Source: Loigolactobacillus coryniformis subsp. coryniformis KCTC 3167 = DSM 20001 (GTDB lineage: Bacteria > Bacillota > Bacilli > Lactobacillales > Lactobacillaceae). Taken from it: a stretch of DNA of 64,000 nt. Positions 1 to 64,000 of the stretch are shown here, piece by piece. A program made the translations under genes and the position numbers. Each line of letters opens with the position of its first letter. Position 1 is the first letter of the stretch. The notes beneath the pieces were generated by a model. The model worked only from the letters and a program-made list of their open reading frames with translations. It did not search any database and was not told where the DNA came from. The stretch is from positions 682,001 to 746,000 of the forward strand of contig NZ_CP017713.1 in assembly GCF_002706425.1 (NCBI RefSeq), given 5' to 3'.

Positions 1-1
1 G

Positions 2-178
2 GATGTCGATGAATATGAAGCCAATAGCAAACGTTGGCATTACTCCAATGCGACAGACAAGATTTTGAAGGCTAATGTCAATATCTTGGTCGATTGGTCT
101 GATCACCATAAGGGACCTTTCTCGCAAGAATATATTGATATTTGGTATCAACGTTACCTGGAACTTGCCCACCGGTAA
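2..178 (+). CDS. C-terminal end of an unidentified protein (5' truncated by window)
   Basis: An open frame enters from the left edge and ends with TAA at 176-178, giving 58 residues. The visible tail is rich in Tyr, Trp, Asp and His (for example WSDHHKGPF and [12 protein letters not shown]) and looks like the end of a soluble globular protein. I do not recognise the family. A strong bidirectional terminator follows 33 bases later, which supports this being the true 3' end of a transcribed gene. Confidence 0.6.
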
Positions 179-211
179 GCGGAAGTCAATTGGATCTATG
201 CACAATAAAAA

Positions 212-246
212 ACGACTAAGACGATTTTTGTCTTAGTCGTTTTTTT
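212..246. terminator. Bidirectional rho-independent terminator
   Basis: An 11-bp perfect stem (212-222 with 230-240) with a short T-rich loop is flanked by A residues on the left and a T run (240-246) on the right. It serves the plus-strand gene ending at 178 and the minus-strand gene whose stop codon lies inside the right arm. Confidence 0.9.
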
Positions 247-556
247 GCGCTGGTTGTTGAACAAAGCGAACATATAAAGCACTGATCGCCAGGGTAAATA
301 GTAGCCGGCCAATAAAGTAAGTTAAGGTGATCTGACCATTGAGCGCGAGTCCGTTAAGCAGCGCGCATACCAGTAGACCAACGATTCCGCTCCAGAAAAA
401 CCAGCGACTAAAATGAGTTAAGTATAAAAGTAGGGCAAAGCCTAAATTAACAACCATCAGTGGCACAGAAAGTTCACCCATAATACCGCTGGTAAGCGCG
501 CCGATCAACATACTGAGCGCGTATAAATAGATTAAAATTTGAGTCATCAACCGCAT
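233..556 (-). CDS. Small four-helix membrane protein, function unknown
   Basis: 107 residues with four predicted hydrophobic segments (about 5-24, 30-47, 51-71 and 78-97) and a short polar C-terminus; no signal peptide or catalytic motif is visible. The ATG at 556 is preceded by an AAAGGAG SD at good spacing, so MRLM is preferred over the inner MTQ. It follows the acetyltransferase gene by 35 bases on the same strand and probably shares its transcript. I do not recognise the family. Confidence 0.75.
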   Translation of the reverse strand: MRLMTQILIYLYALSMLIGALTSGIMGELSVPLMVVNLGFALLLYLTHFSRWFFWSGIVGLLVCALLNGLALNGQITLTYFIGRLLFTLAISALYVRFVQQPAQKND

Positions 557-591
557 GGTTACTGGCTCCTTTCATTTTGCTTGAGCGTATG

Positions 592-1023
592 CTAATCAAG
601 TTTTTTTTGCATTTCATGATGGGGGATACCAGCGTCTAAAAAGCCAGGTCGTGCGGTTCGACTGAAGCCTAATCGTTCGTAAAAACCTAATGCATGATCT
701 TGTCCACCTAAAGTCAGTGTTAAACGATCGTGTTGGCGGGCATAATCTTCTAACGCGGCAAATAATTCACGCCCATAATCGTGACCGCGGTGCTCGCGTA
801 AAATAGCCACGCGTTGAACGTGATAGCCGCCAGCTTCAGGTAATAAACGGGCTGTAGCGACTGGTTGCTGCCCAATGTAACCGACAAAATGAATCGTTTT
901 GTCTTCATTTTCAATTTCTAAATCGATCGGCACGTGCTGCTCTTGTACAAAAACAGTTTTGCGGATCGCAAGTGCGTCGTGATAAATCGGACTATTTAAA
1001 TCAGTAGTTTGGCGAATTTCCAT
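592..1023 (-). CDS. GNAT-family N-acetyltransferase (YjcF/ElaA-like)
   Basis: 143 residues forming a single GNAT fold: an N-terminal strand-helix unit, a central acetyl-CoA-binding region with VQRVAILREHRGHDYGRELF (the R/Q-x-x-G-x-G/A loop variant RGHDYG), and the C-terminal LGFYERLGF segment typical of the family. It would transfer an acetyl group from acetyl-CoA to an unknown amine. The opening residues and the ALAIRKTVFVQEQ stretch resemble the YjcF/ElaA subgroup. A GGGAG SD precedes the ATG. It is the first gene of a likely two-gene minus-strand operon. The substrate cannot be inferred. Confidence 0.88.
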   Translation of the reverse strand: MEIRQTTDLNSPIYHDALAIRKTVFVQEQHVPIDLEIENEDKTIHFVGYIGQQPVATARLLPEAGGYHVQRVAILREHRGHDYGRELFAALEDYARQHDRLTLTLGGQDHALGFYERLGFSRTARPGFLDAGIPHHEMQKKLD

Positions 1024-1163
1024 AAGTACGCTCCCTATTTTAAAATAAGTATTGGTTTTGCTGACTAAGCTAGCAGCGTAGATTTGAACGACAATTTAAG
1101 GCGGCTGTGCAGGCTTAAATAATCGCTGTACGCTGTTGGTTGTGTATTAAGTTTGGTAGAATG

Positions 1164-1172
1164 ATTATAACA
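1164..1172 (-). promoter_or_regulatory. Extended -10 promoter for the acetyltransferase gene
   Basis: On the minus strand the sequence reads TGTTATAAT, a perfect extended -10 element. No good -35 is seen. It lies about 140 bases before the ATG at 1023, leaving a leader in which I see no defined structure. The rest of 1024-1316 holds nothing else I can support. Confidence 0.5.
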
Positions 1173-1316
1173 TTATCTACAAAAACTGGCGGCGCTAATT
1201 TATTGATTTTGGATGAAGTCTAGCGTTAGCTACCGGTTAAACTTTACGTGGTTTTAACACTCACGCTAACCATTGATTAACCCAAATTTAAATTTAATGG
1301 ATAAGGAGCTTTGCTG

Positions 1317-2444
1317 ATGTTTGAACAGATTCGTCATTCACGGCTGATGTTTTGGTCACTAGAATTGTTGATCGTGGCGACTTTAATTTTCATGTGTACA
1401 AAGATCGGCTTCATTTTTTCACCGATTGGCACATTTATTGCCACCTTATTTGTACCGATCCTGATCTCGGGATTTTTATTTTATCTATTTAATCCACTGG
1501 TCAAGTTGTTAGGCCATCTGAAAATTTCTCGTAATTGGGCAATTTTGATCGTATTCGTCATTTTCTTTGGCGGTTTGGCTTTGATCATCTGGGCGGTGAT
1601 CCCTAACTTGGTCAATCAAATCACCCAGTTACTGAGTAATTTACCAACGGTTGCGAAAGATATGGAACATCTAGCTAAAAGCTTGATGAAGAACCCGCTT
1701 TTAAAAAAGGTGGATCTGGAAAAAGCAATCACCGATATGAACCTTTCGTTTAGCAGTATCATGCAATCTCTGTTAAAATATTTCACCAGTAGTATCGGTT
1801 CAGTTGTTGGGACGGTGACTAGTGTTGCGGTGACTGCAATCACAATTCCGGTGATGCTGTTTTATATGTTGAAGGATGGACATCGCTTGATTCCTAATGT
1901 GCAGCGGCTACTTCCGGCAAAGTATCGAGCTGAAGCTACTGATCTGTTGTTAAAAATGGGCGACACGATCTCCTCGTATATCGCCGGCCAACTGATTGAA
2001 TGTTTGTTTGTTGGCGTCTTTACTTTTCTTGGTTACCTATTGGTCGGGATGCCTTATAGTTTCTTACTTGGTTTTATTGCCGGTTTGTGCAATATTATGC
2101 CGTATGTTGGTCCGTATTTTGGTATTGCACCCGCATTGATCATTGCGGTGACGGTTTCGCCAATGATGGTAATTTTAGTTGTGGTGATCGTCGTTGTTGT
2201 TCAGCAGATCGATGGTAACTTTGTTTACCCCAATGTGATCGGGCGCACGCTGTCGATCCATCCGCTGACAATCATTGTATTGTTGTTAGTAGCTGGTAAT
2301 ATTGCTGGCTTGCTGGGAATGATATTAGCCATTCCGTTTTACGCCATCGTCAAAACCGTCGTGCAATATTTCTGGGGAATTTACCAATTGCGTGAACAAG
2401 CCAAAATTGCGGAAGTGTCACCGAAAAGTCATGATCAGTTATAA
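1317..2444 (+). CDS. AI-2E family transporter (PerM/YdbI-type membrane protein)
   Basis: 375-residue integral membrane protein with the AI-2E_transport arrangement: two N-terminal helices, a short helix, a long amphipathic insert (about 95-150), and a second bundle that includes the conserved GLCNIMPYVGPYFG motif near the fourth hydrophobic block. Despite the family name, members are mostly general exporters or Na+/H+-type transporters and AI-2 export is shown for few. The longest frame begins at TTG 1311, only two bases after AAGGAG; ATG 1317 has 8-base spacing and is chosen. It is followed by its own intergenic promoter for the next gene, so it is probably monocistronic. Confidence 0.85.
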   Translation: MFEQIRHSRLMFWSLELLIVATLIFMCTKIGFIFSPIGTFIATLFVPILISGFLFYLFNPLVKLLGHLKISRNWAILIVFVIFFGGLALIIWAVIPNLVNQITQLLSNLPTVAKDMEHLAKSLMKNPLLKKVDLEKAITDMNLSFSSIMQSLLKYFTSSIGSVVGTVTSVAVTAITIPVMLFYMLKDGHRLIPNVQRLLPAKYRAEATDLLLKMGDTISSYIAGQLIECLFVGVFTFLGYLLVGMPYSFLLGFIAGLCNIMPYVGPYFGIAPALIIAVTVSPMMVILVVVIVVVVQQIDGNFVYPNVIGRTLSIHPLTIIVLLLVAGNIAGLLGMILAIPFYAIVKTVVQYFWGIYQLREQAKIAEVSPKSHDQL

Positions 2445-2465
2445 GTAATAATTAACAAGGGAAAA

Positions 2466-2494
2466 TTGAAAAATACCGGGTTTCATGCTAAGAT
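2466..2494 (+). promoter_or_regulatory. Promoter for the CorC/HlyC-like gene
   Basis: TTGAAA at 2466-2471, a 17-base spacer and TAAGAT at 2489-2494 form a strong sigma-A promoter. Its expected transcription start near 2501 lies after the TTG codon at 2495, which rules that TTG out as a start on this transcript. Confidence 0.7.
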
Positions 2495-2530
2495 TTGACA
2501 ATAGATGAAGTGATCGGAGTGGATGTGTCG

Positions 2531-3862
2531 ATGAGTTCTGACCCGGATAGTCATATATGGGGACAGTTGATCGTATTAATTGTTTGTTTAGTTTTAAGTT
2601 TGTTGTTTGCAACGTTAGCATTTTTAATGACTGACGTATCAACGCAGCGCTTAGACGAGGAAGCAAAAACGGGTGATAATAAAGCTGCCCGTGTTTTAAA
2701 ATTACTGCAACGACAGGCGACTGTTTTGGTGGCATTACGCAGTTTTACGGTGGGCACCGAATTGATTGCCAGTGTGACGCTTTTTAACTTAGTTCGCACT
2801 TGGTTGCCAATAACGGGAACGGGTATGGTCGTTGTGTGGCTCGTCATTTTTGTGTTCGCTATTTTGCTATTATTGGTGATTGCCAATTTATTACCGCAGC
2901 AAATTGCGTTACACAATCCTGAGCAACTAGCTAAACGCTATAGTGGCATCATTTTAAGCTTGCAACGTATTTTACAGCCGTGGTCGTGGTTGCTATTATT
3001 CATTACGCGGGGATTGGCACGTTTGCTGGGCTTACCATTTCATAATGAGGTCAAGCGTGAGTTAAGCCGTGAAGAAATGATTGAAATGATCGAGCACGGT
3101 TCTAAATCTGGTGCGATCGAAGCCGATGAATTTCAAATGTTTGAAGGCATTATCGATATGCAGGATAAAATGGCACGTGAGGTGATGGTGCCACGGACGG
3201 ATGCCTTTATGTTAAATATTGAGGATGACGATGCGGCTAATATCAAGCAAATCTTGGAGCAAAATTATTCACGGATCCCGATCTATCGTAGTGATAAGGA
3301 TAAAGTGATTGGTGTCGTCCACATCAAGAAGTTATTGCAGCGGGCCCACCAAGTCGGTTTTGCTAATGTCAAAATCGCTGACGTGATGCAAGAACCATTG
3401 TTTGTTCCAGAAACCATCATGATCGACCGTTTACTTTATGAATTTAAGAAAACACAAAATCAATTGAGTATTTTACGTGATGAATACGGTGGTTTAGTCG
3501 GTTTAGTTTCAATCGAGGATCTATTGGAAGAGATCGTTGGTGAGATTGATGATGAAACTGATGAAGCCGAAGTTTTGTACCGACAGATTGATCCACGGCA
3601 TTATGTCGTTAAAGGAAATATGCCGTTAGATGATTTTAATGAGTTATTTGCTACTGAAATTGATAGTCCAGATGTGGATACGATTGCTGGTTATACCTTA
3701 GCTGAATTAGGCACTATTCCTGATCTTGGTGAGCAGTTAACTTTAAAATTAACGAATGGCATTGAATTACAAACTGGGGCAGTTGAAGGTTCACGTTTAC
3801 TTGAGGTGTTGGTGACTTTACCTGAAGATAAGCCGGCTACCCCCGCAAAAGCAGAAGAGTGA
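2531..3862 (+). CDS. Hemolysin C/CorC-family membrane protein with CBS pair
   Basis: 443 residues. Order: CNNM/DUF21 transmembrane domain with hydrophobic segments in the first about 170 residues, then a tandem CBS pair (starting around [13 protein letters not shown]), then a C-terminal CorC_HlyC domain (from about [15 protein letters not shown]). The family is linked to Mg2+/Co2+ homeostasis, with CBS domains sensing adenine nucleotides; a true haemolysin role is unlikely. Start: ATG 2531 follows GGAG with 11-base spacing, and the promoter at 2466-2494 excludes the longer TTG frame. A terminator follows directly, so it is a single-gene unit. Confidence 0.88.
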
Positions 3863-3871
3863 AACAACTAG

Positions 3872-3898
3872 AATTCGAGTCGCTGACTCGAATTTTTT
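3872..3898 (+). terminator. Rho-independent terminator
   Basis: A 10-bp stem (3872-3881 with 3885-3894), three-base loop and T run to 3898 lie between the CorC-like gene and prfC. The prfC SD begins only a few bases later, so prfC has no obvious promoter of its own and may depend on partial read-through. Confidence 0.85.
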
Positions 3899-3914
3899 AT
3901 GGAAGGAAACGATT

Positions 3915-5513
3915 ATGGATAAAAAAGAATTAACAACGGCGGTTGACCGGCGGCGGACTTTTGCAATTATCTCCCATCCTGATGCTGGTAAAACGACGAT
4001 CACGGAGCAGTTATTGCTTTTTGGTGGCGTCATTCGTAAGGCGGGTACGGTCAAGGGTAAAAAATCAGGACAATTCGCTAAATCTGATTGGATGGAGATC
4101 GAAAAGCAACGTGGGATCTCGGTAACCAGTTCAGTCTTGCAATTTGATTATCAAGGTAAACGGATCAATATTTTGGATACGCCTGGGCATGAGGATTTCT
4201 CTGAAGATACGTATCGGACTTTGATGGCCGTCGATTCTGCGGTGATGGTAATTGATGCGGCTAAGGGAATCGAACCACAGACAAAGAAGTTATTTAAAGT
4301 TTGTCGGATGCGCGGTATTCCAATTTTCACTTTTATGAATAAATTAGATCGTGATGGTCGTGAACCTATGGATCTGATCGATGAATTAGAAGAATTATTG
4401 GATATCGAGGCATTTCCAATGAATTGGCCAATCGGTATGGGAAAAGGCCTTGAAGGTTTATACGATATTCATAAACAACGTGTTGAGTTATACCATGAAG
4501 ACGCAAACGGACAGCGTTACTTACCAGTCGATGAAGACGGTCAGATTGTTGGTGAACATCCGTTGAAGAAGGAATCGATTTATCAGCAAGCGTTGGAGAA
4601 CGTTCAGTTATTACTGGAAGCCGGTAATAAATTTGATGCAGATAAAGTCGCCCGTGGGGAACAAACACCAGTCTTCTTTGGTTCCGCATTAACCAACTTT
4701 GGGGTCAAAACATTTCTGGAAAGCTACTTAGAGTATGCGCCAGCACCAGCGGCACATAAAACACAAGCAGGTGACATGGTGGCACCAACTGCGGATAACT
4801 TCTCCGGTTTTGTTTTTAAGATTCAGGCGAATATGAATCCTAATCACCGTGATCGGATTGCTTTTATTCGAATCTGTTCCGGTGAATTTGATCGCGGCAT
4901 GGATGTGACGTTACAGCGGACCCAGCGTAAATTACGTTTGGCCAATTCAACGGAGTTTATGGCGGATAGCCGTGAAAGTGTTGAAACGGCAGTGGCAGGC
5001 GATATTGTTGGTCTATATGATACGGGGAACTTCCAGATTGGCGATACGATCTATACCGGTAAGCAAAATATCCAGTTTGAAAACTTACCTCAATTTACGC
5101 CGGAATTATTCGTTAAGGTTACCGCCAAGAACGTGATGAAGCAGAAGTCGTTCCACAAAGGAATGGAGCAATTGGTTCAAGAAGGTGCCGTGCAACTTTA
5201 CCGGACCTATACGACCAATGATTATGTACTAGGTGCCGTCGGCCAATTGCAATTTGAAGTCTTCCAATTTCGGATGAAGAATGAATATAATTCGGATGTT
5301 GTGATGGAACCGATGGGTGAAAAAATTGCCCGTTGGATCGATCCTGAGCAATTAGACGAGAAAATGTCCTCGTCACGGAACCTTTTGGTACGTGATCGTA
5401 GTGGGGCACCATTGTTCTTGTTTGAAAATCAATTTGCTGAGCGCTGGTTCAAACAGAAGTATCCCGATATTAAATTAACGGAAAAACTGTCTACGGATAC
5501 TGTCGGGGCATAA
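3915..5513 (+). CDS. prfC: Peptide chain release factor 3
   Basis: 532 residues, the normal length for RF3. It is a translational GTPase that releases RF1/RF2 from the ribosome after peptide hydrolysis. The G domain shows the P-loop SHPDAGKTT (about 20-28), the G3 box DTPGHEDF (about 90) and G4 NKLD (about 143); the rest matches EF-G-like domains II and III. ATG 3915 has a GGAAGGA SD. Its terminator has been split by an IS3-family element inserted just downstream, so transcripts may now run into the element. Confidence 0.97.
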
Positions 5514-5514
5514 T

Positions 5515-5528
5515 AAAAAATCGTAGCC
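5515..5528 (+). terminator. Left arm of an IS-split prfC terminator
   Basis: A14-base A-rich arm here is complementary (one G-T wobble) to 7227-7240, on the far side of the IS3-family element. Joining the flanks after removing the element and one CCT repeat restores a 14-bp stem with a TATAAA-type loop and T run, placed between the convergent prfC and MucBP genes. The insertion therefore disrupted a bidirectional terminator. Confidence 0.75.
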
Positions 5529-5599
5529 TTGCGATAATCCCTTTGTGGTTGTTAGATGAAATACAATAATTCATCTGATGATTATGGAGGGATTTTTGT

Positions 5600-6274
5600 A
5601 TGTCCAGATCTAAGTTCACAGTTCTCGAGAAGCTCAATTTAATTGAAGATTATCAGCAGTCGGGGCTCCCTAGGGCTACTTATGAAAGGCGGCATGGGAT
5701 CGGTAAAGATACACTTAGAAGTTGGTTGATACGTTATCAAAGAGATGGTCTAGAAGGTCTGCAAGAAGCAAAGAAGAATATTCACTATAGTAAGGAGCTG
5801 AAGCATACAGTTGTCTTTGCGTACTTAAATGGAGAAGGTACATTTGGTGAGTTGGCGGACAGATATGGTCTGCGTAACGCTACCCAAGCACAAAACTGGG
5901 TTACCAAGTATAATGAGGACAAACCTTTGACGGCATCGCCGTCCAGAAAGCGGGTCCCCACTATGCCTAAGAAGACAACTTTCGAAGAACGAATTGAAAT
6001 CGTTGAGTACGTAGTCAAACATAAACATTCATACGCTGAGGCCGCAGAGCACTTTCAAGTCTCCTATCAGCAAGCACGATCTTGGGTGCTTAAGGCCAAG
6101 AACGGTGGTTATGAGGCCCTCGTCGATAACCGTGGTCATCACAGGGACGAGTCTGAATTGACTGATCTCGATAAGGCAAATCTTCGCATCCGCCAGCTGG
6201 AAGCTGAGCTTAAAGATAAAGAATTGGTGGAACAATTCGCAAAAAAATTGCTGGAACTTCAGCGCAAGGGGTGA
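5600..6274 (+). CDS. IS3-family transposase OrfA (helix-turn-helix protein)
   Basis: 224 residues with two helix-turn-helix units (about 1-60 and 115-170, the second beginning FEERIEIVEYVVKHKHS) and a C-terminal coiled coil rich in Glu, Lys and Leu (LRIRQLEAELKDKELVEQFA). OrfA binds the element ends and provides the N-terminal part of the OrfAB transposase. ATG 5600 has a GGAGGG SD. Its TGA overlaps the GTG of orfB. Confidence 0.93.
   Translation: MSRSKFTVLEKLNLIEDYQQSGLPRATYERRHGIGKDTLRSWLIRYQRDGLEGLQEAKKNIHYSKELKHTVVFAYLNGEGTFGELADRYGLRNATQAQNWVTKYNEDKPLTASPSRKRVPTMPKKTTFEERIEIVEYVVKHKHSYAEAAEHFQVSYQQARSWVLKAKNGGYEALVDNRGHHRDESELTDLDKANLRIRQLEAELKDKELVEQFAKKLLELQRKG
6241..6247 (+). promoter_or_regulatory. 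Programmed -1 frameshift slippery heptamer
   Basis: A run of seven A residues lies in the zero frame as A-AAA-AAA (codons GCA AAA AAA TTG). The -1 frame is open from here into orfB with no stop. This is the canonical site for making the OrfAB fusion transposase in IS3-family elements. Confidence 0.75.
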
Positions 6275-7164
6275 ATAAACAGCATCAACTGGCCTACGTC
6301 GCAATCAAAGAGGTCAGTCAAGGCAAGCGCGGTGCGCTTACCAAGTTATTAGCTGTTGTCGGCGTAAGCCGGCAGGCTTACTACAAAGGCTTAAAGCGTG
6401 AAGAAACAGCTTGGGAAGTTCGTGATCGTCAACTCAAGGAACGGATACAATACTGGTTTGATTTCCATCATCAGAGCATCGGTGCTGGGAATCTCTTAGT
6501 GAATCTACAGCATGATGAATCGATTACGTTTGAAGTGACCTATAAAATGGTTCGGCGTGTGATGCGAGAGCTTGGACTGAGGTGTCAGATTCGAGTCAAG
6601 AAACACAGTCGTCAAAAAGCTAGTGAGCAGTACGTCCAAGACAATGTCTTAAACCAAAATTTTGATACGGACGCGCCTAACAAAGTTTGGTTGTCCGACT
6701 CGACTGAATTGAGATTCGGCCCGAATGGTGAATACAAAATTCGACTGAGTGGCGTTCTTGATCTCTATGGACGCCTTCTCTTGGCACACAACCTTAGCAT
6801 TACCGAAACCTCAGCTGCGGAAATCGAAGTGTTTCAACGTGCATTTGATCGTGTTGGAGACGTTCATCCATTGATTCATACGGATCGCGGCTCAGCTTAT
6901 ACATCTGGTGCCTTCAACAACTTTCTAGGCCGTTACGATGTGATACGCAGTATGTCTCGTCCAGGCACACCATACGATAACGCGCCGATGGAACGTTGGT
7001 GGAATGAGTTTAAATTGCGTTGGATGGAGCGTCATCCGATGCCTAAGACCCTTCAAGAACTCGAGAAGCTGGTTGAAGAAGGTATTGAATACTTTAATCA
7101 CCACAACCGTTCGGCACAAAGAAACGGCCTCACTCCAGATGAATACTGGAATGAAGCCGCTTAG
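6271..7164 (+). CDS. IS3-family transposase OrfB (DDE catalytic domain)
   Basis: 297 residues with an HTH_21-like N-terminus (IQYWFDFHHQSIGAGNL) and an rve/DDE integrase core. The catalytic acids are the D in WLSDSTELRF, the D in LIHTDRGSAYT and the E in NAPMERWWNE, followed by the family's EGIEYFNHHNR tail. GTG 6271 overlaps the orfA TGA, allowing coupled translation, but the functional enzyme is probably the frameshift product OrfAB. Confidence 0.93.
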   Translation: MNKQHQLAYVAIKEVSQGKRGALTKLLAVVGVSRQAYYKGLKREETAWEVRDRQLKERIQYWFDFHHQSIGAGNLLVNLQHDESITFEVTYKMVRRVMRELGLRCQIRVKKHSRQKASEQYVQDNVLNQNFDTDAPNKVWLSDSTELRFGPNGEYKIRLSGVLDLYGRLLLAHNLSITETSAAEIEVFQRAFDRVGDVHPLIHTDRGSAYTSGAFNNFLGRYDVIRSMSRPGTPYDNAPMERWWNEFKLRWMERHPMPKTLQELEKLVEEGIEYFNHHNRSAQRNGLTPDEYWNEAA

Positions 7165-7226
7165 AAACAGATTCAATTTTTTATTATTTCATCTGTCAAC
7201 TTGACAGGGCCTAGTGCACCTATAAA

Positions 7227-7240
7227 GGTTACGATTTTTT
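7227..7240 (-). terminator. Right arm of the IS-split bidirectional terminator
   Basis: The complement of 5515-5528. On the minus strand this arm plus its A/T tract would have formed the terminator of the MucBP-domain gene, whose stop codon (7239-7241) overlaps it. The partner arm is now 1.7 kb away. Confidence 0.7.
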
Positions 7241-8348
7241 ATTGCAGTCGTTTAATTGGCGATGTGAAGTCATGACCGGCTGATAGTAAACGTAGATAAT
7301 GTTCTTCAAGCCAAGTATGATCCTCCAGTTCATACCACACACTGTTGTTCGATAGGATCAAACCATGAATGATGTTGACGATTTGCCCATGTTGCAAGTA
7401 ATTCGCCGCATCGCCATAAGGCTGTGTCCAAGTACGTAAGGAGCGCTGTGGAATGAAATCGACGACCGCGCGCCGTGAACCCGGAATAACCGCTGCTTGT
7501 TGAAATAGTGGGGCCGCAATTACTTGCTGCTTTGGCTGCTGATAGTATTCAACACGTTCCGTATGGTCAGTTGCGATCCATTGTCCGCCTAAGTCATACC
7601 AAGTTTGCCGATCGGTGGTTTGAACTTTTTGGTAAACGCGCCAAATGGTATTAGTTGGTAGCTGTTGTGCTAATGCTGCCTTACCAGGTTCACGATAACT
7701 GGTAACTGGCATCGTTAGACGCACAAAGCCAGTTAAGTAACGATTAGCCCACCGAATGACTCGTGGTCGATAAGAATAAGTCACGATTTGTGTTTGTTCG
7801 CTGAAATGGCCTACCTGATTGGTAGTCACATGTTGAACGCGATAAAGTTGCGAATCGAGAAAATGGGTTTCATAATGTTGCCCCAGCTGCCCAACTAAAT
7901 ATTCTGGTGGTGTCAGTAAGTGATGATTTTCGTCAAAGTGAAAAACGATAACTGGCGCCGCTGGTTGTTGAGCGTAAATTAACTGGATAATGGCCCGTGG
8001 ATAAACAAAATAACCATGATAATTTTCGATTCGGCTAATATAATAGTCATCAAATTGATGGACCGTGAATTTGAAAGCTTGGCCGCGCACGCCACTAATA
8101 ATCTGTGGTTTAGCTAAGCGTTCACCGGTTTCTGTAAAGTAAAAAACGATCACAAAAGAATCGGGCTGAACATGAATACTAGGTTGATGATGACTTGAAA
8201 TTGGCAGATAGGCTTGGCGAGTTGGTGAGGGTAGTAGAATTGGCCGCCGCCGCGCAATTGGTTGATAATCTGGTCCCATCGGTAGCTGTGCAGTTGCAAC
8301 TTGCTGCTGAGGGTTAAAGAAAGCTTTGAGTCGTTTTAAAAAGTTCAC
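7239..8348 (-). CDS. MucBP-domain protein without signal peptide
   Basis: 369 residues. After a basic, Pro-rich N-terminus (1-60) come two MucBP-like beta modules (about 64-127, with VIVFYFTETGERL and a final aromatic IIQLIYAQ strand; and about 131-195, VIVFHFDENHHLL to TQIVTYSYR), then two SH3/GW-like repeats (about 203-270 and 283-350, each ending in a W-Y-E/D-L segment). Such modules normally sit on secreted mucin- or wall-binding proteins, yet there is no signal peptide, transmembrane helix, LPXTG or other export signal. The GTG start has a GGAGG SD. It may act inside the cell, leave by another route, or derive from a surface protein that lost its signal. Confidence 0.75.
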   Translation of the reverse strand: MNFLKRLKAFFNPQQQVATAQLPMGPDYQPIARRRPILLPSPTRQAYLPISSHHQPSIHVQPDSFVIVFYFTETGERLAKPQIISGVRGQAFKFTVHQFDDYYISRIENYHGYFVYPRAIIQLIYAQQPAAPVIVFHFDENHHLLTPPEYLVGQLGQHYETHFLDSQLYRVQHVTTNQVGHFSEQTQIVTYSYRPRVIRWANRYLTGFVRLTMPVTSYREPGKAALAQQLPTNTIWRVYQKVQTTDRQTWYDLGGQWIATDHTERVEYYQQPKQQVIAAPLFQQAAVIPGSRRAVVDFIPQRSLRTWTQPYGDAANYLQHGQIVNIIHGLILSNNSVWYELEDHTWLEEHYLRLLSAGHDFTSPIKRLQ

Positions 8349-8445
8349 TTGATTTAACCCTCCTATCTTTCTTTTTGCTTGGCTTTTTTAATACGTTCAG
8401 GCTGAGTTAGTGGTATAAACTAACTTAGCAATAGATTTCAAAATA

Positions 8446-8721
8446 CTAGTGATTTAATGAAATTTCGGCTAATTTTTCGGAAGTGATCACGTTAAGCCCC
8501 GCTCGTGTCCGTTGTGCGAGTTGTTCAAGAACAAAATCAATCTCTGCAGGAGTAATGTTACGCTGTCGATTCGTTAATAGAATCTCGTCGTGGGTAGGGG
8601 CTTTTGAAAAGATAACTAATGTATCGGTCAAAGAAAAAATTTGTACACTAGTGGCATCGGTATTATTTAATTGACTAGTAACTAAGTTTTCGTAATCGGT
8701 AGTAACCTCTTGTAGTTGCAT
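8446..8721 (-). CDS. Small conserved protein, DUF1827-like
   Basis: 91 residues, acidic and soluble, with the pattern V-x2-Y-E-N-L-V-T-S-Q-L near the start and RQRNITPAEIDFVLEQL in the middle. From memory this matches the DUF1827 family of enterococci, streptococci and lactobacilli, often found next to clpE as it is here. Function is unknown. A clear AAGGAAG SD precedes the ATG at 8721, and a TATAAT promoter lies about 60 bases upstream. Confidence 0.75.
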   Translation of the reverse strand: MQLQEVTTDYENLVTSQLNNTDATSVQIFSLTDTLVIFSKAPTHDEILLTNRQRNITPAEIDFVLEQLAQRTRAGLNVITSEKLAEISLNH

Positions 8722-8782
8722 TAACGCGCACTTCCTTTATTAATATTTAGCGCTGATGAACCTAAATAATGATGACACTTAC

Positions 8783-8805
8783 ATTATAGTGGAATTTCAC
8801 CCAAA
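8783..8805 (-). promoter_or_regulatory. Promoter for the DUF1827-like gene
   Basis: On the minus strand a consensus TATAAT (plus-strand 8783-8788) is preceded by a T/G-rich -35-like region (TTGTTT, 15-base spacing). It is placed correctly for the gene starting at 8721. Confidence 0.55.
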
Positions 8806-8861
8806 ACAAAATAAAATTCACGATAAAAGCATAATCGATCAGTTTTATTTACAAAAAAGGA

Positions 8862-9009
8862 GTGTGATATAAGGTGCCCAGCTACTACTTCACAGTAGCA
8901 GTTGATTTTCATACTGAAAATCCTTGATGTTTCGGACGTTGACCATTCTTGTGGTAAAAAACTTGCCGCAAGAAACATGGCAAGCGGAAAAAGTTGCCTT
9001 ATGTCACAC
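8862..9009. repeat. 150-bp nested-hairpin element
   Basis: The outer arms 8862-8874 and 8997-9009 form a 13-bp stem with one wobble. Inside are three further hairpins: 8881-8886 with 8894-8899, 8904-8911 with 8915-8922 (8 bp, 3-base loop), and 8962-8967 with 8979-8984. No convincing gene lies in it. It could be a MITE-like repeat or a structured RNA; its outer arm resembles the arm of the adjacent clpE terminator (gagttgcgacataa). Which strand is transcribed is unclear. Confidence 0.55.
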
Positions 9010-9034
9010 GTTTTGGCTATATTGTTTGGAAGTA

Positions 9035-9077
9035 TAAAAAAAGAGTTGCGACATAAATTACTTATGTCGCAACTCTC
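9035..9077 (-). terminator. clpE terminator
   Basis: A 14-bp perfect stem (9043-9056 with 9062-9075) is followed on the minus strand by a run of seven T residues (plus-strand A run 9035-9042). It lies directly after the clpE stop codon. Confidence 0.9.
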
Positions 9078-9091
9078 TTAATCAACTGGCG

Positions 9092-11326
9092 CTAGTCGTC
9101 AGTTTTTTTATCTTCTGTTTTTGGTGTTGGTTCTGTTGGTTGGTAGGGACCAATTACGATTTGATCATCCTTAACGTTAGCCGATAACGACTTGGTCTCT
9201 GCATGATCCAAATAATAATCAGCGATTCGATCTTCGATTTGTTCTTGGATCACACGCCGTAATGGCCGTGCCCCCATTGCAGGGTTATAACCTAAGTCAA
9301 CTAATTTTTCTTTAGCTGGTTGAGTGACGTGAATCGTCAAACCTTGATCAGCGGTCATCTGATTAACATCGTTCAACATTAAATCAACGATCTGAATCAA
9401 ATCTTGTTTCTTCAACGCATTGAATTCAATAATATCGTCGAATCGATTTAAGAATTCAGGTTTGAAGTAATTAGATAATTGATCCAAAATTGAATGCGTG
9501 TTGCCAGAAGCAGAGGCACTGAAACCAACATTTGCTTCAGCGTCGCCCTGACCGGCATTAGACGTCATAATAATGATCGTATCCTTGAAGCTAACAGTCC
9601 GTCCTTGCGCATCGGTCAAGCGACCATCATCCAAAATCTGCAGGAACATATGCATAACATCAGGATGGGCTTTTTCGATTTCATCTAATAGGACCAAACT
9701 ATATGGGTTACGCCGAACCTGTTCAGTTAATTGACCAGCTTCTTCGTAACCAACATAGCCAGGAGGTGAACCGATTAATTTAGACACTGAGAATTTCTCC
9801 ATATATTCACTCATATCAAAGCGAATCATTGAATCCTCAGAACCAAATAGTTCAACTGCTAATTGCTTAGCCAATTCTGTTTTCCCGACACCAGTTGGAC
9901 CAACGAAGAGGAAGGAGCCAATTGGCCGGCCAGATTTATTGAAGCCAATCCGGTTACGCCGAATTGCCCGAGCAACTTTATCAACCGCTTCAGTCTGGCC
10001 AATTACATGACTGTCCAAATCAGAAGCTAGAGTTTTGAGTTGCTTTTGTTCCTTACTGCGTAATTCACCAACAGGGATGTTTGTCTTTTCTTCAACGATC
10101 TGTTCCATGTCTTTAACACTAACTGCAGGTGTTTCTTCAGTGGACGTGTCGTCTTTTTGCATTTTTTCTAACTTGTTGACTTGGTCACGGTAATAAGCCG
10201 CTTTTTCATAGTCTTCTTGTTTCAATGCTTGTTGCTTTTGTTCTTCTGCTTGATCCATTTTTTCCTTGATCACTTTAGGATCAACGGTATCGATCGTTAA
10301 GTTCTTACGTGAACCAGCTTCATCGAGTAAGTCAATGGCCTTATCTGGCAAGTAACGATCCTGGATGTAGCGATTAGAAAGATTAGCAGCAGCTTCGATG
10401 GCTTCATCACTATATTTAACGTGATGATAGTCTTCATATTTCTTCTGTAAACCTTTCAGGATTTGAATCGTTTCTTCAACGGTTGGTTCATCGACCCGAA
10501 CTGGTTGGAACCGCCGTTCAAGTGCGGAATCTTTTTCAATTTTACGATATTCATTTAGCGTCGTGGCACCCATTAATTGGAAATCTCCACGGGCAAGAGC
10601 TGGTTTCAAAACATTACCAGCATCCATACCGCCTTCAGCGTTACCGGCACCCATGATTTCATGAATTTCATCAATAAAGAGGATCACATTCGTATTTTTA
10701 CGGACTTCATCCATTAATTGTTGCATCCGTTGTTCAAATTGACCACGGATACCAGTGCCTTGAACCAAAGAAACAACATCTAAACGAATGACTTCTTTAC
10801 TTTGTAGTTTTTGTGGTACCTGACCGGCAACGATTTTTTGGGCTAGGCCTTCAACAACGGCTGTTTTACCAACCCCAGCTTCGCCAATTAGAACAGGGTT
10901 ATTTTTCGTCCGCCGATTAAGGATCTCGATCACACGAGAAATTTCTTTGTCCCGGCCGATAACGGGATCGACTTTACCTTGGCGGGCAAGGTTAGTCAAA
11001 TTGATCCCAAATTGAGCCAACAAGCCACCGCCGTTTTTATTGTTGCCACGGCCACCACCATTACGTCCAGCTTGAGTTTGCGGACCTTGTTCGAAACCCA
11101 TTTGCTGGTTGGCATCCATGCCACCTTGACCCATAGCACGGAAAATGTCATCTAAATTACTAAAGCCAAAAGGATCACTAGGGCCTGCATTACGCACTTG
11201 GCCGCCTTGCTGCTGCTTTAATTGCTGATAACAATTCTGGCAGAGATCGATTTGCTTACGGGCGCCATTCACATTTGTGTACAAGTGAATCGTTGCCTCG
11301 TTTTTGCGACAATTTTGACACAGCAT
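9092..11326 (-). CDS. clpE: ATP-dependent Clp protease ATP-binding subunit ClpE
   Basis: 744 residues from the ATG giving MLCQNC. Order: N-terminal zinc finger with two CxxC pairs (CQNC and CQNC), a Gly/Asn/Gln-rich linker, AAA-1 with Walker [14 protein letters not shown] and Walker [10 protein letters not shown], a UVR coiled-coil domain ([20 protein letters not shown]), AAA-2 with [13 protein letters not shown] and [13 protein letters not shown], and a ClpB-D2-small C-domain. It unfolds substrates for ClpP under stress. The frame is open 15 codons further (to 11371), but that ATG has no SD and known ClpE proteins begin at the zinc finger; neither start has an ideal SD, so the start is uncertain. 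A CtsR box and promoter lie just upstream. Confidence 0.95.
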
Positions 11327-11390
11327 AGATCGCTTCACAACCTTTCGTACGAGTTCTGTATCGTAGCTCATTCTAAAAGATCAAAATTCG

Positions 11391-11407
11391 TTTGACCAAC
11401 TTTGACC
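11391..11407 (-). promoter_or_regulatory. CtsR operator of clpE
   Basis: The minus strand reads GGTCAAA-GTT-GGTCAAA, a perfect match to the CtsR tandem heptad consensus RGTCAAANANRGTCAAA apart from the free spacer. It lies just downstream of the -10 box, so bound CtsR would block transcription start. clpE is thus a member of the CtsR heat-shock regulon together with ctsR-clpC in this window. Confidence 0.93.
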
Positions 11408-11417
11408 TTCAAACAGT

Positions 11418-11445
11418 ATTATACCCCCCGACTTCTGAAATACAA
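11418..11445 (-). promoter_or_regulatory. clpE sigma-A promoter
   Basis: On the minus strand TTGTAT (plus-strand 11440-11445), a 16-base spacer and TATAAT (plus-strand 11418-11423). The CtsR operator follows 10 bases after the -10. Confidence 0.75.
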
Positions 11446-11489
11446 GTGTTTGGCTCGCTTTTTTAGCAGAAAAATTTTTGAGTGCTAAT

Positions 11490-11518
11490 TTGCGCAACTA
11501 AAAAATTTCGCTTACAAT
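11490..11518 (+). promoter_or_regulatory. Candidate promoter for the 62-residue gene
   Basis: TTGCGC at 11490-11495, 17-base spacer, TACAAT at 11513-11518. The -10 is good, the -35 only half matches. It is 37 bases before the ATG at 11556. Confidence 0.5.
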
Positions 11519-11555
11519 GTCAGTTTAGTATAGGTAAGGAAATGAGGCAAAAATT

Positions 11556-11744
11556 ATGACCGATTATTTAACCCAGATCAAAGAATTAGCAACCGGTGAA
11601 CGTAAGCAGATCGAGGTGAGACAAGCTGATTTTTACGCATTTCGGCGTGCTTGGTTGGAATTTCCACAACGGAAAAGTATTGTCGGTGAAGCACAGCGTG
11701 GTGGCGATGTCATCTATCATTTTGAAAAAGGGACTGAACAGTAG
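11556..11744 (+). CDS. Small soluble protein of unknown function
   Basis: 62 residues, charged, no hydrophobic segment, with an aromatic middle (DFYAFRRAWLEFPQ) and a beta-rich tail (GDVIYHF). ATG 11556 follows GAGG with 8-base spacing and a plausible promoter. It sits between clpE and ptsH on the plus strand, separated from ptsH by nearly 190 bases. I do not recognise the family; the codon use and SD suggest a real gene. Confidence 0.65.
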   Translation: MTDYLTQIKELATGERKQIEVRQADFYAFRRAWLEFPQRKSIVGEAQRGGDVIYHFEKGTEQ

Positions 11745-11815
11745 TCACATATCAATTTTCATACCAGTTTGCAAGCAAAAACGTCGGTAACAAGCCGGAA
11801 AATGGGCAAAAAAGG

Positions 11816-11844
11816 TTGTCGAACCGGTTGAAAAATGGTAGTCT
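11816..11844 (+). promoter_or_regulatory. Candidate ptsHI promoter
   Basis: TTGTCG at 11816-11821, 17-base spacer and TAGTCT at 11839-11844, the latter preceded by TGG (extended -10 type). It leaves a leader of about 80 bases to ptsH. No cre site is evident. Confidence 0.4.
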
Positions 11845-11932
11845 TAAATGTTGAAAGGGCGACCTTGTTTTGTTGTCGATTAAAAGGAAAACCCTAACAT
11901 AACTTTTAAACGCTAAAGGAGAATGATCAATC

Positions 11933-12199
11933 ATGGAAAAACGCGATTTTCATATTATTGCTGAAACAGGTATTCATGCTCGTCCAGCTACATTGTTAGT
12001 ACAATCAGCAAGCAAATTTAACTCAGATATCAACTTGGAATATAAAGGCAAGTCAGTTAACTTGAAGTCCATCATGGGTGTTATGTCACTTGGTGTTGGT
12101 AAAGATGCTGACGTTACAATTTCAGCTGAAGGTGCTGACGAAGCAGACGCCATTGCTGCAATTGCAGATACAATGACTAAGGAAGGTTTATCAGACTAA
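11933..12199 (+). CDS. ptsH: PTS phosphocarrier protein HPr
   Basis: 88 residues, standard HPr length. His15 lies in GIHARPAT, the site phosphorylated by enzyme I, and Ser46 in [10 protein letters not shown], the HPr kinase target used for CcpA-dependent catabolite control. It passes phosphate from enzyme I to sugar-specific IIA domains, including the IIA encoded at 45.6 kb. AGGAG precedes the ATG. Its TAA shares a base with the ptsI ATG (TAATG), indicating translational coupling. Confidence 0.98.
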
Positions 12200-13923
12200 T
12201 GACGGAAATGTTAAAAGGGATTGCTGCTAGTGACGGCATTGCTCGCGCAAAAGCCTACTTGCTTGTTCAACCTGATTTATCATTTTCTAAAAAGTCGATC
12301 GACTCGGTTGATGGTGAAGTTGCTCGTTTACAGGCGGCAGTGACAGCTTCAACAGAAGAACTACAAAAGATTCGTGATATTGCCGTCAAAAGCTTAGGTG
12401 AAGAAGAAGCTCAAGTATTTGATGCACACATGATGATTTTGGCTGATCCAGAATTTGTTGGTGCAGTTGAAACCGGCATTAAAAATGATAAAACCAATGC
12501 TGAACAAGTATTGCATGACGTTTCAACACAATTTGTTGAAATGTTTGAGGCAATGACTGATAACCCGTATATGCAAGAACGGGCAGCTGATATCCGCGAT
12601 GTAACTAAGCGGGTTATGAGTCATTTATTAGGCGTAACTTTACCTAATCCTGCTTTAATCGATGAAGAAGTTGTTATTATTGCGCATGATTTGACACCAA
12701 GTGATACTGCGCAATTAAATCGTAAATACGTTAAAGGTTTTATCACTGACTTAGGCGGTCGGACCAGTCATTCAGCAATTATGGCACGCTCATTGGAAAT
12801 TCCTGCAATCGTAGGGACGGAAAAAGCGACTGAAGTTGTGAATGAAGATCAGATGGTTATTGTTGATGGTAATACCGGTGACGCTTTACTTGATCCATCA
12901 GATGCTGATATTGCTAAGTATGACCAAGCAGCTAAGGACTTTGCGGCCCAAAAAGCTGAATGGGAAAAGCTAAAGAATGAACGGACTGTCACTAAAGACG
13001 GTAAGAATTTCATTACGGCAGCTAATATTGGTACCCCTGATGATGTTGTTGGTGCAACTGATAATGGTGCTGAAGCGGTCGGTTTATTCCGTTCTGAATT
13101 CTTATATATGGATTCAGCAGAATTACCAACTGAAGATGAACAATTCGAAGCTTATAAAAAAGCGCTCGAAGGGATGAATGGTAACCAAGTCGTTGTCCGG
13201 ACAATGGATATCGGCGGGGACAAGCATTTACCTTATTTACCATTACCAGAAGAAATGAACCCATTCTTGGGTTACCGTGCAATTCGGATCAGTCTTGATC
13301 GTCAGGATATTTTCCGGACACAGTTGCGTGCTTTGTTGCGTGCATCTAACTACGGTAACTTAGCAATTATGTTCCCTATGATCGCAACCGTTAGTGAATT
13401 TAAGCAAGCGCGTGCAATCTATGATGAAGAACGGGCTAAGCTAGTTAAAGCTGGTACACCAGTTGCCGACAAGATCGAAGTCGGTATGATGATGGAAATT
13501 CCAGCAGCTGCTGTTATTGCGGATAAGTTAGCTAAGTATGCTGATTTCTTCAGTATTGGTACTAACGACTTGATCCAATATTCAATGGCTGCTGATCGGG
13601 GTAACGAACATGTTTCCTACCTATACCAACCTTATAACCCATCAATTTTACGTTTGGTTAAGCGGATCATTGATGCAGCGCATGCTGAAGGTAAATGGGC
13701 AGGTATGTGTGGCGAAGCTGCTGGCGACCCAATCATGGTACCATTATTGTTAGGCATGGGCTTAGACGAATATTCAATGAGTGCAACTTCAATCTTGAAG
13801 ATTCGTAGCTTAATGCGGCAATTGGACACTAATGATATGAAAGCTTTGGCGGATAAAGCATTAACTGATGCGGAAACCAACGAAGCTGTCATTGCATTAG
13901 TTAAGTCAGTTACACAAGCTTAA
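12199..13923 (+). CDS. ptsI: PTS enzyme I (phosphoenolpyruvate-protein phosphotransferase)
   Basis: 574 residues. It takes phosphate from PEP onto His191 in [13 protein letters not shown] and transfers it to HPr. Domains in order: N-terminal HPr-binding helical domain (about 30-140), the phosphohistidine domain (about 145-225) and the C-terminal PEP-binding TIM barrel with [22 protein letters not shown] and the active-site cysteine in GMCGEAAGD. It overlaps ptsH by one base and ends the operon at a strong terminator. Confidence 0.98.
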
Positions 13924-13935
13924 TTAACGTACAGA

Positions 13936-13961
13936 AGCGTCGAGTAATCGGCGCTTTTTTT
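13936..13961 (+). terminator. ptsHI terminator
   Basis: An 8-bp stem (13936-13943 with 13948-13955, one wobble), GTAA loop and a T7 tract follow ptsI by about 12 bases. Confidence 0.85.
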
Positions 13962-14081
13962 GTGGATTGAAAGCTGTTGCGGACCGGTGACTGAAGGGGC
14001 TGACGCTTTTTTCTTATTGTTAGACGGATTACTGAGGAAAAACTCAGACTTTTGTGTGATTATTTTTTAGCTTTGTTTGGT

Positions 14082-14087
14082 TATAAT
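14082..14087 (+). promoter_or_regulatory. Candidate -10 box for the glycolipid operon
   Basis: A consensus TATAAT lies about 105 bases before the first glycosyltransferase; the -35 region is poor. The remainder of 13962-14191 shows a small hairpin near 14033-14048 but no other feature. Confidence 0.4.
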
Positions 14088-14191
14088 TAGGTAACGTTGA
14101 TTGGAGTGGGGGATTAAGGTGGCTGTTATTTGCGCTTTGGTTGCATTCCCACTATAATTAATCCAATAGACTGGTTTGGAAAGAAGGCAAA

Positions 14192-15376
14192 TTGCGCGTG
14201 AACATTGGTATATTTACAGATACATACTTTCCACAGGTAAGTGGGGTTGCGACTTCGATCAAGACACTTCGTGATGAGCTTGAGCGTGAAGGGCACTCCG
14301 TTTACATTTTTACAACAACCGATCCGCATGTGGATAAGGACGAATTTGAACCGAATATTTTCCGATTTGCGAGCGTTCCTTTTGTTTCTTTTACCGATCG
14401 GCGAATTGCGGTACGCGGCTTATTTCATGCTTATCAGGTCGCACGTGATCTAGATCTTGATATCGTCCATACCCAGACTGAATTTTCGATGGGCTATATC
14501 GGTAAATTTGTGGCTAAAAATTTAAAAATTCCGTGCGTGCATACGTACCACACGATGTACCAAGACTATCTTCATTATATTTTAAATGGGAAGTTATTGC
14601 GGCCATACCACGTTAAGCAGGCAATGCGCGCTTATTTACATCATATGTATGGTGTGATTGCACCTAGTGAGCGTGTCGTAGCGACATTACAAAGTTATGG
14701 TGTTAAATCACCGATGCGCATCATTCCCACGGGGATCGATATTTCGCAATATGAAAATCCAGTTCCGGTTGAGTGCCGTAAGAAGTTAGGTATCAGCCCG
14801 GAGACACCGGTATTACTCTCGCTTAGTCGAGTAGCATATGAGAAAAATATTCATGAGATTATCGCGGCGTTACCACAAATTTTAGTTAAACAACCCACCG
14901 TACAATTAGTGATCGTTGGTGATGGGCCGGCGCGGGCTGATTTAGCTCAACAAGCGGAACAATTAGGGATTGCTGATCATGTTATTTTTACGGGTGAAGT
15001 ACCCAATGATCATGTATCAGCGTACTATCACATGGCTGATCTATTCGTTTCGGCTTCGCACTCTGAATCGCAAGGGCTAACTTACGTTGAAGCGATGGCC
15101 AGTGGGTTAAAGGCGGTGGCAGCGGCCAGTCCGTACACTAATGAATTGTTGGATGATCCAGCGATCGGCACGACCTTTGAAAGCCAAGTGGAAATGGTCC
15201 ATCAGATTTTGAATTATTTAGCTCATCCACAAAGTTACTCAGATCCAGCACCACGACAACAAAAGCTTTACTCGATTTCGGCGGAGCATTTTGCCGAGCA
15301 AGTAGTTCGTTTTTATCAAGATACACAGGTTTACTACGCTGAACGCCACCGCGATTCCGCGGATGTTAGCGATTAA
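14192..15376 (+). CDS. GT4 glycosyltransferase, probable diacylglycerol glucosyltransferase (LafA-like)
   Basis: 394 residues with a GT-B fold: N-terminal FTDTYFPQVSGVATSI motif, HTYHTMYQDY acceptor-side segment, and the C-terminal donor site (VGDGPARADL, VSASHSESQGLTYVEAMASG) with the E-x7-E signature of GT4. Members opening this way make glucosyl-diacylglycerol, the anchor lipid of lipoteichoic acid (LafA/BgsB/ALgs-type). The start is either TTG 14192 (4 bases from AAGAAGG) or GTG 14198 (10-base spacing). The next two genes complete a glycolipid cluster, and the LTA synthase gene lies 3 kb on, supporting the assignment. Confidence 0.85.
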   Translation: MRVNIGIFTDTYFPQVSGVATSIKTLRDELEREGHSVYIFTTTDPHVDKDEFEPNIFRFASVPFVSFTDRRIAVRGLFHAYQVARDLDLDIVHTQTEFSMGYIGKFVAKNLKIPCVHTYHTMYQDYLHYILNGKLLRPYHVKQAMRAYLHHMYGVIAPSERVVATLQSYGVKSPMRIIPTGIDISQYENPVPVECRKKLGISPETPVLLSLSRVAYEKNIHEIIAALPQILVKQPTVQLVIVGDGPARADLAQQAEQLGIADHVIFTGEVPNDHVSAYYHMADLFVSASHSESQGLTYVEAMASGLKAVAAASPYTNELLDDPAIGTTFESQVEMVHQILNYLAHPQSYSDPAPRQQKLYSISAEHFAEQVVRFYQDTQVYYAERHRDSADVSD

Positions 15377-15409
15377 CAGCAATCTTTTATAATTGGAGAT
15401 ATAACTAGC

Positions 15410-16432
15410 ATGTTAGACATACACATGTTTTCTACGGCCACTAAGGTCAAGGGACAAGGCGTTGGTAGTGCTTATATGGAGTTAGTCCAGCTACTGCAAC
15501 GCCATTTTCAAAATGAATTTAAGGTCAGCATTAATCAATATGGTCGTTCAGATATTAGTCATTACCACACGATCAATTTTCGGTTTTTTCTCTCAACTTT
15601 TTTCCGGCGCCGAGGCCGTAAAATTGGTTATGTTCATTTTTTGCCGGAAACGCTAGAAGGTAGTTTAACGATTCCGCAGCCGTTTAAAGGGATTTTTTAT
15701 CATTATGTGATCGCCTTTTATCGGCGGATGGATCACTTAGTGGTGGTTAATCCTAGTTTTATTCCTAAGCTGATCGCCTACCAAATTCCAGCTAACAAAA
15801 TTACATATATTCCTAATTTTGTGTCGCGTAAGGAGTTTTATCCGCAATCACCAGAACAGATCACGGCGTTACGGCAGCATTATCAGATTCCAGCTGATCA
15901 GTTTGTGATCCTCGGTGCGGGACAGATTCAAGAGCGCAAAGGGGTTGACGATTTTGTCGAATTAGCTCGACGTAATCCCGATATTCAGTTTATTTGGGCC
16001 GGTGGTTTTTCTTTTGGCAAAATGACTGACGGTTATGAGCGTTACAAAAAAATCGTTGATACGCCCCCAGCAAATTTACGATTTACTGGGATCATCGAGC
16101 GGTCGGAACTGATGAACTTTTATAATCTAAGTGACTTATTCTTGCTGCCTTCCTACAACGAGTTGTTCCCGATGTCGGTATTGGAAAGCTTTGCTTGTGG
16201 GACACCAGTCTTGTTGCGTGATCTATCTTTGTATCGTGCGATCATTGCCGGTTACTACGTTGCTGCTACCGATGTTGACGATATGCATCAAAAAATCGCT
16301 GATCTGCGAGAAAAACCCGCTTCACTGGCTTATATGCAGCAACAAGCTCAGGCGGCGGCTGATTATTATTCAGAAGAGCGTTTGGTGAAAATCTGGCATC
16401 GTTTTTACGTTGAACAGGCTAAAGAGGGCTAG
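15410..16432 (+). CDS. GT4 glycosyltransferase, probable LafB/CpoA-like glycolipid glycosyltransferase
   Basis: 340 residues. The N-terminus carries KVKGQGVGSAYMEL, a segment I associate with the LafB/CpoA/BgsA group that adds the second sugar to monoglucosyl-diacylglycerol. The C-half has the GT4 donor site: LGAGQIQERKGVDDFVEL, FTGIIERSELMNFY and the E-x7-E region LPSYNELFPMSVLESFACG. It lies 33 bases after the first transferase with a GGAG SD and is followed after 2 bases by the membrane protein gene. Donor sugar (galactose or glucose) cannot be told from sequence. Confidence 0.83.
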   Translation: MLDIHMFSTATKVKGQGVGSAYMELVQLLQRHFQNEFKVSINQYGRSDISHYHTINFRFFLSTFFRRRGRKIGYVHFLPETLEGSLTIPQPFKGIFYHYVIAFYRRMDHLVVVNPSFIPKLIAYQIPANKITYIPNFVSRKEFYPQSPEQITALRQHYQIPADQFVILGAGQIQERKGVDDFVELARRNPDIQFIWAGGFSFGKMTDGYERYKKIVDTPPANLRFTGIIERSELMNFYNLSDLFLLPSYNELFPMSVLESFACGTPVLLRDLSLYRAIIAGYYVAATDVDDMHQKIADLREKPASLAYMQQQAQAAADYYSEERLVKIWHRFYVEQAKEG

Positions 16433-16434
16433 CC

Positions 16435-17451
16435 ATGAGTCGAAAAAATATTGCAGTCCTAATTGGGATGTTGCTATTAGGCGGTGGCATTTTTGCCTAC
16501 GAGTTGCGTACGGTGCGTTTGAGTCAATTATTACGCGAAATTGCACAACTTAATTGGTGGTGGTTATTGGTAGCAGCTGGGTGCATGGGCCTCTATTGGC
16601 TGATGGAAGCCTTTGTCGTTAAATTATTACTAAAGGGGCGCGTCGATCATTTTTCGTTTAAAAACGCGTTGCGGATACCGCTAGTTGAGCAGCTATTTAA
16701 TTCATTGACGCCATTTTCTTCTGGTGGGCAACCGGCCCAGTTGATGGCGTTGATGCAATCGGGAGTCGATGGTGGCCGGGCTAGTTCATTACTATTGATG
16801 AAGTTTATTGTTTTTCAAGCAATGGTGTTGATCAACTTCATCTTGACCTTGGTTTTTGGCTTTAAGTTAGTTGCGGCTAAGTTCACTTATCTGGCTTGGC
16901 TAGTTGTTTTTGGTTTTCTGATTCACTTGGCGGTCATTACGGGACTACTACTGGTCATGTATTGGTACAATTTCACCAAAGGCTTGGTACGATTATTGTT
17001 ACGGCCACTACATTGGGTAATGGCTGAGTCACGGGTCAATAAGTTAGAGGCAACTTTAAACCTTAAGATCGATAATTTTTATCGCGAAAGTTTGCGCATC
17101 AAAAATCAAACCGGCATGTTGATCAAAGCTAGCATACTGACTTTTATTCAATTGATCTTTTACTATAGCGTGCCGTATTTTGTGTTATTAGCCCTAGGGC
17201 TGCAGCCAAGCTTTATGGAAGTTTTAGTGATGCATATTATGATTGTCATGATCATTTCACTATTTCCGATCCCAGGCGGTTCTGGAGGCGCAGAGATCAG
17301 CTTCCGTGCGCTATTTGCGACCTTTGTTGTGGTAAATAGTAAATTAGTATTGGCGATGATCCTGTGGCGGTTTATGACTTATTATTTAGGGATGTTTATT
17401 GGCATCTTTGCTTTAGTCGTCAAGCCGGATAAAGTGAAAGAAATTGATTAG
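16435..17451 (+). CDS. Flippase-like membrane protein (LPG_synthase_TM / UPF0104 family)
   Basis: 338 residues, about eight transmembrane helices, matching the membrane half of MprF-type proteins (YbhN/UPF0104) but without the soluble aminoacyl-transferase domain. Conserved marks are FNSLTPFSSGGQPAQL and the loop FPIPGGSGGAEISFRALF. The starting ATG is 2 bases after the previous stop. Position after two glycolipid transferases suggests it moves or organises the glycolipid, in the role given to LafC-like proteins; this is inference from context. Confidence 0.82.
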   Translation: MSRKNIAVLIGMLLLGGGIFAYELRTVRLSQLLREIAQLNWWWLLVAAGCMGLYWLMEAFVVKLLLKGRVDHFSFKNALRIPLVEQLFNSLTPFSSGGQPAQLMALMQSGVDGGRASSLLLMKFIVFQAMVLINFILTLVFGFKLVAAKFTYLAWLVVFGFLIHLAVITGLLLVMYWYNFTKGLVRLLLRPLHWVMAESRVNKLEATLNLKIDNFYRESLRIKNQTGMLIKASILTFIQLIFYYSVPYFVLLALGLQPSFMEVLVMHIMIVMIISLFPIPGGSGGAEISFRALFATFVVVNSKLVLAMILWRFMTYYLGMFIGIFALVVKPDKVKEID

Positions 17452-17578
17452 TGGCTTCGATAATATTAGAATTTCATGAAAAAGGTACCGCTAGAAGTTG
17501 GTTTAGTAGGCTATTGACCGAAAAAAACTAATATTTTTGAAATAACTGGCGCTGAAATGCTCACTTGGCCCGATTTTC

Positions 17579-17587
17579 TGGTATCAT
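17579..17587 (+). promoter_or_regulatory. Extended -10 promoter for the YkuJ-family gene
   Basis: TGGTATCAT is an extended -10 element 35 bases before the ATG; no clear -35 is present. Confidence 0.45.
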
Positions 17588-17621
17588 TATTGGGTAAAGA
17601 TCGAATGAAGGGAGTCACGTC

Positions 17622-17858
17622 ATGAAAAGCTCACAGCTAGTTGCGATCATCAGTCGTTTGGAAGCCATGCAGCAAGGTTCTGCGGACGATGAAGTCCGGA
17701 CTCGCCGCTTTGAAAAAAATGGTGCCGAACGTGGTTTAGTCAGTTTTGACCCACAAACAGAAACTTACGAGTTAGAAGAATTAACTAATCATCAAAAATT
17801 TGAGTTCGATGATATTGATCTAATTGCGATGGAAATCTATGATCTGCTTGATGACTAA
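17622..17858 (+). CDS. YkuJ-family protein (DUF1797)
   Basis: 78 residues: an N-terminal helix (SQLVAIISRLEAMQQ), a central FEKNG beta segment and the acidic tail FDDIDLIAMEIYDLLDD. The pattern matches B. subtilis YkuJ, a small alpha/beta protein of unknown role. GGGAG lies upstream of the ATG. It stands alone between the glycolipid cluster and the LTA synthase. Confidence 0.8.
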   Translation: MKSSQLVAIISRLEAMQQGSADDEVRTRRFEKNGAERGLVSFDPQTETYELEELTNHQKFEFDDIDLIAMEIYDLLDD

Positions 17859-17886
17859 TTAGTCTTCAAACGAATAAAACGAATCG

Positions 17887-17931
17887 ACAGTCGTCAGCAA
17901 ACTTATGTAGTATGGGTTTGTTGGCGGCTGT
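17887..17931 (+). other. Long imperfect hairpin in the ltaS upstream region
   Basis: Arms 17887-17902 and 17916-17931 pair over 16 positions with several G-T wobbles around a 13-base loop. There is no T tract after it, so it is not a standard terminator; it may still end the YkuJ transcript or be a relic. The rest of 17859-18151 shows nothing I can name. Confidence 0.4.
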
Positions 17932-18151
17932 TTGTTACCAGATAAATAGGCGATTGAAATGTTTTGTCAATTGTCGCTAAATTATTTTTATTGCTGATTT
18001 AGTGTAAACATGGCAAAGAGTAGCTTATTCCGGATAGCTACACAATCCAAACGCTGCTTATTATTTTGCTAGGCTAGGTTCTATAAGCTGAGCTTTTTTA
18101 ACATTCAGCAGTTAACAATATTAAATATTTCGTGAAGCTCGTGACCAGCAA

Positions 18152-18180
18152 TTGTTTTTCGCAAGTAAATCCAGTATGAT
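18152..18180 (+). promoter_or_regulatory. LTA synthase promoter
   Basis: TTGTTT at 18152-18157, 17-base spacer, TATGAT at 18175-18180, 49 bases before the ATG. Confidence 0.65.
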
Positions 18181-18228
18181 TTAAGAGACTTTGAATCGTA
18201 TTTTATGTGACGGAGGTAAGTAATCATT

Positions 18229-20298
18229 ATGGGGCAAGCTTTAAAGAAAGTGCGGTCGGGACTTAATACACGACTTGGCTTCTTTATCCTCGCAGTCTTA
18301 CTGTTTAGTATCAAATCATATTTTGCATACAAAACAAAATTCAGCTTAGGGGTCAGTGGCGGGATGCAGGAATTACTGCTAGCGTTTAACCCGCTACCAT
18401 TTGCTGTATTATTACTAGGACTAGCGTTATACATGCGCGGGCGTAAATCATATTGGTTTATGCTGCTGATCGACGCCATTATGGCGACTTGGCTATTTGC
18501 CAATATTCTCTATTATCGTGAATTCTCTGACTTTTTAACGTTTAACTTGATGAAGGGTTCTAGCGCCGTTTCGAATAACCTGAATCAAAGTATTGCTGGA
18601 ATCATTCATCCGACTGACTTTTTAGTCTTTGCGGATGTGATCTTCTTGATCATTTTGTTAGCTTTCAAAGTGATTCGGATGGATACCAGAGTATTTAAAT
18701 TGCGTTACGCTGCTTTAGTTTCTAGTTTGGCGGTCTTACTGTTTGGCGCTAATCTAAGCTTAGCGGAAACTGATCGCTCAGGCTTGTTGACCCGCACTTT
18801 TGATAATAACTATATTGTTAAATATCTTGGGTTAGAGGCGTACACCGTTTACGATGGGGTCAAAACGACGCAGAATAATGCTACCAAGGCTAATGCGGAT
18901 AGTTCTGATTTAACCAGTGTACAGAATTTTCTATCCAAGAATCGAGTATCACCGAACGTGGAATACTCTGGTGTAGCTAAAGGCAAGAATGTTTTCATTA
19001 TTCATTTGGAAAGCCTGCAGCAATTCATGATCGACTACAAATGGGATGGCCAAGAAGTCATGCCTAATATTGACAAACTCTATCATTCATCAGATACGCT
19101 AAGCTTCGATAATTTCTATAATCAAGTTGGCCAAGGAAAAACGGCTGATGCAGAAATGATGTTGGAAAATAGTTTATATGGATTACCAGAAGGCTCAGCG
19201 ATGGTTATGGACGGTACAACTAATACGTTCCAAGCCGCACCAGCTATTTTAGGTCAAAATGGTTATACAACTGCAGCTTTTCATGGTGATGTGCCTAGTT
19301 TTTGGAATCGGGATAACACCTATAAATCATGGGGCTATGACTATTACTTCAGTAAGTCTTTCTTCCCGAATGCCGACAAGTCTAGCTATAACTTAGGCTA
19401 TGGGATGAAAGATAAGATCTTCTTGCGGGATTCAGCACAGTATATCCAGCAACTACCACAACCGTTCTATGCTAAATTGATCACAGTTACCAACCATTAC
19501 CCATACCTGATCGATTCACAGAACGAGTCGATTAAACCGTTCAATACCGGCGACTCAACTGTTGATTCTTATGTGCAAACAGCACGGTATCTGGATCAGG
19601 CGGTTGGAGAACTGATGACTTGGCTGCAAAAAACGGGGTTGGATAAAAACAGTATGGTGGTTCTGTACGGTGATCATTATGGGATTTCAAATAACCATAA
19701 ACCTGCGATTGCTAAATTATTGGGTAAAAAGAAGGTCACTAACTATGATCTAGCTAATTTCCAGAAAGTACCATTTATGATCCATATGCCGGGGCTAAAG
19801 GGTGGAATCAACCACACTTATGGTGGTGAAATTGATGTTTTACCAACGTTGCTTAATTTATTAGGCGTCAAGAACTCGGATACGATTCAATTTGGGACCG
19901 ACTTATTAGCGACTAATCGCAAACAGACGGTAGCTTTCCGTAATGGTGATTTTGCTTCACCAACTTATACAAAATATAATGGCGATTATTATGATAGTAC
20001 GGGTAAACAACTTAAAAATTTAACAACAGCGCAGAAAAAGTCGATTGATGATATGCAAAACTACGTCACTAATACGCTATCTGCTTCAGACAAAGTGATC
20101 AACGGTGATTTACTACGTTTTTATCAACCAGAGGGCTTTAAAAAGGTCATTAAGGGTGCTTATAACTATAAGAAGTCAGCAGCCTTAAAACAGCTTAAAA
20201 AAGCGAATAAAAAGCAATCAACTAGTCTGGTTAGCAAAAATGGCGGTAAATCAACGATGAGCGAATATCAAACTGATGCACCAGAATTAAAAAAATAA
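18229..20298 (+). CDS. ltaS: Lipoteichoic acid synthase (sulfatase-type, LtaS family)
   Basis: 689 residues. Five N-terminal membrane helices (within about 15-180) are followed by an extracellular sulfatase/phosphatase-fold domain. Glu260 in HLES and Thr304 in VGQGKTADAE match the metal ligand and catalytic threonine of LtaS, and the YGDHYG motif gives further metal ligands. It polymerises glycerol phosphate from phosphatidylglycerol onto a glycolipid anchor, which the upstream glycosyltransferases probably supply. GGAGG precedes ATG 18229. A Lys-rich tail ends the protein. Lactobacilli often have several paralogues, so the exact LtaS versus LtaP role is open. Confidence 0.92.
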   Translation: MGQALKKVRSGLNTRLGFFILAVLLFSIKSYFAYKTKFSLGVSGGMQELLLAFNPLPFAVLLLGLALYMRGRKSYWFMLLIDAIMATWLFANILYYREFSDFLTFNLMKGSSAVSNNLNQSIAGIIHPTDFLVFADVIFLIILLAFKVIRMDTRVFKLRYAALVSSLAVLLFGANLSLAETDRSGLLTRTFDNNYIVKYLGLEAYTVYDGVKTTQNNATKANADSSDLTSVQNFLSKNRVSPNVEYSGVAKGKNVFIIHLESLQQFMIDYKWDGQEVMPNIDKLYHSSDTLSFDNFYNQVGQGKTADAEMMLENSLYGLPEGSAMVMDGTTNTFQAAPAILGQNGYTTAAFHGDVPSFWNRDNTYKSWGYDYYFSKSFFPNADKSSYNLGYGMKDKIFLRDSAQYIQQLPQPFYAKLITVTNHYPYLIDSQNESIKPFNTGDSTVDSYVQTARYLDQAVGELMTWLQKTGLDKNSMVVLYGDHYGISNNHKPAIAKLLGKKKVTNYDLANFQKVPFMIHMPGLKGGINHTYGGEIDVLPTLLNLLGVKNSDTIQFGTDLLATNRKQTVAFRNGDFASPTYTKYNGDYYDSTGKQLKNLTTAQKKSIDDMQNYVTNTLSASDKVINGDLLRFYQPEGFKKVIKGAYNYKKSAALKQLKKANKKQSTSLVSKNGGKSTMSEYQTDAPELKK

Positions 20299-20304
20299 AA
20301 TTTT

Positions 20305-20339
20305 AACCGATAGATTCTTGATGATCTATCGGTTTTTTT
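20305..20339 (+). terminator. ltaS terminator
   Basis: An 11-bp perfect stem (20305-20315 with 20324-20334) and T7 tract just after the ltaS stop. From here to 20544 I see no gene or clear signal. Confidence 0.9.
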
Positions 20340-20544
20340 ATATCGTGAATAGTCATTGATTAGAGTTACAGGTTCTGGCAAACGATTAATTCCGATTTTT
20401 TATGCAAAACTAGCTTAAAAAGTTCGGATATAGGTTATTTGAGCCATATAAATTCATTCTTGACGCTACCGCGAAATGTTGATATAGTATTTGTTGTTGT
20501 CAGTTATAGCTCATGTCGTTGAAAAAAGTTTTTAAAACTTTTTG

Positions 20545-20573
20545 TTGACAGATCTTGCTTAACTTGATAAACT
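20545..20573 (+). promoter_or_regulatory. rrn promoter P1
   Basis: Consensus TTGACA, 17-base spacer, TAAACT. An A/T-rich stretch lies just upstream and may act as an UP element. Confidence 0.85.
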
Positions 20574-20697
20574 AATAAAGTTGTCACTTGTTGAGTTATT
20601 CATTCCTACTTGCATAAAGATGCAGAGGGAAAGCTTGATTTAACAAGGCATAACGAAATCGGAAATAAGCGTTTTGAATATTTATTCAAAAAAGTTC

Positions 20698-20726
20698 TTG
20701 ACAAGCTTGGCTCGTCATGATAAACT
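20698..20726 (+). promoter_or_regulatory. rrn promoter P2
   Basis: Consensus TTGACA, 17-base spacer and the same TAAACT -10 as P1, 153 bases downstream. Tandem strong promoters are usual for ribosomal RNA operons. Confidence 0.88.
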
Positions 20727-20760
20727 GATTAAGTTGTGTTGAGCAACAAGGTAGACCTTT

Positions 20761-20798
20761 GAAAACTGAACAAAGTTTCGACAAATCAAATGTGTAGG
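20761..20798 (+). other. 16S rRNA processing stem, left arm
   Basis: This leader segment is largely complementary to 22507-22544 beyond the 16S 3' end, from GAAAACTGAACAAAG to TGTGTAGG. The helix would bring both ends of pre-16S together for RNase III cleavage. The remaining leader to 20916 contains a further local hairpin near 20828-20845. Confidence 0.7.
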
Positions 20799-20916
20799 GT
20801 CTTTATTTTTTACCGGCCTTCGGACTGGTTCGAGATAAAGCAAACATTTGCGAAGTCAATTCAATTTGAATTATAACTCGCTAGCAACAAAATCAATTGA
20901 GCAATCAATTTTCATT

Positions 20917-22493
<1,577 letters not shown>

Positions 22494-22506
22494 ATAATTA
22501 CGGAAA

Positions 22507-22544
22507 CCTACACGATTTGTTTTGAAACTTTGTTTAGTTTTGAG
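22507..22544 (+). other. 16S rRNA processing stem, right arm
   Basis: Complement of the leader segment 20761-20798, placed just after the 16S 3' end. Confidence 0.7.
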
Positions 22545-22584
22545 AGGTTTACTCTCATACTTATATTAATTGGACGCTTTTTTT

Positions 22585-22658
<74 letters not shown>

Positions 22659-22672
22659 TTTCTAATTAATAT

Positions 22673-22745
22673 GGGGGATTAGCTCAGATGGGAGAGCGCC
22701 TGCTTTGCACGCAGGAGGTCATCGGTTCGATCCCGTTATCCTCCA
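22673..22745 (+). tRNA. tRNA-Ala (TGC)
   Basis: 73 bases in the spacer; anticodon TGC in TTTGCAC, acceptor GGGGGAT with ATCCTCC (one wobble), T-loop GGTTCGATCCC. No encoded CCA. Confidence 0.96.
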
Positions 22746-22765
22746 TTAACAGCGAGAGCTGTTAA

Positions 22766-22802
22766 ACGTTGTACTTTGAAAACTGGATATTCAATTTCTT
22801 TG
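22766..22802 (+). other. 23S rRNA processing stem, left arm
   Basis: The stretch from AACGTTGTAC to TTCTTTG is complementary, with few mismatches, to 25853-25890 after the 23S 3' end, giving the RNase III helix for pre-23S. Confidence 0.65.
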
Positions 22803-22903
22803 TAATATATAAACCGAGAATTAACACTGCGTTTTAAAGAGTTTTTTAAGAAAGTATTTCTTAATCGCTAAACTCTAACCGTGATACCGTTAGGTATCAA
22901 GTA

Positions 22904-25825
<2,922 letters not shown>

Positions 25826-25852
25826 AGTAGCATGTACGTAGTGTTAGTTTAA

Positions 25853-25890
25853 GGGCAAAGAAATGAATATCCAGTTTTGAGAGCGCAACG
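25853..25890 (+). other. 23S rRNA processing stem, right arm
   Basis: Complement of 22766-22802, between the 23S and 5S genes. Confidence 0.65.
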
Positions 25891-25904
25891 TTCTCAGAAA
25901 GTGG

Positions 25905-26022
25905 TGTGGTGGCGATAGCAAGAAGGATACACCTGTTCCCATGTCGAACACAGAAGTTAAGCTTCTTAGCGCCGAGAGTAGTTGGGGGAGCACCCCCTGC
26001 GAGGGTAGGACGTTGCCACGCA
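25905..26022 (+). rRNA. rrf: 5S ribosomal RNA
   Basis: About 118 bases; TGTGGTGGCGATAGC pairs at its ends with GTTGCCACGCA, and the loop C region CCCATGTCGAACACAGAAG is present. Confidence 0.95.
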
Positions 26023-26033
26023 CTTTTTCATTT

Positions 26034-26106
26034 GGAGGTTTAGCTCAGCTGGGAGAGCACCTGCCTTACAAGCAGGGGGTCACAGGTTCGAACCCTGTAA
26101 CCTCCA
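26034..26106 (+). tRNA. tRNA-Val (TAC)
   Basis: 73 bases, acceptor GGAGGTT with AACCTCC, anticodon TAC in CCTTACAAG. First of the tRNA cluster behind the rrn operon. Confidence 0.96.
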
Positions 26107-26109
26107 TTT

Positions 26110-26182
26110 GAGCCGTTAGCTCAGTTGGTAGAGCATCTGACTTTTAATCAGAGGGTCGACAGTTCGAGCCTGTCACGGCTCA
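26110..26182 (+). tRNA. tRNA-Lys (TTT)
   Basis: 73 bases, acceptor GAGCCGT with ACGGCTC, anticodon TTT in ACTTTTAAT. Only three bases separate it from tRNA-Val. Confidence 0.96.
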
Positions 26183-26203
26183 TTGCCAGTTTTAAATATT
26201 TTT

Positions 26204-26285
26204 GCGGGTGTGGCGGAATTGGCAGACGCACTAGATTTAGGATCTAGCGCCGTAAGGCGTGGGGGTTCGAGTCCCTTCACCCGCA
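26204..26285 (+). tRNA. tRNA-Leu (TAG)
   Basis: 82 bases with the long variable arm of class II tRNAs (GCGCCGTAAGGCGT), anticodon TAG in GATTTAGGATC. Confidence 0.95.
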
Positions 26286-26297
26286 CTCGAGAGTTAT

Positions 26298-26370
26298 GCC
26301 GACTTAGCTCAGTTGGTAGAGCATCTGATTTGTAATCAGAGGGTCGGGCGTTCGAATCGTCTAGTCGGCA
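26298..26370 (+). tRNA. tRNA-Thr (TGT)
   Basis: 73 bases, acceptor GCCGACT with AGTCGGC, anticodon TGT in GATTTGTAATC. Confidence 0.96.
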
Positions 26371-26384
26371 TTAATTGAATACAT

Positions 26385-26456
26385 GCGGAAGTAGTTCAGT
26401 GGTAGAACATCACCTTGCCATGGTGGGGGTCGCGGGTTCGAATCCCGTCTTCCGCT
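26385..26456 (+). tRNA. tRNA-Gly (GCC), copy 1
   Basis: 72 bases, acceptor GCGGAAG with CTTCCGC, discriminator T, anticodon GCC in CCTTGCCATGG. Identical to the copy at 26764-26835. Confidence 0.96.
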
Positions 26457-26466
26457 TTAATAATAT

Positions 26467-26552
26467 GCCGGGGTGGCGGAACTGGCAGACGCACAGGACT
26501 TAAAATCCTGCGGTGAGTGATCACCGTACCGGTTCGATTCCGGTCCTCGGCA
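26467..26552 (+). tRNA. tRNA-Leu (TAA)
   Basis: 86 bases with a long variable arm (GCGGTGAGTGATCACCGT), anticodon TAA in GACTTAAAATC. Confidence 0.95.
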
Positions 26553-26562
26553 TTATTATTAT

Positions 26563-26636
26563 GCACCCATAGCGCAATTGGATAGAGTGTCTGACTACGA
26601 ATCAGAAGGTTGTAGGTTCGACTCCTACTGGGTGCA
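26563..26636 (+). tRNA. tRNA-Arg (ACG)
   Basis: 74 bases, acceptor GCACCCA with TGGGTGC, anticodon ACG in GACTACGAATC; the A34 is normally edited to inosine by TadA. Confidence 0.96.
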
Positions 26637-26638
26637 TT

Positions 26639-26660
26639 GAGCGATTAGCTCATTAGTAAC
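26639..26660 (+). pseudogene. Possible tRNA 5'-half remnant
   Basis: A 22-base stretch reads like a tRNA acceptor strand plus D arm (GAGCGATTAGCTCATTAGTA) but lacks anticodon and T arms. It lies between tRNA-Arg and tRNA-Pro and may be a scar of recombination in the cluster. Confidence 0.4.
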
Positions 26661-26673
26661 ACATAAAAAGTTT

Positions 26674-26747
26674 CGGGAAATAGCTCAGCTTGGTAGAGCA
26701 CCTGGTTTGGGACCAGGGGGTCGCAGGTTCGAATCCTGTTTTCCCGA
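26674..26747 (+). tRNA. tRNA-Pro (TGG)
   Basis: 74 bases, acceptor CGGGAAA with TTTCCCG, anticodon TGG in GGTTTGGGACC. Confidence 0.96.
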
Positions 26748-26763
26748 TTCACATATTTTTCTT

Positions 26764-26835
26764 GCGGAAGTAGTTCAGTGGTAGAACATCACCTTGCCAT
26801 GGTGGGGGTCGCGGGTTCGAATCCCGTCTTCCGCT
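26764..26835 (+). tRNA. tRNA-Gly (GCC), copy 2
   Basis: 72 bases, sequence identical to the copy at 26385-26456, showing a recent duplication or gene conversion within the cluster. Confidence 0.96.
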
Positions 26836-26862
26836 TGTTTTTTTGTTTAAAAATTGAATTCT

Positions 26863-26936
26863 CGGGAAGTAGCTCAGCTTGGTAGAGCACTACGTTCGGG
26901 ACGTAGGGGTCGCAGGTTCAAATCCTGTTTTCCCGA
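26863..26936 (+). tRNA. tRNA-Pro (CGG)
   Basis: 74 bases, anticodon CGG in CGTTCGGGACG; acceptor and T arms nearly match the upstream tRNA-Pro (TGG), suggesting origin by duplication and change of the anticodon arm. A dedicated CGG isoacceptor is not universal in lactobacilli. Confidence 0.93.
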
Positions 26937-27001
26937 TTTATTCAACAGTCTAGTTTATGGGCTGCTTTTTTTTTCGCCCAAAAATAAAAACAACGTATTT
27001 C

Positions 27002-27030
27002 TTTGCAATTTTGGTAAATTCATCTATAAT
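27002..27030 (+). promoter_or_regulatory. ctsR-clpC promoter
   Basis: TTTGCA at 27002-27007, 17-base spacer and TATAAT at 27025-27030. The CtsR box begins four bases later. Confidence 0.72.
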
Positions 27031-27033
27031 AAT

Positions 27034-27050
27034 AGTCAATATTAGTCAAA
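27034..27050 (+). promoter_or_regulatory. CtsR operator of ctsR-clpC
   Basis: AGTCAAT-ATT-AGTCAAA matches the CtsR tandem heptad with one deviation. Placed over the transcription start, it gives autoregulation of ctsR and heat control of clpC. Confidence 0.88.
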
Positions 27051-27066
27051 GTTAAGGGTGAAGACG

Positions 27067-27537
27067 ATGCAAGGGCGAAATATTTCTGATATTATTGAAG
27101 CCTACTTGAAAGAGATTCTGGCAGAGTCGGCGCGTGTTGAGATTAAGCGATCCGAAATTGCGGAGTTATTTAATTGTGTCCCATCCCAGATTAATTATGT
27201 GATTAAGACACGCTTTACTATTCAGCGTGGTTATTTGGTTCAAAGTAAACGTGGCGGCGGTGGCTATATCCGGATCGAAAAAGTAAAATTACTTGATGAT
27301 CGTGATATGCTGGATACAATGATTCAACTGATCGGTGAACAAATTAATCAGCGTGATGCATTGTCATTGGTCCAGAAGCTTTATGATGATCAGGTGATCG
27401 AGCGTAAGGAAGCTAATTTAATTTTAGCGGCGACCAGTCGTGAGACACTCGCTGTTGCTGACCGTCAATTGGAGGAGCGGCTTCGGGCGCGTATTCTGAT
27501 CGGTATTTTGAATCATTTACGATACGAACGTGAGTAA
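27067..27537 (+). CDS. ctsR: Transcriptional repressor CtsR
   Basis: 156 residues. N-terminal winged helix-turn-helix (NISDIIEAYLKEILAES to VPSQINYVIKTRFT) with the glycine-rich wing RGGGGYIRI that contacts DNA and senses heat, then a C-terminal dimerisation domain. It represses class III stress genes, here ctsR-clpC and clpE. The frame is open to GTG 27058, but that codon overlaps the AAGGG SD; ATG 27067 has 8-base spacing and is chosen. No mcsA/mcsB genes follow, as usual in lactobacilli. Confidence 0.96.
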   Translation: MQGRNISDIIEAYLKEILAESARVEIKRSEIAELFNCVPSQINYVIKTRFTIQRGYLVQSKRGGGGYIRIEKVKLLDDRDMLDTMIQLIGEQINQRDALSLVQKLYDDQVIERKEANLILAATSRETLAVADRQLEERLRARILIGILNHLRYERE

Positions 27538-27557
27538 GCGAAAGTGAGGGACGCTTA

Positions 27558-30047
27558 ATGGATAATTTATTTACGCCAAGCGCAAAAAACGTATTAGTGT
27601 TAGCACAAGAGCAAGCCAAATACTTCCGGCATCATGCGGTAGGCACTGAGCATTTGTTGTTGGCCTTAGTTATTGAAACTGATGGGATTGCTGGCAAAAC
27701 TTTGCGGCAGTTATCAATCACTGATGACGATATTCGTGAAGAAATCGAACGTTTTACAGGTTATGGGGCTTCGGCTGAAACACAAAGCGATACCTATCTT
27801 CCTTATGCTCCTAAAGCTAAACAGATCTTATCGTATGCTGGTGATGAAGCTAAGCGGATGGGTGCCATGAAAATTGGTACGGAACATATTTTGCTTGGAT
27901 TATTGCGTGAAGACGATATTCTGGCAGCACGAATCTTAACCAATCTAGGTTTGAGCTTAAGTAAAACTCGACAAATAATTTTGAAAAAATTAGGTGTGAC
28001 GGATACTGCAGCTAAACGGCGTAATGCGCCACGTGGCCGCCAAGCACAAGGAAATAGCAGCGAAGGGACGCCAACTTTGGATTCATTGGCACGTGACCTA
28101 ACTCAGCTAGCACGCGAGAATCAAATGGATCCAGTGGTTGGTCGTAGTAAAGAAGTACGTCGATTGATCCAAGTATTATCACGGCGGACTAAGAATAACC
28201 CAGTATTGATCGGTGAACCTGGTGTTGGTAAAACTGCCATCGCTGAAGGATTAGCGCAGAAGATCATTGCTGGTGATGTTCCTGATGATATGGCCAAGAA
28301 GCGGTTAATGATGCTAGACATGGGGTCCTTAGTTGCTGGGACTAAGTATCGTGGGGAATTTGAAGACCGGTTGAAAAAAGTTATTGATGAAATCTATAAA
28401 GACGGGCATGTTATCCTGTTTATTGATGAATTGCATACTTTGATTGGTGCCGGTGGTGCTGAAGGTGCAATCGATGCTTCTAACATCTTAAAGCCCGCAT
28501 TAGCGCGTGGTGAGATGCAAGTGATCGGGGCAACTACTTTGGATGAATACCAAAAGTACATCGAAAAGGACGCTGCGTTAGAACGGCGTTTTGCAACGAT
28601 CCAAGTTAACGAACCGACACAGGCAGAAGCAGAAGAAATTTTGCTAGGCTTGCGTAGTCGCTATGAAGAACATCATGGTGTAACCATTACTGATGAGGCC
28701 GTGCATGAAGCCGTTGTACTTTCGTCACGTTATATCAGTGATCGTTTCTTGCCAGATAAAGCAATTGATTTGATTGATGAATCAGCTGCATCCGTACGCC
28801 TAGATGCAGCAAGTAAGAAGACGCCAGAATCTAAACTGGAAACTGAATTAAATCAGTTAGTTAAAGATAAAGAAGCTGCAATTGAGGCCCAAGATTTTGA
28901 AAAAGCAGCTAGCATTCGTGAAAACGAAATGGCTTTGAAAGATAAGTTAGCAACTGAGCAAGCAGCTGCACCAACTAATGGTGTGCGTAAAGACGTTAAA
29001 GTCACGCCTGATGATATTGCGACAGTTGTTTCACAATGGACTGGTGTGCCATTGACCCAATTGCAAAAGAGCGAAACAGAACGTTTGATCAACTTAGAAA
29101 AGGTTCTGCATAAGCGTGTTATTGGACAGGAAGAAGCAGTTTCGGCTGTTTCACGGGCAATTCGGCGTGCACGCAGTGGTTTGAAAGATCCACAGCGGCC
29201 AATCGGTTCGTTTATGTTCCTAGGGCCAACTGGTGTTGGTAAAACAGAATTGGCCAAGGCTTTAGCCGAGGCAATGTTTGGCTCGGAGGATAATATGATT
29301 CGGGTCGATATGTCCGAGTATATGGAGAAGTATTCAACCTCGCGGCTAGTCGGAGCACCTCCTGGCTATGTTGGCTACGAAGAAGGCGGTCAGTTAACTG
29401 AAAAGGTACGGCAGAAGCCTTATTCTGTAGTCTTACTTGATGAAGTTGAAAAAGCCCATCCTGATGTCTTCAATATTTTGTTACAAGTCTTGGATGATGG
29501 TTATTTAACTGATTCTAAAGGTCGGCGGGTTGATTTTCGGAATACGATTTTGATCATGACTTCTAATTTAGGGGCCACTGCATTGCGGGATGAAAAATCA
29601 GTTGGTTTTGGTGCCCAAAAGGTTCAGCAAGATTACAAAGCAATGCGTAGTCGTATTTTAGAAGAATTAAAGAAGTCATTCCGGCCTGAATTTATCAATC
29701 GGATCGATGAAGTGGTTGTCTTCCATTCCTTAACTAAGCCAGAATTACATCAGATCGTGAAGATTATGGCCAAGAATGTGTTGAAACGGCTGCACGATCA
29801 AAATATTGATGTTAAGATTACGCCAGCAGCGATCGATGTGATCGCTAAAGCTGGGTTTGACCCTGAGTACGGGGCACGGCCAATTCGACGTGCCATCCAA
29901 CAACAAGTTGAAGATCGATTAAGTGAAGAATTGCTTTCCGGTCATATCAAAGTTGGCGAGTCGGTGACGATCGGCGCACGTAAAGGTGAGATCACGGTCA
30001 ATGTCCGCGACTCAGAAACAGATACGACGCCGACCGTTAAAGCTTAA
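27558..30047 (+). CDS. clpC: ATP-dependent Clp protease ATP-binding subunit ClpC
   Basis: 829 residues: two N-terminal Clp_N repeats ([17 protein letters not shown] and [16 protein letters not shown]), AAA-1 with [13 protein letters not shown] and [12 protein letters not shown], a UVR/M-domain coiled coil ([19 protein letters not shown]), AAA-2 with [13 protein letters not shown] and [13 protein letters not shown], and the D2 C-terminal domain. It unfolds proteins for ClpP. It lies 20 bases after ctsR and ends at a terminator, forming a two-gene operon. Confidence 0.97.
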
Positions 30048-30060
30048 ATTGTAGTAATGA

Positions 30061-30093
30061 AAGTTGTCGCGTAGTTTACGACAACTTTTTTTG
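30061..30093 (+). terminator. ctsR-clpC terminator
   Basis: Stem 30061-30069 with 30079-30087 followed by T7. Confidence 0.88.
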
Positions 30094-30127
30094 TGGCTTC
30101 AGATCATGAAATAGTGGTAACGCCTAA

Positions 30128-30156
30128 TTCTTTTTTCATTTCGGCTGTGGTATGCT
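30128..30156 (+). promoter_or_regulatory. Promoter of the U32 gene pair
   Basis: An extended -10, TGGTATGCT (30148-30156), with a weak TTCTTT -35 at 17-base spacing. Confidence 0.5.
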
Positions 30157-30192
30157 GAAACCATATATTGATGAGAGAAAGAAGCGAATTTT

Positions 30193-31116
30193 TTGATTAA
30201 TCTGATTGCAACTGCAGCTTCGCGTAAGCAAGCAAGCCAACTGCTAGCTGCAGGTATTGATACATTATACGTAGGCGAGGATTATTTTGGCTTACGTTTA
30301 CCACATAGTTTTGAACGTGCGGAACTAACAGAGCTCGTTGATCTAGTACATCAAGCTGGCAAGAAAGTGACAGTAGCGGTCAATGCGTTGATGCATAACG
30401 ACCGGATCAATAAAGTTGGTGATTACCTCTACTTTTTAGCTGAGTTAAAAGTGGATCAGATCACAGTCGGCGATCCTGGCGTTGTTTATTTATTACAGCA
30501 AGAAAAATTACCGCTGCAATTTATTTACGATAGTGAAGTGCTGATGACTAGTTCGCGACAAATTAATTTTTGGGCGCGCCATGGTGCTATTGGTGCAGTT
30601 TTGGCCCGTGAAGTACCTTATGGTGAATTGGTCAAATTAGCGCCAGAACTAAAGATTCCGGCAGAGGTCCAAGTTTATGGGGCAACTTGTATCCATCAAT
30701 CGGGCCGTCCGTTAGTTCATAACTATTTTAGTTTTGTTCAGGAACATCAAGATCGGGCTGATCGTCAACGTGGCTTGTTTGTTTCTGCACCACACAAACC
30801 GGAAACACATTATTCAATTTATGAAGATATTAATGGGACACATTTGTTTGCCAACAATGATCTTAATCTGATGGGGAAGTTACCTCAACTGCAAACATTA
30901 GGGTTAACTAATTGGAAGCTTGATGGTTTGTTTGCCGGTGAAGCTGAATTTGTAACGATTGCAAGGCAGTTCGTTCAGGCTAAGCAGGCGTTATCTGCTG
31001 GTGAATGGACGCCAGACCTAGCCGCGACACTAAGTGCAGCCGTTGTTGCGCAACAACCAGCCGAACGTGGTTTAGATACTGGTTTTTATGATATAGATCC
31101 AAGTGAGGTGCAATAA
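30193..31116 (+). CDS. U32-family protein, YrrN/TrhP1-like
   Basis: 307 residues with the TIM-barrel-like U32 fold: GIDTLYVGEDYFGLRL near the start and VQVYGATCIHQSGR, where the family signature normally sits. U32 proteins were named peptidases, but the B. subtilis YrrN/YrrO pair acts in prephenate-derived 5-hydroxyuridine formation at tRNA position 34. TTG 30193 is the only reasonable start, with an AAAGAAG-like SD. The partner gene follows within two bases, so they are translated as a pair. Confidence 0.83.
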   Translation: MINLIATAASRKQASQLLAAGIDTLYVGEDYFGLRLPHSFERAELTELVDLVHQAGKKVTVAVNALMHNDRINKVGDYLYFLAELKVDQITVGDPGVVYLLQQEKLPLQFIYDSEVLMTSSRQINFWARHGAIGAVLAREVPYGELVKLAPELKIPAEVQVYGATCIHQSGRPLVHNYFSFVQEHQDRADRQRGLFVSAPHKPETHYSIYEDINGTHLFANNDLNLMGKLPQLQTLGLTNWKLDGLFAGEAEFVTIARQFVQAKQALSAGEWTPDLAATLSAAVVAQQPAERGLDTGFYDIDPSEVQ

Positions 31117-31117
31117 T

Positions 31118-32341
31118 ATGCGAGTAATTACAGATAAACCAGAAGTTTTAGCACCAGCGGGAACGTTGGAAAAATTAAAAGTGGCCATCAATTATGGAGC
31201 CGATGCGGTTTATATTGGCGGTGATGCTTATGGACTACGATCACGTGCAGGTAATTTTTCATTTGATCAGATGCGTGAAGGGGTAGCATATGCTCAGGCA
31301 CACAATGCCAAAGTTTACGTGGCGGCTAATATCGTTGCCCATGAAGGTGATACCGCTGGAGCAGGTCAATTTTTCCGGACATTGCGCGATATTGGCATCA
31401 GCGCAGTGATCGTATCTGATCCTTCATTGATCGAGATCGCAATCACTGAAGCACCTGGCTTACCAGTGCATTTGTCCACACAGGCTTCAGCGACTAACTA
31501 TGAAACCTTGAACTTTTGGCAAGCAGAAGGCTTAGAGCGTGTTGTCTTAGCACGTGAAGTGGGTATTGAGGAGATCAAAGAAATGCGGCGCCATACTGAC
31601 GTTCAGATCGAGGCCTTTATTCACGGTGCTATGTGTATCGGCTATTCGGGGCGTTGTGTGTTGTCGAATCATATGTCGATGCGCGATGCTAATCGTGGTG
31701 GTTGCGCACAGAACTGTCGCTGGAAGTATGATTTATTTGAAATGTCTGGTGGCGAGAAACAGTCACAATTGGAAAATGGCGAGGCTTTTTCAATGAGTGC
31801 CGTTGATATGGCGATGATCGAACATATTCCAGATTTGGTTGAAGCCGGAGTTAATAGTTTTAAGATCGAAGGCCGGATGAAGTCGATCCATTACGTCTCC
31901 ACGGTGGCAAATGTTTATCGGCAAGCAGTGGACAGTTATTGTGCTGACCCTGATCATTATGTTTTGAAGCGTGAATGGGTCGATGAATTATGGAAGGTTG
32001 CACAACGAGAAATGTCAACTGGCTTCTATTATGGCACGCCAACGGCTGATGATGAATTATTTGGTAAGCGGCGTAAACGGCCACAGTATGGGTTCGTCGG
32101 TGAAGTTTTAGATTATGATGCTGAACGTAAAGTGGCCATCGTGCAACAACGGAATAATTTTGGTGTTGGCGACAAAATTGAATTCTACGGACCGCACTTT
32201 ACCCATACAGAGCAAGTGGTTGAACGTTTATGGGATCAAGACAATGATATTTTATATCGCGCCCCGGATGCTATGATGATCTGTCAACTGCCAGTTAAAC
32301 AACCGGTTAAGGCAGGCGATATGATTCGGAAACAGCGGTAA
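31118..32341 (+). CDS. U32-family protein, YrrO/TrhP2-like
   Basis: 407 residues. It opens with PEVLAPAGTLEKLKVAINYG and carries the full U32 signature EAFIHGAMCIGYSGRCVLS followed by RGGCAQNCRWKY, supplying the conserved cysteines thought to bind an iron-sulfur cluster. A C-terminal beta-barrel (about 330-407) is present as in the long members. The frame reaches GTG 31103, but ATG 31118 with a GAGG SD is more likely. Probably tRNA U34 hydroxylation with the preceding gene. Confidence 0.87.
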   Translation: MRVITDKPEVLAPAGTLEKLKVAINYGADAVYIGGDAYGLRSRAGNFSFDQMREGVAYAQAHNAKVYVAANIVAHEGDTAGAGQFFRTLRDIGISAVIVSDPSLIEIAITEAPGLPVHLSTQASATNYETLNFWQAEGLERVVLAREVGIEEIKEMRRHTDVQIEAFIHGAMCIGYSGRCVLSNHMSMRDANRGGCAQNCRWKYDLFEMSGGEKQSQLENGEAFSMSAVDMAMIEHIPDLVEAGVNSFKIEGRMKSIHYVSTVANVYRQAVDSYCADPDHYVLKREWVDELWKVAQREMSTGFYYGTPTADDELFGKRRKRPQYGFVGEVLDYDAERKVAIVQQRNNFGVGDKIEFYGPHFTHTEQVVERLWDQDNDILYRAPDAMMICQLPVKQPVKAGDMIRKQR

Positions 32342-32451
32342 TGTATGTTCAATCAGTTCGTGCAATATGCTGATATCTGAGATTTTCGTTCCAAAAATCA
32401 GCAGTAGTAGGCTGCATTTTATGATCTGAGCGCTTTTGAAAACACTTTGGG

Positions 32452-32480
32452 TTGACAATCTTTAAATAGGCGTGTAAGAT
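32452..32480 (+). promoter_or_regulatory. rpoBC promoter
   Basis: Perfect TTGACA, 17-base spacer, TAAGAT. The leader before rpoB is about 225 bases long. The stretch 32342-32451 upstream shows nothing else. Confidence 0.8.
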
Positions 32481-32484
32481 AAGA

Positions 32485-32633
32485 ATTTGCTAAAAACTGT
32501 GGAATAGTCTAGCCTGCGATCTATTGTCCGTAGGCGGCATATATAGAAAAAAACAAAAGTAGTCGACAAATATCGAATGATAGCGTCCTATTTTTGGTTT
32601 TTTTTTGCCGAAAAACGACTCAGATTAGCAAAT
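32485..32633 (+). ncRNA. Structured rpoB leader (Lacto-rpoB-like)
   Basis: The 5' end of the predicted transcript (32485-32493) pairs over 9 bp with 32625-32633, closing a domain of about 150 bases with inner helices and a T9 tract at 32598-32606. A conserved Lacto-rpoB RNA motif upstream of rpoB in Lactobacillales is known; position and architecture fit, though I could not align it to the model. It may act in attenuation or feedback control of RNA polymerase. Confidence 0.6.
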
Positions 32634-32711
32634 GTAATTTTTATTTAATATTTGTAACAGTAATGTCATATTACGCTAGACGCTACAGAAACCATAGAAG
32701 GAGTGAACAAT

Positions 32712-35700
32712 TTGGCAGGCCATTTAGTTAAATACGGTAAACACCGCACTCGTCGTAGTTATTCACGAATTAAAGAAGTGTTGGATCTCCCTAACTTGAT
32801 CGAGATCCAAAGTAATTCGTATAACTGGTTCTTGGACGAAGGCTTGAAAGAAATGTTCAACGATATCATGCCAATTGATGATTTCGCTGGCAATTTGTCC
32901 TTAGAATTTGTTGATTATGAATTATTAGAACCTAAGTATACGGTGGAAGAAGCTCGGCAACATGATGCCAACTACTCTGCACCATTACACGTTACGTTGC
33001 GTTTAACTAACCATGAAACTGGCGAAATTAAATCACAGAACGTTTTCTTTGGTGATTTTCCGTTAATGACCGACCAAGGTACCTTTATTATCAATGGTGC
33101 TGAACGGGTTATCGTTTCCCAGTTAGTTCGTTCACCAGGGGTTTATTACAACAGTGAAGTGGATAAAAATGGTCGTACAATTTATGGTACAACTGTTATC
33201 CCTAACCGTGGTGCTTGGTTAGAATTAGAAACTGATGCTAAAGATATTTCATATGTTCGAATCGACCGGACACGTAAGATTCCGATGTCTGAATTAATTC
33301 GTGCTTTAGGCTTTGGTTCCGATGACGATATTATCGGCATGTTAGGTAATAACGAAAGCTTAATGTTAACGATGGAAAAAGACGTCCATAAGAATGCGGA
33401 CGATTCGCGTGTTGAAGAAGCCTTAAAAGATATCTACGAACGACTACGCCCAGGTGAACCAAAAACTGCCGATAGCTCACGTAGTTTATTGAATGCGCGC
33501 TTCTTCGATCCGAAACGTTATGATTTAGCAGCGGTTGGTCGTTACAAGATCAACAAAAAGTTATCCTTAAAAACACGCTTGTTGAACCAAACTTTGGCGG
33601 AAACATTAGCTGATCCAGATACTGGTGAAGTTATTGCCCAAAAGGGTGATGTAGTTGATCGTCAAGTAATGGAAAAATTAAGCCCATACTTGGACCGTGA
33701 AGACTTTATGACCACCACTTACACACCATCTGATGAAGGTGCAGTTACAGATCCAATGACGCTACAAACAATCAAGGTTGAATCAAAACGCAATCCTGAA
33801 ACAGTTGTACCGATCATTGGTAATGGTCATATTGAATTAAGCTGGAAACATATTCGTCCTGCCGATATTATTGCTTCAATGAACTACTTCTTGAACTTAC
33901 AAGAAGGTATTGGCTCAACCGATGATATCGACCATTTGGGTAACCGGCGTATTCGTTCAGTTGGTGAGTTATTACAAAATCAATTCCGAATCGGGTTATC
34001 ACGGATGGAACGTGTGGTTCGTGAACGGATGTCAATTCAAGACACTAGCACAGTTACACCGCAACAGTTGATCAACATTCGGCCAGTTGTCGCTTCAATC
34101 AAAGAATTCTTTGGTTCTTCACAATTGTCCCAGTTTATGGATCAAACGAATCCATTAGGTGAATTAACGCATAAGCGTCGTCTATCAGCCTTAGGCCCTG
34201 GTGGTTTAACTCGTGATCGTGCCAGTTATGAAGTCCGGGATGTGCACTACACCCATTATGGTCGTATGTGTCCAATCGAAACACCTGAAGGTCCTAACAT
34301 TGGTTTGATCAATAGTTTGGCTAGTTACGCCGTTGTTAATAAGTATGGTTTTATTGAAACACCATATCGCCGTGTTGACTGGAATACACATAAAGTTACT
34401 GATAAGATCGACTATTTAACTGCCGATGAAGAAGATAACTATGTTGTTGCTCAGGCAAACTCGTTGCTAAACGAAGACGGCTCATTTGTTGATGACACCG
34501 TATTGGCTCGTCGTGAAGAAGATAACTTGGAAATTTCCGTTGATCGTGTCGATTACATGGACGTTTCGCCTAAACAGGTTGTCGCTGTTGCTACTGCCTG
34601 CATTCCTTTCTTGGAAAACGATGATTCTAACCGTGCCTTGATGGGTGCTAACATGCAACGTCAGGCCGTTCCTTTGATCAATCCACATGCACCATTAGTT
34701 GGGACTGGTATGGAATATAAAGCGGCTCATGACTCAGGGACTGCTGTTGTTGCTAAGAACGCTGGTACAGTTGAATATGTTGATGCTAAACAAGTTCGTG
34801 TTCGGCGTGAAGATGGTTCATTAGATAAATATGATTTAATGAAATATCGTCGTTCAAACTCAGGTAAGAGTTATAACCAACGTCCAATCGTTAAACTTGG
34901 CGATCATATTGACGTTAGCGAAATCTTAGCTGATGGTCCAGCCATGGAAAATGGGGAACTTGCCTTAGGTCAGAACCCAATTATTGCCTTCATGACTTGG
35001 AATATGTACAACTATGAAGATGCAATCGTCTTATCCGAAAAATTAGTTCGCGAAGATGCTTATACGTCGATCCATATTGAAGAATATGAATCAGAAGCAC
35101 GTGATACTAAATTAGGACCTGAAGAAATTACCCGTGAAATTCCTAACGTCGGTGAAGATGCGTTGAAAGACCTCGATGAATTCGGGATCGTCCGCATTGG
35201 TGCTGAAGTTAAGGATGGCGATTTGTTAGTCGGTAAGGTGACACCTAAAGGGGTTACGGAACTTTCTGCAGAAGAACGGTTATTGCATGCAATCTTCGGT
35301 GAAAAAGCGCGTGAAGTCCGTGATACGTCACTCCGTGTACCTCATGGTGGCGGTGGGATTATCCAAGACGTTAAGATCTTTACCCGTGAAGCTGGTGATG
35401 AATTATCACCTGGTGTTAATATGATGGTTCGTGTTTATATCGCCCAGAAACGTAAGATCCAAGTCGGCGATAAAATGGCCGGCCGTCATGGTAACAAAGG
35501 GACGGTTTCAATCGTTGTCCCTGAAGAGGATATGCCATTCTTACCAGATGGTACGCCAGTTGATATCTGCTTGAGCCCAATGGGTGTGCCTTCCCGTATG
35601 AACATCGGTCAGGTGATCGAATTGCATTTAGGGATGGCCGCACGTAATTTAGGTATTCATGTAGCAACACCTGTCTTTGATGGTGCACAGGATCAAGATA

Positions 35701-36302
35701 TCTGGGCAGCCGTTAAGGAAGCCGGCATGGATGACGATGCGAAGTCAGTTCTTTATGATGGCCGCACCGGTGAACCATTTGCTAACCGTGTTTCTGTCGG
35801 GGTTATGTACTACATGAAGTTAGCCCACATGGTTGATGATAAGATGCATGCTCGTTCGATTGGACCTTACTCATTAGTTACGCAACAACCATTAGGTGGT
35901 AAAGCCCAATTTGGTGGTCAGCGTTTCGGTGAAATGGAAGTTTGGGCCCTTGAAGCTTACGGTGCAGCTTATACCTTACAAGAAATCTTGACTTACAAGT
36001 CTGATGACGTGGTTGGTCGTGTCAAGACCTACGAAGCCATTGTCAAAGGTGAACCAATTCCAAAACCAGGTGTTCCGGAATCATTCCGTGTCTTGGTCAA
36101 AGAATTACAATCACTTGGTCTAGATATGAAAGTCTTAGATGCTGACAAGCAAGAAATTGAATTACGCGACATGGACGATGAAGACGATGAAGTCGTTAGC
36201 GTCGATGCTTTGAGCAAGTTTGCCAAAGAGCAAGAAGCACAAAAGGCAAAGAAGGCTGCAGAAGAAGCAGCTAATGCTAGCGGCGACAGCGACAACAAAT
36301 AG
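32712..36302 (+). CDS. rpoB: DNA-directed RNA polymerase beta subunit
   Basis: 1196 residues. All beta-subunit regions are present, including the rifampicin cluster [20 protein letters not shown] with [12 protein letters not shown] (wild-type pattern) and the C-terminal [18 protein letters not shown]. The longest frame starts at GTG 32703, but that codon is part of the AAGGAG SD; TTG 32712 ([17 protein letters not shown]) has 8-base spacing. An acidic, Ala/Lys-rich tail ends the protein. rpoC follows after 12 bases. Confidence 0.98.
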
Positions 36303-36314
36303 GAGGTCAGCTAA

Positions 36315-39300
36315 GTGATAGACGTCAATAAATTTGAGAGTATGCAGATTGGTTTGGCATCTCCCGATAAAATTCGTAGTTGGTCTTATGGCGAAGTAAA
36401 AAAGCCTGAAACGATCAACTACCGGACACTCAAACCAGAGCGTGATGGTTTGTTCGACGAACGTATCTTCGGACCAACCAAAGACTGGGAATGTGCCTGC
36501 GGTAAGTACAAACGGATCCGTTACAAGGGGATCGTCTGTGACCGTTGTGGTGTCGAGGTTACCCGCTCTAAAGTACGTCGTGAACGGATGGGTCATATTG
36601 AATTAGCTGCCCCCGTTTCACATATCTGGTACTTCAAAGGTATCCCTAGCCGGATGGGCTTAGTTTTAGACATGAGCCCACGTGCCTTAGAAGAAATCAT
36701 TTATTTCGCATCATATGTCGTTATCGATCCTGGCGACACAGTATTAGAAAAGAAACAATTACTGACTGAACGTGAATATCGTGAAAAATATGACCAATAT
36801 GGCAAAGGCTTCAAAGCAGCAATGGGCGCTGAAGCCATCAAGGAATTATTAAACGATGTTGACCTTGAAAAAGAAGTCGGTGAATTGAAGGAAGATTTGA
36901 AGACTGCCCAAGGCCAAAAGCGGACACGTGCCGTTCGTCGCTTGGACATTTTGGAAGCTTTCCGTCAATCTGGTAATGAACCAAGTTGGATGGTTATGGA
37001 TGCAATTCCTGTCATTCCACCTGATTTACGGCCAATGGTTCAGTTGGAAGGTGGTCGTTTTGCGACTTCCGATCTGAACGACTTATACCGGCGGGTTATT
37101 AACCGGAATAACCGTTTGAAGCGTTTATTGGACTTAAATGCACCAAATATTATCGTACAAAACGAAAAGCGGATGTTACAAGAAGCCGTTGATGCGTTGA
37201 TCGATAATGGTCGCCGTGGCCGTCCCGTAACGGGTCCTGGTAACCGTCCATTGAAGTCACTTTCCCATATGTTAAAGGGTAAGCAAGGACGTTTCCGTCA
37301 GAACTTGTTAGGTAAGCGTGTCGATTATTCTGGTCGTTCGGTTATTGATGTCGGCCCTACCTTGAAGTTCTATCAATGTGGTTTACCACGTGAAATGGCG
37401 TTGGAATTATTCAAGCCATTTGTTATGCGCGAATTGGTTAAACGCGAATTAGCTTCTAACATTAAGAACGCTAAGCGTAAGATCGATCGCCGTGATGATG
37501 ATATCTGGGATGTTTTAGAAGACGTGATCAAGGAACATCCAGTTCTATTGAACCGCGCACCTACATTGCATCGTTTGGGTATTCAAGCGTTCGAACCTGT
37601 CTTGGTTGATGGTAAGTCAATTCGTTTACACCCATTGGCTTGTGAAGCTTATAATGCCGATTTTGATGGTGATCAGATGGCGATCCACGTGCCTTTATCT
37701 GATGAAGCACAAGCAGAAGCTCGTTTGCTGATGTTAGCTGCCCACCATATCTTGGCACCTAAAGATGGTAAGCCAATCGCAACACCTTCACAGGACGTTG
37801 TGCTAGGTAACTACTTCTTAACTTCTGAAGAAGCAGGGGTTATCGGTGAAGGTATGATCTTCAAAGATAGCAATGAAGTTTTGATGGCCTTACAAAATGG
37901 TTATGTGCAATTGCATACTCGGATCGGTTTGGCAACCAACTCATTACCTGACAAACCATTTACGCCAGAACAACGGCAAAAAGTGATGTTGACATCAGTT
38001 GGTAAAGTCATGTTCAACGAGATCTTGCCAAAGGATTTAGTTTACTTGAACGAACCAACTAATGGTAACTTGATGGAAGGTATCGACGACAAATTCTTTG
38101 TTGAACCTGGTACTGACGTTAAAGCTTTGTTAGCTGATCGTGATTTGATTGCACCATTTGGTAAAGGCTTCTTAGCTGATATCATTGCCCAAGTCTTTAA
38201 TGTTTATCGGGTAACGGAAACTTCTGAACTACTTGATCGGATGAAGACTTTAGGTTACACGCAGGCAACCAATTCTGGGATCACAGTCGGTGTCGCCGAT
38301 GTCAAAGATTTACCAGAAAAACCTGCTTTGGTGGCTGATGCACATAAACAAGTTGCAACGATCACTAAGCAGTTCCGTCGTGGTTTGATCACCGATGAAG
38401 AACGTTACCAACGTGTTATCGGCGTTTGGAACGGTGTCAAAGATCAGATCCAGAAACGACTAATGGACAACATGCCAGCTAATAACCCAATCTTCATGAT
38501 GAGTGATTCTGGTGCCCGTGGTAACGTGTCTAACTTTACACAGTTAGCCGGTATGCGTGGCTTGATGGCCGCACCTAATGGTCAGATCATGGAATTGCCT
38601 GTCATTTCTAACTTCCGTGAAGGCTTATCCGTCATGGAAATGTTTATCTCGACCCATGGTGCCCGTAAAGGGATGACCGATACGGCGTTGAAGACCGCTA
38701 ACTCCGGTTACTTAACTCGTCGTTTGGTCGATGTAGCTCAGGATGTCATCATTCGTGATGAAGACTGTGGTACTGATCGTGGTTTAGATGTTTCTGCCAT
38801 TACAGAAGGTAACGAAGTGATCGAACCGTTATACGATCGTCTCTTAGGTCGTTATACGATGAAGTCAGTCTTTAATCCTGAAACTGGGGCAGAAATCGTT
38901 GGTAAGAACGTTATGATCGACGAAGTCATTGCACAACAAATTATTGATGCTGGCGTTAAAACTGTCACAATTCGTTCGGTCTTCACATGTAACACTGAAC
39001 ATGGTGTCTGCAAGTATTGTTATGGTCGTAACTTGGCAACTGGGGAAACGGTTGAAGTTGGTGAAGCAGTAGGTACTGTCGCTGCGCAATCAATCGGTGA
39101 ACCTGGTACTCAGTTAACCATGCGTACATTCCATACCGGTGGTGTTGCCGGGGGCGATATTACCCAAGGGTTGCCGCGTGTGCAAGAAATTATGGAAGCA
39201 CGTAATCCTAAAGGTTTGGCGACTATTACTGAAGTTACTGGTGAAATTACGGCAATCGATGAAAATCCTGCTGATCACACGAAAGAAATCACGGTCCAAG

Positions 39301-39962
39301 GTGAAACGGATACGCGGACTTATAGCGTACCATTTACCGCACGTGTACGAGTTCAAGAAGGCGACTATATCCATCGCGGTGAAGCTTTAACTGGTGGTTC
39401 AATTGATCCTAAACAGTTATTGCAAGTTCGCGATCGGCTTTCAACGGAAATCTACATGTTACGTGAAATCCAACGTGTTTACCGGTCACAGGGTGTTGAA
39501 GTGTCTGATAAGCATATGGAAGTTATGGTTCGGCAGATGTTACGTAAAGTTCGGATCATGGATCCAGGCGATACCGACATCTTACCTGGTACTTTAATGG
39601 ATATTGCCGACTTCAAACGTCAAAACTATAAGACTTTGATCTCCGGTGGTATTCCTGCGACTTCACGGCCAGTCTTGTTAGGGATTACTAAGGCAGCCTT
39701 GGAAACAAATAGTTTCTTATCTGCGGCTTCCTTCCAGGAAACAACGCGTGTCTTAACTGATGCGGCAATTCGTGGTAAAAATGATCCATTACTTGGTTTG
39801 AAGGAAAATGTTATTATCGGTAAGATTATTCCTGCTGGTACTGGTATGGCGAAGTATCGTCATATGGAACCAAAAGGCGTCGGTGCCGTATCACAAAATG
39901 TCTACTCAATCAGTGATTTAGAAGAGAAGATGGCAAGTGATAACAAGGACCAATCCAAATAA
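36315..39962 (+). CDS. rpoC: DNA-directed RNA polymerase beta' subunit
   Basis: 1215 residues. The N-terminal zinc ribbon CACGKYK/CDRCGV, the catalytic Mg-binding motif NADFDGDQM, the trigger-loop/bridge-helix region and the second zinc site (CGTDRG, then [13 protein letters not shown]) are all visible. GTG start with an AGGAGGT SD. It closes the rpoBC operon at a strong terminator. Confidence 0.98.
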
Positions 39963-39973
39963 AGTAAATTAAG

Positions 39974-40020
39974 AGAGCGACTTTTGAACTGCAGTAATGC
40001 AGCGCAAAAGTCGCTCTTTT
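39974..40020 (+). terminator. rpoBC terminator
   Basis: A 13-bp stem (39974-39986 with 40005-40017) with an inner CTGCA/TGCAG hairpin and a T tract. Confidence 0.9.
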
Positions 40021-40084
40021 GTATAGCTAAAATATTAAAGGACTGGAAACGCCTTCGGACTTAGATTAGAATAATAAACTAAGT

Positions 40085-41641
40085 CGTGAAAGTTCCAATT
40101 CGAGTAATCCCTTAGTCCACCAAGCTTTACAGCCTAAAAATTAACCTTCAACTATTGCTCATGCTCAGCGTGATCAGCGCCGAAGTTTGAATCGATAAGC
40201 CATTTAAAAATTGGTCAATCAGTGTCTTGATCTGCGCAGTCATTTTTGCAGGTGATTTAGTCACCTTTAGGTTAGTCAACTCACCTAGTAACTGGCCGAT
40301 TGCAGTCGCCAGATCAATGATCGGCAGTAAGGTATCCAATTGATAGAAAATATCGCCAATCGTTGGGTCGCCTGGTTGGCGCCGCTGTTGCCAAGCCAAC
40401 AGATCATAGGTCATCATGGTCACAGCCATATGCGCACAAAGCCCGTCATAATCCTGGATCTGAGTCTGATCAAGGCGTAAATATTGTTTGGCGGCCTTAA
40501 AATAGTTCTCAATCTGCCAACGGCGACTATAAAGTTGAATGATCGCTGCCGGGGTCAGATTGGTTTTTGTGGTCGCTAACACCAGGTAGTCGTTGGCGCA
40601 ATGGCGTTTAGCGACAAAAACTAAGCGTAACGGTAACTTTGCGGTAGCGGTCTGAACCACGCAACTATATAAATAGTCGGCTCGTGGTTGACGATGCGAT
40701 TGACGTAAGTACTGATAGAGCGTTTTGACGGTGTATTGGCGGCCACGATAGCGGTAATAGATCTTCTTGGTCCGTTTAAGCATGCCAATACCGATCAACT
40801 TTTGGTCGTTTAACGCCGCAAACATTTTAGGCGAGGTAAACCAACTATCGAATAGCACATATTTAGCTTTGAGCCCATTTGCCCGCGCTTGCTTGATCAG
40901 TTCTAGTGCGACCGCTGGCATTGGCCGCATCGCTTGGGCCCGCCGTTGTCCGGCTAAGGTGCGTTGATCTAAAGTTTTAGCTGGTGTGCCCACCCGATTA
41001 CGTGCTTTCTGTGACGACAAAACTGCCGTCGTGACTGGCAACACGAGCTGGCCGTTACTCCAAGCCAAGGTCAAACCACGGTAACCTTTTAAGTAGCGTT
41101 GCCGATCATGATCGAAGGTGTTGGCTAAAAGCTCGGTTTGTTTCGCATTCAGTCGTGAGATCAGGGTGTCATCAATGATCAGCGCACCACTTTTGCGGGC
41201 GTCGAGCCACTGTGCTAGGCCAGTAATCACCCGTTGTGCCAATAAACAACTAAGCCGTTGCCAATTGATCCGACCGTCATTCAAGATATTGTAGACCGTG
41301 CGTTTGGTACACATGCCTGGTGCTTCTGCTCGGTAAAGTGTCCGCCGCTGGAAAATAACCTTGAGTAACCAAATCAAGATTGCAGTTAGTGAAACGTTAG
41401 AATGGCGGTGATCATTGAGCAAGCGGACCAAAGCTGGTAGGTGCGCCAAGGCACAAAATTGGGTAATTATTTTAAAACTTGATTTTTCAATTTTATTTTG
41501 CGGTATACTAGCCATAGCACAAGCACTCCTTTGTATCGTGGTTTAGACGACTCAAGTATACTTCAAGGAGCTGCTTGTGTTTAATTTTGGGCTAAAATAA
41601 CCTAGTGCAATCAGGGTTTAGCTGGGTTTTGAACTTTCACG
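40085..41641 (-). mobile_element. IS4-family insertion sequence
   Basis: About 1557 bp. The ends share CGTGAAAGTTC as an inverted repeat (40085-40095 and the complement of 41631-41641), with weaker similarity continuing inward. It carries one intact transposase gene on the minus strand. No convincing target duplication is seen at these borders, so the exact ends may differ or one flank was rearranged. It sits just behind the rpoC terminator. Confidence 0.75.
40148..41515 (-). CDS. IS4-family transposase
   Basis: 455 residues with a DDE core: first Asp in LIIDDTLISR, second in YVLFDSWFTS, and the IS4 YREK signature Y-2-R-3-E-6-K in YSRRWQIENYFKAAK. The ATG follows an AAAGGAG SD. Length and motifs look complete, so the protein should be functional. 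Confidence 0.92.
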   Translation of the reverse strand: MASIPQNKIEKSSFKIITQFCALAHLPALVRLLNDHRHSNVSLTAILIWLLKVIFQRRTLYRAEAPGMCTKRTVYNILNDGRINWQRLSCLLAQRVITGLAQWLDARKSGALIIDDTLISRLNAKQTELLANTFDHDRQRYLKGYRGLTLAWSNGQLVLPVTTAVLSSQKARNRVGTPAKTLDQRTLAGQRRAQAMRPMPAVALELIKQARANGLKAKYVLFDSWFTSPKMFAALNDQKLIGIGMLKRTKKIYYRYRGRQYTVKTLYQYLRQSHRQPRADYLYSCVVQTATAKLPLRLVFVAKRHCANDYLVLATTKTNLTPAAIIQLYSRRWQIENYFKAAKQYLRLDQTQIQDYDGLCAHMAVTMMTYDLLAWQQRRQPGDPTIGDIFYQLDTLLPIIDLATAIGQLLGELTNLKVTKSPAKMTAQIKTLIDQFLNGLSIQTSALITLSMSNS

Positions 41642-42333
41642 GTTTAGATAATAAAGATATCGGTTATACAAAGTTATAATATAAAATGCGCGCGTTTTAT
41701 AATCAAGTTAGCCAATTAGATCCGGCTAATTGAAAAAATAAAAAACACCAAGACAAATCTCTGTTATCATTGATGTTCCAACACAAAAATGAAAGAGGTT
41801 ATTGTCTGGATGCAAGAACAGAATACCACAGTCCGAGAAAAAGGTCACCACCTAACTTCATTTGAGCGCGGCAGAATCGCCACGCTACACAGCCAAGGAT
41901 ACTCTAACCGCGCAATTGCTAGAGTTATCGGCGTTTGTCATCAAACAATCAGTAATGAACTACGCCGTGGTGAGATCGACCAAGTTAAAAAAGTGAACGG
42001 TCAACGGCAATATCACCGCGAGTACTCGCCAGAAGCGGCACAGGCCAAATACGAAGCTAACCGAATGTCCTGTCATCGACCTTTGAAACTCGCTGGTGTC
42101 GCTGACTTTATCAACTACTTTACGGCCCATTTGCACCAAGACGGTTGGTCGCCTGATGCCGCGGTGGGCCGCGCTAAACTTGAAGGCTTATATCAACCTG
42201 AGGAGATGGTTTCGACCAAGACGTTATACCACTATATCGATGCGCAACTACTTGAAGTCCGTAATCTTGATCTGCTCGAAAAAAACCGGCGCCGCACCAA
42301 ACACCACCATTCACCCAAGCATAAGCGTCTGGC

Positions 42334-42373
42334 CGGACGAAGTATCGAAGAGCGACCTAAAAGTATTGATCAG
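42334..42373 (+). repeat. 40-bp direct repeat, copy 1 (inside IS30 transposase)
   Basis: Identical to 42406-42445. The two copies flank a 32-base segment of unknown source. Confidence 0.92.
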
Positions 42374-42405
42374 GTGGTTCGCTGACAAGACTATCTCCAT
42401 AATTG

Positions 42406-42445
42406 CGGACGAAGTATCGAAGAGCGACCTAAAAGTATTGATCAG
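42406..42445 (+). repeat. 40-bp direct repeat, copy 2 (inside IS30 transposase)
   Basis: Second perfect copy; its downstream side continues into the normal transposase sequence. Confidence 0.92.
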
Positions 42446-43031
42446 CGCCAAGAGTTCGGTCACTTTGAGTTGGATACCGTAGTCGGTAAACGTAACGGCC
42501 AAGAAAGTGTCATTCTAACGCTGATCGAGCGCCAATCTCGCTGTCAGATCCTGCGTTTGATTGATGGCCGTGACGCCGATTCAGTCAACTACGAACTGGC
42601 TAAGATCTGCCAAGAATACGGGCACATCATGAAGTCCGTTACCGCTGACAACGGGGCAGAATTCGCAGCGGCGGGGACGGTGCTTGACGGGGTTGCCGAC
42701 CTTTATTATGCCCACCCTTACCGCTCTTCAGAACGAGGCACAAATGAGGCGCATAATCGAATGATCCGTCGTGATGTGCCTAAGGGCCTGTCCATGGATA
42801 CTTTAGGCCCTAGTGATATCCAAGCAGTGGAAGCCAAGCTAAACAACTTACCACGCCGGCAGTCAGGTTACCAAACCCCAAAAGAGCTTTTCTCCGCTGC
42901 CGCTGGCTAAAGATTGAATCTTTAAAATATGAATATCAATGAAAATACTGTCTTGCCGGGATTTATTGCGTGGCTAATTTGTTCTTGCAATTTGGGATAA
43001 TATAAAATGAGTTGGATACGGGGGTATAAGA

Positions 43032-43859
43032 ATGATCTCTTTAGTTGGTACTGATCTAGATGGCACCTTGTTTAATGAGCATAGTCAGGTATCGGTGGCT
43101 AATCGTCAGGCGATTCAGCAAATGAGCGCACAGGGGGCAAAAATTGCTATTTGTTCTGGGCGAACCTTGCCAACGGTGGATGCATTATTGCGCGATACGT
43201 TACAAGTACCAGGATATCGTGTTTGTTTAAATGGTGCTGTTGTGTATGATCCCAACAATCAACCGTTAGCGGCAATACCAGTAGCTAACGAGTTGTTGAT
43301 CGCAGCCTTTAAAATTGCACAGCATTGGCAGGTTCGGTTATGCATTTGTAGTTTAGACCAGATGCTAGTATTTGAGCCAAAGGAACTAAAACCGCTGGCC
43401 ACGCGTGATCAACCTGATGGCCAGAATCAGCAAATAACGAGTTTAACTGAGCTGGAACAGGCTTTAACGCAACCCAATGCTAAGTTCTACAAATTTACGA
43501 TCAATATGACGCACCATAACGTCTTAGGTGTCAGGCAAGCGGCCAAGGCAATCCAACAATTACCGCTACACTTTGTTCGTTCGGGCCGCTTTTTTTATGA
43601 AGCGACCGCACCCGGTGTGGATAAGTCAGCTGGGTTAGCAATTGTTGCTGCTCACGCTAACCTTGAAATGGCCGACTTTATGTGTTTTGGTGATTATGAA
43701 AATGATCTAGAAATGATTCGCGATGTTGGTTACGGGGTTGCCATGGCCAACGCAATTCCTAGTGTTAAACAAGTTGCTTGGCGTGAAACTGCTGATCATG
43801 ATCGGGATGGGGTTGCACAAGTTCTGCAGCAGGTAGTCGCACAGCATTTGGCAATTTAG
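43032..43859 (+). CDS. HAD-superfamily phosphatase, Cof/YidA type
   Basis: 275 residues. HAD motif I TDLDGTLF (Asp8 nucleophile, Asp10), motif II ICSGR, and motif IV FGDYENDLEMI with the conserved GDxxND; the large C2-type cap lies between. Such enzymes dephosphorylate sugar phosphates or flavin and pyridoxal phosphates in the cytoplasm. It stands alone between the IS30 element and the beta-glucoside cassette; sugar-phosphate detoxification would fit that setting but is inference. Confidence 0.9.
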   Translation: MISLVGTDLDGTLFNEHSQVSVANRQAIQQMSAQGAKIAICSGRTLPTVDALLRDTLQVPGYRVCLNGAVVYDPNNQPLAAIPVANELLIAAFKIAQHWQVRLCICSLDQMLVFEPKELKPLATRDQPDGQNQQITSLTELEQALTQPNAKFYKFTINMTHHNVLGVRQAAKAIQQLPLHFVRSGRFFYEATAPGVDKSAGLAIVAAHANLEMADFMCFGDYENDLEMIRDVGYGVAMANAIPSVKQVAWRETADHDRDGVAQVLQQVVAQHLAI

Positions 43860-43862
43860 GGC

Positions 43863-44474
43863 CTATTCCCAGTATATAGCTGCTAAATCAGAGACTAGAG
43901 TGGGATATTGGTTCTTAGCGGCTAGCTCATTATAATCTGTGGCAATCATTTCTAAAAGTTTCTGGTAAGTAGGTGCAGCTTGTAGGCGCTGCTCTAATCC
44001 AAAGGGATCTTCATAAGTAACCTGATTATTCGTCGCCCATTTGATCACGGCAGGAACGACGCGAATATCTTGGTTGACGCAATAAAAATCATGATTAGTG
44101 GTACTGAATAATAGGAAAAGCCAGAAATTCATATTGGTAAGTGGATTACCAATCCCGGGACTGGAGCTACGTAAGACGCCTAGCTGGATACCATTGATGT
44201 AGCCAGGGAAAATACTGCCGAATTGCTCGGCTTGATCGGTGTATAAGTCGATTTGGGTAGGTTGAAAATCAAGTGTTACATTGTGATTTTTACCGTTACT
44301 GATCATCCATAGTCGTGCAAAAAAAACACCAAATTTCCCTAATTTACGTGGATATAAGTGACCATCGATTTGGATATTAGTGCGGGTCAGCATACGGTGA
44401 ATGTTTTCTGGATCATGAGTACGATTGACTTGTGCATTTTGCTTGATTGCTGTTGGAACTTTAGGTTTTAGCAT
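43863..44474 (-). CDS. Protein of unknown function
   Basis: 203 residues, soluble, with no signal peptide or clear transmembrane segment; a hydrophobic patch NFWLFLLFSTTNHDFYCV lies near the middle. It is rich in Asn, Gln and aromatic residues. The ATG at 44474 follows AGGAG by 9 bases; the earlier ATG at 44483 touches the SD and is rejected. It converges with the HAD gene with only 3 bases between stops. I do not recognise the family. Confidence 0.7.
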   Translation of the reverse strand: MLKPKVPTAIKQNAQVNRTHDPENIHRMLTRTNIQIDGHLYPRKLGKFGVFFARLWMISNGKNHNVTLDFQPTQIDLYTDQAEQFGSIFPGYINGIQLGVLRSSSPGIGNPLTNMNFWLFLLFSTTNHDFYCVNQDIRVVPAVIKWATNNQVTYEDPFGLEQRLQAAPTYQKLLEMIATDYNELAAKNQYPTLVSDLAAIYWE

Positions 44475-44537
44475 ATAGCCCATCTCCTTTTACCCATAGT
44501 TTAGCATTAAAAATTAATTATACTAGTATTAAATGTA

Positions 44538-44581
44538 CCAAAAAGGCGTTGCGACAGTTTAGCTGTTCAACGCCTTTTTGG
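44538..44581. terminator. Bidirectional terminator
   Basis: A 13-bp stem (44538-44550 with 44569-44581) that includes A5/T5 tracts and an inner GACAG/CTGTT helix, just downstream of the GntR gene on the minus strand. Confidence 0.82.
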
Positions 44582-44596
44582 TTGAGGAAAATAGCC

Positions 44597-45304
44597 CTAA
44601 TTACTAGTTAAATTGGCTGAATGGAAGTAGAAATTCAGTCCAGGATAAACATAAATTGTTGTTGAGAAGTTGAAGATGATGTTATTCCCATAAAAATTTA
44701 GCTGATTCATTGTTAAAGCAGGTGTCCCCGTTGGTAATTCAAGTAGGGCAGCATCTTCTTCCGTCAGCTTTTCTAAGGAAATGTAATCTTCACTATTATT
44801 AGCGCTAATACCATAATTTTCGCGTAGGAAAGTAAAAATAGATTGATTGACGCTTTCAACTGACAAAAATGGTACTTCAGCACGTACATAGTAGGCTTGC
44901 TCCAAACAGTAAAGCTCGTTATTCAAATACCGCAGTCGGATCACACGATAAAGCTCGCTGCCGTTTTTGATGCTCATACGATTGGCCAAGGCTACGTCAG
45001 CATTGATCTTATCAAAGGTGATCACCTTTGATACTAATTTACCGTCGGCTAAGTGTAAGGGTTGTCCCGCACCAACCGATAAATTGATCACAGTTTTTTC
45101 CGATAAACTGATGTCGTTAATAAAATAACCGCTACCCTGTACTCGGCGTAGTAATCCCTTTTGATAGACTAAGTCGATCGCTTTACGAATTGTGTTGCGA
45201 CTAACATTGTAACGCGCCATCAGCTGAACTTCAGTGGGTAATTTTTTGTCGAATAAACCTTCATTAATTGATTTCGTAATATCGTCCGCAATATCGTGGT
45301 ACAC
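44597..45304 (-). CDS. GntR-family transcriptional regulator (HutC/UTRA type)
   Basis: 235 residues. The N-terminal winged helix has LPTEVQLMARYNVSRNTIRKAI and VQGSGYFI; the C-terminal UTRA domain binds a small ligand, probably a phosphorylated sugar. The longest frame starts earlier at a GTG (45313) with ATG next to it, but both sit on the AGGAG SD; GTG 45304 (MYHDIADDI) has 8-base spacing. It is divergent from the PTS IIA and 6-phospho-beta-glucosidase genes and TGGTAC motifs lie between, so it likely controls that cassette and itself. Confidence 0.9.
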   Translation of the reverse strand: MYHDIADDITKSINEGLFDKKLPTEVQLMARYNVSRNTIRKAIDLVYQKGLLRRVQGSGYFINDISLSEKTVINLSVGAGQPLHLADGKLVSKVITFDKINADVALANRMSIKNGSELYRVIRLRYLNNELYCLEQAYYVRAEVPFLSVESVNQSIFTFLRENYGISANNSEDYISLEKLTEEDAALLELPTGTPALTMNQLNFYGNNIIFNFSTTIYVYPGLNFYFHSANLTSN

Positions 45305-45331
45305 AGTCATCACTCCTGTAAAAAAAATTAA

Positions 45332-45353
45332 TGGTACTTGTAAAATTGGTACC
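45332..45353. promoter_or_regulatory. Putative GntR operator repeats
   Basis: TGGTAC occurs at 45332-45337 and again, as TTGGTACC, at 45346-45353, overlapping the -35 of the plus-strand promoter and the gntR 5' leader. A further TGGTAC lies at 48498-48503 before the IIC gene. The pattern suggests a shared operator. Confidence 0.5.
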
Positions 45354-45366
45354 TACGAGTTATACT
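45338..45366 (+). promoter_or_regulatory. Candidate promoter of the beta-glucoside cassette
   Basis: TTGTAA at 45338-45343, 17-base spacer, TATACT at 45361-45366, between and within the putative operator repeats. It leaves a leader of about 230 bases before the IIA gene, in which I see only the cre-like site. Confidence 0.5.
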
Positions 45367-45376
45367 TTCGTTGTAA

Positions 45377-45391
45377 TGAAAGCGATTTATA
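45377..45391 (+). promoter_or_regulatory. Candidate cre site (CcpA)
   Basis: ATGAAAGCGATTTAT matches the cre core TGAAAGCG but departs in the right half. Located just after the -10, where CcpA would repress. Confidence 0.45.
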
Positions 45392-45606
45392 TGTCAACTC
45401 TTTTCGCTCGCTAAAACCTTGAACCAGTCGAATACAGTCGGCGCAAGCGCACAAAACGTTGCAACCCCTTTGTTTGATGCTAACACAAAATGACTAATGG
45501 CGCACTCTAATATTTTTCATTTACCGGTGTTGATCTGTGTTTGGCCCTAGAAAATAGTCTGAAATACGTAATCGTTATTTAAATGAAAATGAGGTAGGGA
45601 TGGCAA

Positions 45607-45945
45607 ATGATCGAAACCGAAACTGAGAACAGTAACTTACAGGCAGTAATGGGGTTGATTCTAAATGGCGGTAACGCAAAAAGTTCAGCCTTTGAGGCAA
45701 TTAATGCCGCTAAAACGGGTGACTTTACAACGGCTGACGCAAAATTAGCTGAGGCAGATAAATTTCTTGTGGATGCCCACAATGCCCAGACTGGTATGCT
45801 GACAGCGGAAGCTAATGGTGAACACGCGAATGTATCACTGCTGATGGTCCATTCGCAAGATCACATCATGACGGCGATCACTTTCCGCGACCTAGCCGGT
45901 GAGATCGTTGATTTATACAAGCGTTTGGCGCAAGCAGGTAAATAA
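45607..45945 (+). CDS. PTS lactose/cellobiose-family IIA component
   Basis: 112 residues, all-helical IIA of the Lac family. The phosphorylated histidine is His82 in LLMVHSQDHIMT, with Asp85 as the trimer metal ligand. It receives phosphate from HPr. ATG 45607 has an AGGG SD at 8 bases. The 6-phospho-beta-glucosidase gene follows after about 40 bases. No IIB gene lies anywhere in the cassette. Confidence 0.92.
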   Translation: MIETETENSNLQAVMGLILNGGNAKSSAFEAINAAKTGDFTTADAKLAEADKFLVDAHNAQTGMLTAEANGEHANVSLLMVHSQDHIMTAITFRDLAGEIVDLYKRLAQAGK

Positions 45946-47442
<1,497 letters not shown>

Positions 47443-47513
47443 AAACTATAAATGTCGTATTTTAGTCGTTTAGTGTTTAAGCACAATAACGACATGTTAA
47501 TCGTTTTAAAAGG

Positions 47514-47540
47514 ATAAGGCGGCAGCTGCTGCCTTATTTT
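47514..47540 (+). terminator. Terminator after the 6-phospho-beta-glucosidase gene
   Basis: ATAAGGCGGCA pairs with TGCTGCCTTAT around a tight loop, followed by TTTT. Confidence 0.75.
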
Positions 47541-47599
47541 AATTTCAGTTTGGTGATTGACACCGATATATGGAATTTATTCCTACCAATAGTTAAACG

Positions 47600-47608
47600 T
47601 GGTAAACT
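47600..47608 (+). promoter_or_regulatory. Extended -10 promoter for the RpiR-family gene
   Basis: TGGTAAACT, 52 bases before the ATG; the -35 is weak. A consensus TTGACA further up (about 47557) lacks a matching -10. Confidence 0.4.
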
Positions 47609-47660
47609 TACTTTAGTCCATACCAATTCTTTTTAATCTAAAAAAGCAGAAGGTGACAGC

Positions 47661-48407
47661 ATGTTCTCATACCAGCAGATCCGTTCACTCAATCAGCTAG
47701 AAATGACGGTTTATAAATTTATTATCAGCCATCCGAATGATGTTGAACGTTTGACGATTCGACAGATGGCTGAACAAAGCCATGTTTCTGCCACTACGAT
47801 TCTTCGTTTTCTAAAGAAGGTCGGCTATAGTGGCTTCTCTGAGTTTAAGTTTGCATTGAAGCAACAGCGGCAACAAGAAGCAGTCCAACCAAAATTACAG
47901 GACTTGGCGCTAATCAAGCAATTCTTCGATCAACTTAGTGATCATCATTTCAATGATCAGATTGCTCACGCTGCAAGTATGGTGGCGGCCGCTAAAACTA
48001 CGATTTTTTTCGGCTTAGGTACAAGTGGTAGTTTAGCGCAATATGGCGGCCGTTTATTCGCTAATTATGGTATTTATACGCTGATGATCTCAGATCCGTT
48101 TCGTACGCCGCCAGTAGTTGAACATGATTTTTATGATAGTTTGTTGATCTTGTTGTCAGTTTCAGGGGAGACTGAAGAAGTTTTGCGGCAAGCACGTTTT
48201 TATAAGGAAAATGGTGCCAACATATTGGCAATCACAGCCGATGCGTATTCGACGTTAGCTCAATTAGCCGATTTTAATATTGCATATAATATTCCGCAGA
48301 CACAGGACGTGCAGGGGCATTTATCTACCCAACTACCAGTTGTCTTTTTATTAGAACAAATTGCACAACACGCGTATCAAGAAGTCGCAGAGCATTTAGT
48401 GCTATAG
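47661..48407 (+). CDS. MurR/RpiR-family transcriptional regulator
   Basis: 248 residues: N-terminal HTH_6 (RLTIRQMAEQSHVSATTILRFLKKVGYSGFSEFK) and a C-terminal SIS phosphosugar-binding domain (about 100-235, FFGLGTSGSLAQYGGRLF and LSVSGETEEVLRQA). Ligand is likely a hexose phosphate. GAAGG SD upstream. Positioned between the glucosidase and the IIC gene, it probably regulates the sugar genes together with the GntR protein. Confidence 0.92.
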   Translation: MFSYQQIRSLNQLEMTVYKFIISHPNDVERLTIRQMAEQSHVSATTILRFLKKVGYSGFSEFKFALKQQRQQEAVQPKLQDLALIKQFFDQLSDHHFNDQIAHAASMVAAAKTTIFFGLGTSGSLAQYGGRLFANYGIYTLMISDPFRTPPVVEHDFYDSLLILLSVSGETEEVLRQARFYKENGANILAITADAYSTLAQLADFNIAYNIPQTQDVQGHLSTQLPVVFLLEQIAQHAYQEVAEHLVL

Positions 48408-48414
48408 CTTCGGA

Positions 48415-48444
48415 ATATGTTCCAAGTGCGGAACATGTTTTTTT
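48415..48444 (+). terminator. Terminator after the RpiR-family gene
   Basis: A 9-bp stem (48415-48423 with 48430-48438) and T7 tract. Confidence 0.85.
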
Positions 48445-48475
48445 GTACAGTACATTTTCTAATTATGGGTAGAAG

Positions 48476-48494
48476 GGTATACAAGCTTTATACC
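48476..48494 (+). promoter_or_regulatory. Palindromic site upstream of the IIC gene
   Basis: GGTATA-CAAGCTT-TATACC is a 19-bp inverted repeat, followed by a TGGTAC motif (48498-48503). A likely operator for the RpiR or GntR regulator. Confidence 0.45.
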
Positions 48495-48514
48495 AGGTGG
48501 TACATTTATTATGT

Positions 48515-48528
48515 TGAAAGCGCGTTCA
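48515..48528 (+). promoter_or_regulatory. cre site (CcpA) upstream of the IIC gene
   Basis: TGAAAGCGCGTTCA differs from the ideal cre TGAAAGCGCTTTCA at one position. Catabolite repression of the permease gene is implied. Confidence 0.65.
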
Positions 48529-48630
48529 ACTGTGCTATTTCAATAATTAATGTTAGCCGTAGTCGATTTTTATTCTATTTGTAAATTGCCATTTATAAGA
48601 TTGCGGGTAATAAAAAATGGGGGTTTTTGT

Positions 48631-49955
48631 ATGAGCGAGAAGAAGTCCAGTTTCGTACAGGATTGATTGATACCATTAACTGGTAAAATCGCTTCTTCAC
48701 GTCATCTAGTTGCATTGCGTGATGGCTTTGCGCTAGTTATGCCGCTGATCATCATCGGCTCAGTTTTCATGATCATCAGTAACTTTCCAATTCCAGCTTA
48801 CTTGGCTTGGATGACTTCTGTATTCGGTCCTAATTGGGCGACAGTAGTTGGTTGGGCAACTAACGCAACGTTCTCGATCATTGGGATGGTTGCAGTTATT
48901 GGGATCTCTTATCAATTGGCACAATCGTATAAGGATGTTGATCCTTTGGCGGCTAGTATGATTGCCTTAGGTGCATTTATGTTAACGATTCCGTTGCATA
49001 TTGATAAAGCCGGTGCTGCATTTGTTCCGTTAGCACAACTTGGTTCTGTTGGTTTATTTGAAGCCTTATTGATTGGCTTGTTCATCACTGATTTTATGTG
49101 TGGATGATGCATAAGAATTGGCAGTTCCACATGCCAGATACAGTTCCACCGGCCGTTGGTAATGCCTTTTCTTCATTAATTCCAGGTTTTGTGGTCATTA
49201 TTGTAATGTGGTTGATTCGCTTAGGTATCAGCTTTACTTTCTTTAAAACGATTCCTAATGTGATCACCGTTATTTTAACACAACCATTAACTGCCGTTGG
49301 TGGTTCCATCTGGGGTGCGCTAGTTGCTGAATTCTTCGTTTCCTTCTTATGGTTATTCGGTATTCACGGGGCTAACGTTGTCGGCGGGATCATGGCACCA
49401 ATTTGGTTAGGTCAAATGGCACAAAATGCTGATGCCGTTAAAGCACACAAAGCAATTCCGAATATTGTTAACCAACAATTTGTTGATAACTTCGTTCATG
49501 CCGGTGGTTCTGGTGAAACGATCTCCTTAGCTTTGATGATGTTTTTCTTAGCTAAATCTGCTAACTTAAAAGCCATTGGTCAGTTAGCGGGTGCGCCTGC
49601 ACTATTCAATATTAATGAGCCGATCATGTTTGGGATGCCGATCGTTTTGAACCCAGTCATGGCTATTCCATTTATCGTTGTCCCGCTGGTATCGGTTATT
49701 ACAACCTATTACTCAATGAAATTTGGGTGGGTGGCTAGAACCATTGGGGTTGCCGTTCCTTGGACAACACCGCCAATTATTTCTGGTTGGTTAGCAACAG
49801 GTCATTTATCCGGTGCTGTTTTGCAATTAGTCAACTTTGTTATCGGTGGGGCAATTTACTACCCATTCTTCAAGTTTGCTGATCGTCAAGCTTTGAAAGC
49901 TGAAGCAAAAATGGCTGCAGAAGAAGCTGCTGCTGCACAAGAAGCAACTAACTAA
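48631..49955 (+). pseudogene. PTS cellobiose-type IIC permease, disrupted (nonsense plus frameshift)
   Basis: ATG 48631 (GGGGG region upstream) starts MSEKKSSFVQD, then TGA at 48664-48666, then continues in the same frame with LIPLTGKIASSRHLVALRDG. At about 49090-49097 the frame shifts: the first part ends in ...GLFITDFMCG-stop while the second resumes in another frame as YVWMMHKNWQFHMPD. A one-base loss in the ATTTTAT tract explains it. The joined product would be about 440 residues with the EIIC multi-helix fold, including GVAVPWTTPPIISGWL. With both lesions the protein cannot be made as one chain, unless they are sequencing errors. Confidence 0.85.
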
Positions 49956-49965
49956 GCATTCTATA

Positions 49966-49997
49966 AAAATCTGTCGGCGTTTGCGGCAGATTTTTTT
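49966..49997 (+). terminator. Terminator after the IIC pseudogene
   Basis: Stem 49966-49976 with 49984-49994 (one wobble) followed by T tract. Confidence 0.82.
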
Positions 49998-50097
49998 AGT
50001 CAATGGTCAATTAGGCCTGAATACGCTAAGATAAGTGTATAAGGCTAAATAATAACAATCATTCAAAATAAAAAAGTCTGTGAAGGGAAGACAGATC

Positions 50098-50556
50098 ATG
50101 AGTAAACATAAACGAGTTGCCAGTGTTCAGGCTGAAGCAGCTGCACAAAAAAATGTGGATACGATTCTGCAGAATATGCATAAGGGGCAAAAAACAATTG
50201 CATCATTACCTAAATGGTCACAAGAATTAGCTCATCATCGCTTTGGTTGGTCAGAACTTATTTCATTTTTACCATTGATCATTATTACGCTGACATCACC
50301 GTTGTTGTCTAGTCAGGTATCAATGGGGCAAGGCTTGGTGGTTAACAAGAATGCCTTGTTCATCATTCCTTTTGCCAGCTTATTGATCTCAGCCGGATGT
50401 TATTTGAATGTTAAAATCCGGCGTAAGGGTGAACGTATTACCGATATCGATCATTTTGCGATGAATGAGATTTTTACCTTGTTATCGAATGTTGTTGTGG
50501 TTGCGCTTTGTTCAGGTGTTTTAATTTATCAATTGATTCGAGTATTTACCGCTTAA
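50098..50556 (+). CDS. Small membrane protein of unknown function
   Basis: 152 residues: a charged cytoplasmic N-terminus (1-50) and three predicted transmembrane helices (about 55-75, 88-106 and 122-147). ATG 50098 follows GAAGGG; the longer GTG 50080 is just before that SD and is rejected. No family recognised. It has its own terminator and may be the last gene of the sugar cassette or a separate unit. Confidence 0.68.
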   Translation: MSKHKRVASVQAEAAAQKNVDTILQNMHKGQKTIASLPKWSQELAHHRFGWSELISFLPLIIITLTSPLLSSQVSMGQGLVVNKNALFIIPFASLLISAGCYLNVKIRRKGERITDIDHFAMNEIFTLLSNVVVVALCSGVLIYQLIRVFTA

Positions 50557-50566
50557 TAAAATGGCT

Positions 50567-50588
50567 AAACCGCTTAACGCGGTTTTTT
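50567..50588 (+). terminator. Terminator between convergent genes
   Basis: AAACCGC pairs with GCGGTTT, then T6; the stop of the minus-strand prepilin peptidase overlaps its right end. Confidence 0.75.
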
Positions 50589-51264
50589 AATGCAGAAAAG
50601 TGAAAAGCTGTTGCAGCCAGATACCAAGACTGAGGTAGGGGATGAACGGAATCGTTTTGTGTTGGTAAAATGCATGTCCACCGATAGCCAATAAACAAGC
50701 AAACAACAGCATTTGGATCGTACTGTTAAATCCATAAAGTAGTCCTATTCCAGCCAGCAGTTGAACATCACCGCTACCAAGGCCACGGGAGAAATGAGCA
50801 AATAAACCGAGTCCACTTACGAGCAACAACATAGCCGTCAAATGAAGCGGTTCGTGTGGCAGCAATAGTAGCGTTATTAGCCAGGGCCAAAATAAAACGG
50901 GCAATAAGATACGCTGTTTAATGTCGATCCAACTAAATAAAAATAAGCCAGCAAACAATAAGCCAGTAAAACTTGGTGCAGCGGCCGTAAGCCAAATAAA
51001 GAGACCAAGAAAACCGCCGATAATTTCGCTGACCCAAGCGGCCAATGGAATTGGTGTTGCGCAGTAATAACAATGCCCCCGTAATAAAGGGTAACTGATC
51101 AACGGTAATAGCTGCCACCAACAAAGGGGATGTTGGCAAACCGTACAATGAGACTTGGGTTTGATGAGCGACTGGCCAGCCGTTAAGCGTTCTGCACATA
51201 AAAAGAGACCTGAAGCTAAACTAGCTCCAAAATAAATGATCAGTGTATATAATAGAAGTAACAT
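50587..51264 (-). CDS. comC: Prepilin peptidase (A24 family, ComC-like)
   Basis: 225 residues, polytopic. The N-terminal DiS_P_DiS zinc-type domain has two CxxC pairs (HCTVCQHP and CYYCATP), and the catalytic aspartates are in FSWIDIKQRIL and GSGDVQLL. It cleaves and may methylate type IV pilin-like proteins, here most likely the ComG pseudopilins of the DNA-uptake machinery. It points away from rpsL. From memory this gene often lies between rpoC and rpsL in lactobacilli. Confidence 0.9.
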   Translation of the reverse strand: MLLLLYTLIIYFGASLASGLFLCAERLTAGQSLIKPKSHCTVCQHPLCWWQLLPLISYPLLRGHCYYCATPIPLAAWVSEIIGGFLGLFIWLTAAAPSFTGLLFAGLFLFSWIDIKQRILLPVLFWPWLITLLLLPHEPLHLTAMLLLVSGLGLFAHFSRGLGSGDVQLLAGIGLLYGFNSTIQMLLFACLLAIGGHAFYQHKTIPFIPYLSLGIWLQQLFTFLH

Positions 51265-51575
51265 GATAATCCTCCAGATAAATTGTCAGCGGGGTGTAAA
51301 AATAGGTCACTATATTTAAACTACGCAATTTTTTCGTAATTTGTTTTTGATCGTAAGTTGACACTGCGAAAATAGCATGGTATTCTAACAAAGGTGCTTT
51401 TTGTCGAACAGTTTTCCATTTAATTATGGGCGTGCTGACTGTGAGCGACTGCACATTGATTTCTAGATGTGTTTTCACTCTTTTTTATTGCGCGTAATTC
51501 ACTACATTTAAAAAAGAGACACCTGGAAGTGTGGACTTATATTTTTGATTTGATTAGGAAGGGAGAATTCTATAG
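51265..51575. other. Divergent intergenic region between comC and rpsL
   Basis: About 310 bases. An 85-codon minus-strand frame here overlaps the comC start, lacks recognisable features and is not called. A small hairpin around ACACCTGGAAGTGT (near 51520-51533) precedes rpsL; I cannot pick a convincing str-operon promoter by eye. Confidence 0.5.
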
Positions 51576-51989
51576 ATGCCTACGATTAACCAATTAGTAC
51601 GTAAAGGTCGTAAATCTAGAACTACTAAATCTGATGCACCTGCTTTAAACTTCGGGTACAACAGTATGAAAAAGATCCAAACTAACAATCCTGCACCACA
51701 AAAACGTGGGGTAGCAACTCGTGTCGGTACAATGACACCTAAAAAGCCTAACTCCGCATTACGTAAGTATGCGCGTGTTCGCTTGTCTAACTTGATCGAA
51801 GTTACTGCTTATATCCCTGGTATTGGCCATAACTTGCAAGAACATAGTGTTGTTTTGATCCGTGGCGGCCGTGTTAAGGATTTACCTGGTGTACGTTACC
51901 ATATCGTCCGTGGTGCTTTAGATACTGCCGGTGTTACTGACCGTATGCAAAGCCGTTCCAAGTACGGTACAAAACGTCCTAAGAAATAA
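51576..51989 (+). CDS. rpsL: 30S ribosomal protein S12
   Basis: 137 residues, full length. It contributes to the decoding centre. The streptomycin-relevant motifs [17 protein letters not shown] and [13 protein letters not shown] have the wild-type lysines. GGGAG SD. First gene of the str operon rpsL-rpsG-fusA. Confidence 0.99.
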
Positions 51990-52061
51990 GACACTTAATT
52001 AACGCTAAAAACATAATTATGTTAGCAAGTAATGACTTGCTGATTCAGGAGGTTACGTAAT

Positions 52062-52532
52062 ATGCCAAGAAAAGGCGCTGCAGCAAAACGCGATGTATTA
52101 CCAGATCCAATTTACAATTCTAAATTGGTTACGCGCTTGATCAACCGTTTGATGGTTGACGGTAAGCGTGGTACTGCGTCCACAATTCTTTACAAATCAT
52201 TTGACAACATCAAAGAATCAACTGGTAACGATCCATTGGAAGTTTTCGAACAAGCAATGAAGAACATCATGCCAGTTCTTGAAGTTAAAGCTCGCCGTGT
52301 TGGTGGCTCTAACTACCAAGTACCGATCGAAGTACGTCCAGATCGTCGTACAACATTAGGTTTACGTTGGTTGGTTCAATATTCACGTCAACGTGGCGAA
52401 CATACAATGGATGAACGCTTAGCACGTGAAATTATGGATGCCGCTAACAATACCGGCGCAGCAGTTAAGAAGCGTGAAGATACGCATAAAATGGCTGACG
52501 CTAACCGTGCATTTGCACATTATCGTTGGTAA
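52062..52532 (+). CDS. rpsG: 30S ribosomal protein S7
   Basis: 156 residues, typical length; nucleates the 30S head and contacts the E-site tRNA. It begins [16 protein letters not shown] and has an AGGAGG SD. The 72-base gap after rpsL holds a 7-bp hairpin (AGCAAGT with ACTTGCT) next to the SD, which could be a translational control site. Confidence 0.99.
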
Positions 52533-52555
52533 TCTAAAGTTATTAGTTAAAAGTC

Positions 52556-52592
52556 GGGCTATTATATGTGTTTCCATATAGTAGCCCCTTTT
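52556..52592 (+). terminator. Intra-operon hairpin between rpsG and fusA (attenuator-like)
   Basis: A 13-bp stem (52556-52568 with 52575-52587) with a 6-base loop is followed by CTTTTG, a weak T tract. It may terminate part of the transcripts and lower fusA relative to the ribosomal proteins, or mark an RNA processing site. Confidence 0.55.
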
Positions 52593-52667
52593 GCTGAAAC
52601 GGCTTAATTATAATGACTATTGAGGTCGCATAGACGACTTTTTAATGAGAGGAGAAACATTTCTACA

Positions 52668-54767
52668 ATGGCAAACACTCGTGAATTTCCGTTAGAAAGA
52701 ACCCGTAATATTGGGATCGTTGCCCATATTGATGCCGGTAAAACAACGGCAACTGAGCGTATCTTGTATTACACTGGTAAAATCCATAAAATTGGTGAAA
52801 CCCATGAAGGTGCTTCACAAATGGACTGGATGGAACAAGAACAAGAACGTGGTATTACGATCACTTCTGCAGCAACAACTGCACAATGGAAGAACCATCG
52901 GATCAACATCATCGATACTCCAGGACACGTTGACTTCACAATCGAAGTTGAACGTTCCCTACGTGTCTTAGATGGTGCCGTTGTTATTCTTGATGCTCAA
53001 GCAGGGGTTGAACCACAAACTGAAAATGTTTGGCGTCAATCAACTACTTACGGTGTTCCTCGTATCGTATTCGCTAATAAGATGGATAAGCTTGGTGCAG
53101 ACTTTGATTATTCCGTTTCTACTATTAGAGATCGTTTACAAGCTAACGCATTGCCAATCCAAATGCCAATCGGTGCTGAAGATGACTTCGAAGGTGTCAT
53201 TGACTTGGTTGAAATGAAAGCTGATCTTTATGACGAAGATGAATTAGGGACTAAATGGGATACCGTTGACGTACCTGATGAATATAAAGAAGAAGCAGCA
53301 AAACGCCGGACACAATTGATTGAACAATTGGCCGACATTGATGATGGCATCATGGAAAAATATCTTGACGGTCAAGATATTCCTAAGGATGAAATCAAAG
53401 CAGCTATCCGTAAAGCAACTTTGAATTTGGAAGCTTACCCAGTATTAGCTGGTTCAGCCTTCAAGAACAAAGGTGTGCAGATGATGTTGGATGCCGTTAA
53501 CGATTACTTGCCATCACCACTTGATGTTAAACCATATCCAGCAACTGATCCTGCTACAGGTGAAGAAGTTGAACTGGTTGCCGGTGACGATAAAAACTTC
53601 GCTGCCTTAGCATTTAAGATCGCAACGGATCCATTCGTTGGTCGTTTAACCTTTATCCGTGTGTACTCCGGTACTTTGGAATCAGGTTCATACGTCTTGA
53701 ACGCAACTAAGGATACTCGTGAACGTGTTGGTCGTTTGCTACAAATGCATTCTAACCACCGTACTGAAATTCCTGAAGTTTTCTCTGGTGATATTGCTGC
53801 TGCTATCGGTTTGAAGAACACTACAACTGGTGATTCCTTAACTGATGTTAAGCATCCATTGATTCTTGAATCAATGGAATTTCCTGATCCAGTTATCCAG
53901 GTTTCAATCGAACCTAAGACTAAAGCAGATCAAGATAAGATGGATATTGCTTTACAAAAGCTTGCTGAAGAAGATCCAAGTTTCAAGGCTGAAACAAACC
54001 CTGAAACTGGCGAAACTTTAATTGCCGGTATGGGCGAATTGCATTTGGATATCATCGTTGACCGTATGCGTCGTGAATTCAACGTTGAAGCAACTGTTGG
54101 TGCACCACAAGTTGCTTACCGTGAAACATTCACAAAACAAGCTTCCGCTCAAGGTAAGTTTGTTCGCCAGTCTGGTGGTAAAGGTCAATATGGTGACGTT
54201 TGGGTCGAATTTACACCTAACGAAGAGGGTGGCGGCTTCGAATTCGAAGACAACATCGTCGGTGGTGTCGTTCCTCGTGAATTTATCCCAGCCGTTGAAC
54301 AAGGTTTGAAAGAAGCTATGGCTAACGGTGTCTTGGCTGGTTACCCATTGGTCGACGTTAAGGCTCGTCTATATGATGGTTCTTATCATGATGTCGATTC
54401 TAGTGAAGCCGCATTTAAAGTTGCCGCTTCAATGTCACTTCGTGCTGCTGCTAAAAAGGCTGGCGCAGTGATTCTAGAACCAATCATGAAGGTCGAAATC
54501 GTTGCTCCTGAAGATAATTTAGGGGACGTTATGGGCCACGTAACAGCTCGTCGCGGCCGTGTTGAAGGTATGGAAGCACGTGGTAACACGCAAATGGTTA
54601 ATGCCATGGTTCCATTATCCGAAATGTTCGGTTATGCAACAACCTTACGTTCAGCTACCCAAGGCCGTGGTACTTTCACAATGACATTTGATCATTACGA
54701 AGCTGTACCTAAGTCAGTTCAAGCTGAAATTATTAAGAAAAATGGCGGCACACCAGCTGCAGACTAA
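52668..54767 (+). CDS. fusA: Elongation factor G
   Basis: 699 residues. Translocation GTPase with P-loop [10 protein letters not shown]3 DTPGHVDF, G4 NKMD and domains II-V. The frame is open 16 codons upstream, but [17 protein letters not shown] is the conserved start; ATG 52668 follows GAGAGGAG with rather long spacing. Ends the str operon at a strong terminator; no tuf gene follows here. Confidence 0.98.
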
Positions 54768-54790
54768 TTTAGCTTAATAAATTGTACTAA

Positions 54791-54833
54791 AAAATCCGTT
54801 ATGAGAATAATTCTCATAACGGATTTTTTGTTT
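54791..54833. terminator. Bidirectional terminator between fusA and the nicotinamidase gene
   Basis: A 17-bp perfect stem (54791-54807 with 54811-54827), 3-base loop and A/T tracts on both sides serve the convergent genes. Confidence 0.93.
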
Positions 54834-55390
54834 TAATCAACAATTTTGGCACCAAGGACGTTGGCAAAATGATCTAGGGCCCATTCTTGACCTTGCGGAT
54901 TAAAAGTGGCTACGGCACCACGATGAATGACTAAGTGGTAGCCGAGGTTATATGCGCTAATGGCGGTGTGCAAAACGCAAATGTCAGTGCAGACGCCAGT
55001 TAGATGCAAGGTGTCGATCTGCCGTTCCCGTAAGCGTAAGTCCAAATCAGTGCCAGCGAAGGCACTATAACGCGTTTTGGCGAACTGAATAACTCTGGTC
55101 AACTTTTGATTAGTCGTGTACCAGGAAGCTAACTGGCCATATAATTCACGGCCCCAGCTGTCAGCAACATTGTGCGGTGGAAATAATTTGGTTTCAGGAT
55201 GGTAGGGGTCGTGGGGCTTATGCACATCGGTGGGGAGAAATACCCAGTCATTGCGAGTGATAAATTGATCTGCTAATGCTACGATAGCTGACTCGATTAC
55301 TTGCGCTGGTTTACCAGCAGTTAAGGCGCCGTTATCAGCTACGAAGTCGTTGGTATAATCAATGATCAGTAACGCGGTATTGTTTGCCAA
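54833..55390 (-). CDS. pncA: Nicotinamidase / isochorismatase-family hydrolase
   Basis: 185 residues with the catalytic triad Asp11 (IIDYTNDF), Lys105 (FAKTRYSAF) and Cys138 (GVCTDICVLHTA), and metal-site residues in TDVHKPHD. It would convert nicotinamide to nicotinate for NAD salvage. The start is TTG at 55390, 9 bases after GAGG. Other amidases of the family share the triad, so substrate is probable, not proven. Confidence 0.88.
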   Translation of the reverse strand: MANNTALLIIDYTNDFVADNGALTAGKPAQVIESAIVALADQFITRNDWVFLPTDVHKPHDPYHPETKLFPPHNVADSWGRELYGQLASWYTTNQKLTRVIQFAKTRYSAFAGTDLDLRLRERQIDTLHLTGVCTDICVLHTAISAYNLGYHLVIHRGAVATFNPQGQEWALDHFANVLGAKIVD

Positions 55391-55420
55391 AAGTAATCAC
55401 CTCTATATAATAGTAGATTA

Positions 55421-55449
55421 AGCCTAAATCCACTTAGCGGCCTTGTCAA
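55421..55449 (-). promoter_or_regulatory. Candidate nicotinamidase promoter
   Basis: On the minus strand a perfect TTGACA (plus-strand 55444-55449), 17-base spacer and TAGGCT (plus-strand 55421-55426). Confidence 0.5.
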
Positions 55450-55559
55450 CATAAACGAAATAAATTGCTTCTTGGTCCAAGAATATTGTATGATAGTCAC
55501 CGTTGAATTACAGGATATTTGCCTTAGATTGAAAAAATGCAGCTTTTTACAAAAAGAGC

Positions 55560-55588
55560 TTGCAGTACCGGGCGTCTTCTCGTATAAT
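55560..55588 (+). promoter_or_regulatory. S10 operon promoter
   Basis: TTGCAG, 17-base spacer and perfect TATAAT. It gives a leader of about 155 bases before rpsJ. Confidence 0.85.
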
Positions 55589-55597
55589 AGACAAGGT

Positions 55598-55643
55598 GCT
55601 GATTTCCAAGGAGAGACAGCCCCTAGGGAAACCTAGAATTAGC
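55598..55643 (+). promoter_or_regulatory. Structured 5' leader of the S10 operon
   Basis: GCTGATT (55598-55604) pairs with AATTAGC (55637-55643), enclosing a 5-bp helix CTAGG/CCTAG capped by a GAAA tetraloop (55623-55636). More paired segments appear up to about 55700. In E. coli L4 binds such a leader for feedback control; whether that holds here is unknown. Confidence 0.5.
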
Positions 55644-55750
55644 AGTGATGTGGAAGGTTGCGACACACCCGGCCGCTTTGCCATGGCAGAGTGTATTGGG
55701 AATTTTCACGGAGCTAGTTTATTTTTAAAATGAACGAAGGAGGGAAAAAC

Positions 55751-56059
55751 ATGGCAAAACAAAAGATTCGCATTCGCCTAAAGGCTTACGAACATCGTAT
55801 CTTAGATCAATCTGCTGAAAAGATTGTCGAGACAGCAAAACGGACAGGGGCTACGATCTCTGGTCCAATTCCGTTGCCAACGGAACGTACATTATATACA
55901 GTTATCCGGGCAACACATAAGTTTAAAGACTCACGTGAACAATTTGAAATGCGCACACACAAACGTCTAATCGACATCATCAACCCAACACCTAAAACTG
56001 TTGACGCTTTGATGAAGTTAGACTTACCAAGTGGTGTGGATATCGAAATTAAATTATAG
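55751..56059 (+). CDS. rpsJ: 30S ribosomal protein S10
   Basis: 102 residues, [16 protein letters not shown]; also known as NusE. The upstream in-frame ATG 55730 precedes the AAGGAGGG SD, so ATG 55751 is used. First gene of the S10-spc operon, which runs without interruption to the window end. Confidence 0.99.
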
Positions 56060-56089
56060 TTCAAATACAATTAAATTGGAGGTGTACTC

Positions 56090-56722
56090 ATGACCAGAAA
56101 AGGAATCTTAGGAACAAAAGTAGGTATGACGCAAGTCTTTACTGACGCCGGTGAATTAATCCCAGTTACTGTTATCCAAGCAACACCTAACGTGGTATTG
56201 CAAGTGAAAACACCAGAAACTGACGGTTACGAAGCTATCCAAGTCGGTTTTCAAGACAAACGTGAAGTTTTATCAAACAAACCTGCTAAGGGTCATGTTG
56301 CAAAAGCAAATACGACTCCTAAGCGCTTCATTCGAGAATTTCGCGATGTAGACTTAGGAGATATCAAGGTTGGCGATGAAATCAAAGTTGATACATTCGA
56401 GGCTGGCGAAATCGTCGACGTCACGGGTACAACTAAGGGTCATGGTTTCCAAGGCGTTATCAAGAAGAACAACCAACGTCGTGGACCTATGGCGCACGGT
56501 TCTCGTTACCATCGTCGTCCTGGTTCATTAGGTGCGATCATTAACCGGGTATTCCCAGGTAAAGCACTACCAGGCCGTATGGGTAACAACACCGTTACTA
56601 TCCAAAACTTAGAAGTCGTTCGTGTTGATACAGACCGTAATGTGATCTTGATCAAGGGTAATGTCCCTGGTGCTAAGAAATCATTAATTACGATTAAAGA
56701 CGCTGTTAAGGCAGCTAAATAA
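56090..56722 (+). CDS. rplC: 50S ribosomal protein L3
   Basis: 210 residues; starts [15 protein letters not shown] and contains the peptidyl-transferase-facing loop [16 protein letters not shown]. It is one of the primary 23S binders. GGAGGTG SD. Confidence 0.99.
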
Positions 56723-56742
56723 TCAGGAAGGGAGGATTACAA

Positions 56743-57366
56743 ATGCCAAATGTAGCATTATACAAACAAGATGGCAGCCAAAACGGCGACGTTCAATTGA
56801 ACGATGACATTTTTGGTATTGCCCCTAACGATAACGTTGTGTTTGATGCAATCATCATGCAACGTGCATCATTACGCCAAGGTACACATGCCGTTAAAAA
56901 CCGTAGTGCCGTTCGCGGTGGTGGCCGCAAGCCATGGCGTCAAAAAGGTACTGGTCGTGCCCGTCAAGGTTCGATCCGTTCACCTCAATGGCGTGGCGGT
57001 GGTGTTGTCTTTGGTCCTACACCACGTTCATATAGCTATAAATTACCGAAGAAGGTACGTCGCTTAGCAATTAAGTCCGTTCTTTCCCAAAAAGTGATTG
57101 ATGGTAACATCATCGTTGTTGATGCATTTAGCTTCGAACAACCTAAAACAAAACTTTTTGCAGAAAGCCTTAAGAGCTTAGATGTACAAACTAAAGCATT
57201 AGTAGTTCTTGAAGATGGTAACGATCAAGCTGCACTTGCTGCACGTAACTTGCCAAACGTTTCTGTGGTTTCCGCAGATGGTATTAACGTGCTTGATGTC
57301 GTAGCTAACGATAAATTGATCCTGACTCAAGCTGCTCTTTCTCAAGTAGAGGAGGCTCTTGCATAA
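56743..57366 (+). CDS. rplD: 50S ribosomal protein L4
   Basis: 207 residues; the exit-tunnel loop [20 protein letters not shown] is clear. Lines the exit tunnel and, in enteric bacteria, represses its own operon. Stop overlaps the rplW ATG by one base (TAATG). Confidence 0.99.
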
Positions 57367-57650
57367 TGGAAGCACGCGAAGTTGTTTTACGCCCATGGAT
57401 CACTGAACAATCAATGAGCTTGATGGACGATAAAAAATACACATTCGAAGTTGACGTTCGCGCTAACAAGACACAAGTTAAGTACGCGATCGAAGAAATC
57501 TTCGACGTTAAAGTTAAAAATGTCAACATTGCAAACGTACGTGGTAAGTTAAAACGCCAAGGTCGTTATGCTGGTATGACTAAGAAACGTCGTAAAGCAG
57601 TTGTTGCTTTGACTGACGATTCAAAAGAAATTACAATTTTCGAAAAATAA
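57366..57650 (+). CDS. rplW: 50S ribosomal protein L23
   Basis: 94 residues; [13 protein letters not shown] start and [17 protein letters not shown] loop. Sits at the tunnel exit and docks trigger factor and SRP. Coupled to rplD by overlapping stop and start. Confidence 0.99.
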
Positions 57651-57684
57651 ATCAATTTTAAATTGATTCTAGGAGGGGAAACGC

Positions 57685-58524
57685 GTGGCGATTAGAAAAT
57701 ACAAACCGACTACAAACGGTCGGCGGAATATGACTGGCTCTGATTTTGCTGAAATCACAAAAACAAAGCCTGAAAAGTCATTAACCGAATATATGACAAA
57801 AACTGCGGGCCGTAATGCTCATGGCCATATCACAGTTCGTCATCGCGCCGGCGGTCACAAGCGTCAATACCGTGTGATCGACTTCAAGCGCCAAAAAGAT
57901 AATGTACCTGCAATCGTTAAAGCTATTGAATACGATCCAAATCGTTCAGCTAACATTGCGTTACTACAATACACAGATGGTATTAAAACTTATATCATTG
58001 CACCAAAAGGTTTAGAAGTTGGCATGCAGGTTCAATCTGGCCCAGATGCTGATATCAAAGTTGGTAATGCTTTACCACTTGCTAATATCCCTGTTGGTAC
58101 AGTTATCCATAATATTGAATTGAAACCAGGCCATGGCGCACAATTAGTTCGCTCAGCTGGTGCTTCAGCTCAGATCTTGGGTAAAGAAGGTAAGTATGCT
58201 TTGGTTCGTTTAGGTTCAGGCGAAGTTCGCATGATCTTGATCGTTAACCGGGCTACGATCGGTGCTGTTGGTAATGAACAACACGAATTGATCAACATCG
58301 GTAAAGCTGGTCGTAAACGCTGGATGGGTATCCGTCCTACAGTTCGTGGTTCTGTAATGAACCCTAACGACCATCCACACGGTGGTGGTGAAGGTAAGGC
58401 TCCTATCGGTCGTCCATCACCATTGTCACCATGGGGTAAAAAGACCCTTGGTAAGAAGACTCGTAACAAGCGCAAACAATCATCTAAATTCATTGTTCGT
58501 GATCGTAAACGGGGCAAACATTAA
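57685..58524 (+). CDS. rplB: 50S ribosomal protein L2
   Basis: 279 residues; [19 protein letters not shown] start and the conserved [18 protein letters not shown] loop near the peptidyl transferase centre. GTG 57685 with AGGAGGGG SD. Confidence 0.99.
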
Positions 58525-58552
58525 TTATAAAATAAATCAGTTACGCCAGAGC

Positions 58553-58625
58553 CCTTCTGTTTACGACAGAAGGACATCTGCATTTGCAAGTCAGACTGTG
58601 TCACTTTTAGAAGTTGACCTGACTT
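58553..58625 (+). other. Structured spacer between rplB and rpsS
   Basis: A 120-base gap, long for this operon. CCTTCTGT (58553-58560) pairs perfectly with ACAGAAGG (58566-58573), and AAGTCAG (58588-58594) with CTGACTT (58619-58625). No T tract follows. It may be a processing or regulatory site. Confidence 0.5.
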
Positions 58626-58644
58626 ATGAAAAGGAGGTTTCATA

Positions 58645-58926
58645 ATGAGCCGAAGCTTAAAAAAAGGACCATTCGCTGATGACCATTTATTGAAAAAGAT
58701 CGCTGCACAAGCCGATCAAGACAAGAAGACCGTTATTAAAACTTGGTCTCGTCGTTCGACGATTTTCCCAAGTTTTATTGGTTACACTATTGCCGTATAT
58801 GATGGACGGAAACATGTCCCAGTTTATATTCAAGATGACATGGTCGGCCATAAATTAGGCGAATTCGTCCCAACACGGACATTCCATGGTCACGCAAGCG
58901 ATGACCGTAAGACCAAAGCAAAATAA
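58645..58926 (+). CDS. rpsS: 30S ribosomal protein S19
   Basis: 93 residues, [14 protein letters not shown] start and [13 protein letters not shown] motif. Forms the S13-S19 pair in the 30S head. AAGGAGG SD. Confidence 0.99.
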
Positions 58927-58945
58927 GCGAGAGGAGGATCATTAA

Positions 58946-59293
58946 ATGTCAGAACAAATTACATCAGCTCGTGCCGTTGCTAAAACAGTACGGATCGCTC
59001 CTCGGAAAGCTCGCTTAGTAATGGACTTAATCCGTGGAAAGAGTGTTGCTGAAGCAATTGCAATTCTTAAATTCACCCCAAGAGGCGCTTCACCAATTAT
59101 TGCTAAGGTATTAAACTCAGCAATTGCGAACGCTGAAAACAACTTCGACTTAGATGCTGAAAGCTTGGTAGTTAGCGAAGCTTTTGTTAACGAAGGACCA
59201 ACTCTGAAACGTTTCCGTCCTCGTGCCAAAGGTTCTGCTTCACCGATCAACAAACGGACAAGCCACATCACAGTCGTTGTATCTGAAAAATAA
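58946..59293 (+). CDS. rplV: 50S ribosomal protein L22
   Basis: 115 residues with the tunnel hairpin around [18 protein letters not shown], where macrolide-resistance changes arise; sequence looks wild type. GAGGAGG SD. Confidence 0.99.
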
Positions 59294-59306
59294 GGAGGGA
59301 TAACGC

Positions 59307-60074
59307 GTGGGTCAAAAAATTAATCCAATCGGTTTACGAGTTGGTATTTCCCGTGATTGGGAAGCCAAATGGTACGCTGAAAAAGATTTCGGTACACTTT
59401 TAAACGAAGATTTAAAAGTACGTAGTTTTATCGAAAAACGTTTAGCAGATGCTTCTGTATCAAAAGTAGAGATCGAACGTGCTGCTAACCGTGTCAATGT
59501 TTCAATTCATACTGCAAAACCAGGTATGGTTATCGGTAAAGGCGGTTCTGAAGTTGAAAACTTGCGTAAGCAGTTAAACAACCTAACCGGCAAACGTGTC
59601 CACATCAATATCGTTGAAATCAAACAACCAGATCTTGATGCAAAATTAGTTGGCGAAAGTATCGCTCAACAACTTGAAGCGCGTGTTGCTTTCCGTCGTG
59701 CCATGAAACAAGCCATCCAACGTACAATGCGTGCTGGTGCTCATGGTATCAAGACAATGGTTTCTGGCCGTTTAAACGGTGCAGATATTGCGCGTAAAGA
59801 AATGTATTCAGATGGTACTGTGCCATTGCATACATTACGTGCTGATATTGACTATTCTTGGGACGAAGCAGTTACCACTTATGGTAAATTAGGCGTTAAA
59901 ACTTGGATCTACCGCGGCGACATCTTACCAGGTGAAACACACGGTGATTCAATCAAAGATAACATTCCAGCTCAAAATAACCGCAATAGTCGCGGTCGTG
60001 GCAGCAACCGTGGTGGTAACAACCGCGGCGGCAACCGCAATAACCGTAACAATGGAGCGAAAGGAGGAAACTAA
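59307..60074 (+). CDS. rpsC: 30S ribosomal protein S3
   Basis: 255 residues, longer than the usual about 217 because of an Asn/Arg/Gly-rich tail (about 215-255, repeats of NRGGN type). KH domain motif [12 protein letters not shown] is present. GTG start with GGAGGG SD. The low-complexity tail resembles RGG-like RNA-binding extensions. Confidence 0.98.
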
Positions 60075-60076
60075 AC

Positions 60077-60511
60077 ATGTTAGTACCAAAACGTGTAAAG
60101 CATCGTCGCGAATTTCGTGGCAAGATGCGTGGTGAAGCCAAAGGCGGCAAGAACGTCGATTTTGGTGAATATGGTTTGAAGGCTTTAGATTCTTCTTGGA
60201 TCTCTAACCGCCAGATCGAAGCAGCTCGTGTTGCGATCACGCGTTATATGAAACGTGGTGGGAAAGTATGGATTCGGATCTTCCCGCATAAATCATATAC
60301 TGAAAAAGGTATCGGTACTCGTATGGGTTCTGGTAAAGGTGCACCAGCAGGCTGGGTAGCCGTTGTTAAACGTCAAAAAGTGATGTTTGAAGTAGCCGGT
60401 GTTCCAGAAGAAGTTGCACGTGAAGCTTTACGCTTAGCTGCGAACAAATTACCAGTTCGGACTAAGATCGTAGCACGTGAGGAAGTAGGTGGCGAATCAA
60501 ATGAAGGCTAA
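60077..60511 (+). CDS. rplP: 50S ribosomal protein L16
   Basis: 144 residues, [17 protein letters not shown] start and the [12 protein letters not shown] motif near the A site. Its end overlaps the rpmC start by 11 bases, suggesting coupled translation. Confidence 0.99.
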
Positions 60512-60698
60512 AGAAATTAAAGACTTAACCACTGCTGAAATGCTTGACCGCGAAAAAGAATATAAAGAAGAACTTTTTAATCTTCGTTTCCAATTGGCTA
60601 CTGGTCAATTAGAAAACACTGCGCGTTTAAAACAAGTACGTAAAAATATTGCTCGCATCAAGACAGTATTACGTCAACAAGAATTAAACCAAGGCTAA
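60501..60698 (+). CDS. rpmC: 50S ribosomal protein L29
   Basis: 65 residues; [16 protein letters not shown] with the two-helix hairpin ending [23 protein letters not shown] 60501 (SD AGGTGG at 8 bases) is chosen over the in-frame GTG 60489. Near the tunnel exit with L23. Confidence 0.98.
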
Positions 60699-60731
60699 TA
60701 GCAGATCATAGATTAAAGGAGGTCAAACATT

Positions 60732-61004
60732 TTGAGCGAAAAAGAAACACGTAACGCACGTAAAGTCATCCAAGGCCGTGTCGTATCCGATAAAATGGAA
60801 AAAACGATCACTGTTGCGGTAGAAACGACAAAGCAACACCGTACTTACGGCAAGCGGATTCGTTATACAAAGAAATACTACGCTCACGACGAAAACAATG
60901 AAGCAAAAACTGGCGATATTGTCCAAATCATGGAAACTCGTCCGTTGTCTGCTAAGAAACGTTTCCGTCTGCTCAAGGTCGTAGAAAAGGCAGTTATTCT
61001 ATAA
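60732..61004 (+). CDS. rpsQ: 30S ribosomal protein S17
   Basis: 90 residues, [19 protein letters not shown] and the [14 protein letters not shown] segment. TTG start behind AGGAGG. Primary 16S binder. Confidence 0.98.
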
Positions 61005-61035
61005 ACTGAATTATTAACGAGAGGAGGGCTTTTCC

Positions 61036-61404
61036 GTGATTCAACAAGAAAGTCGTTTAAAAGTCGCTGATAATTCTGGTGCTCGTGAGATCTTAACCAT
61101 CAAAATTTTAGGCGGTTCACGTGTCAAAACAGCAAATATCGGTGATATTATTGTTGCAACGGTTAAACAAGCAACACCAGGTGGCGTTGTCAAAAAAGGT
61201 GACGTTGTCAAAGCGGTTATCGTTCGTACTAAGTCAGGTGCACATCGCCCAGATGGTTCTTACATCAAGTTTGATGAGAACGCAGCTGTAATCATCAACG
61301 CTGATAAGAGCCCAAGAGGAACACGTATCTTTGGACCTGTTGCCCGTGAATTACGTGACAACAACTTCATGAAGATTGTTTCTTTGGCACCAGAAGTATT
61401 GTAA
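61036..61404 (+). CDS. rplN: 50S ribosomal protein L14
   Basis: 122 residues, [19 protein letters not shown] start and [13 protein letters not shown] end region. GTG start with GAGGAGG SD. Forms intersubunit bridges. Confidence 0.99.
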
Positions 61405-61432
61405 ACAAACAATCTGCAAAGGAGGTTCACCC

Positions 61433-61744
61433 ATGTTCGTAAAAACTGGCGATAAAGTTCGTGTCATCAGCGGTAAAGACAAAGGTAAAGAAGGTACTGT
61501 TACTAAAGCATTACCTAAAACTGATCAAGTCATCGTTGAAGGCGTACATGCGATCAAGAAGCATCAAAAAGCAACTAATACTAACCCACAAGGTGGTATT
61601 ATTGACGCTAATGCTCCAATCCATGTATCTAACGTTATGTTGATCGATCCATCCACTAACGAACCAACTCGTGTCGGTTATAAAGTTGTCGATGGTAAAA
61701 AAGTACGTGTCTCCAAAAAATCTGGAGAAGTTATCGATAAATAA
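61433..61744 (+). CDS. rplX: 50S ribosomal protein L24
   Basis: 103 residues with the KOW motif [16 protein letters not shown]. The frame is open into rplN, but ATG 61433 behind AAGGAGG is the conserved start. Assembly initiator of the 50S subunit. Confidence 0.98.
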
Positions 61745-61770
61745 TTAATTGAAAGGAGGAAAATCGCTCA

Positions 61771-62313
61771 ATGGCTAATCGTTTAAAAGAAAGATACGTA
61801 AAAGAAATTACACCAGCAATGATGGAAAAATTCAATTACACATCCGTAATGCAAACACCAAAGGTTGAAAAGATCGTGTTAAATATGGGTGTTGGTGATG
61901 CAGTTGCAAATGCTAAAAACTTAGATAATGCAGTTGCTGAATTAAAACTGATTTCTGGTCAACAACCAATCATCACTAAAGCTAAGAAGTCAATTGCCGG
62001 CTTCCGCTTACGTGAGGGTATGGCAATCGGGACTAAAGTTACGCTACGTGGTGAACGTATGTATGACTTTTTAGATAAATTAATCAATGTTTCCTTGCCA
62101 CGTGTCCGTGATTTCCACGGTGTTAGCACAAAGTCATTTGATGGCCGTGGTAACTATACATTAGGTGTTCGTGAACAATTGATTTTCCCAGAAATCGATT
62201 ATGATCAGGTTGATAAAGTCCGCGGTATGGATATCGTCATTGTTACAACTGCTAACACTGATGAAGAATCACGCGAATTACTGACACAAATCGGAATGCC
62301 ATTCACAAAATAA
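61771..62313 (+). CDS. rplE: 50S ribosomal protein L5
   Basis: 180 residues; binds 5S r[17 protein letters not shown] and [20 protein letters not shown] motifs are present. AAAGGAGG SD. Confidence 0.99.
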
Positions 62314-62330
62314 TAGGGAGGTAATATATC

Positions 62331-62516
62331 TTGGCTAAGAAATCAATGGTCGCTAAGCAGCAACGTCCTGCTAAATTTTCATCACAAGCTTATACTCGTT
62401 GTGAGCGTTGTGGTCGTCCACATTCAGTTTATCGTAAATTCCATTTATGCCGGATCTGCCTTCGTGAATTAGCGCATGCTGGTCAAATTCCAGGCTTAAA
62501 GAAAGCTAGCTGGTAA
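62331..62516 (+). CDS. rpsN: 30S ribosomal protein S14, zinc type
   Basis: 61 residues with the zinc ribbon [20 protein letters not shown] (two CxxC pairs), the short C+ form. TTG start behind GGGAGG. Other lactobacilli may also encode a zinc-free paralogue elsewhere. Confidence 0.98.
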
Positions 62517-62543
62517 ATCTAACTTAAAGGGAGGTTAAACTAA

Positions 62544-62942
62544 ATGGTCATGACTGATCCAATCGCAGATTACTTGACTCGTATTCGTAACGCCAATATG
62601 GTGCGTCACGAGTCCTTAGAAGTACCTGCATCTAATATGCTCCGCAGCATTTCAGAAATCTTGAAGCGTGAAGGTTTTATCCGCGACTTCGAATCCGTTG
62701 AAGATGACAAACAAGGCATCATCCGCGTATTCTTGAAGTACGGTAAAGATAACGAACGCGTTATTTCCGGCCTCAAACGTATTTCAAAACCAGGTTTACG
62801 TGCATACGTCAAAGCTGATGCTGTACCGAAGGTTTTAAACGGCTTAGGTATTGCAATCTTATCCACTTCTGAAGGTGTTCTCACTGATAAAGAAGCTCGG
62901 GCTAAGAACATCGGTGGCGAAGTTCTCGCCTACATCTGGTAA
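62544..62942 (+). CDS. rpsH: 30S ribosomal protein S8
   Basis: 132 residues, [17 protein letters not shown] start region and the C-terminal [18 protein letters not shown] 62544 is 9 bases from GGAGG; the ATG six bases later is possible. In E. coli S8 represses the spc operon. Confidence 0.99.
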
Positions 62943-62971
62943 TTATTCTAAACAATAGGGAGGTGTAACAC

Positions 62972-63508
62972 GTGAGTCGTATCGGTTACAAAGTAATCAA
63001 TGTACCTGAAAAGGTAACAGTAACTAAAACTGGTGACAGCGTCACAGTTAAAGGTCCTAAAGGTGAATTGACCCGTGAATTCAATCCGTTGATCACAATC
63101 ACACAGAAAGATAATGTGATTAGTTTTGAACGTGCTGATCATGGTAAAAAGAGCCGTGAATTGCATGGTACAGCCCGGGCTAACTTGGCTAACATGGTCG
63201 AAGGTGTCTCCAATGGCTTCACTAAGAAGTTACAATTGGTTGGTGTCGGATATCGTGCCCAATTACAAGGTAAGAAATTGATTTTAAACGTTGGTTATTC
63301 CAACCCAGTTGAAATGGAAACTCCAGAAGGCTTGAGCCTTGAAGTTCCTTCAAATACTGAAATCAATGTTTCTGGTATCAGCAAACAAGCTGTTGGTGAA
63401 TTTGCCGCAGTTATCCGTAGTGTCCGTGCCCCAGAACCTTATAAAGGTAAAGGTATTCGCTACGTTGACGAATATGTTCGTCGTAAGGAAGGCAAGACTG
63501 GTAAATAG
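62972..63508 (+). CDS. rplF: 50S ribosomal protein L6
   Basis: 178 residues, two similar domains; [14 protein letters not shown] start and [14 protein letters not shown] end. GTG start with GGGAGGTG SD. Confidence 0.99.
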
Positions 63509-63586
63509 TTTTACCCAGTCATTCAAAGTTTTACAATACAATTCGCGGTTAAGTGCCGCATAATCTAACTATCAGAGGTGAACATT

Positions 63587-63943
63587 GTGATTTCTAAACC
63601 AGATAAGAATAAGACACGCCAAAAGCGCCATTTACGTGTCCGTGGTAAGATCTCTGGTACTGCTGAGCGCCCACGCTTGAACGTTTTCCGTTCTAATAAG
63701 AACATCTACGCGCAATTAATTGATGACGTAGCGGGTGTGACGCTAGCAAGTGCCTCTACATTGGACAAAGAAGTTGAAGCAAGTTCAAAGACTGAAGCTG
63801 CAAAAGCTGTTGGCGAATTGATCGCTAAACGTGCCGTTGCTGCTGGTCATGAAAATGTTGTCTTCGATCGTGGCGGCTATTTATATCATGGCCGTGTCCA
63901 AGCTTTAGCTGAAGCTGCACGCGAAAACGGATTAGATTTTTAG
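63587..63943 (+). CDS. rplR: 50S ribosomal protein L18
   Basis: 118 residues, binds 5S rRNA with L5. [19 protein letters not shown] and the end [11 protein letters not shown] are conserved. The GTG at 63578 is part of the GAGGTG SD, so GTG 63587 is chosen. Confidence 0.98.
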
Positions 63944-63964
63944 GAAAAGGAGGAAAACCCATTT

Positions 63965-64000
63965 ATGGCTAAAGCGTTTATTGATCCAAACAAGTTAGAC
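63965..64000 (+). CDS. rpsE: 30S ribosomal protein S5, 5' end only
   Basis: The first 12 codons (MAKAFIDPNKLD) follow an AAAGGAGG SD 22 bases after rplR; the gene runs off the right edge. Identity rests on operon order and the FIDPNKLD start. Confidence 0.9.
   Translation, partial: MAKAFIDPNKLD

Follow-up and report, generated by a model that had tools for sequence, protein, structure and literature searches.

What is the compact nested fold that lies between the clpE gene and a DUF1827-like gene of Loigolactobacillus coryniformis, and how is it related to the clpE terminator beside it? The original prediction, made within the window (the whole stretch of 64,000 nucleotides that was analysed), saw a nested-hairpin element of about 150 bp. 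We consider it likely that this is a dispersed repeat of a modular, BOX-like and non-autonomous type, one cassette of which, M1, is also dispersed alone or in tandem at Shine-Dalgarno (SD) regions.

Fold and limits of the element beside clpE

The Pfam domains agreed with the neighbours that had been named. PF08860 was found in the DUF1827 gene (8446-8721, - strand; E 3.8e-25), and the AAA_2, ClpB_D2-small and UVR domains of the gene at 9092-11371 (- strand) support a ClpE-type AAA+ ATPase, the name clpE itself having been given by reading. The nested fold predicted between these genes is present. Positions 8862-9009 (+ strand) reached -55.5 kcal/mol in the RNA fold, better than every one of 200 dinucleotide shuffles (-31.0 kcal/mol, sd 3.5), which gives z = -7.1; for the opposite strand z was -3.7. 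An outer stem enclosing three hairpins had been described correctly, except that the minimum free energy structure gave this stem 14 bp instead of 13 and added a fourth, weak small hairpin to H1, H2 and H3. The 5' outer arm GTGTGATATAAGGT (8862-8875, + strand) pairs at 14 of 14 positions with its closing partner, the inner 3' arm GCCTTATGTCACAC (8996-9009, + strand). Between the arms lies the M1 cassette (8882-8981, + strand), in the order H1-H2-linker-H3, made of the predicted hairpin H1 (GCTACTACTTCACAGTAGC, 8881-8899, + strand), hairpin H2 (GATTTTCATACTGAAAATC, 8904-8922, + strand), which is the stem of M1 that covaries, and the predicted hairpin H3 (CCATTCTTGTGG..CCGCAAGAAACATGG, 8943-8980, + strand). 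Our model of M1, R1, matched the window copy at 8885-8980 with 101 bits and an E of 1.9e-21, this copy being itself part of R1, and this was the sole match with E < 0.2 in the window.

The fold does lie within 8862-9009, but the size of about 150 bp drew the element short. Limits set from 36 copies of frame 1 in four species showed that the entire element is 217 nt long (8860-9076, + strand). In the window copy the inner arm CCTTATGTCACAC is followed on its 3' side by a conserved stretch (GTTTTGGCTATATTGTTTGGAAGTA there) and then by the element's terminal hairpin (9042-9076, + strand), and this 3' part, hairpin included, was found again in the other 35 of the 36 frame copies (four species). 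The predicted absence of coding content stood, as the M1 repeat period of about 97 to 113 nt across copies makes coding unlikely. A coding reading of the - strand (MFLAA.FLPQEW...) was rejected because the unit period and the loop length vary in ways that break the frame.

Copies of the element in the genome, the genus and the family

A BLASTN search for copies, which had been suggested as a check, gave at least 72 matches in the element's own genome, and all 8 Loigolactobacillus genomes examined carried the element. R1, which describes the M1 unit of about 100 nt, was built on alignment A1, containing 61 of 69 picked units after removal of L083, L108 and L113 (false regex hits), L082 (has N), L116 (other module upstream) and L048, L111 and L115 (truncated or near-duplicate). 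It identified 134 M1 units at 81 places in the own genome. The pattern of the frame 5' arm matched 30 times in this genome at two mismatches or fewer, while the reversed control pattern gave 0 matches; five of the 30 were inner arms (four by sequence and L250 by context), leaving about 25 frame 5' ends.

R1 was positive in at least 18 of 397 family genomes, namely the 8 of the genus and at least 10 others in six further genera, these counts being lower bounds obtained with strict filters and scoring of ten candidates per genome. The records with names that carry copies belong to six Loigolactobacillus and three Pediococcus species. Two genomes of other genera, G357 (L142) and G280 (L145), had single weak M1-model matches, with E of 4e-8 and 7e-7, respectively; these two loci have no DNA in common with loci L134 and L152 of G196, though their contig coordinates are equal.

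The window element had no match in the plasmid and phage collections searched, and carriage by a plasmid or phage was rejected on these collections. Rfam covariance models gave nothing on the element at the gathering score in the window and 20 element loci, ruling out membership of an Rfam family at that score, and a search of 8700-9130 at E up to 5 gave sub-threshold matches alone. A literature search, with subscription papers mostly outside its scope, found no named description of this repeat family.

Modular organization: frames and cassettes

Comparison of the copies showed that a frame, made of the outer arms and a terminal hairpin that is often terminator-like, holds exchangeable hairpin cassettes between its arms. 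Read by eye, frame 1 is GAGTGTGACATAAGGC ... GCCTTATG(T/G)CACACGTTTTAGCTATATTGTTCGGAAGTACAAAGAAGGAGTTGGACATAA....TTATGTCACAACTCC. Alignment A2 of this frame covered 32 of 36 copies, excluding L032, L213, L216 and L220. Again by eye, the ends of the frame are terminal inverted repeats, GAGT.GTGACATAAG at the 5' end and the complement, with small differences, at the 3' end. In the 28 copies having both arms and the end, 9 to 14 of the 14 positions of the outer arms pair.

The frames contained, by eye, M1 in the window, M2 alone in L049, L178 and L180-L183, M1-M2 in L055, M2-M1 in L044 and L068, and no cassette in L249. Also by eye, L243 is a short form that stops right at the outer stem; the two outer arms of L250 are linked by a few bases. 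A second frame type with different arm sequences was seen by eye in L056, L066, L070 and L191, and the complete frame of L183 sits, again by eye, within an M1 leader unit. The H3 stem was replaced as a whole in L104, L044, L068 and L165. A further cassette (CGACTTGGACTTGCC...) was noticed by eye inside M1, between the linker and H3, in L034, L051, L095, L094 and L116, as was an additional hairpin within the H3 loop of L051 and L194.

Covariation and strand of folding

Covariance analysis, the second check that had been suggested, showed that H2 and the terminal hairpin covary, in a family without an Rfam match. In the 61 M1 units of A1, 9 of the 10 pairs of H2 were altered on both sides, and H2 and H3 together had 92 cells altered on both sides. 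The whole-structure covariation score of M1 was 0.193, compared with 0.079 for shuffled alignments (0 of 500 reached it) and 0.055 or less for slid versions of the structure. The 61 units contained 43 distinct H2 stems, with a mean of 9.0 pairs versus 5.3 in mononucleotide shuffles. RNAalifold alone recovered H3 only, in our view because the length of H2 differs between units. H3 was nearly invariant in A1, a conservation that is partly due to ascertainment, since units L071-L117 were located by an H3-stem pattern, and its T.G wobble was kept in 59 of 61 units; H2 was outside the pattern. Among 32 copies of the terminal hairpin, both sides were altered at 7 of 15 pairs, a number reached by 4 of 500 shuffles, and 16 cells gave a score of 0.162 (0 of 500 shuffles).

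The energy of the + strand was lower in 22 of 28 copies, and the conserved G.T of H3 speaks for + as the folded strand. Column-based counts of G.U versus A.C gave 1:8 for the H2 arrays, 8:15 for the frames (p = 0.38) and 21:18 for the terminal hairpin (p = 0.75), and so no preference for the + strand in these three sets. These counts overturned the suggestion of a first count (p = 0.08-0.09), which arose in part from an artefact in loop pairing and was rejected.

Frames at gene ends and the candidate terminator of clpE

Among the 29 copies with a 5' arm, 20 had the stop codon of a same-strand ORF within 150 nt upstream, 16 of these at 5-17 nt. Five or more T in the nine nucleotides past the terminal stem were found on the + strand in 20 of 33 frame copies (those of the 36 with a defined stem end) versus 339 of 3600 random positions (9.4%). 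The window copy departs from both patterns: it is placed antisense and downstream of clpE, in the orientation opposite to the usual one, and with 3 T in 9 on the + side it is outside the 20 T-run copies.

On the clpE strand (-), a stem of 19 pairs at 9079-9039 is followed by T7 (complement of 9036-9042), so that the GC-containing stem and U run of an intrinsic terminator are found on the - strand at 9079-9039. The window element most likely acts as the clpE terminator in reverse orientation, as its sequence suggests, and this copy has probably become that terminator. Reading the hairpin at 9042-9076 as the clpE terminator thus remains sound as a candidate, the correction being that the hairpin belongs to the element. 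The common origin proposed for terminator and element is supported: the hairpin named as the clpE terminator is the terminal hairpin of the element itself, and the GTGACATAAG repeat on which it is built is also that of the outer arm.

The M1 cassette in gene leaders

Outside the frames, M1 occupied the leaders of about 50 genes, in 1 to 5 copies and antisense to the gene. At all 32 multi-unit sites the unit ended, on the gene strand, in TAG, with a purine-rich SD region immediately after it and the start codon 4-18 nt beyond the M1 end. The same SD placement was found at 17 of the 20 single sites picked as leader-type (the misses being L231, L239 and L051) and at 670 of 6160 random positions (10.9%); the test covered all 32 multi-unit sites and 20 of 49 single sites, picked as outside frames, L193 not being included. 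Names assigned by eye from the N-termini show the adjacent genes to be a mixed set (prfA, trxA, rbfA, truA, mutS, dnaX and others). M1 sites were on the - strand in 38 of 42 cases within 0-1.57 Mb and on the + strand in 31 of 39 in the remaining chromosome, as expected if M1 sites are antisense to leading-strand genes.

The spacer between adjacent units was 2 nt in 51 of 53 neighbour pairs. The tandem arrays probably grow locally following one arrival, because units were 96.7% alike within a site and 74.1% between sites (62 of 134 units, from 25 of the 32 multi-unit sites). The mean predicted accessibility of the SD, from a crude fold, was 0.44 with the array, 0.48 with the flanks joined and 0.41 with a shuffled array; no systematic change caused by the array was found among the 26 sites compared, of 29 (p = 0.23 versus joined flanks and 0.58 versus shuffled), a sample in which a unit junction was taken as the SD for one site, L187. 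Masking or opening of the SD by the M1 array was rejected on this result.

Other sequences adjoin some of these leaders. A Group II intron domain (RF00029, 49.3 bits) lies at 457-527 (+ strand) of L034, upstream of its M1 leader array, and by eye the same intron sequence adjoins the M1 array of L033. Another large hairpin module (GGAGGYGYTGGCGTATC...GGAATG) lies upstream of prfA in L165 (G007) and L167 (G001), and pieces resembling it are found in L166, L075, L080 and L099.

The same sites in related species

In the gap between clpE and the DUF1827 gene, neither an element match by blastn nor an M1 unit by R1 was found in 7 of 7 other species. The window copy is lineage-specific, since this gap is without the element in all seven. 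Each of them has a terminator-like hairpin after clpE. Judged by eye, six of the seven hairpins are unrelated, and the seventh, in G007 (L120), resembles the window terminal stem, with 9 of 11 positions alike (GAGCTACGACA versus GAGTTGCGACA). G007 also has AGTGTGAT some distance upstream of this hairpin, where blastn gave no match, and its hairpin may be native and common to both species or may be what is left of an eroded element. The promoter region of the DUF1827 gene is kept, by eye, in the closer species, and the A run at 8853-8858, left of the element, may be the T tract of an earlier native terminator. The clpE flanks are too diverged between species to read a target-site duplication.

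In the own genome, a single M1 unit separates the promoter from the SD in the trxA leader; it is missing in 7 of 7 other species. The SD is conserved on one flank of this site, as is the promoter on the other where the leader was displayed, and comparison of empty and filled sites leaves at most an ambiguous AG as target-site duplication. The own prfA leader contains three M1 units and a rest, and G007 has two units there, in the same position, whose stems are different; R1 found no M1 in the prfA leader of the six remaining species, and G001 and G004 have at this place AATTGTGAGGTAA, which resembles a unit end. At rbfA, the own genome has one unit and a rest and G003 has, by eye, a half unit without H3; R1 found a full unit in the rbfA leader of the own genome only. 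The prfA units of the own genome and G007, like the half unit of G003, may go back to old shared insertions with later divergence and not to repeated arrivals.

Nature of the element and its proposed spread

The original prediction left the choice between a MITE-like repeat and an undescribed structured RNA, and the copies throughout genome and genus, the covariation and the empty site in seven species support it. On the dispersed-repeat reading that we favour, copies would spread via a recombinase or transposase acting on the hairpins, frames landing at terminators and M1 at SD regions, and the tandem leader arrays would then extend through local duplication. The window copy would have landed within the native clpE terminator region, where its terminal hairpin and the T7 on the clpE strand would now end the clpE transcript, which suggests a route by which a repeat takes over a native terminator. 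At leader sites, M1 might form part of the mRNA, as a structured segment of its leader, a weaker part of this proposal. The zero-offset placement of M1 at dozens of ribosome-binding regions calls for an SD-recognising insertion mechanism or strong selection. It is a tentative proposal that M1 is a self-spreading 5'-leader cassette, its insertion aimed at SD sequences, that has entered about 50 unrelated genes in 1 to 5 copies with the ribosome-binding sites undisturbed; if true, a mobile element gave unrelated genes of one bacterium a common structured leader, whose number of M1 copies could tune expression.

A functional structured RNA (a cis-regulatory leader, a 3' UTR RNA or a small RNA), selected at each site and not mobile, would account for the covariation of H2 and the terminal hairpin, for the one exact position that M1 arrays hold relative to start codons and for the many frames directly after stop codons. 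We judge it rather unlikely, as the occupied sites differ among close species, the genes next to the arrays are of mixed kinds (the list from prfA to dnaX above), the accessibility of the SD is not systematically changed and G.U versus A.C shows no strand preference.

REP and REPIN sequences are palindromes with a GTAG or GGAG foot that occur in pairs and arrays, with RAYT. Single-strand transposition of this kind, in which a Y1 transposase (RAYT or IS200/605) would target SD-like purine runs, would fit the hairpins with such a foot, the insertion always to one side of a constant short motif and the G.T wobble conserved in H3. The search for a Y1 transposase (PF01797) gave 0 matches in the own genome, a difference from REP/REPIN on which it was rejected as the mover; of the 8 genus genomes, G003 and G002 had matches (L158, L159 and L160, one of which carries internal stops), and 5 of 14 control genomes were positive. 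As the own genome and five others of the genus lack PF01797, yet all eight carry elements, we regard this mechanism as improbable. An autonomous parent transposon was not found either: the 13 further 5'-arm matches (two mismatches or fewer) were short or truncated elements with no ORF of 150 aa or more inside. The window itself contains at 5600-7164 (+ strand) a two-frame transposase pair with HTH and rve integrase core domains (Pfam), read as IS3 type and flanked by a peptide-release-factor-3-like ORF (3915-5513, by reading) and a MucBP-domain protein (7239-8348).

That the patch is just the native clpE terminator region with hairpins formed by chance, as a terminator is expected there, other species show one and the one in G007 looks, by eye, like the terminal hairpin, is scarcely credible against the fold z of -7.1, the same parts in dozens of copies and the missing sequence in other species.

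Comparison with known systems

By analogy, the nearest known kind to this dispersed repeat is the pneumococcal BOX element. As outlined in part of PMC3049150, BOX elements of Streptococcus pneumoniae and S. suis have fixed end modules around internal modules that vary in number, together with terminal inverted repeats and a predicted stem-loop RNA; they often lie between convergent genes, can be inserted into one another and number 125 in one genome. The same composite plan of fixed outer and variable internal modules is found here (none, M1, M2, M1-M2 and M2-M1), in other genera, the comparison being by description and not by boxA or boxC sequence. Unlike in that outline of BOX, the internal cassette here also occurs singly or in tandem arrays, with a fixed position at the SD region in about 50 genes, there are several cassette and frame types, and the last part of the frame is a terminator-like hairpin that covaries. 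Our results thus add a BOX-like modular repeat system in the Lactobacillaceae.

SPRITE of S. pneumoniae is outlined in the same source as a terminator-like repeat close to gene 3' ends, with one long duplex and a long U tract (PMC3049150). The frames resemble it in being terminator-like repeats near gene 3' ends; they differ from this outline in being modular elements with several branches, of which the last hairpin is the terminator.

Two systems are comparable to M1 in leaders. The CREN (REP2) repeat of Neisseria is a repeat of about 150 bp directly before genes (PMC9031163, in part), a position that M1 shares, and, compared by description, it differs in that the part of that source used describes no tandem hairpin cassettes. 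The TAACTGA direct repeats of Beggiatoaceae form many tandem sets directly upstream of the start codons of genes without a common function, their 7-nt units overlapping the expected ribosome-binding site, mostly with no SD (PMC4679880, in part). M1 arrays are likewise start-adjacent tandem repeats at genes of no common function, but, relative to that partial account, their units are structured, about 100 nt long and end exactly at the start of the SD region.
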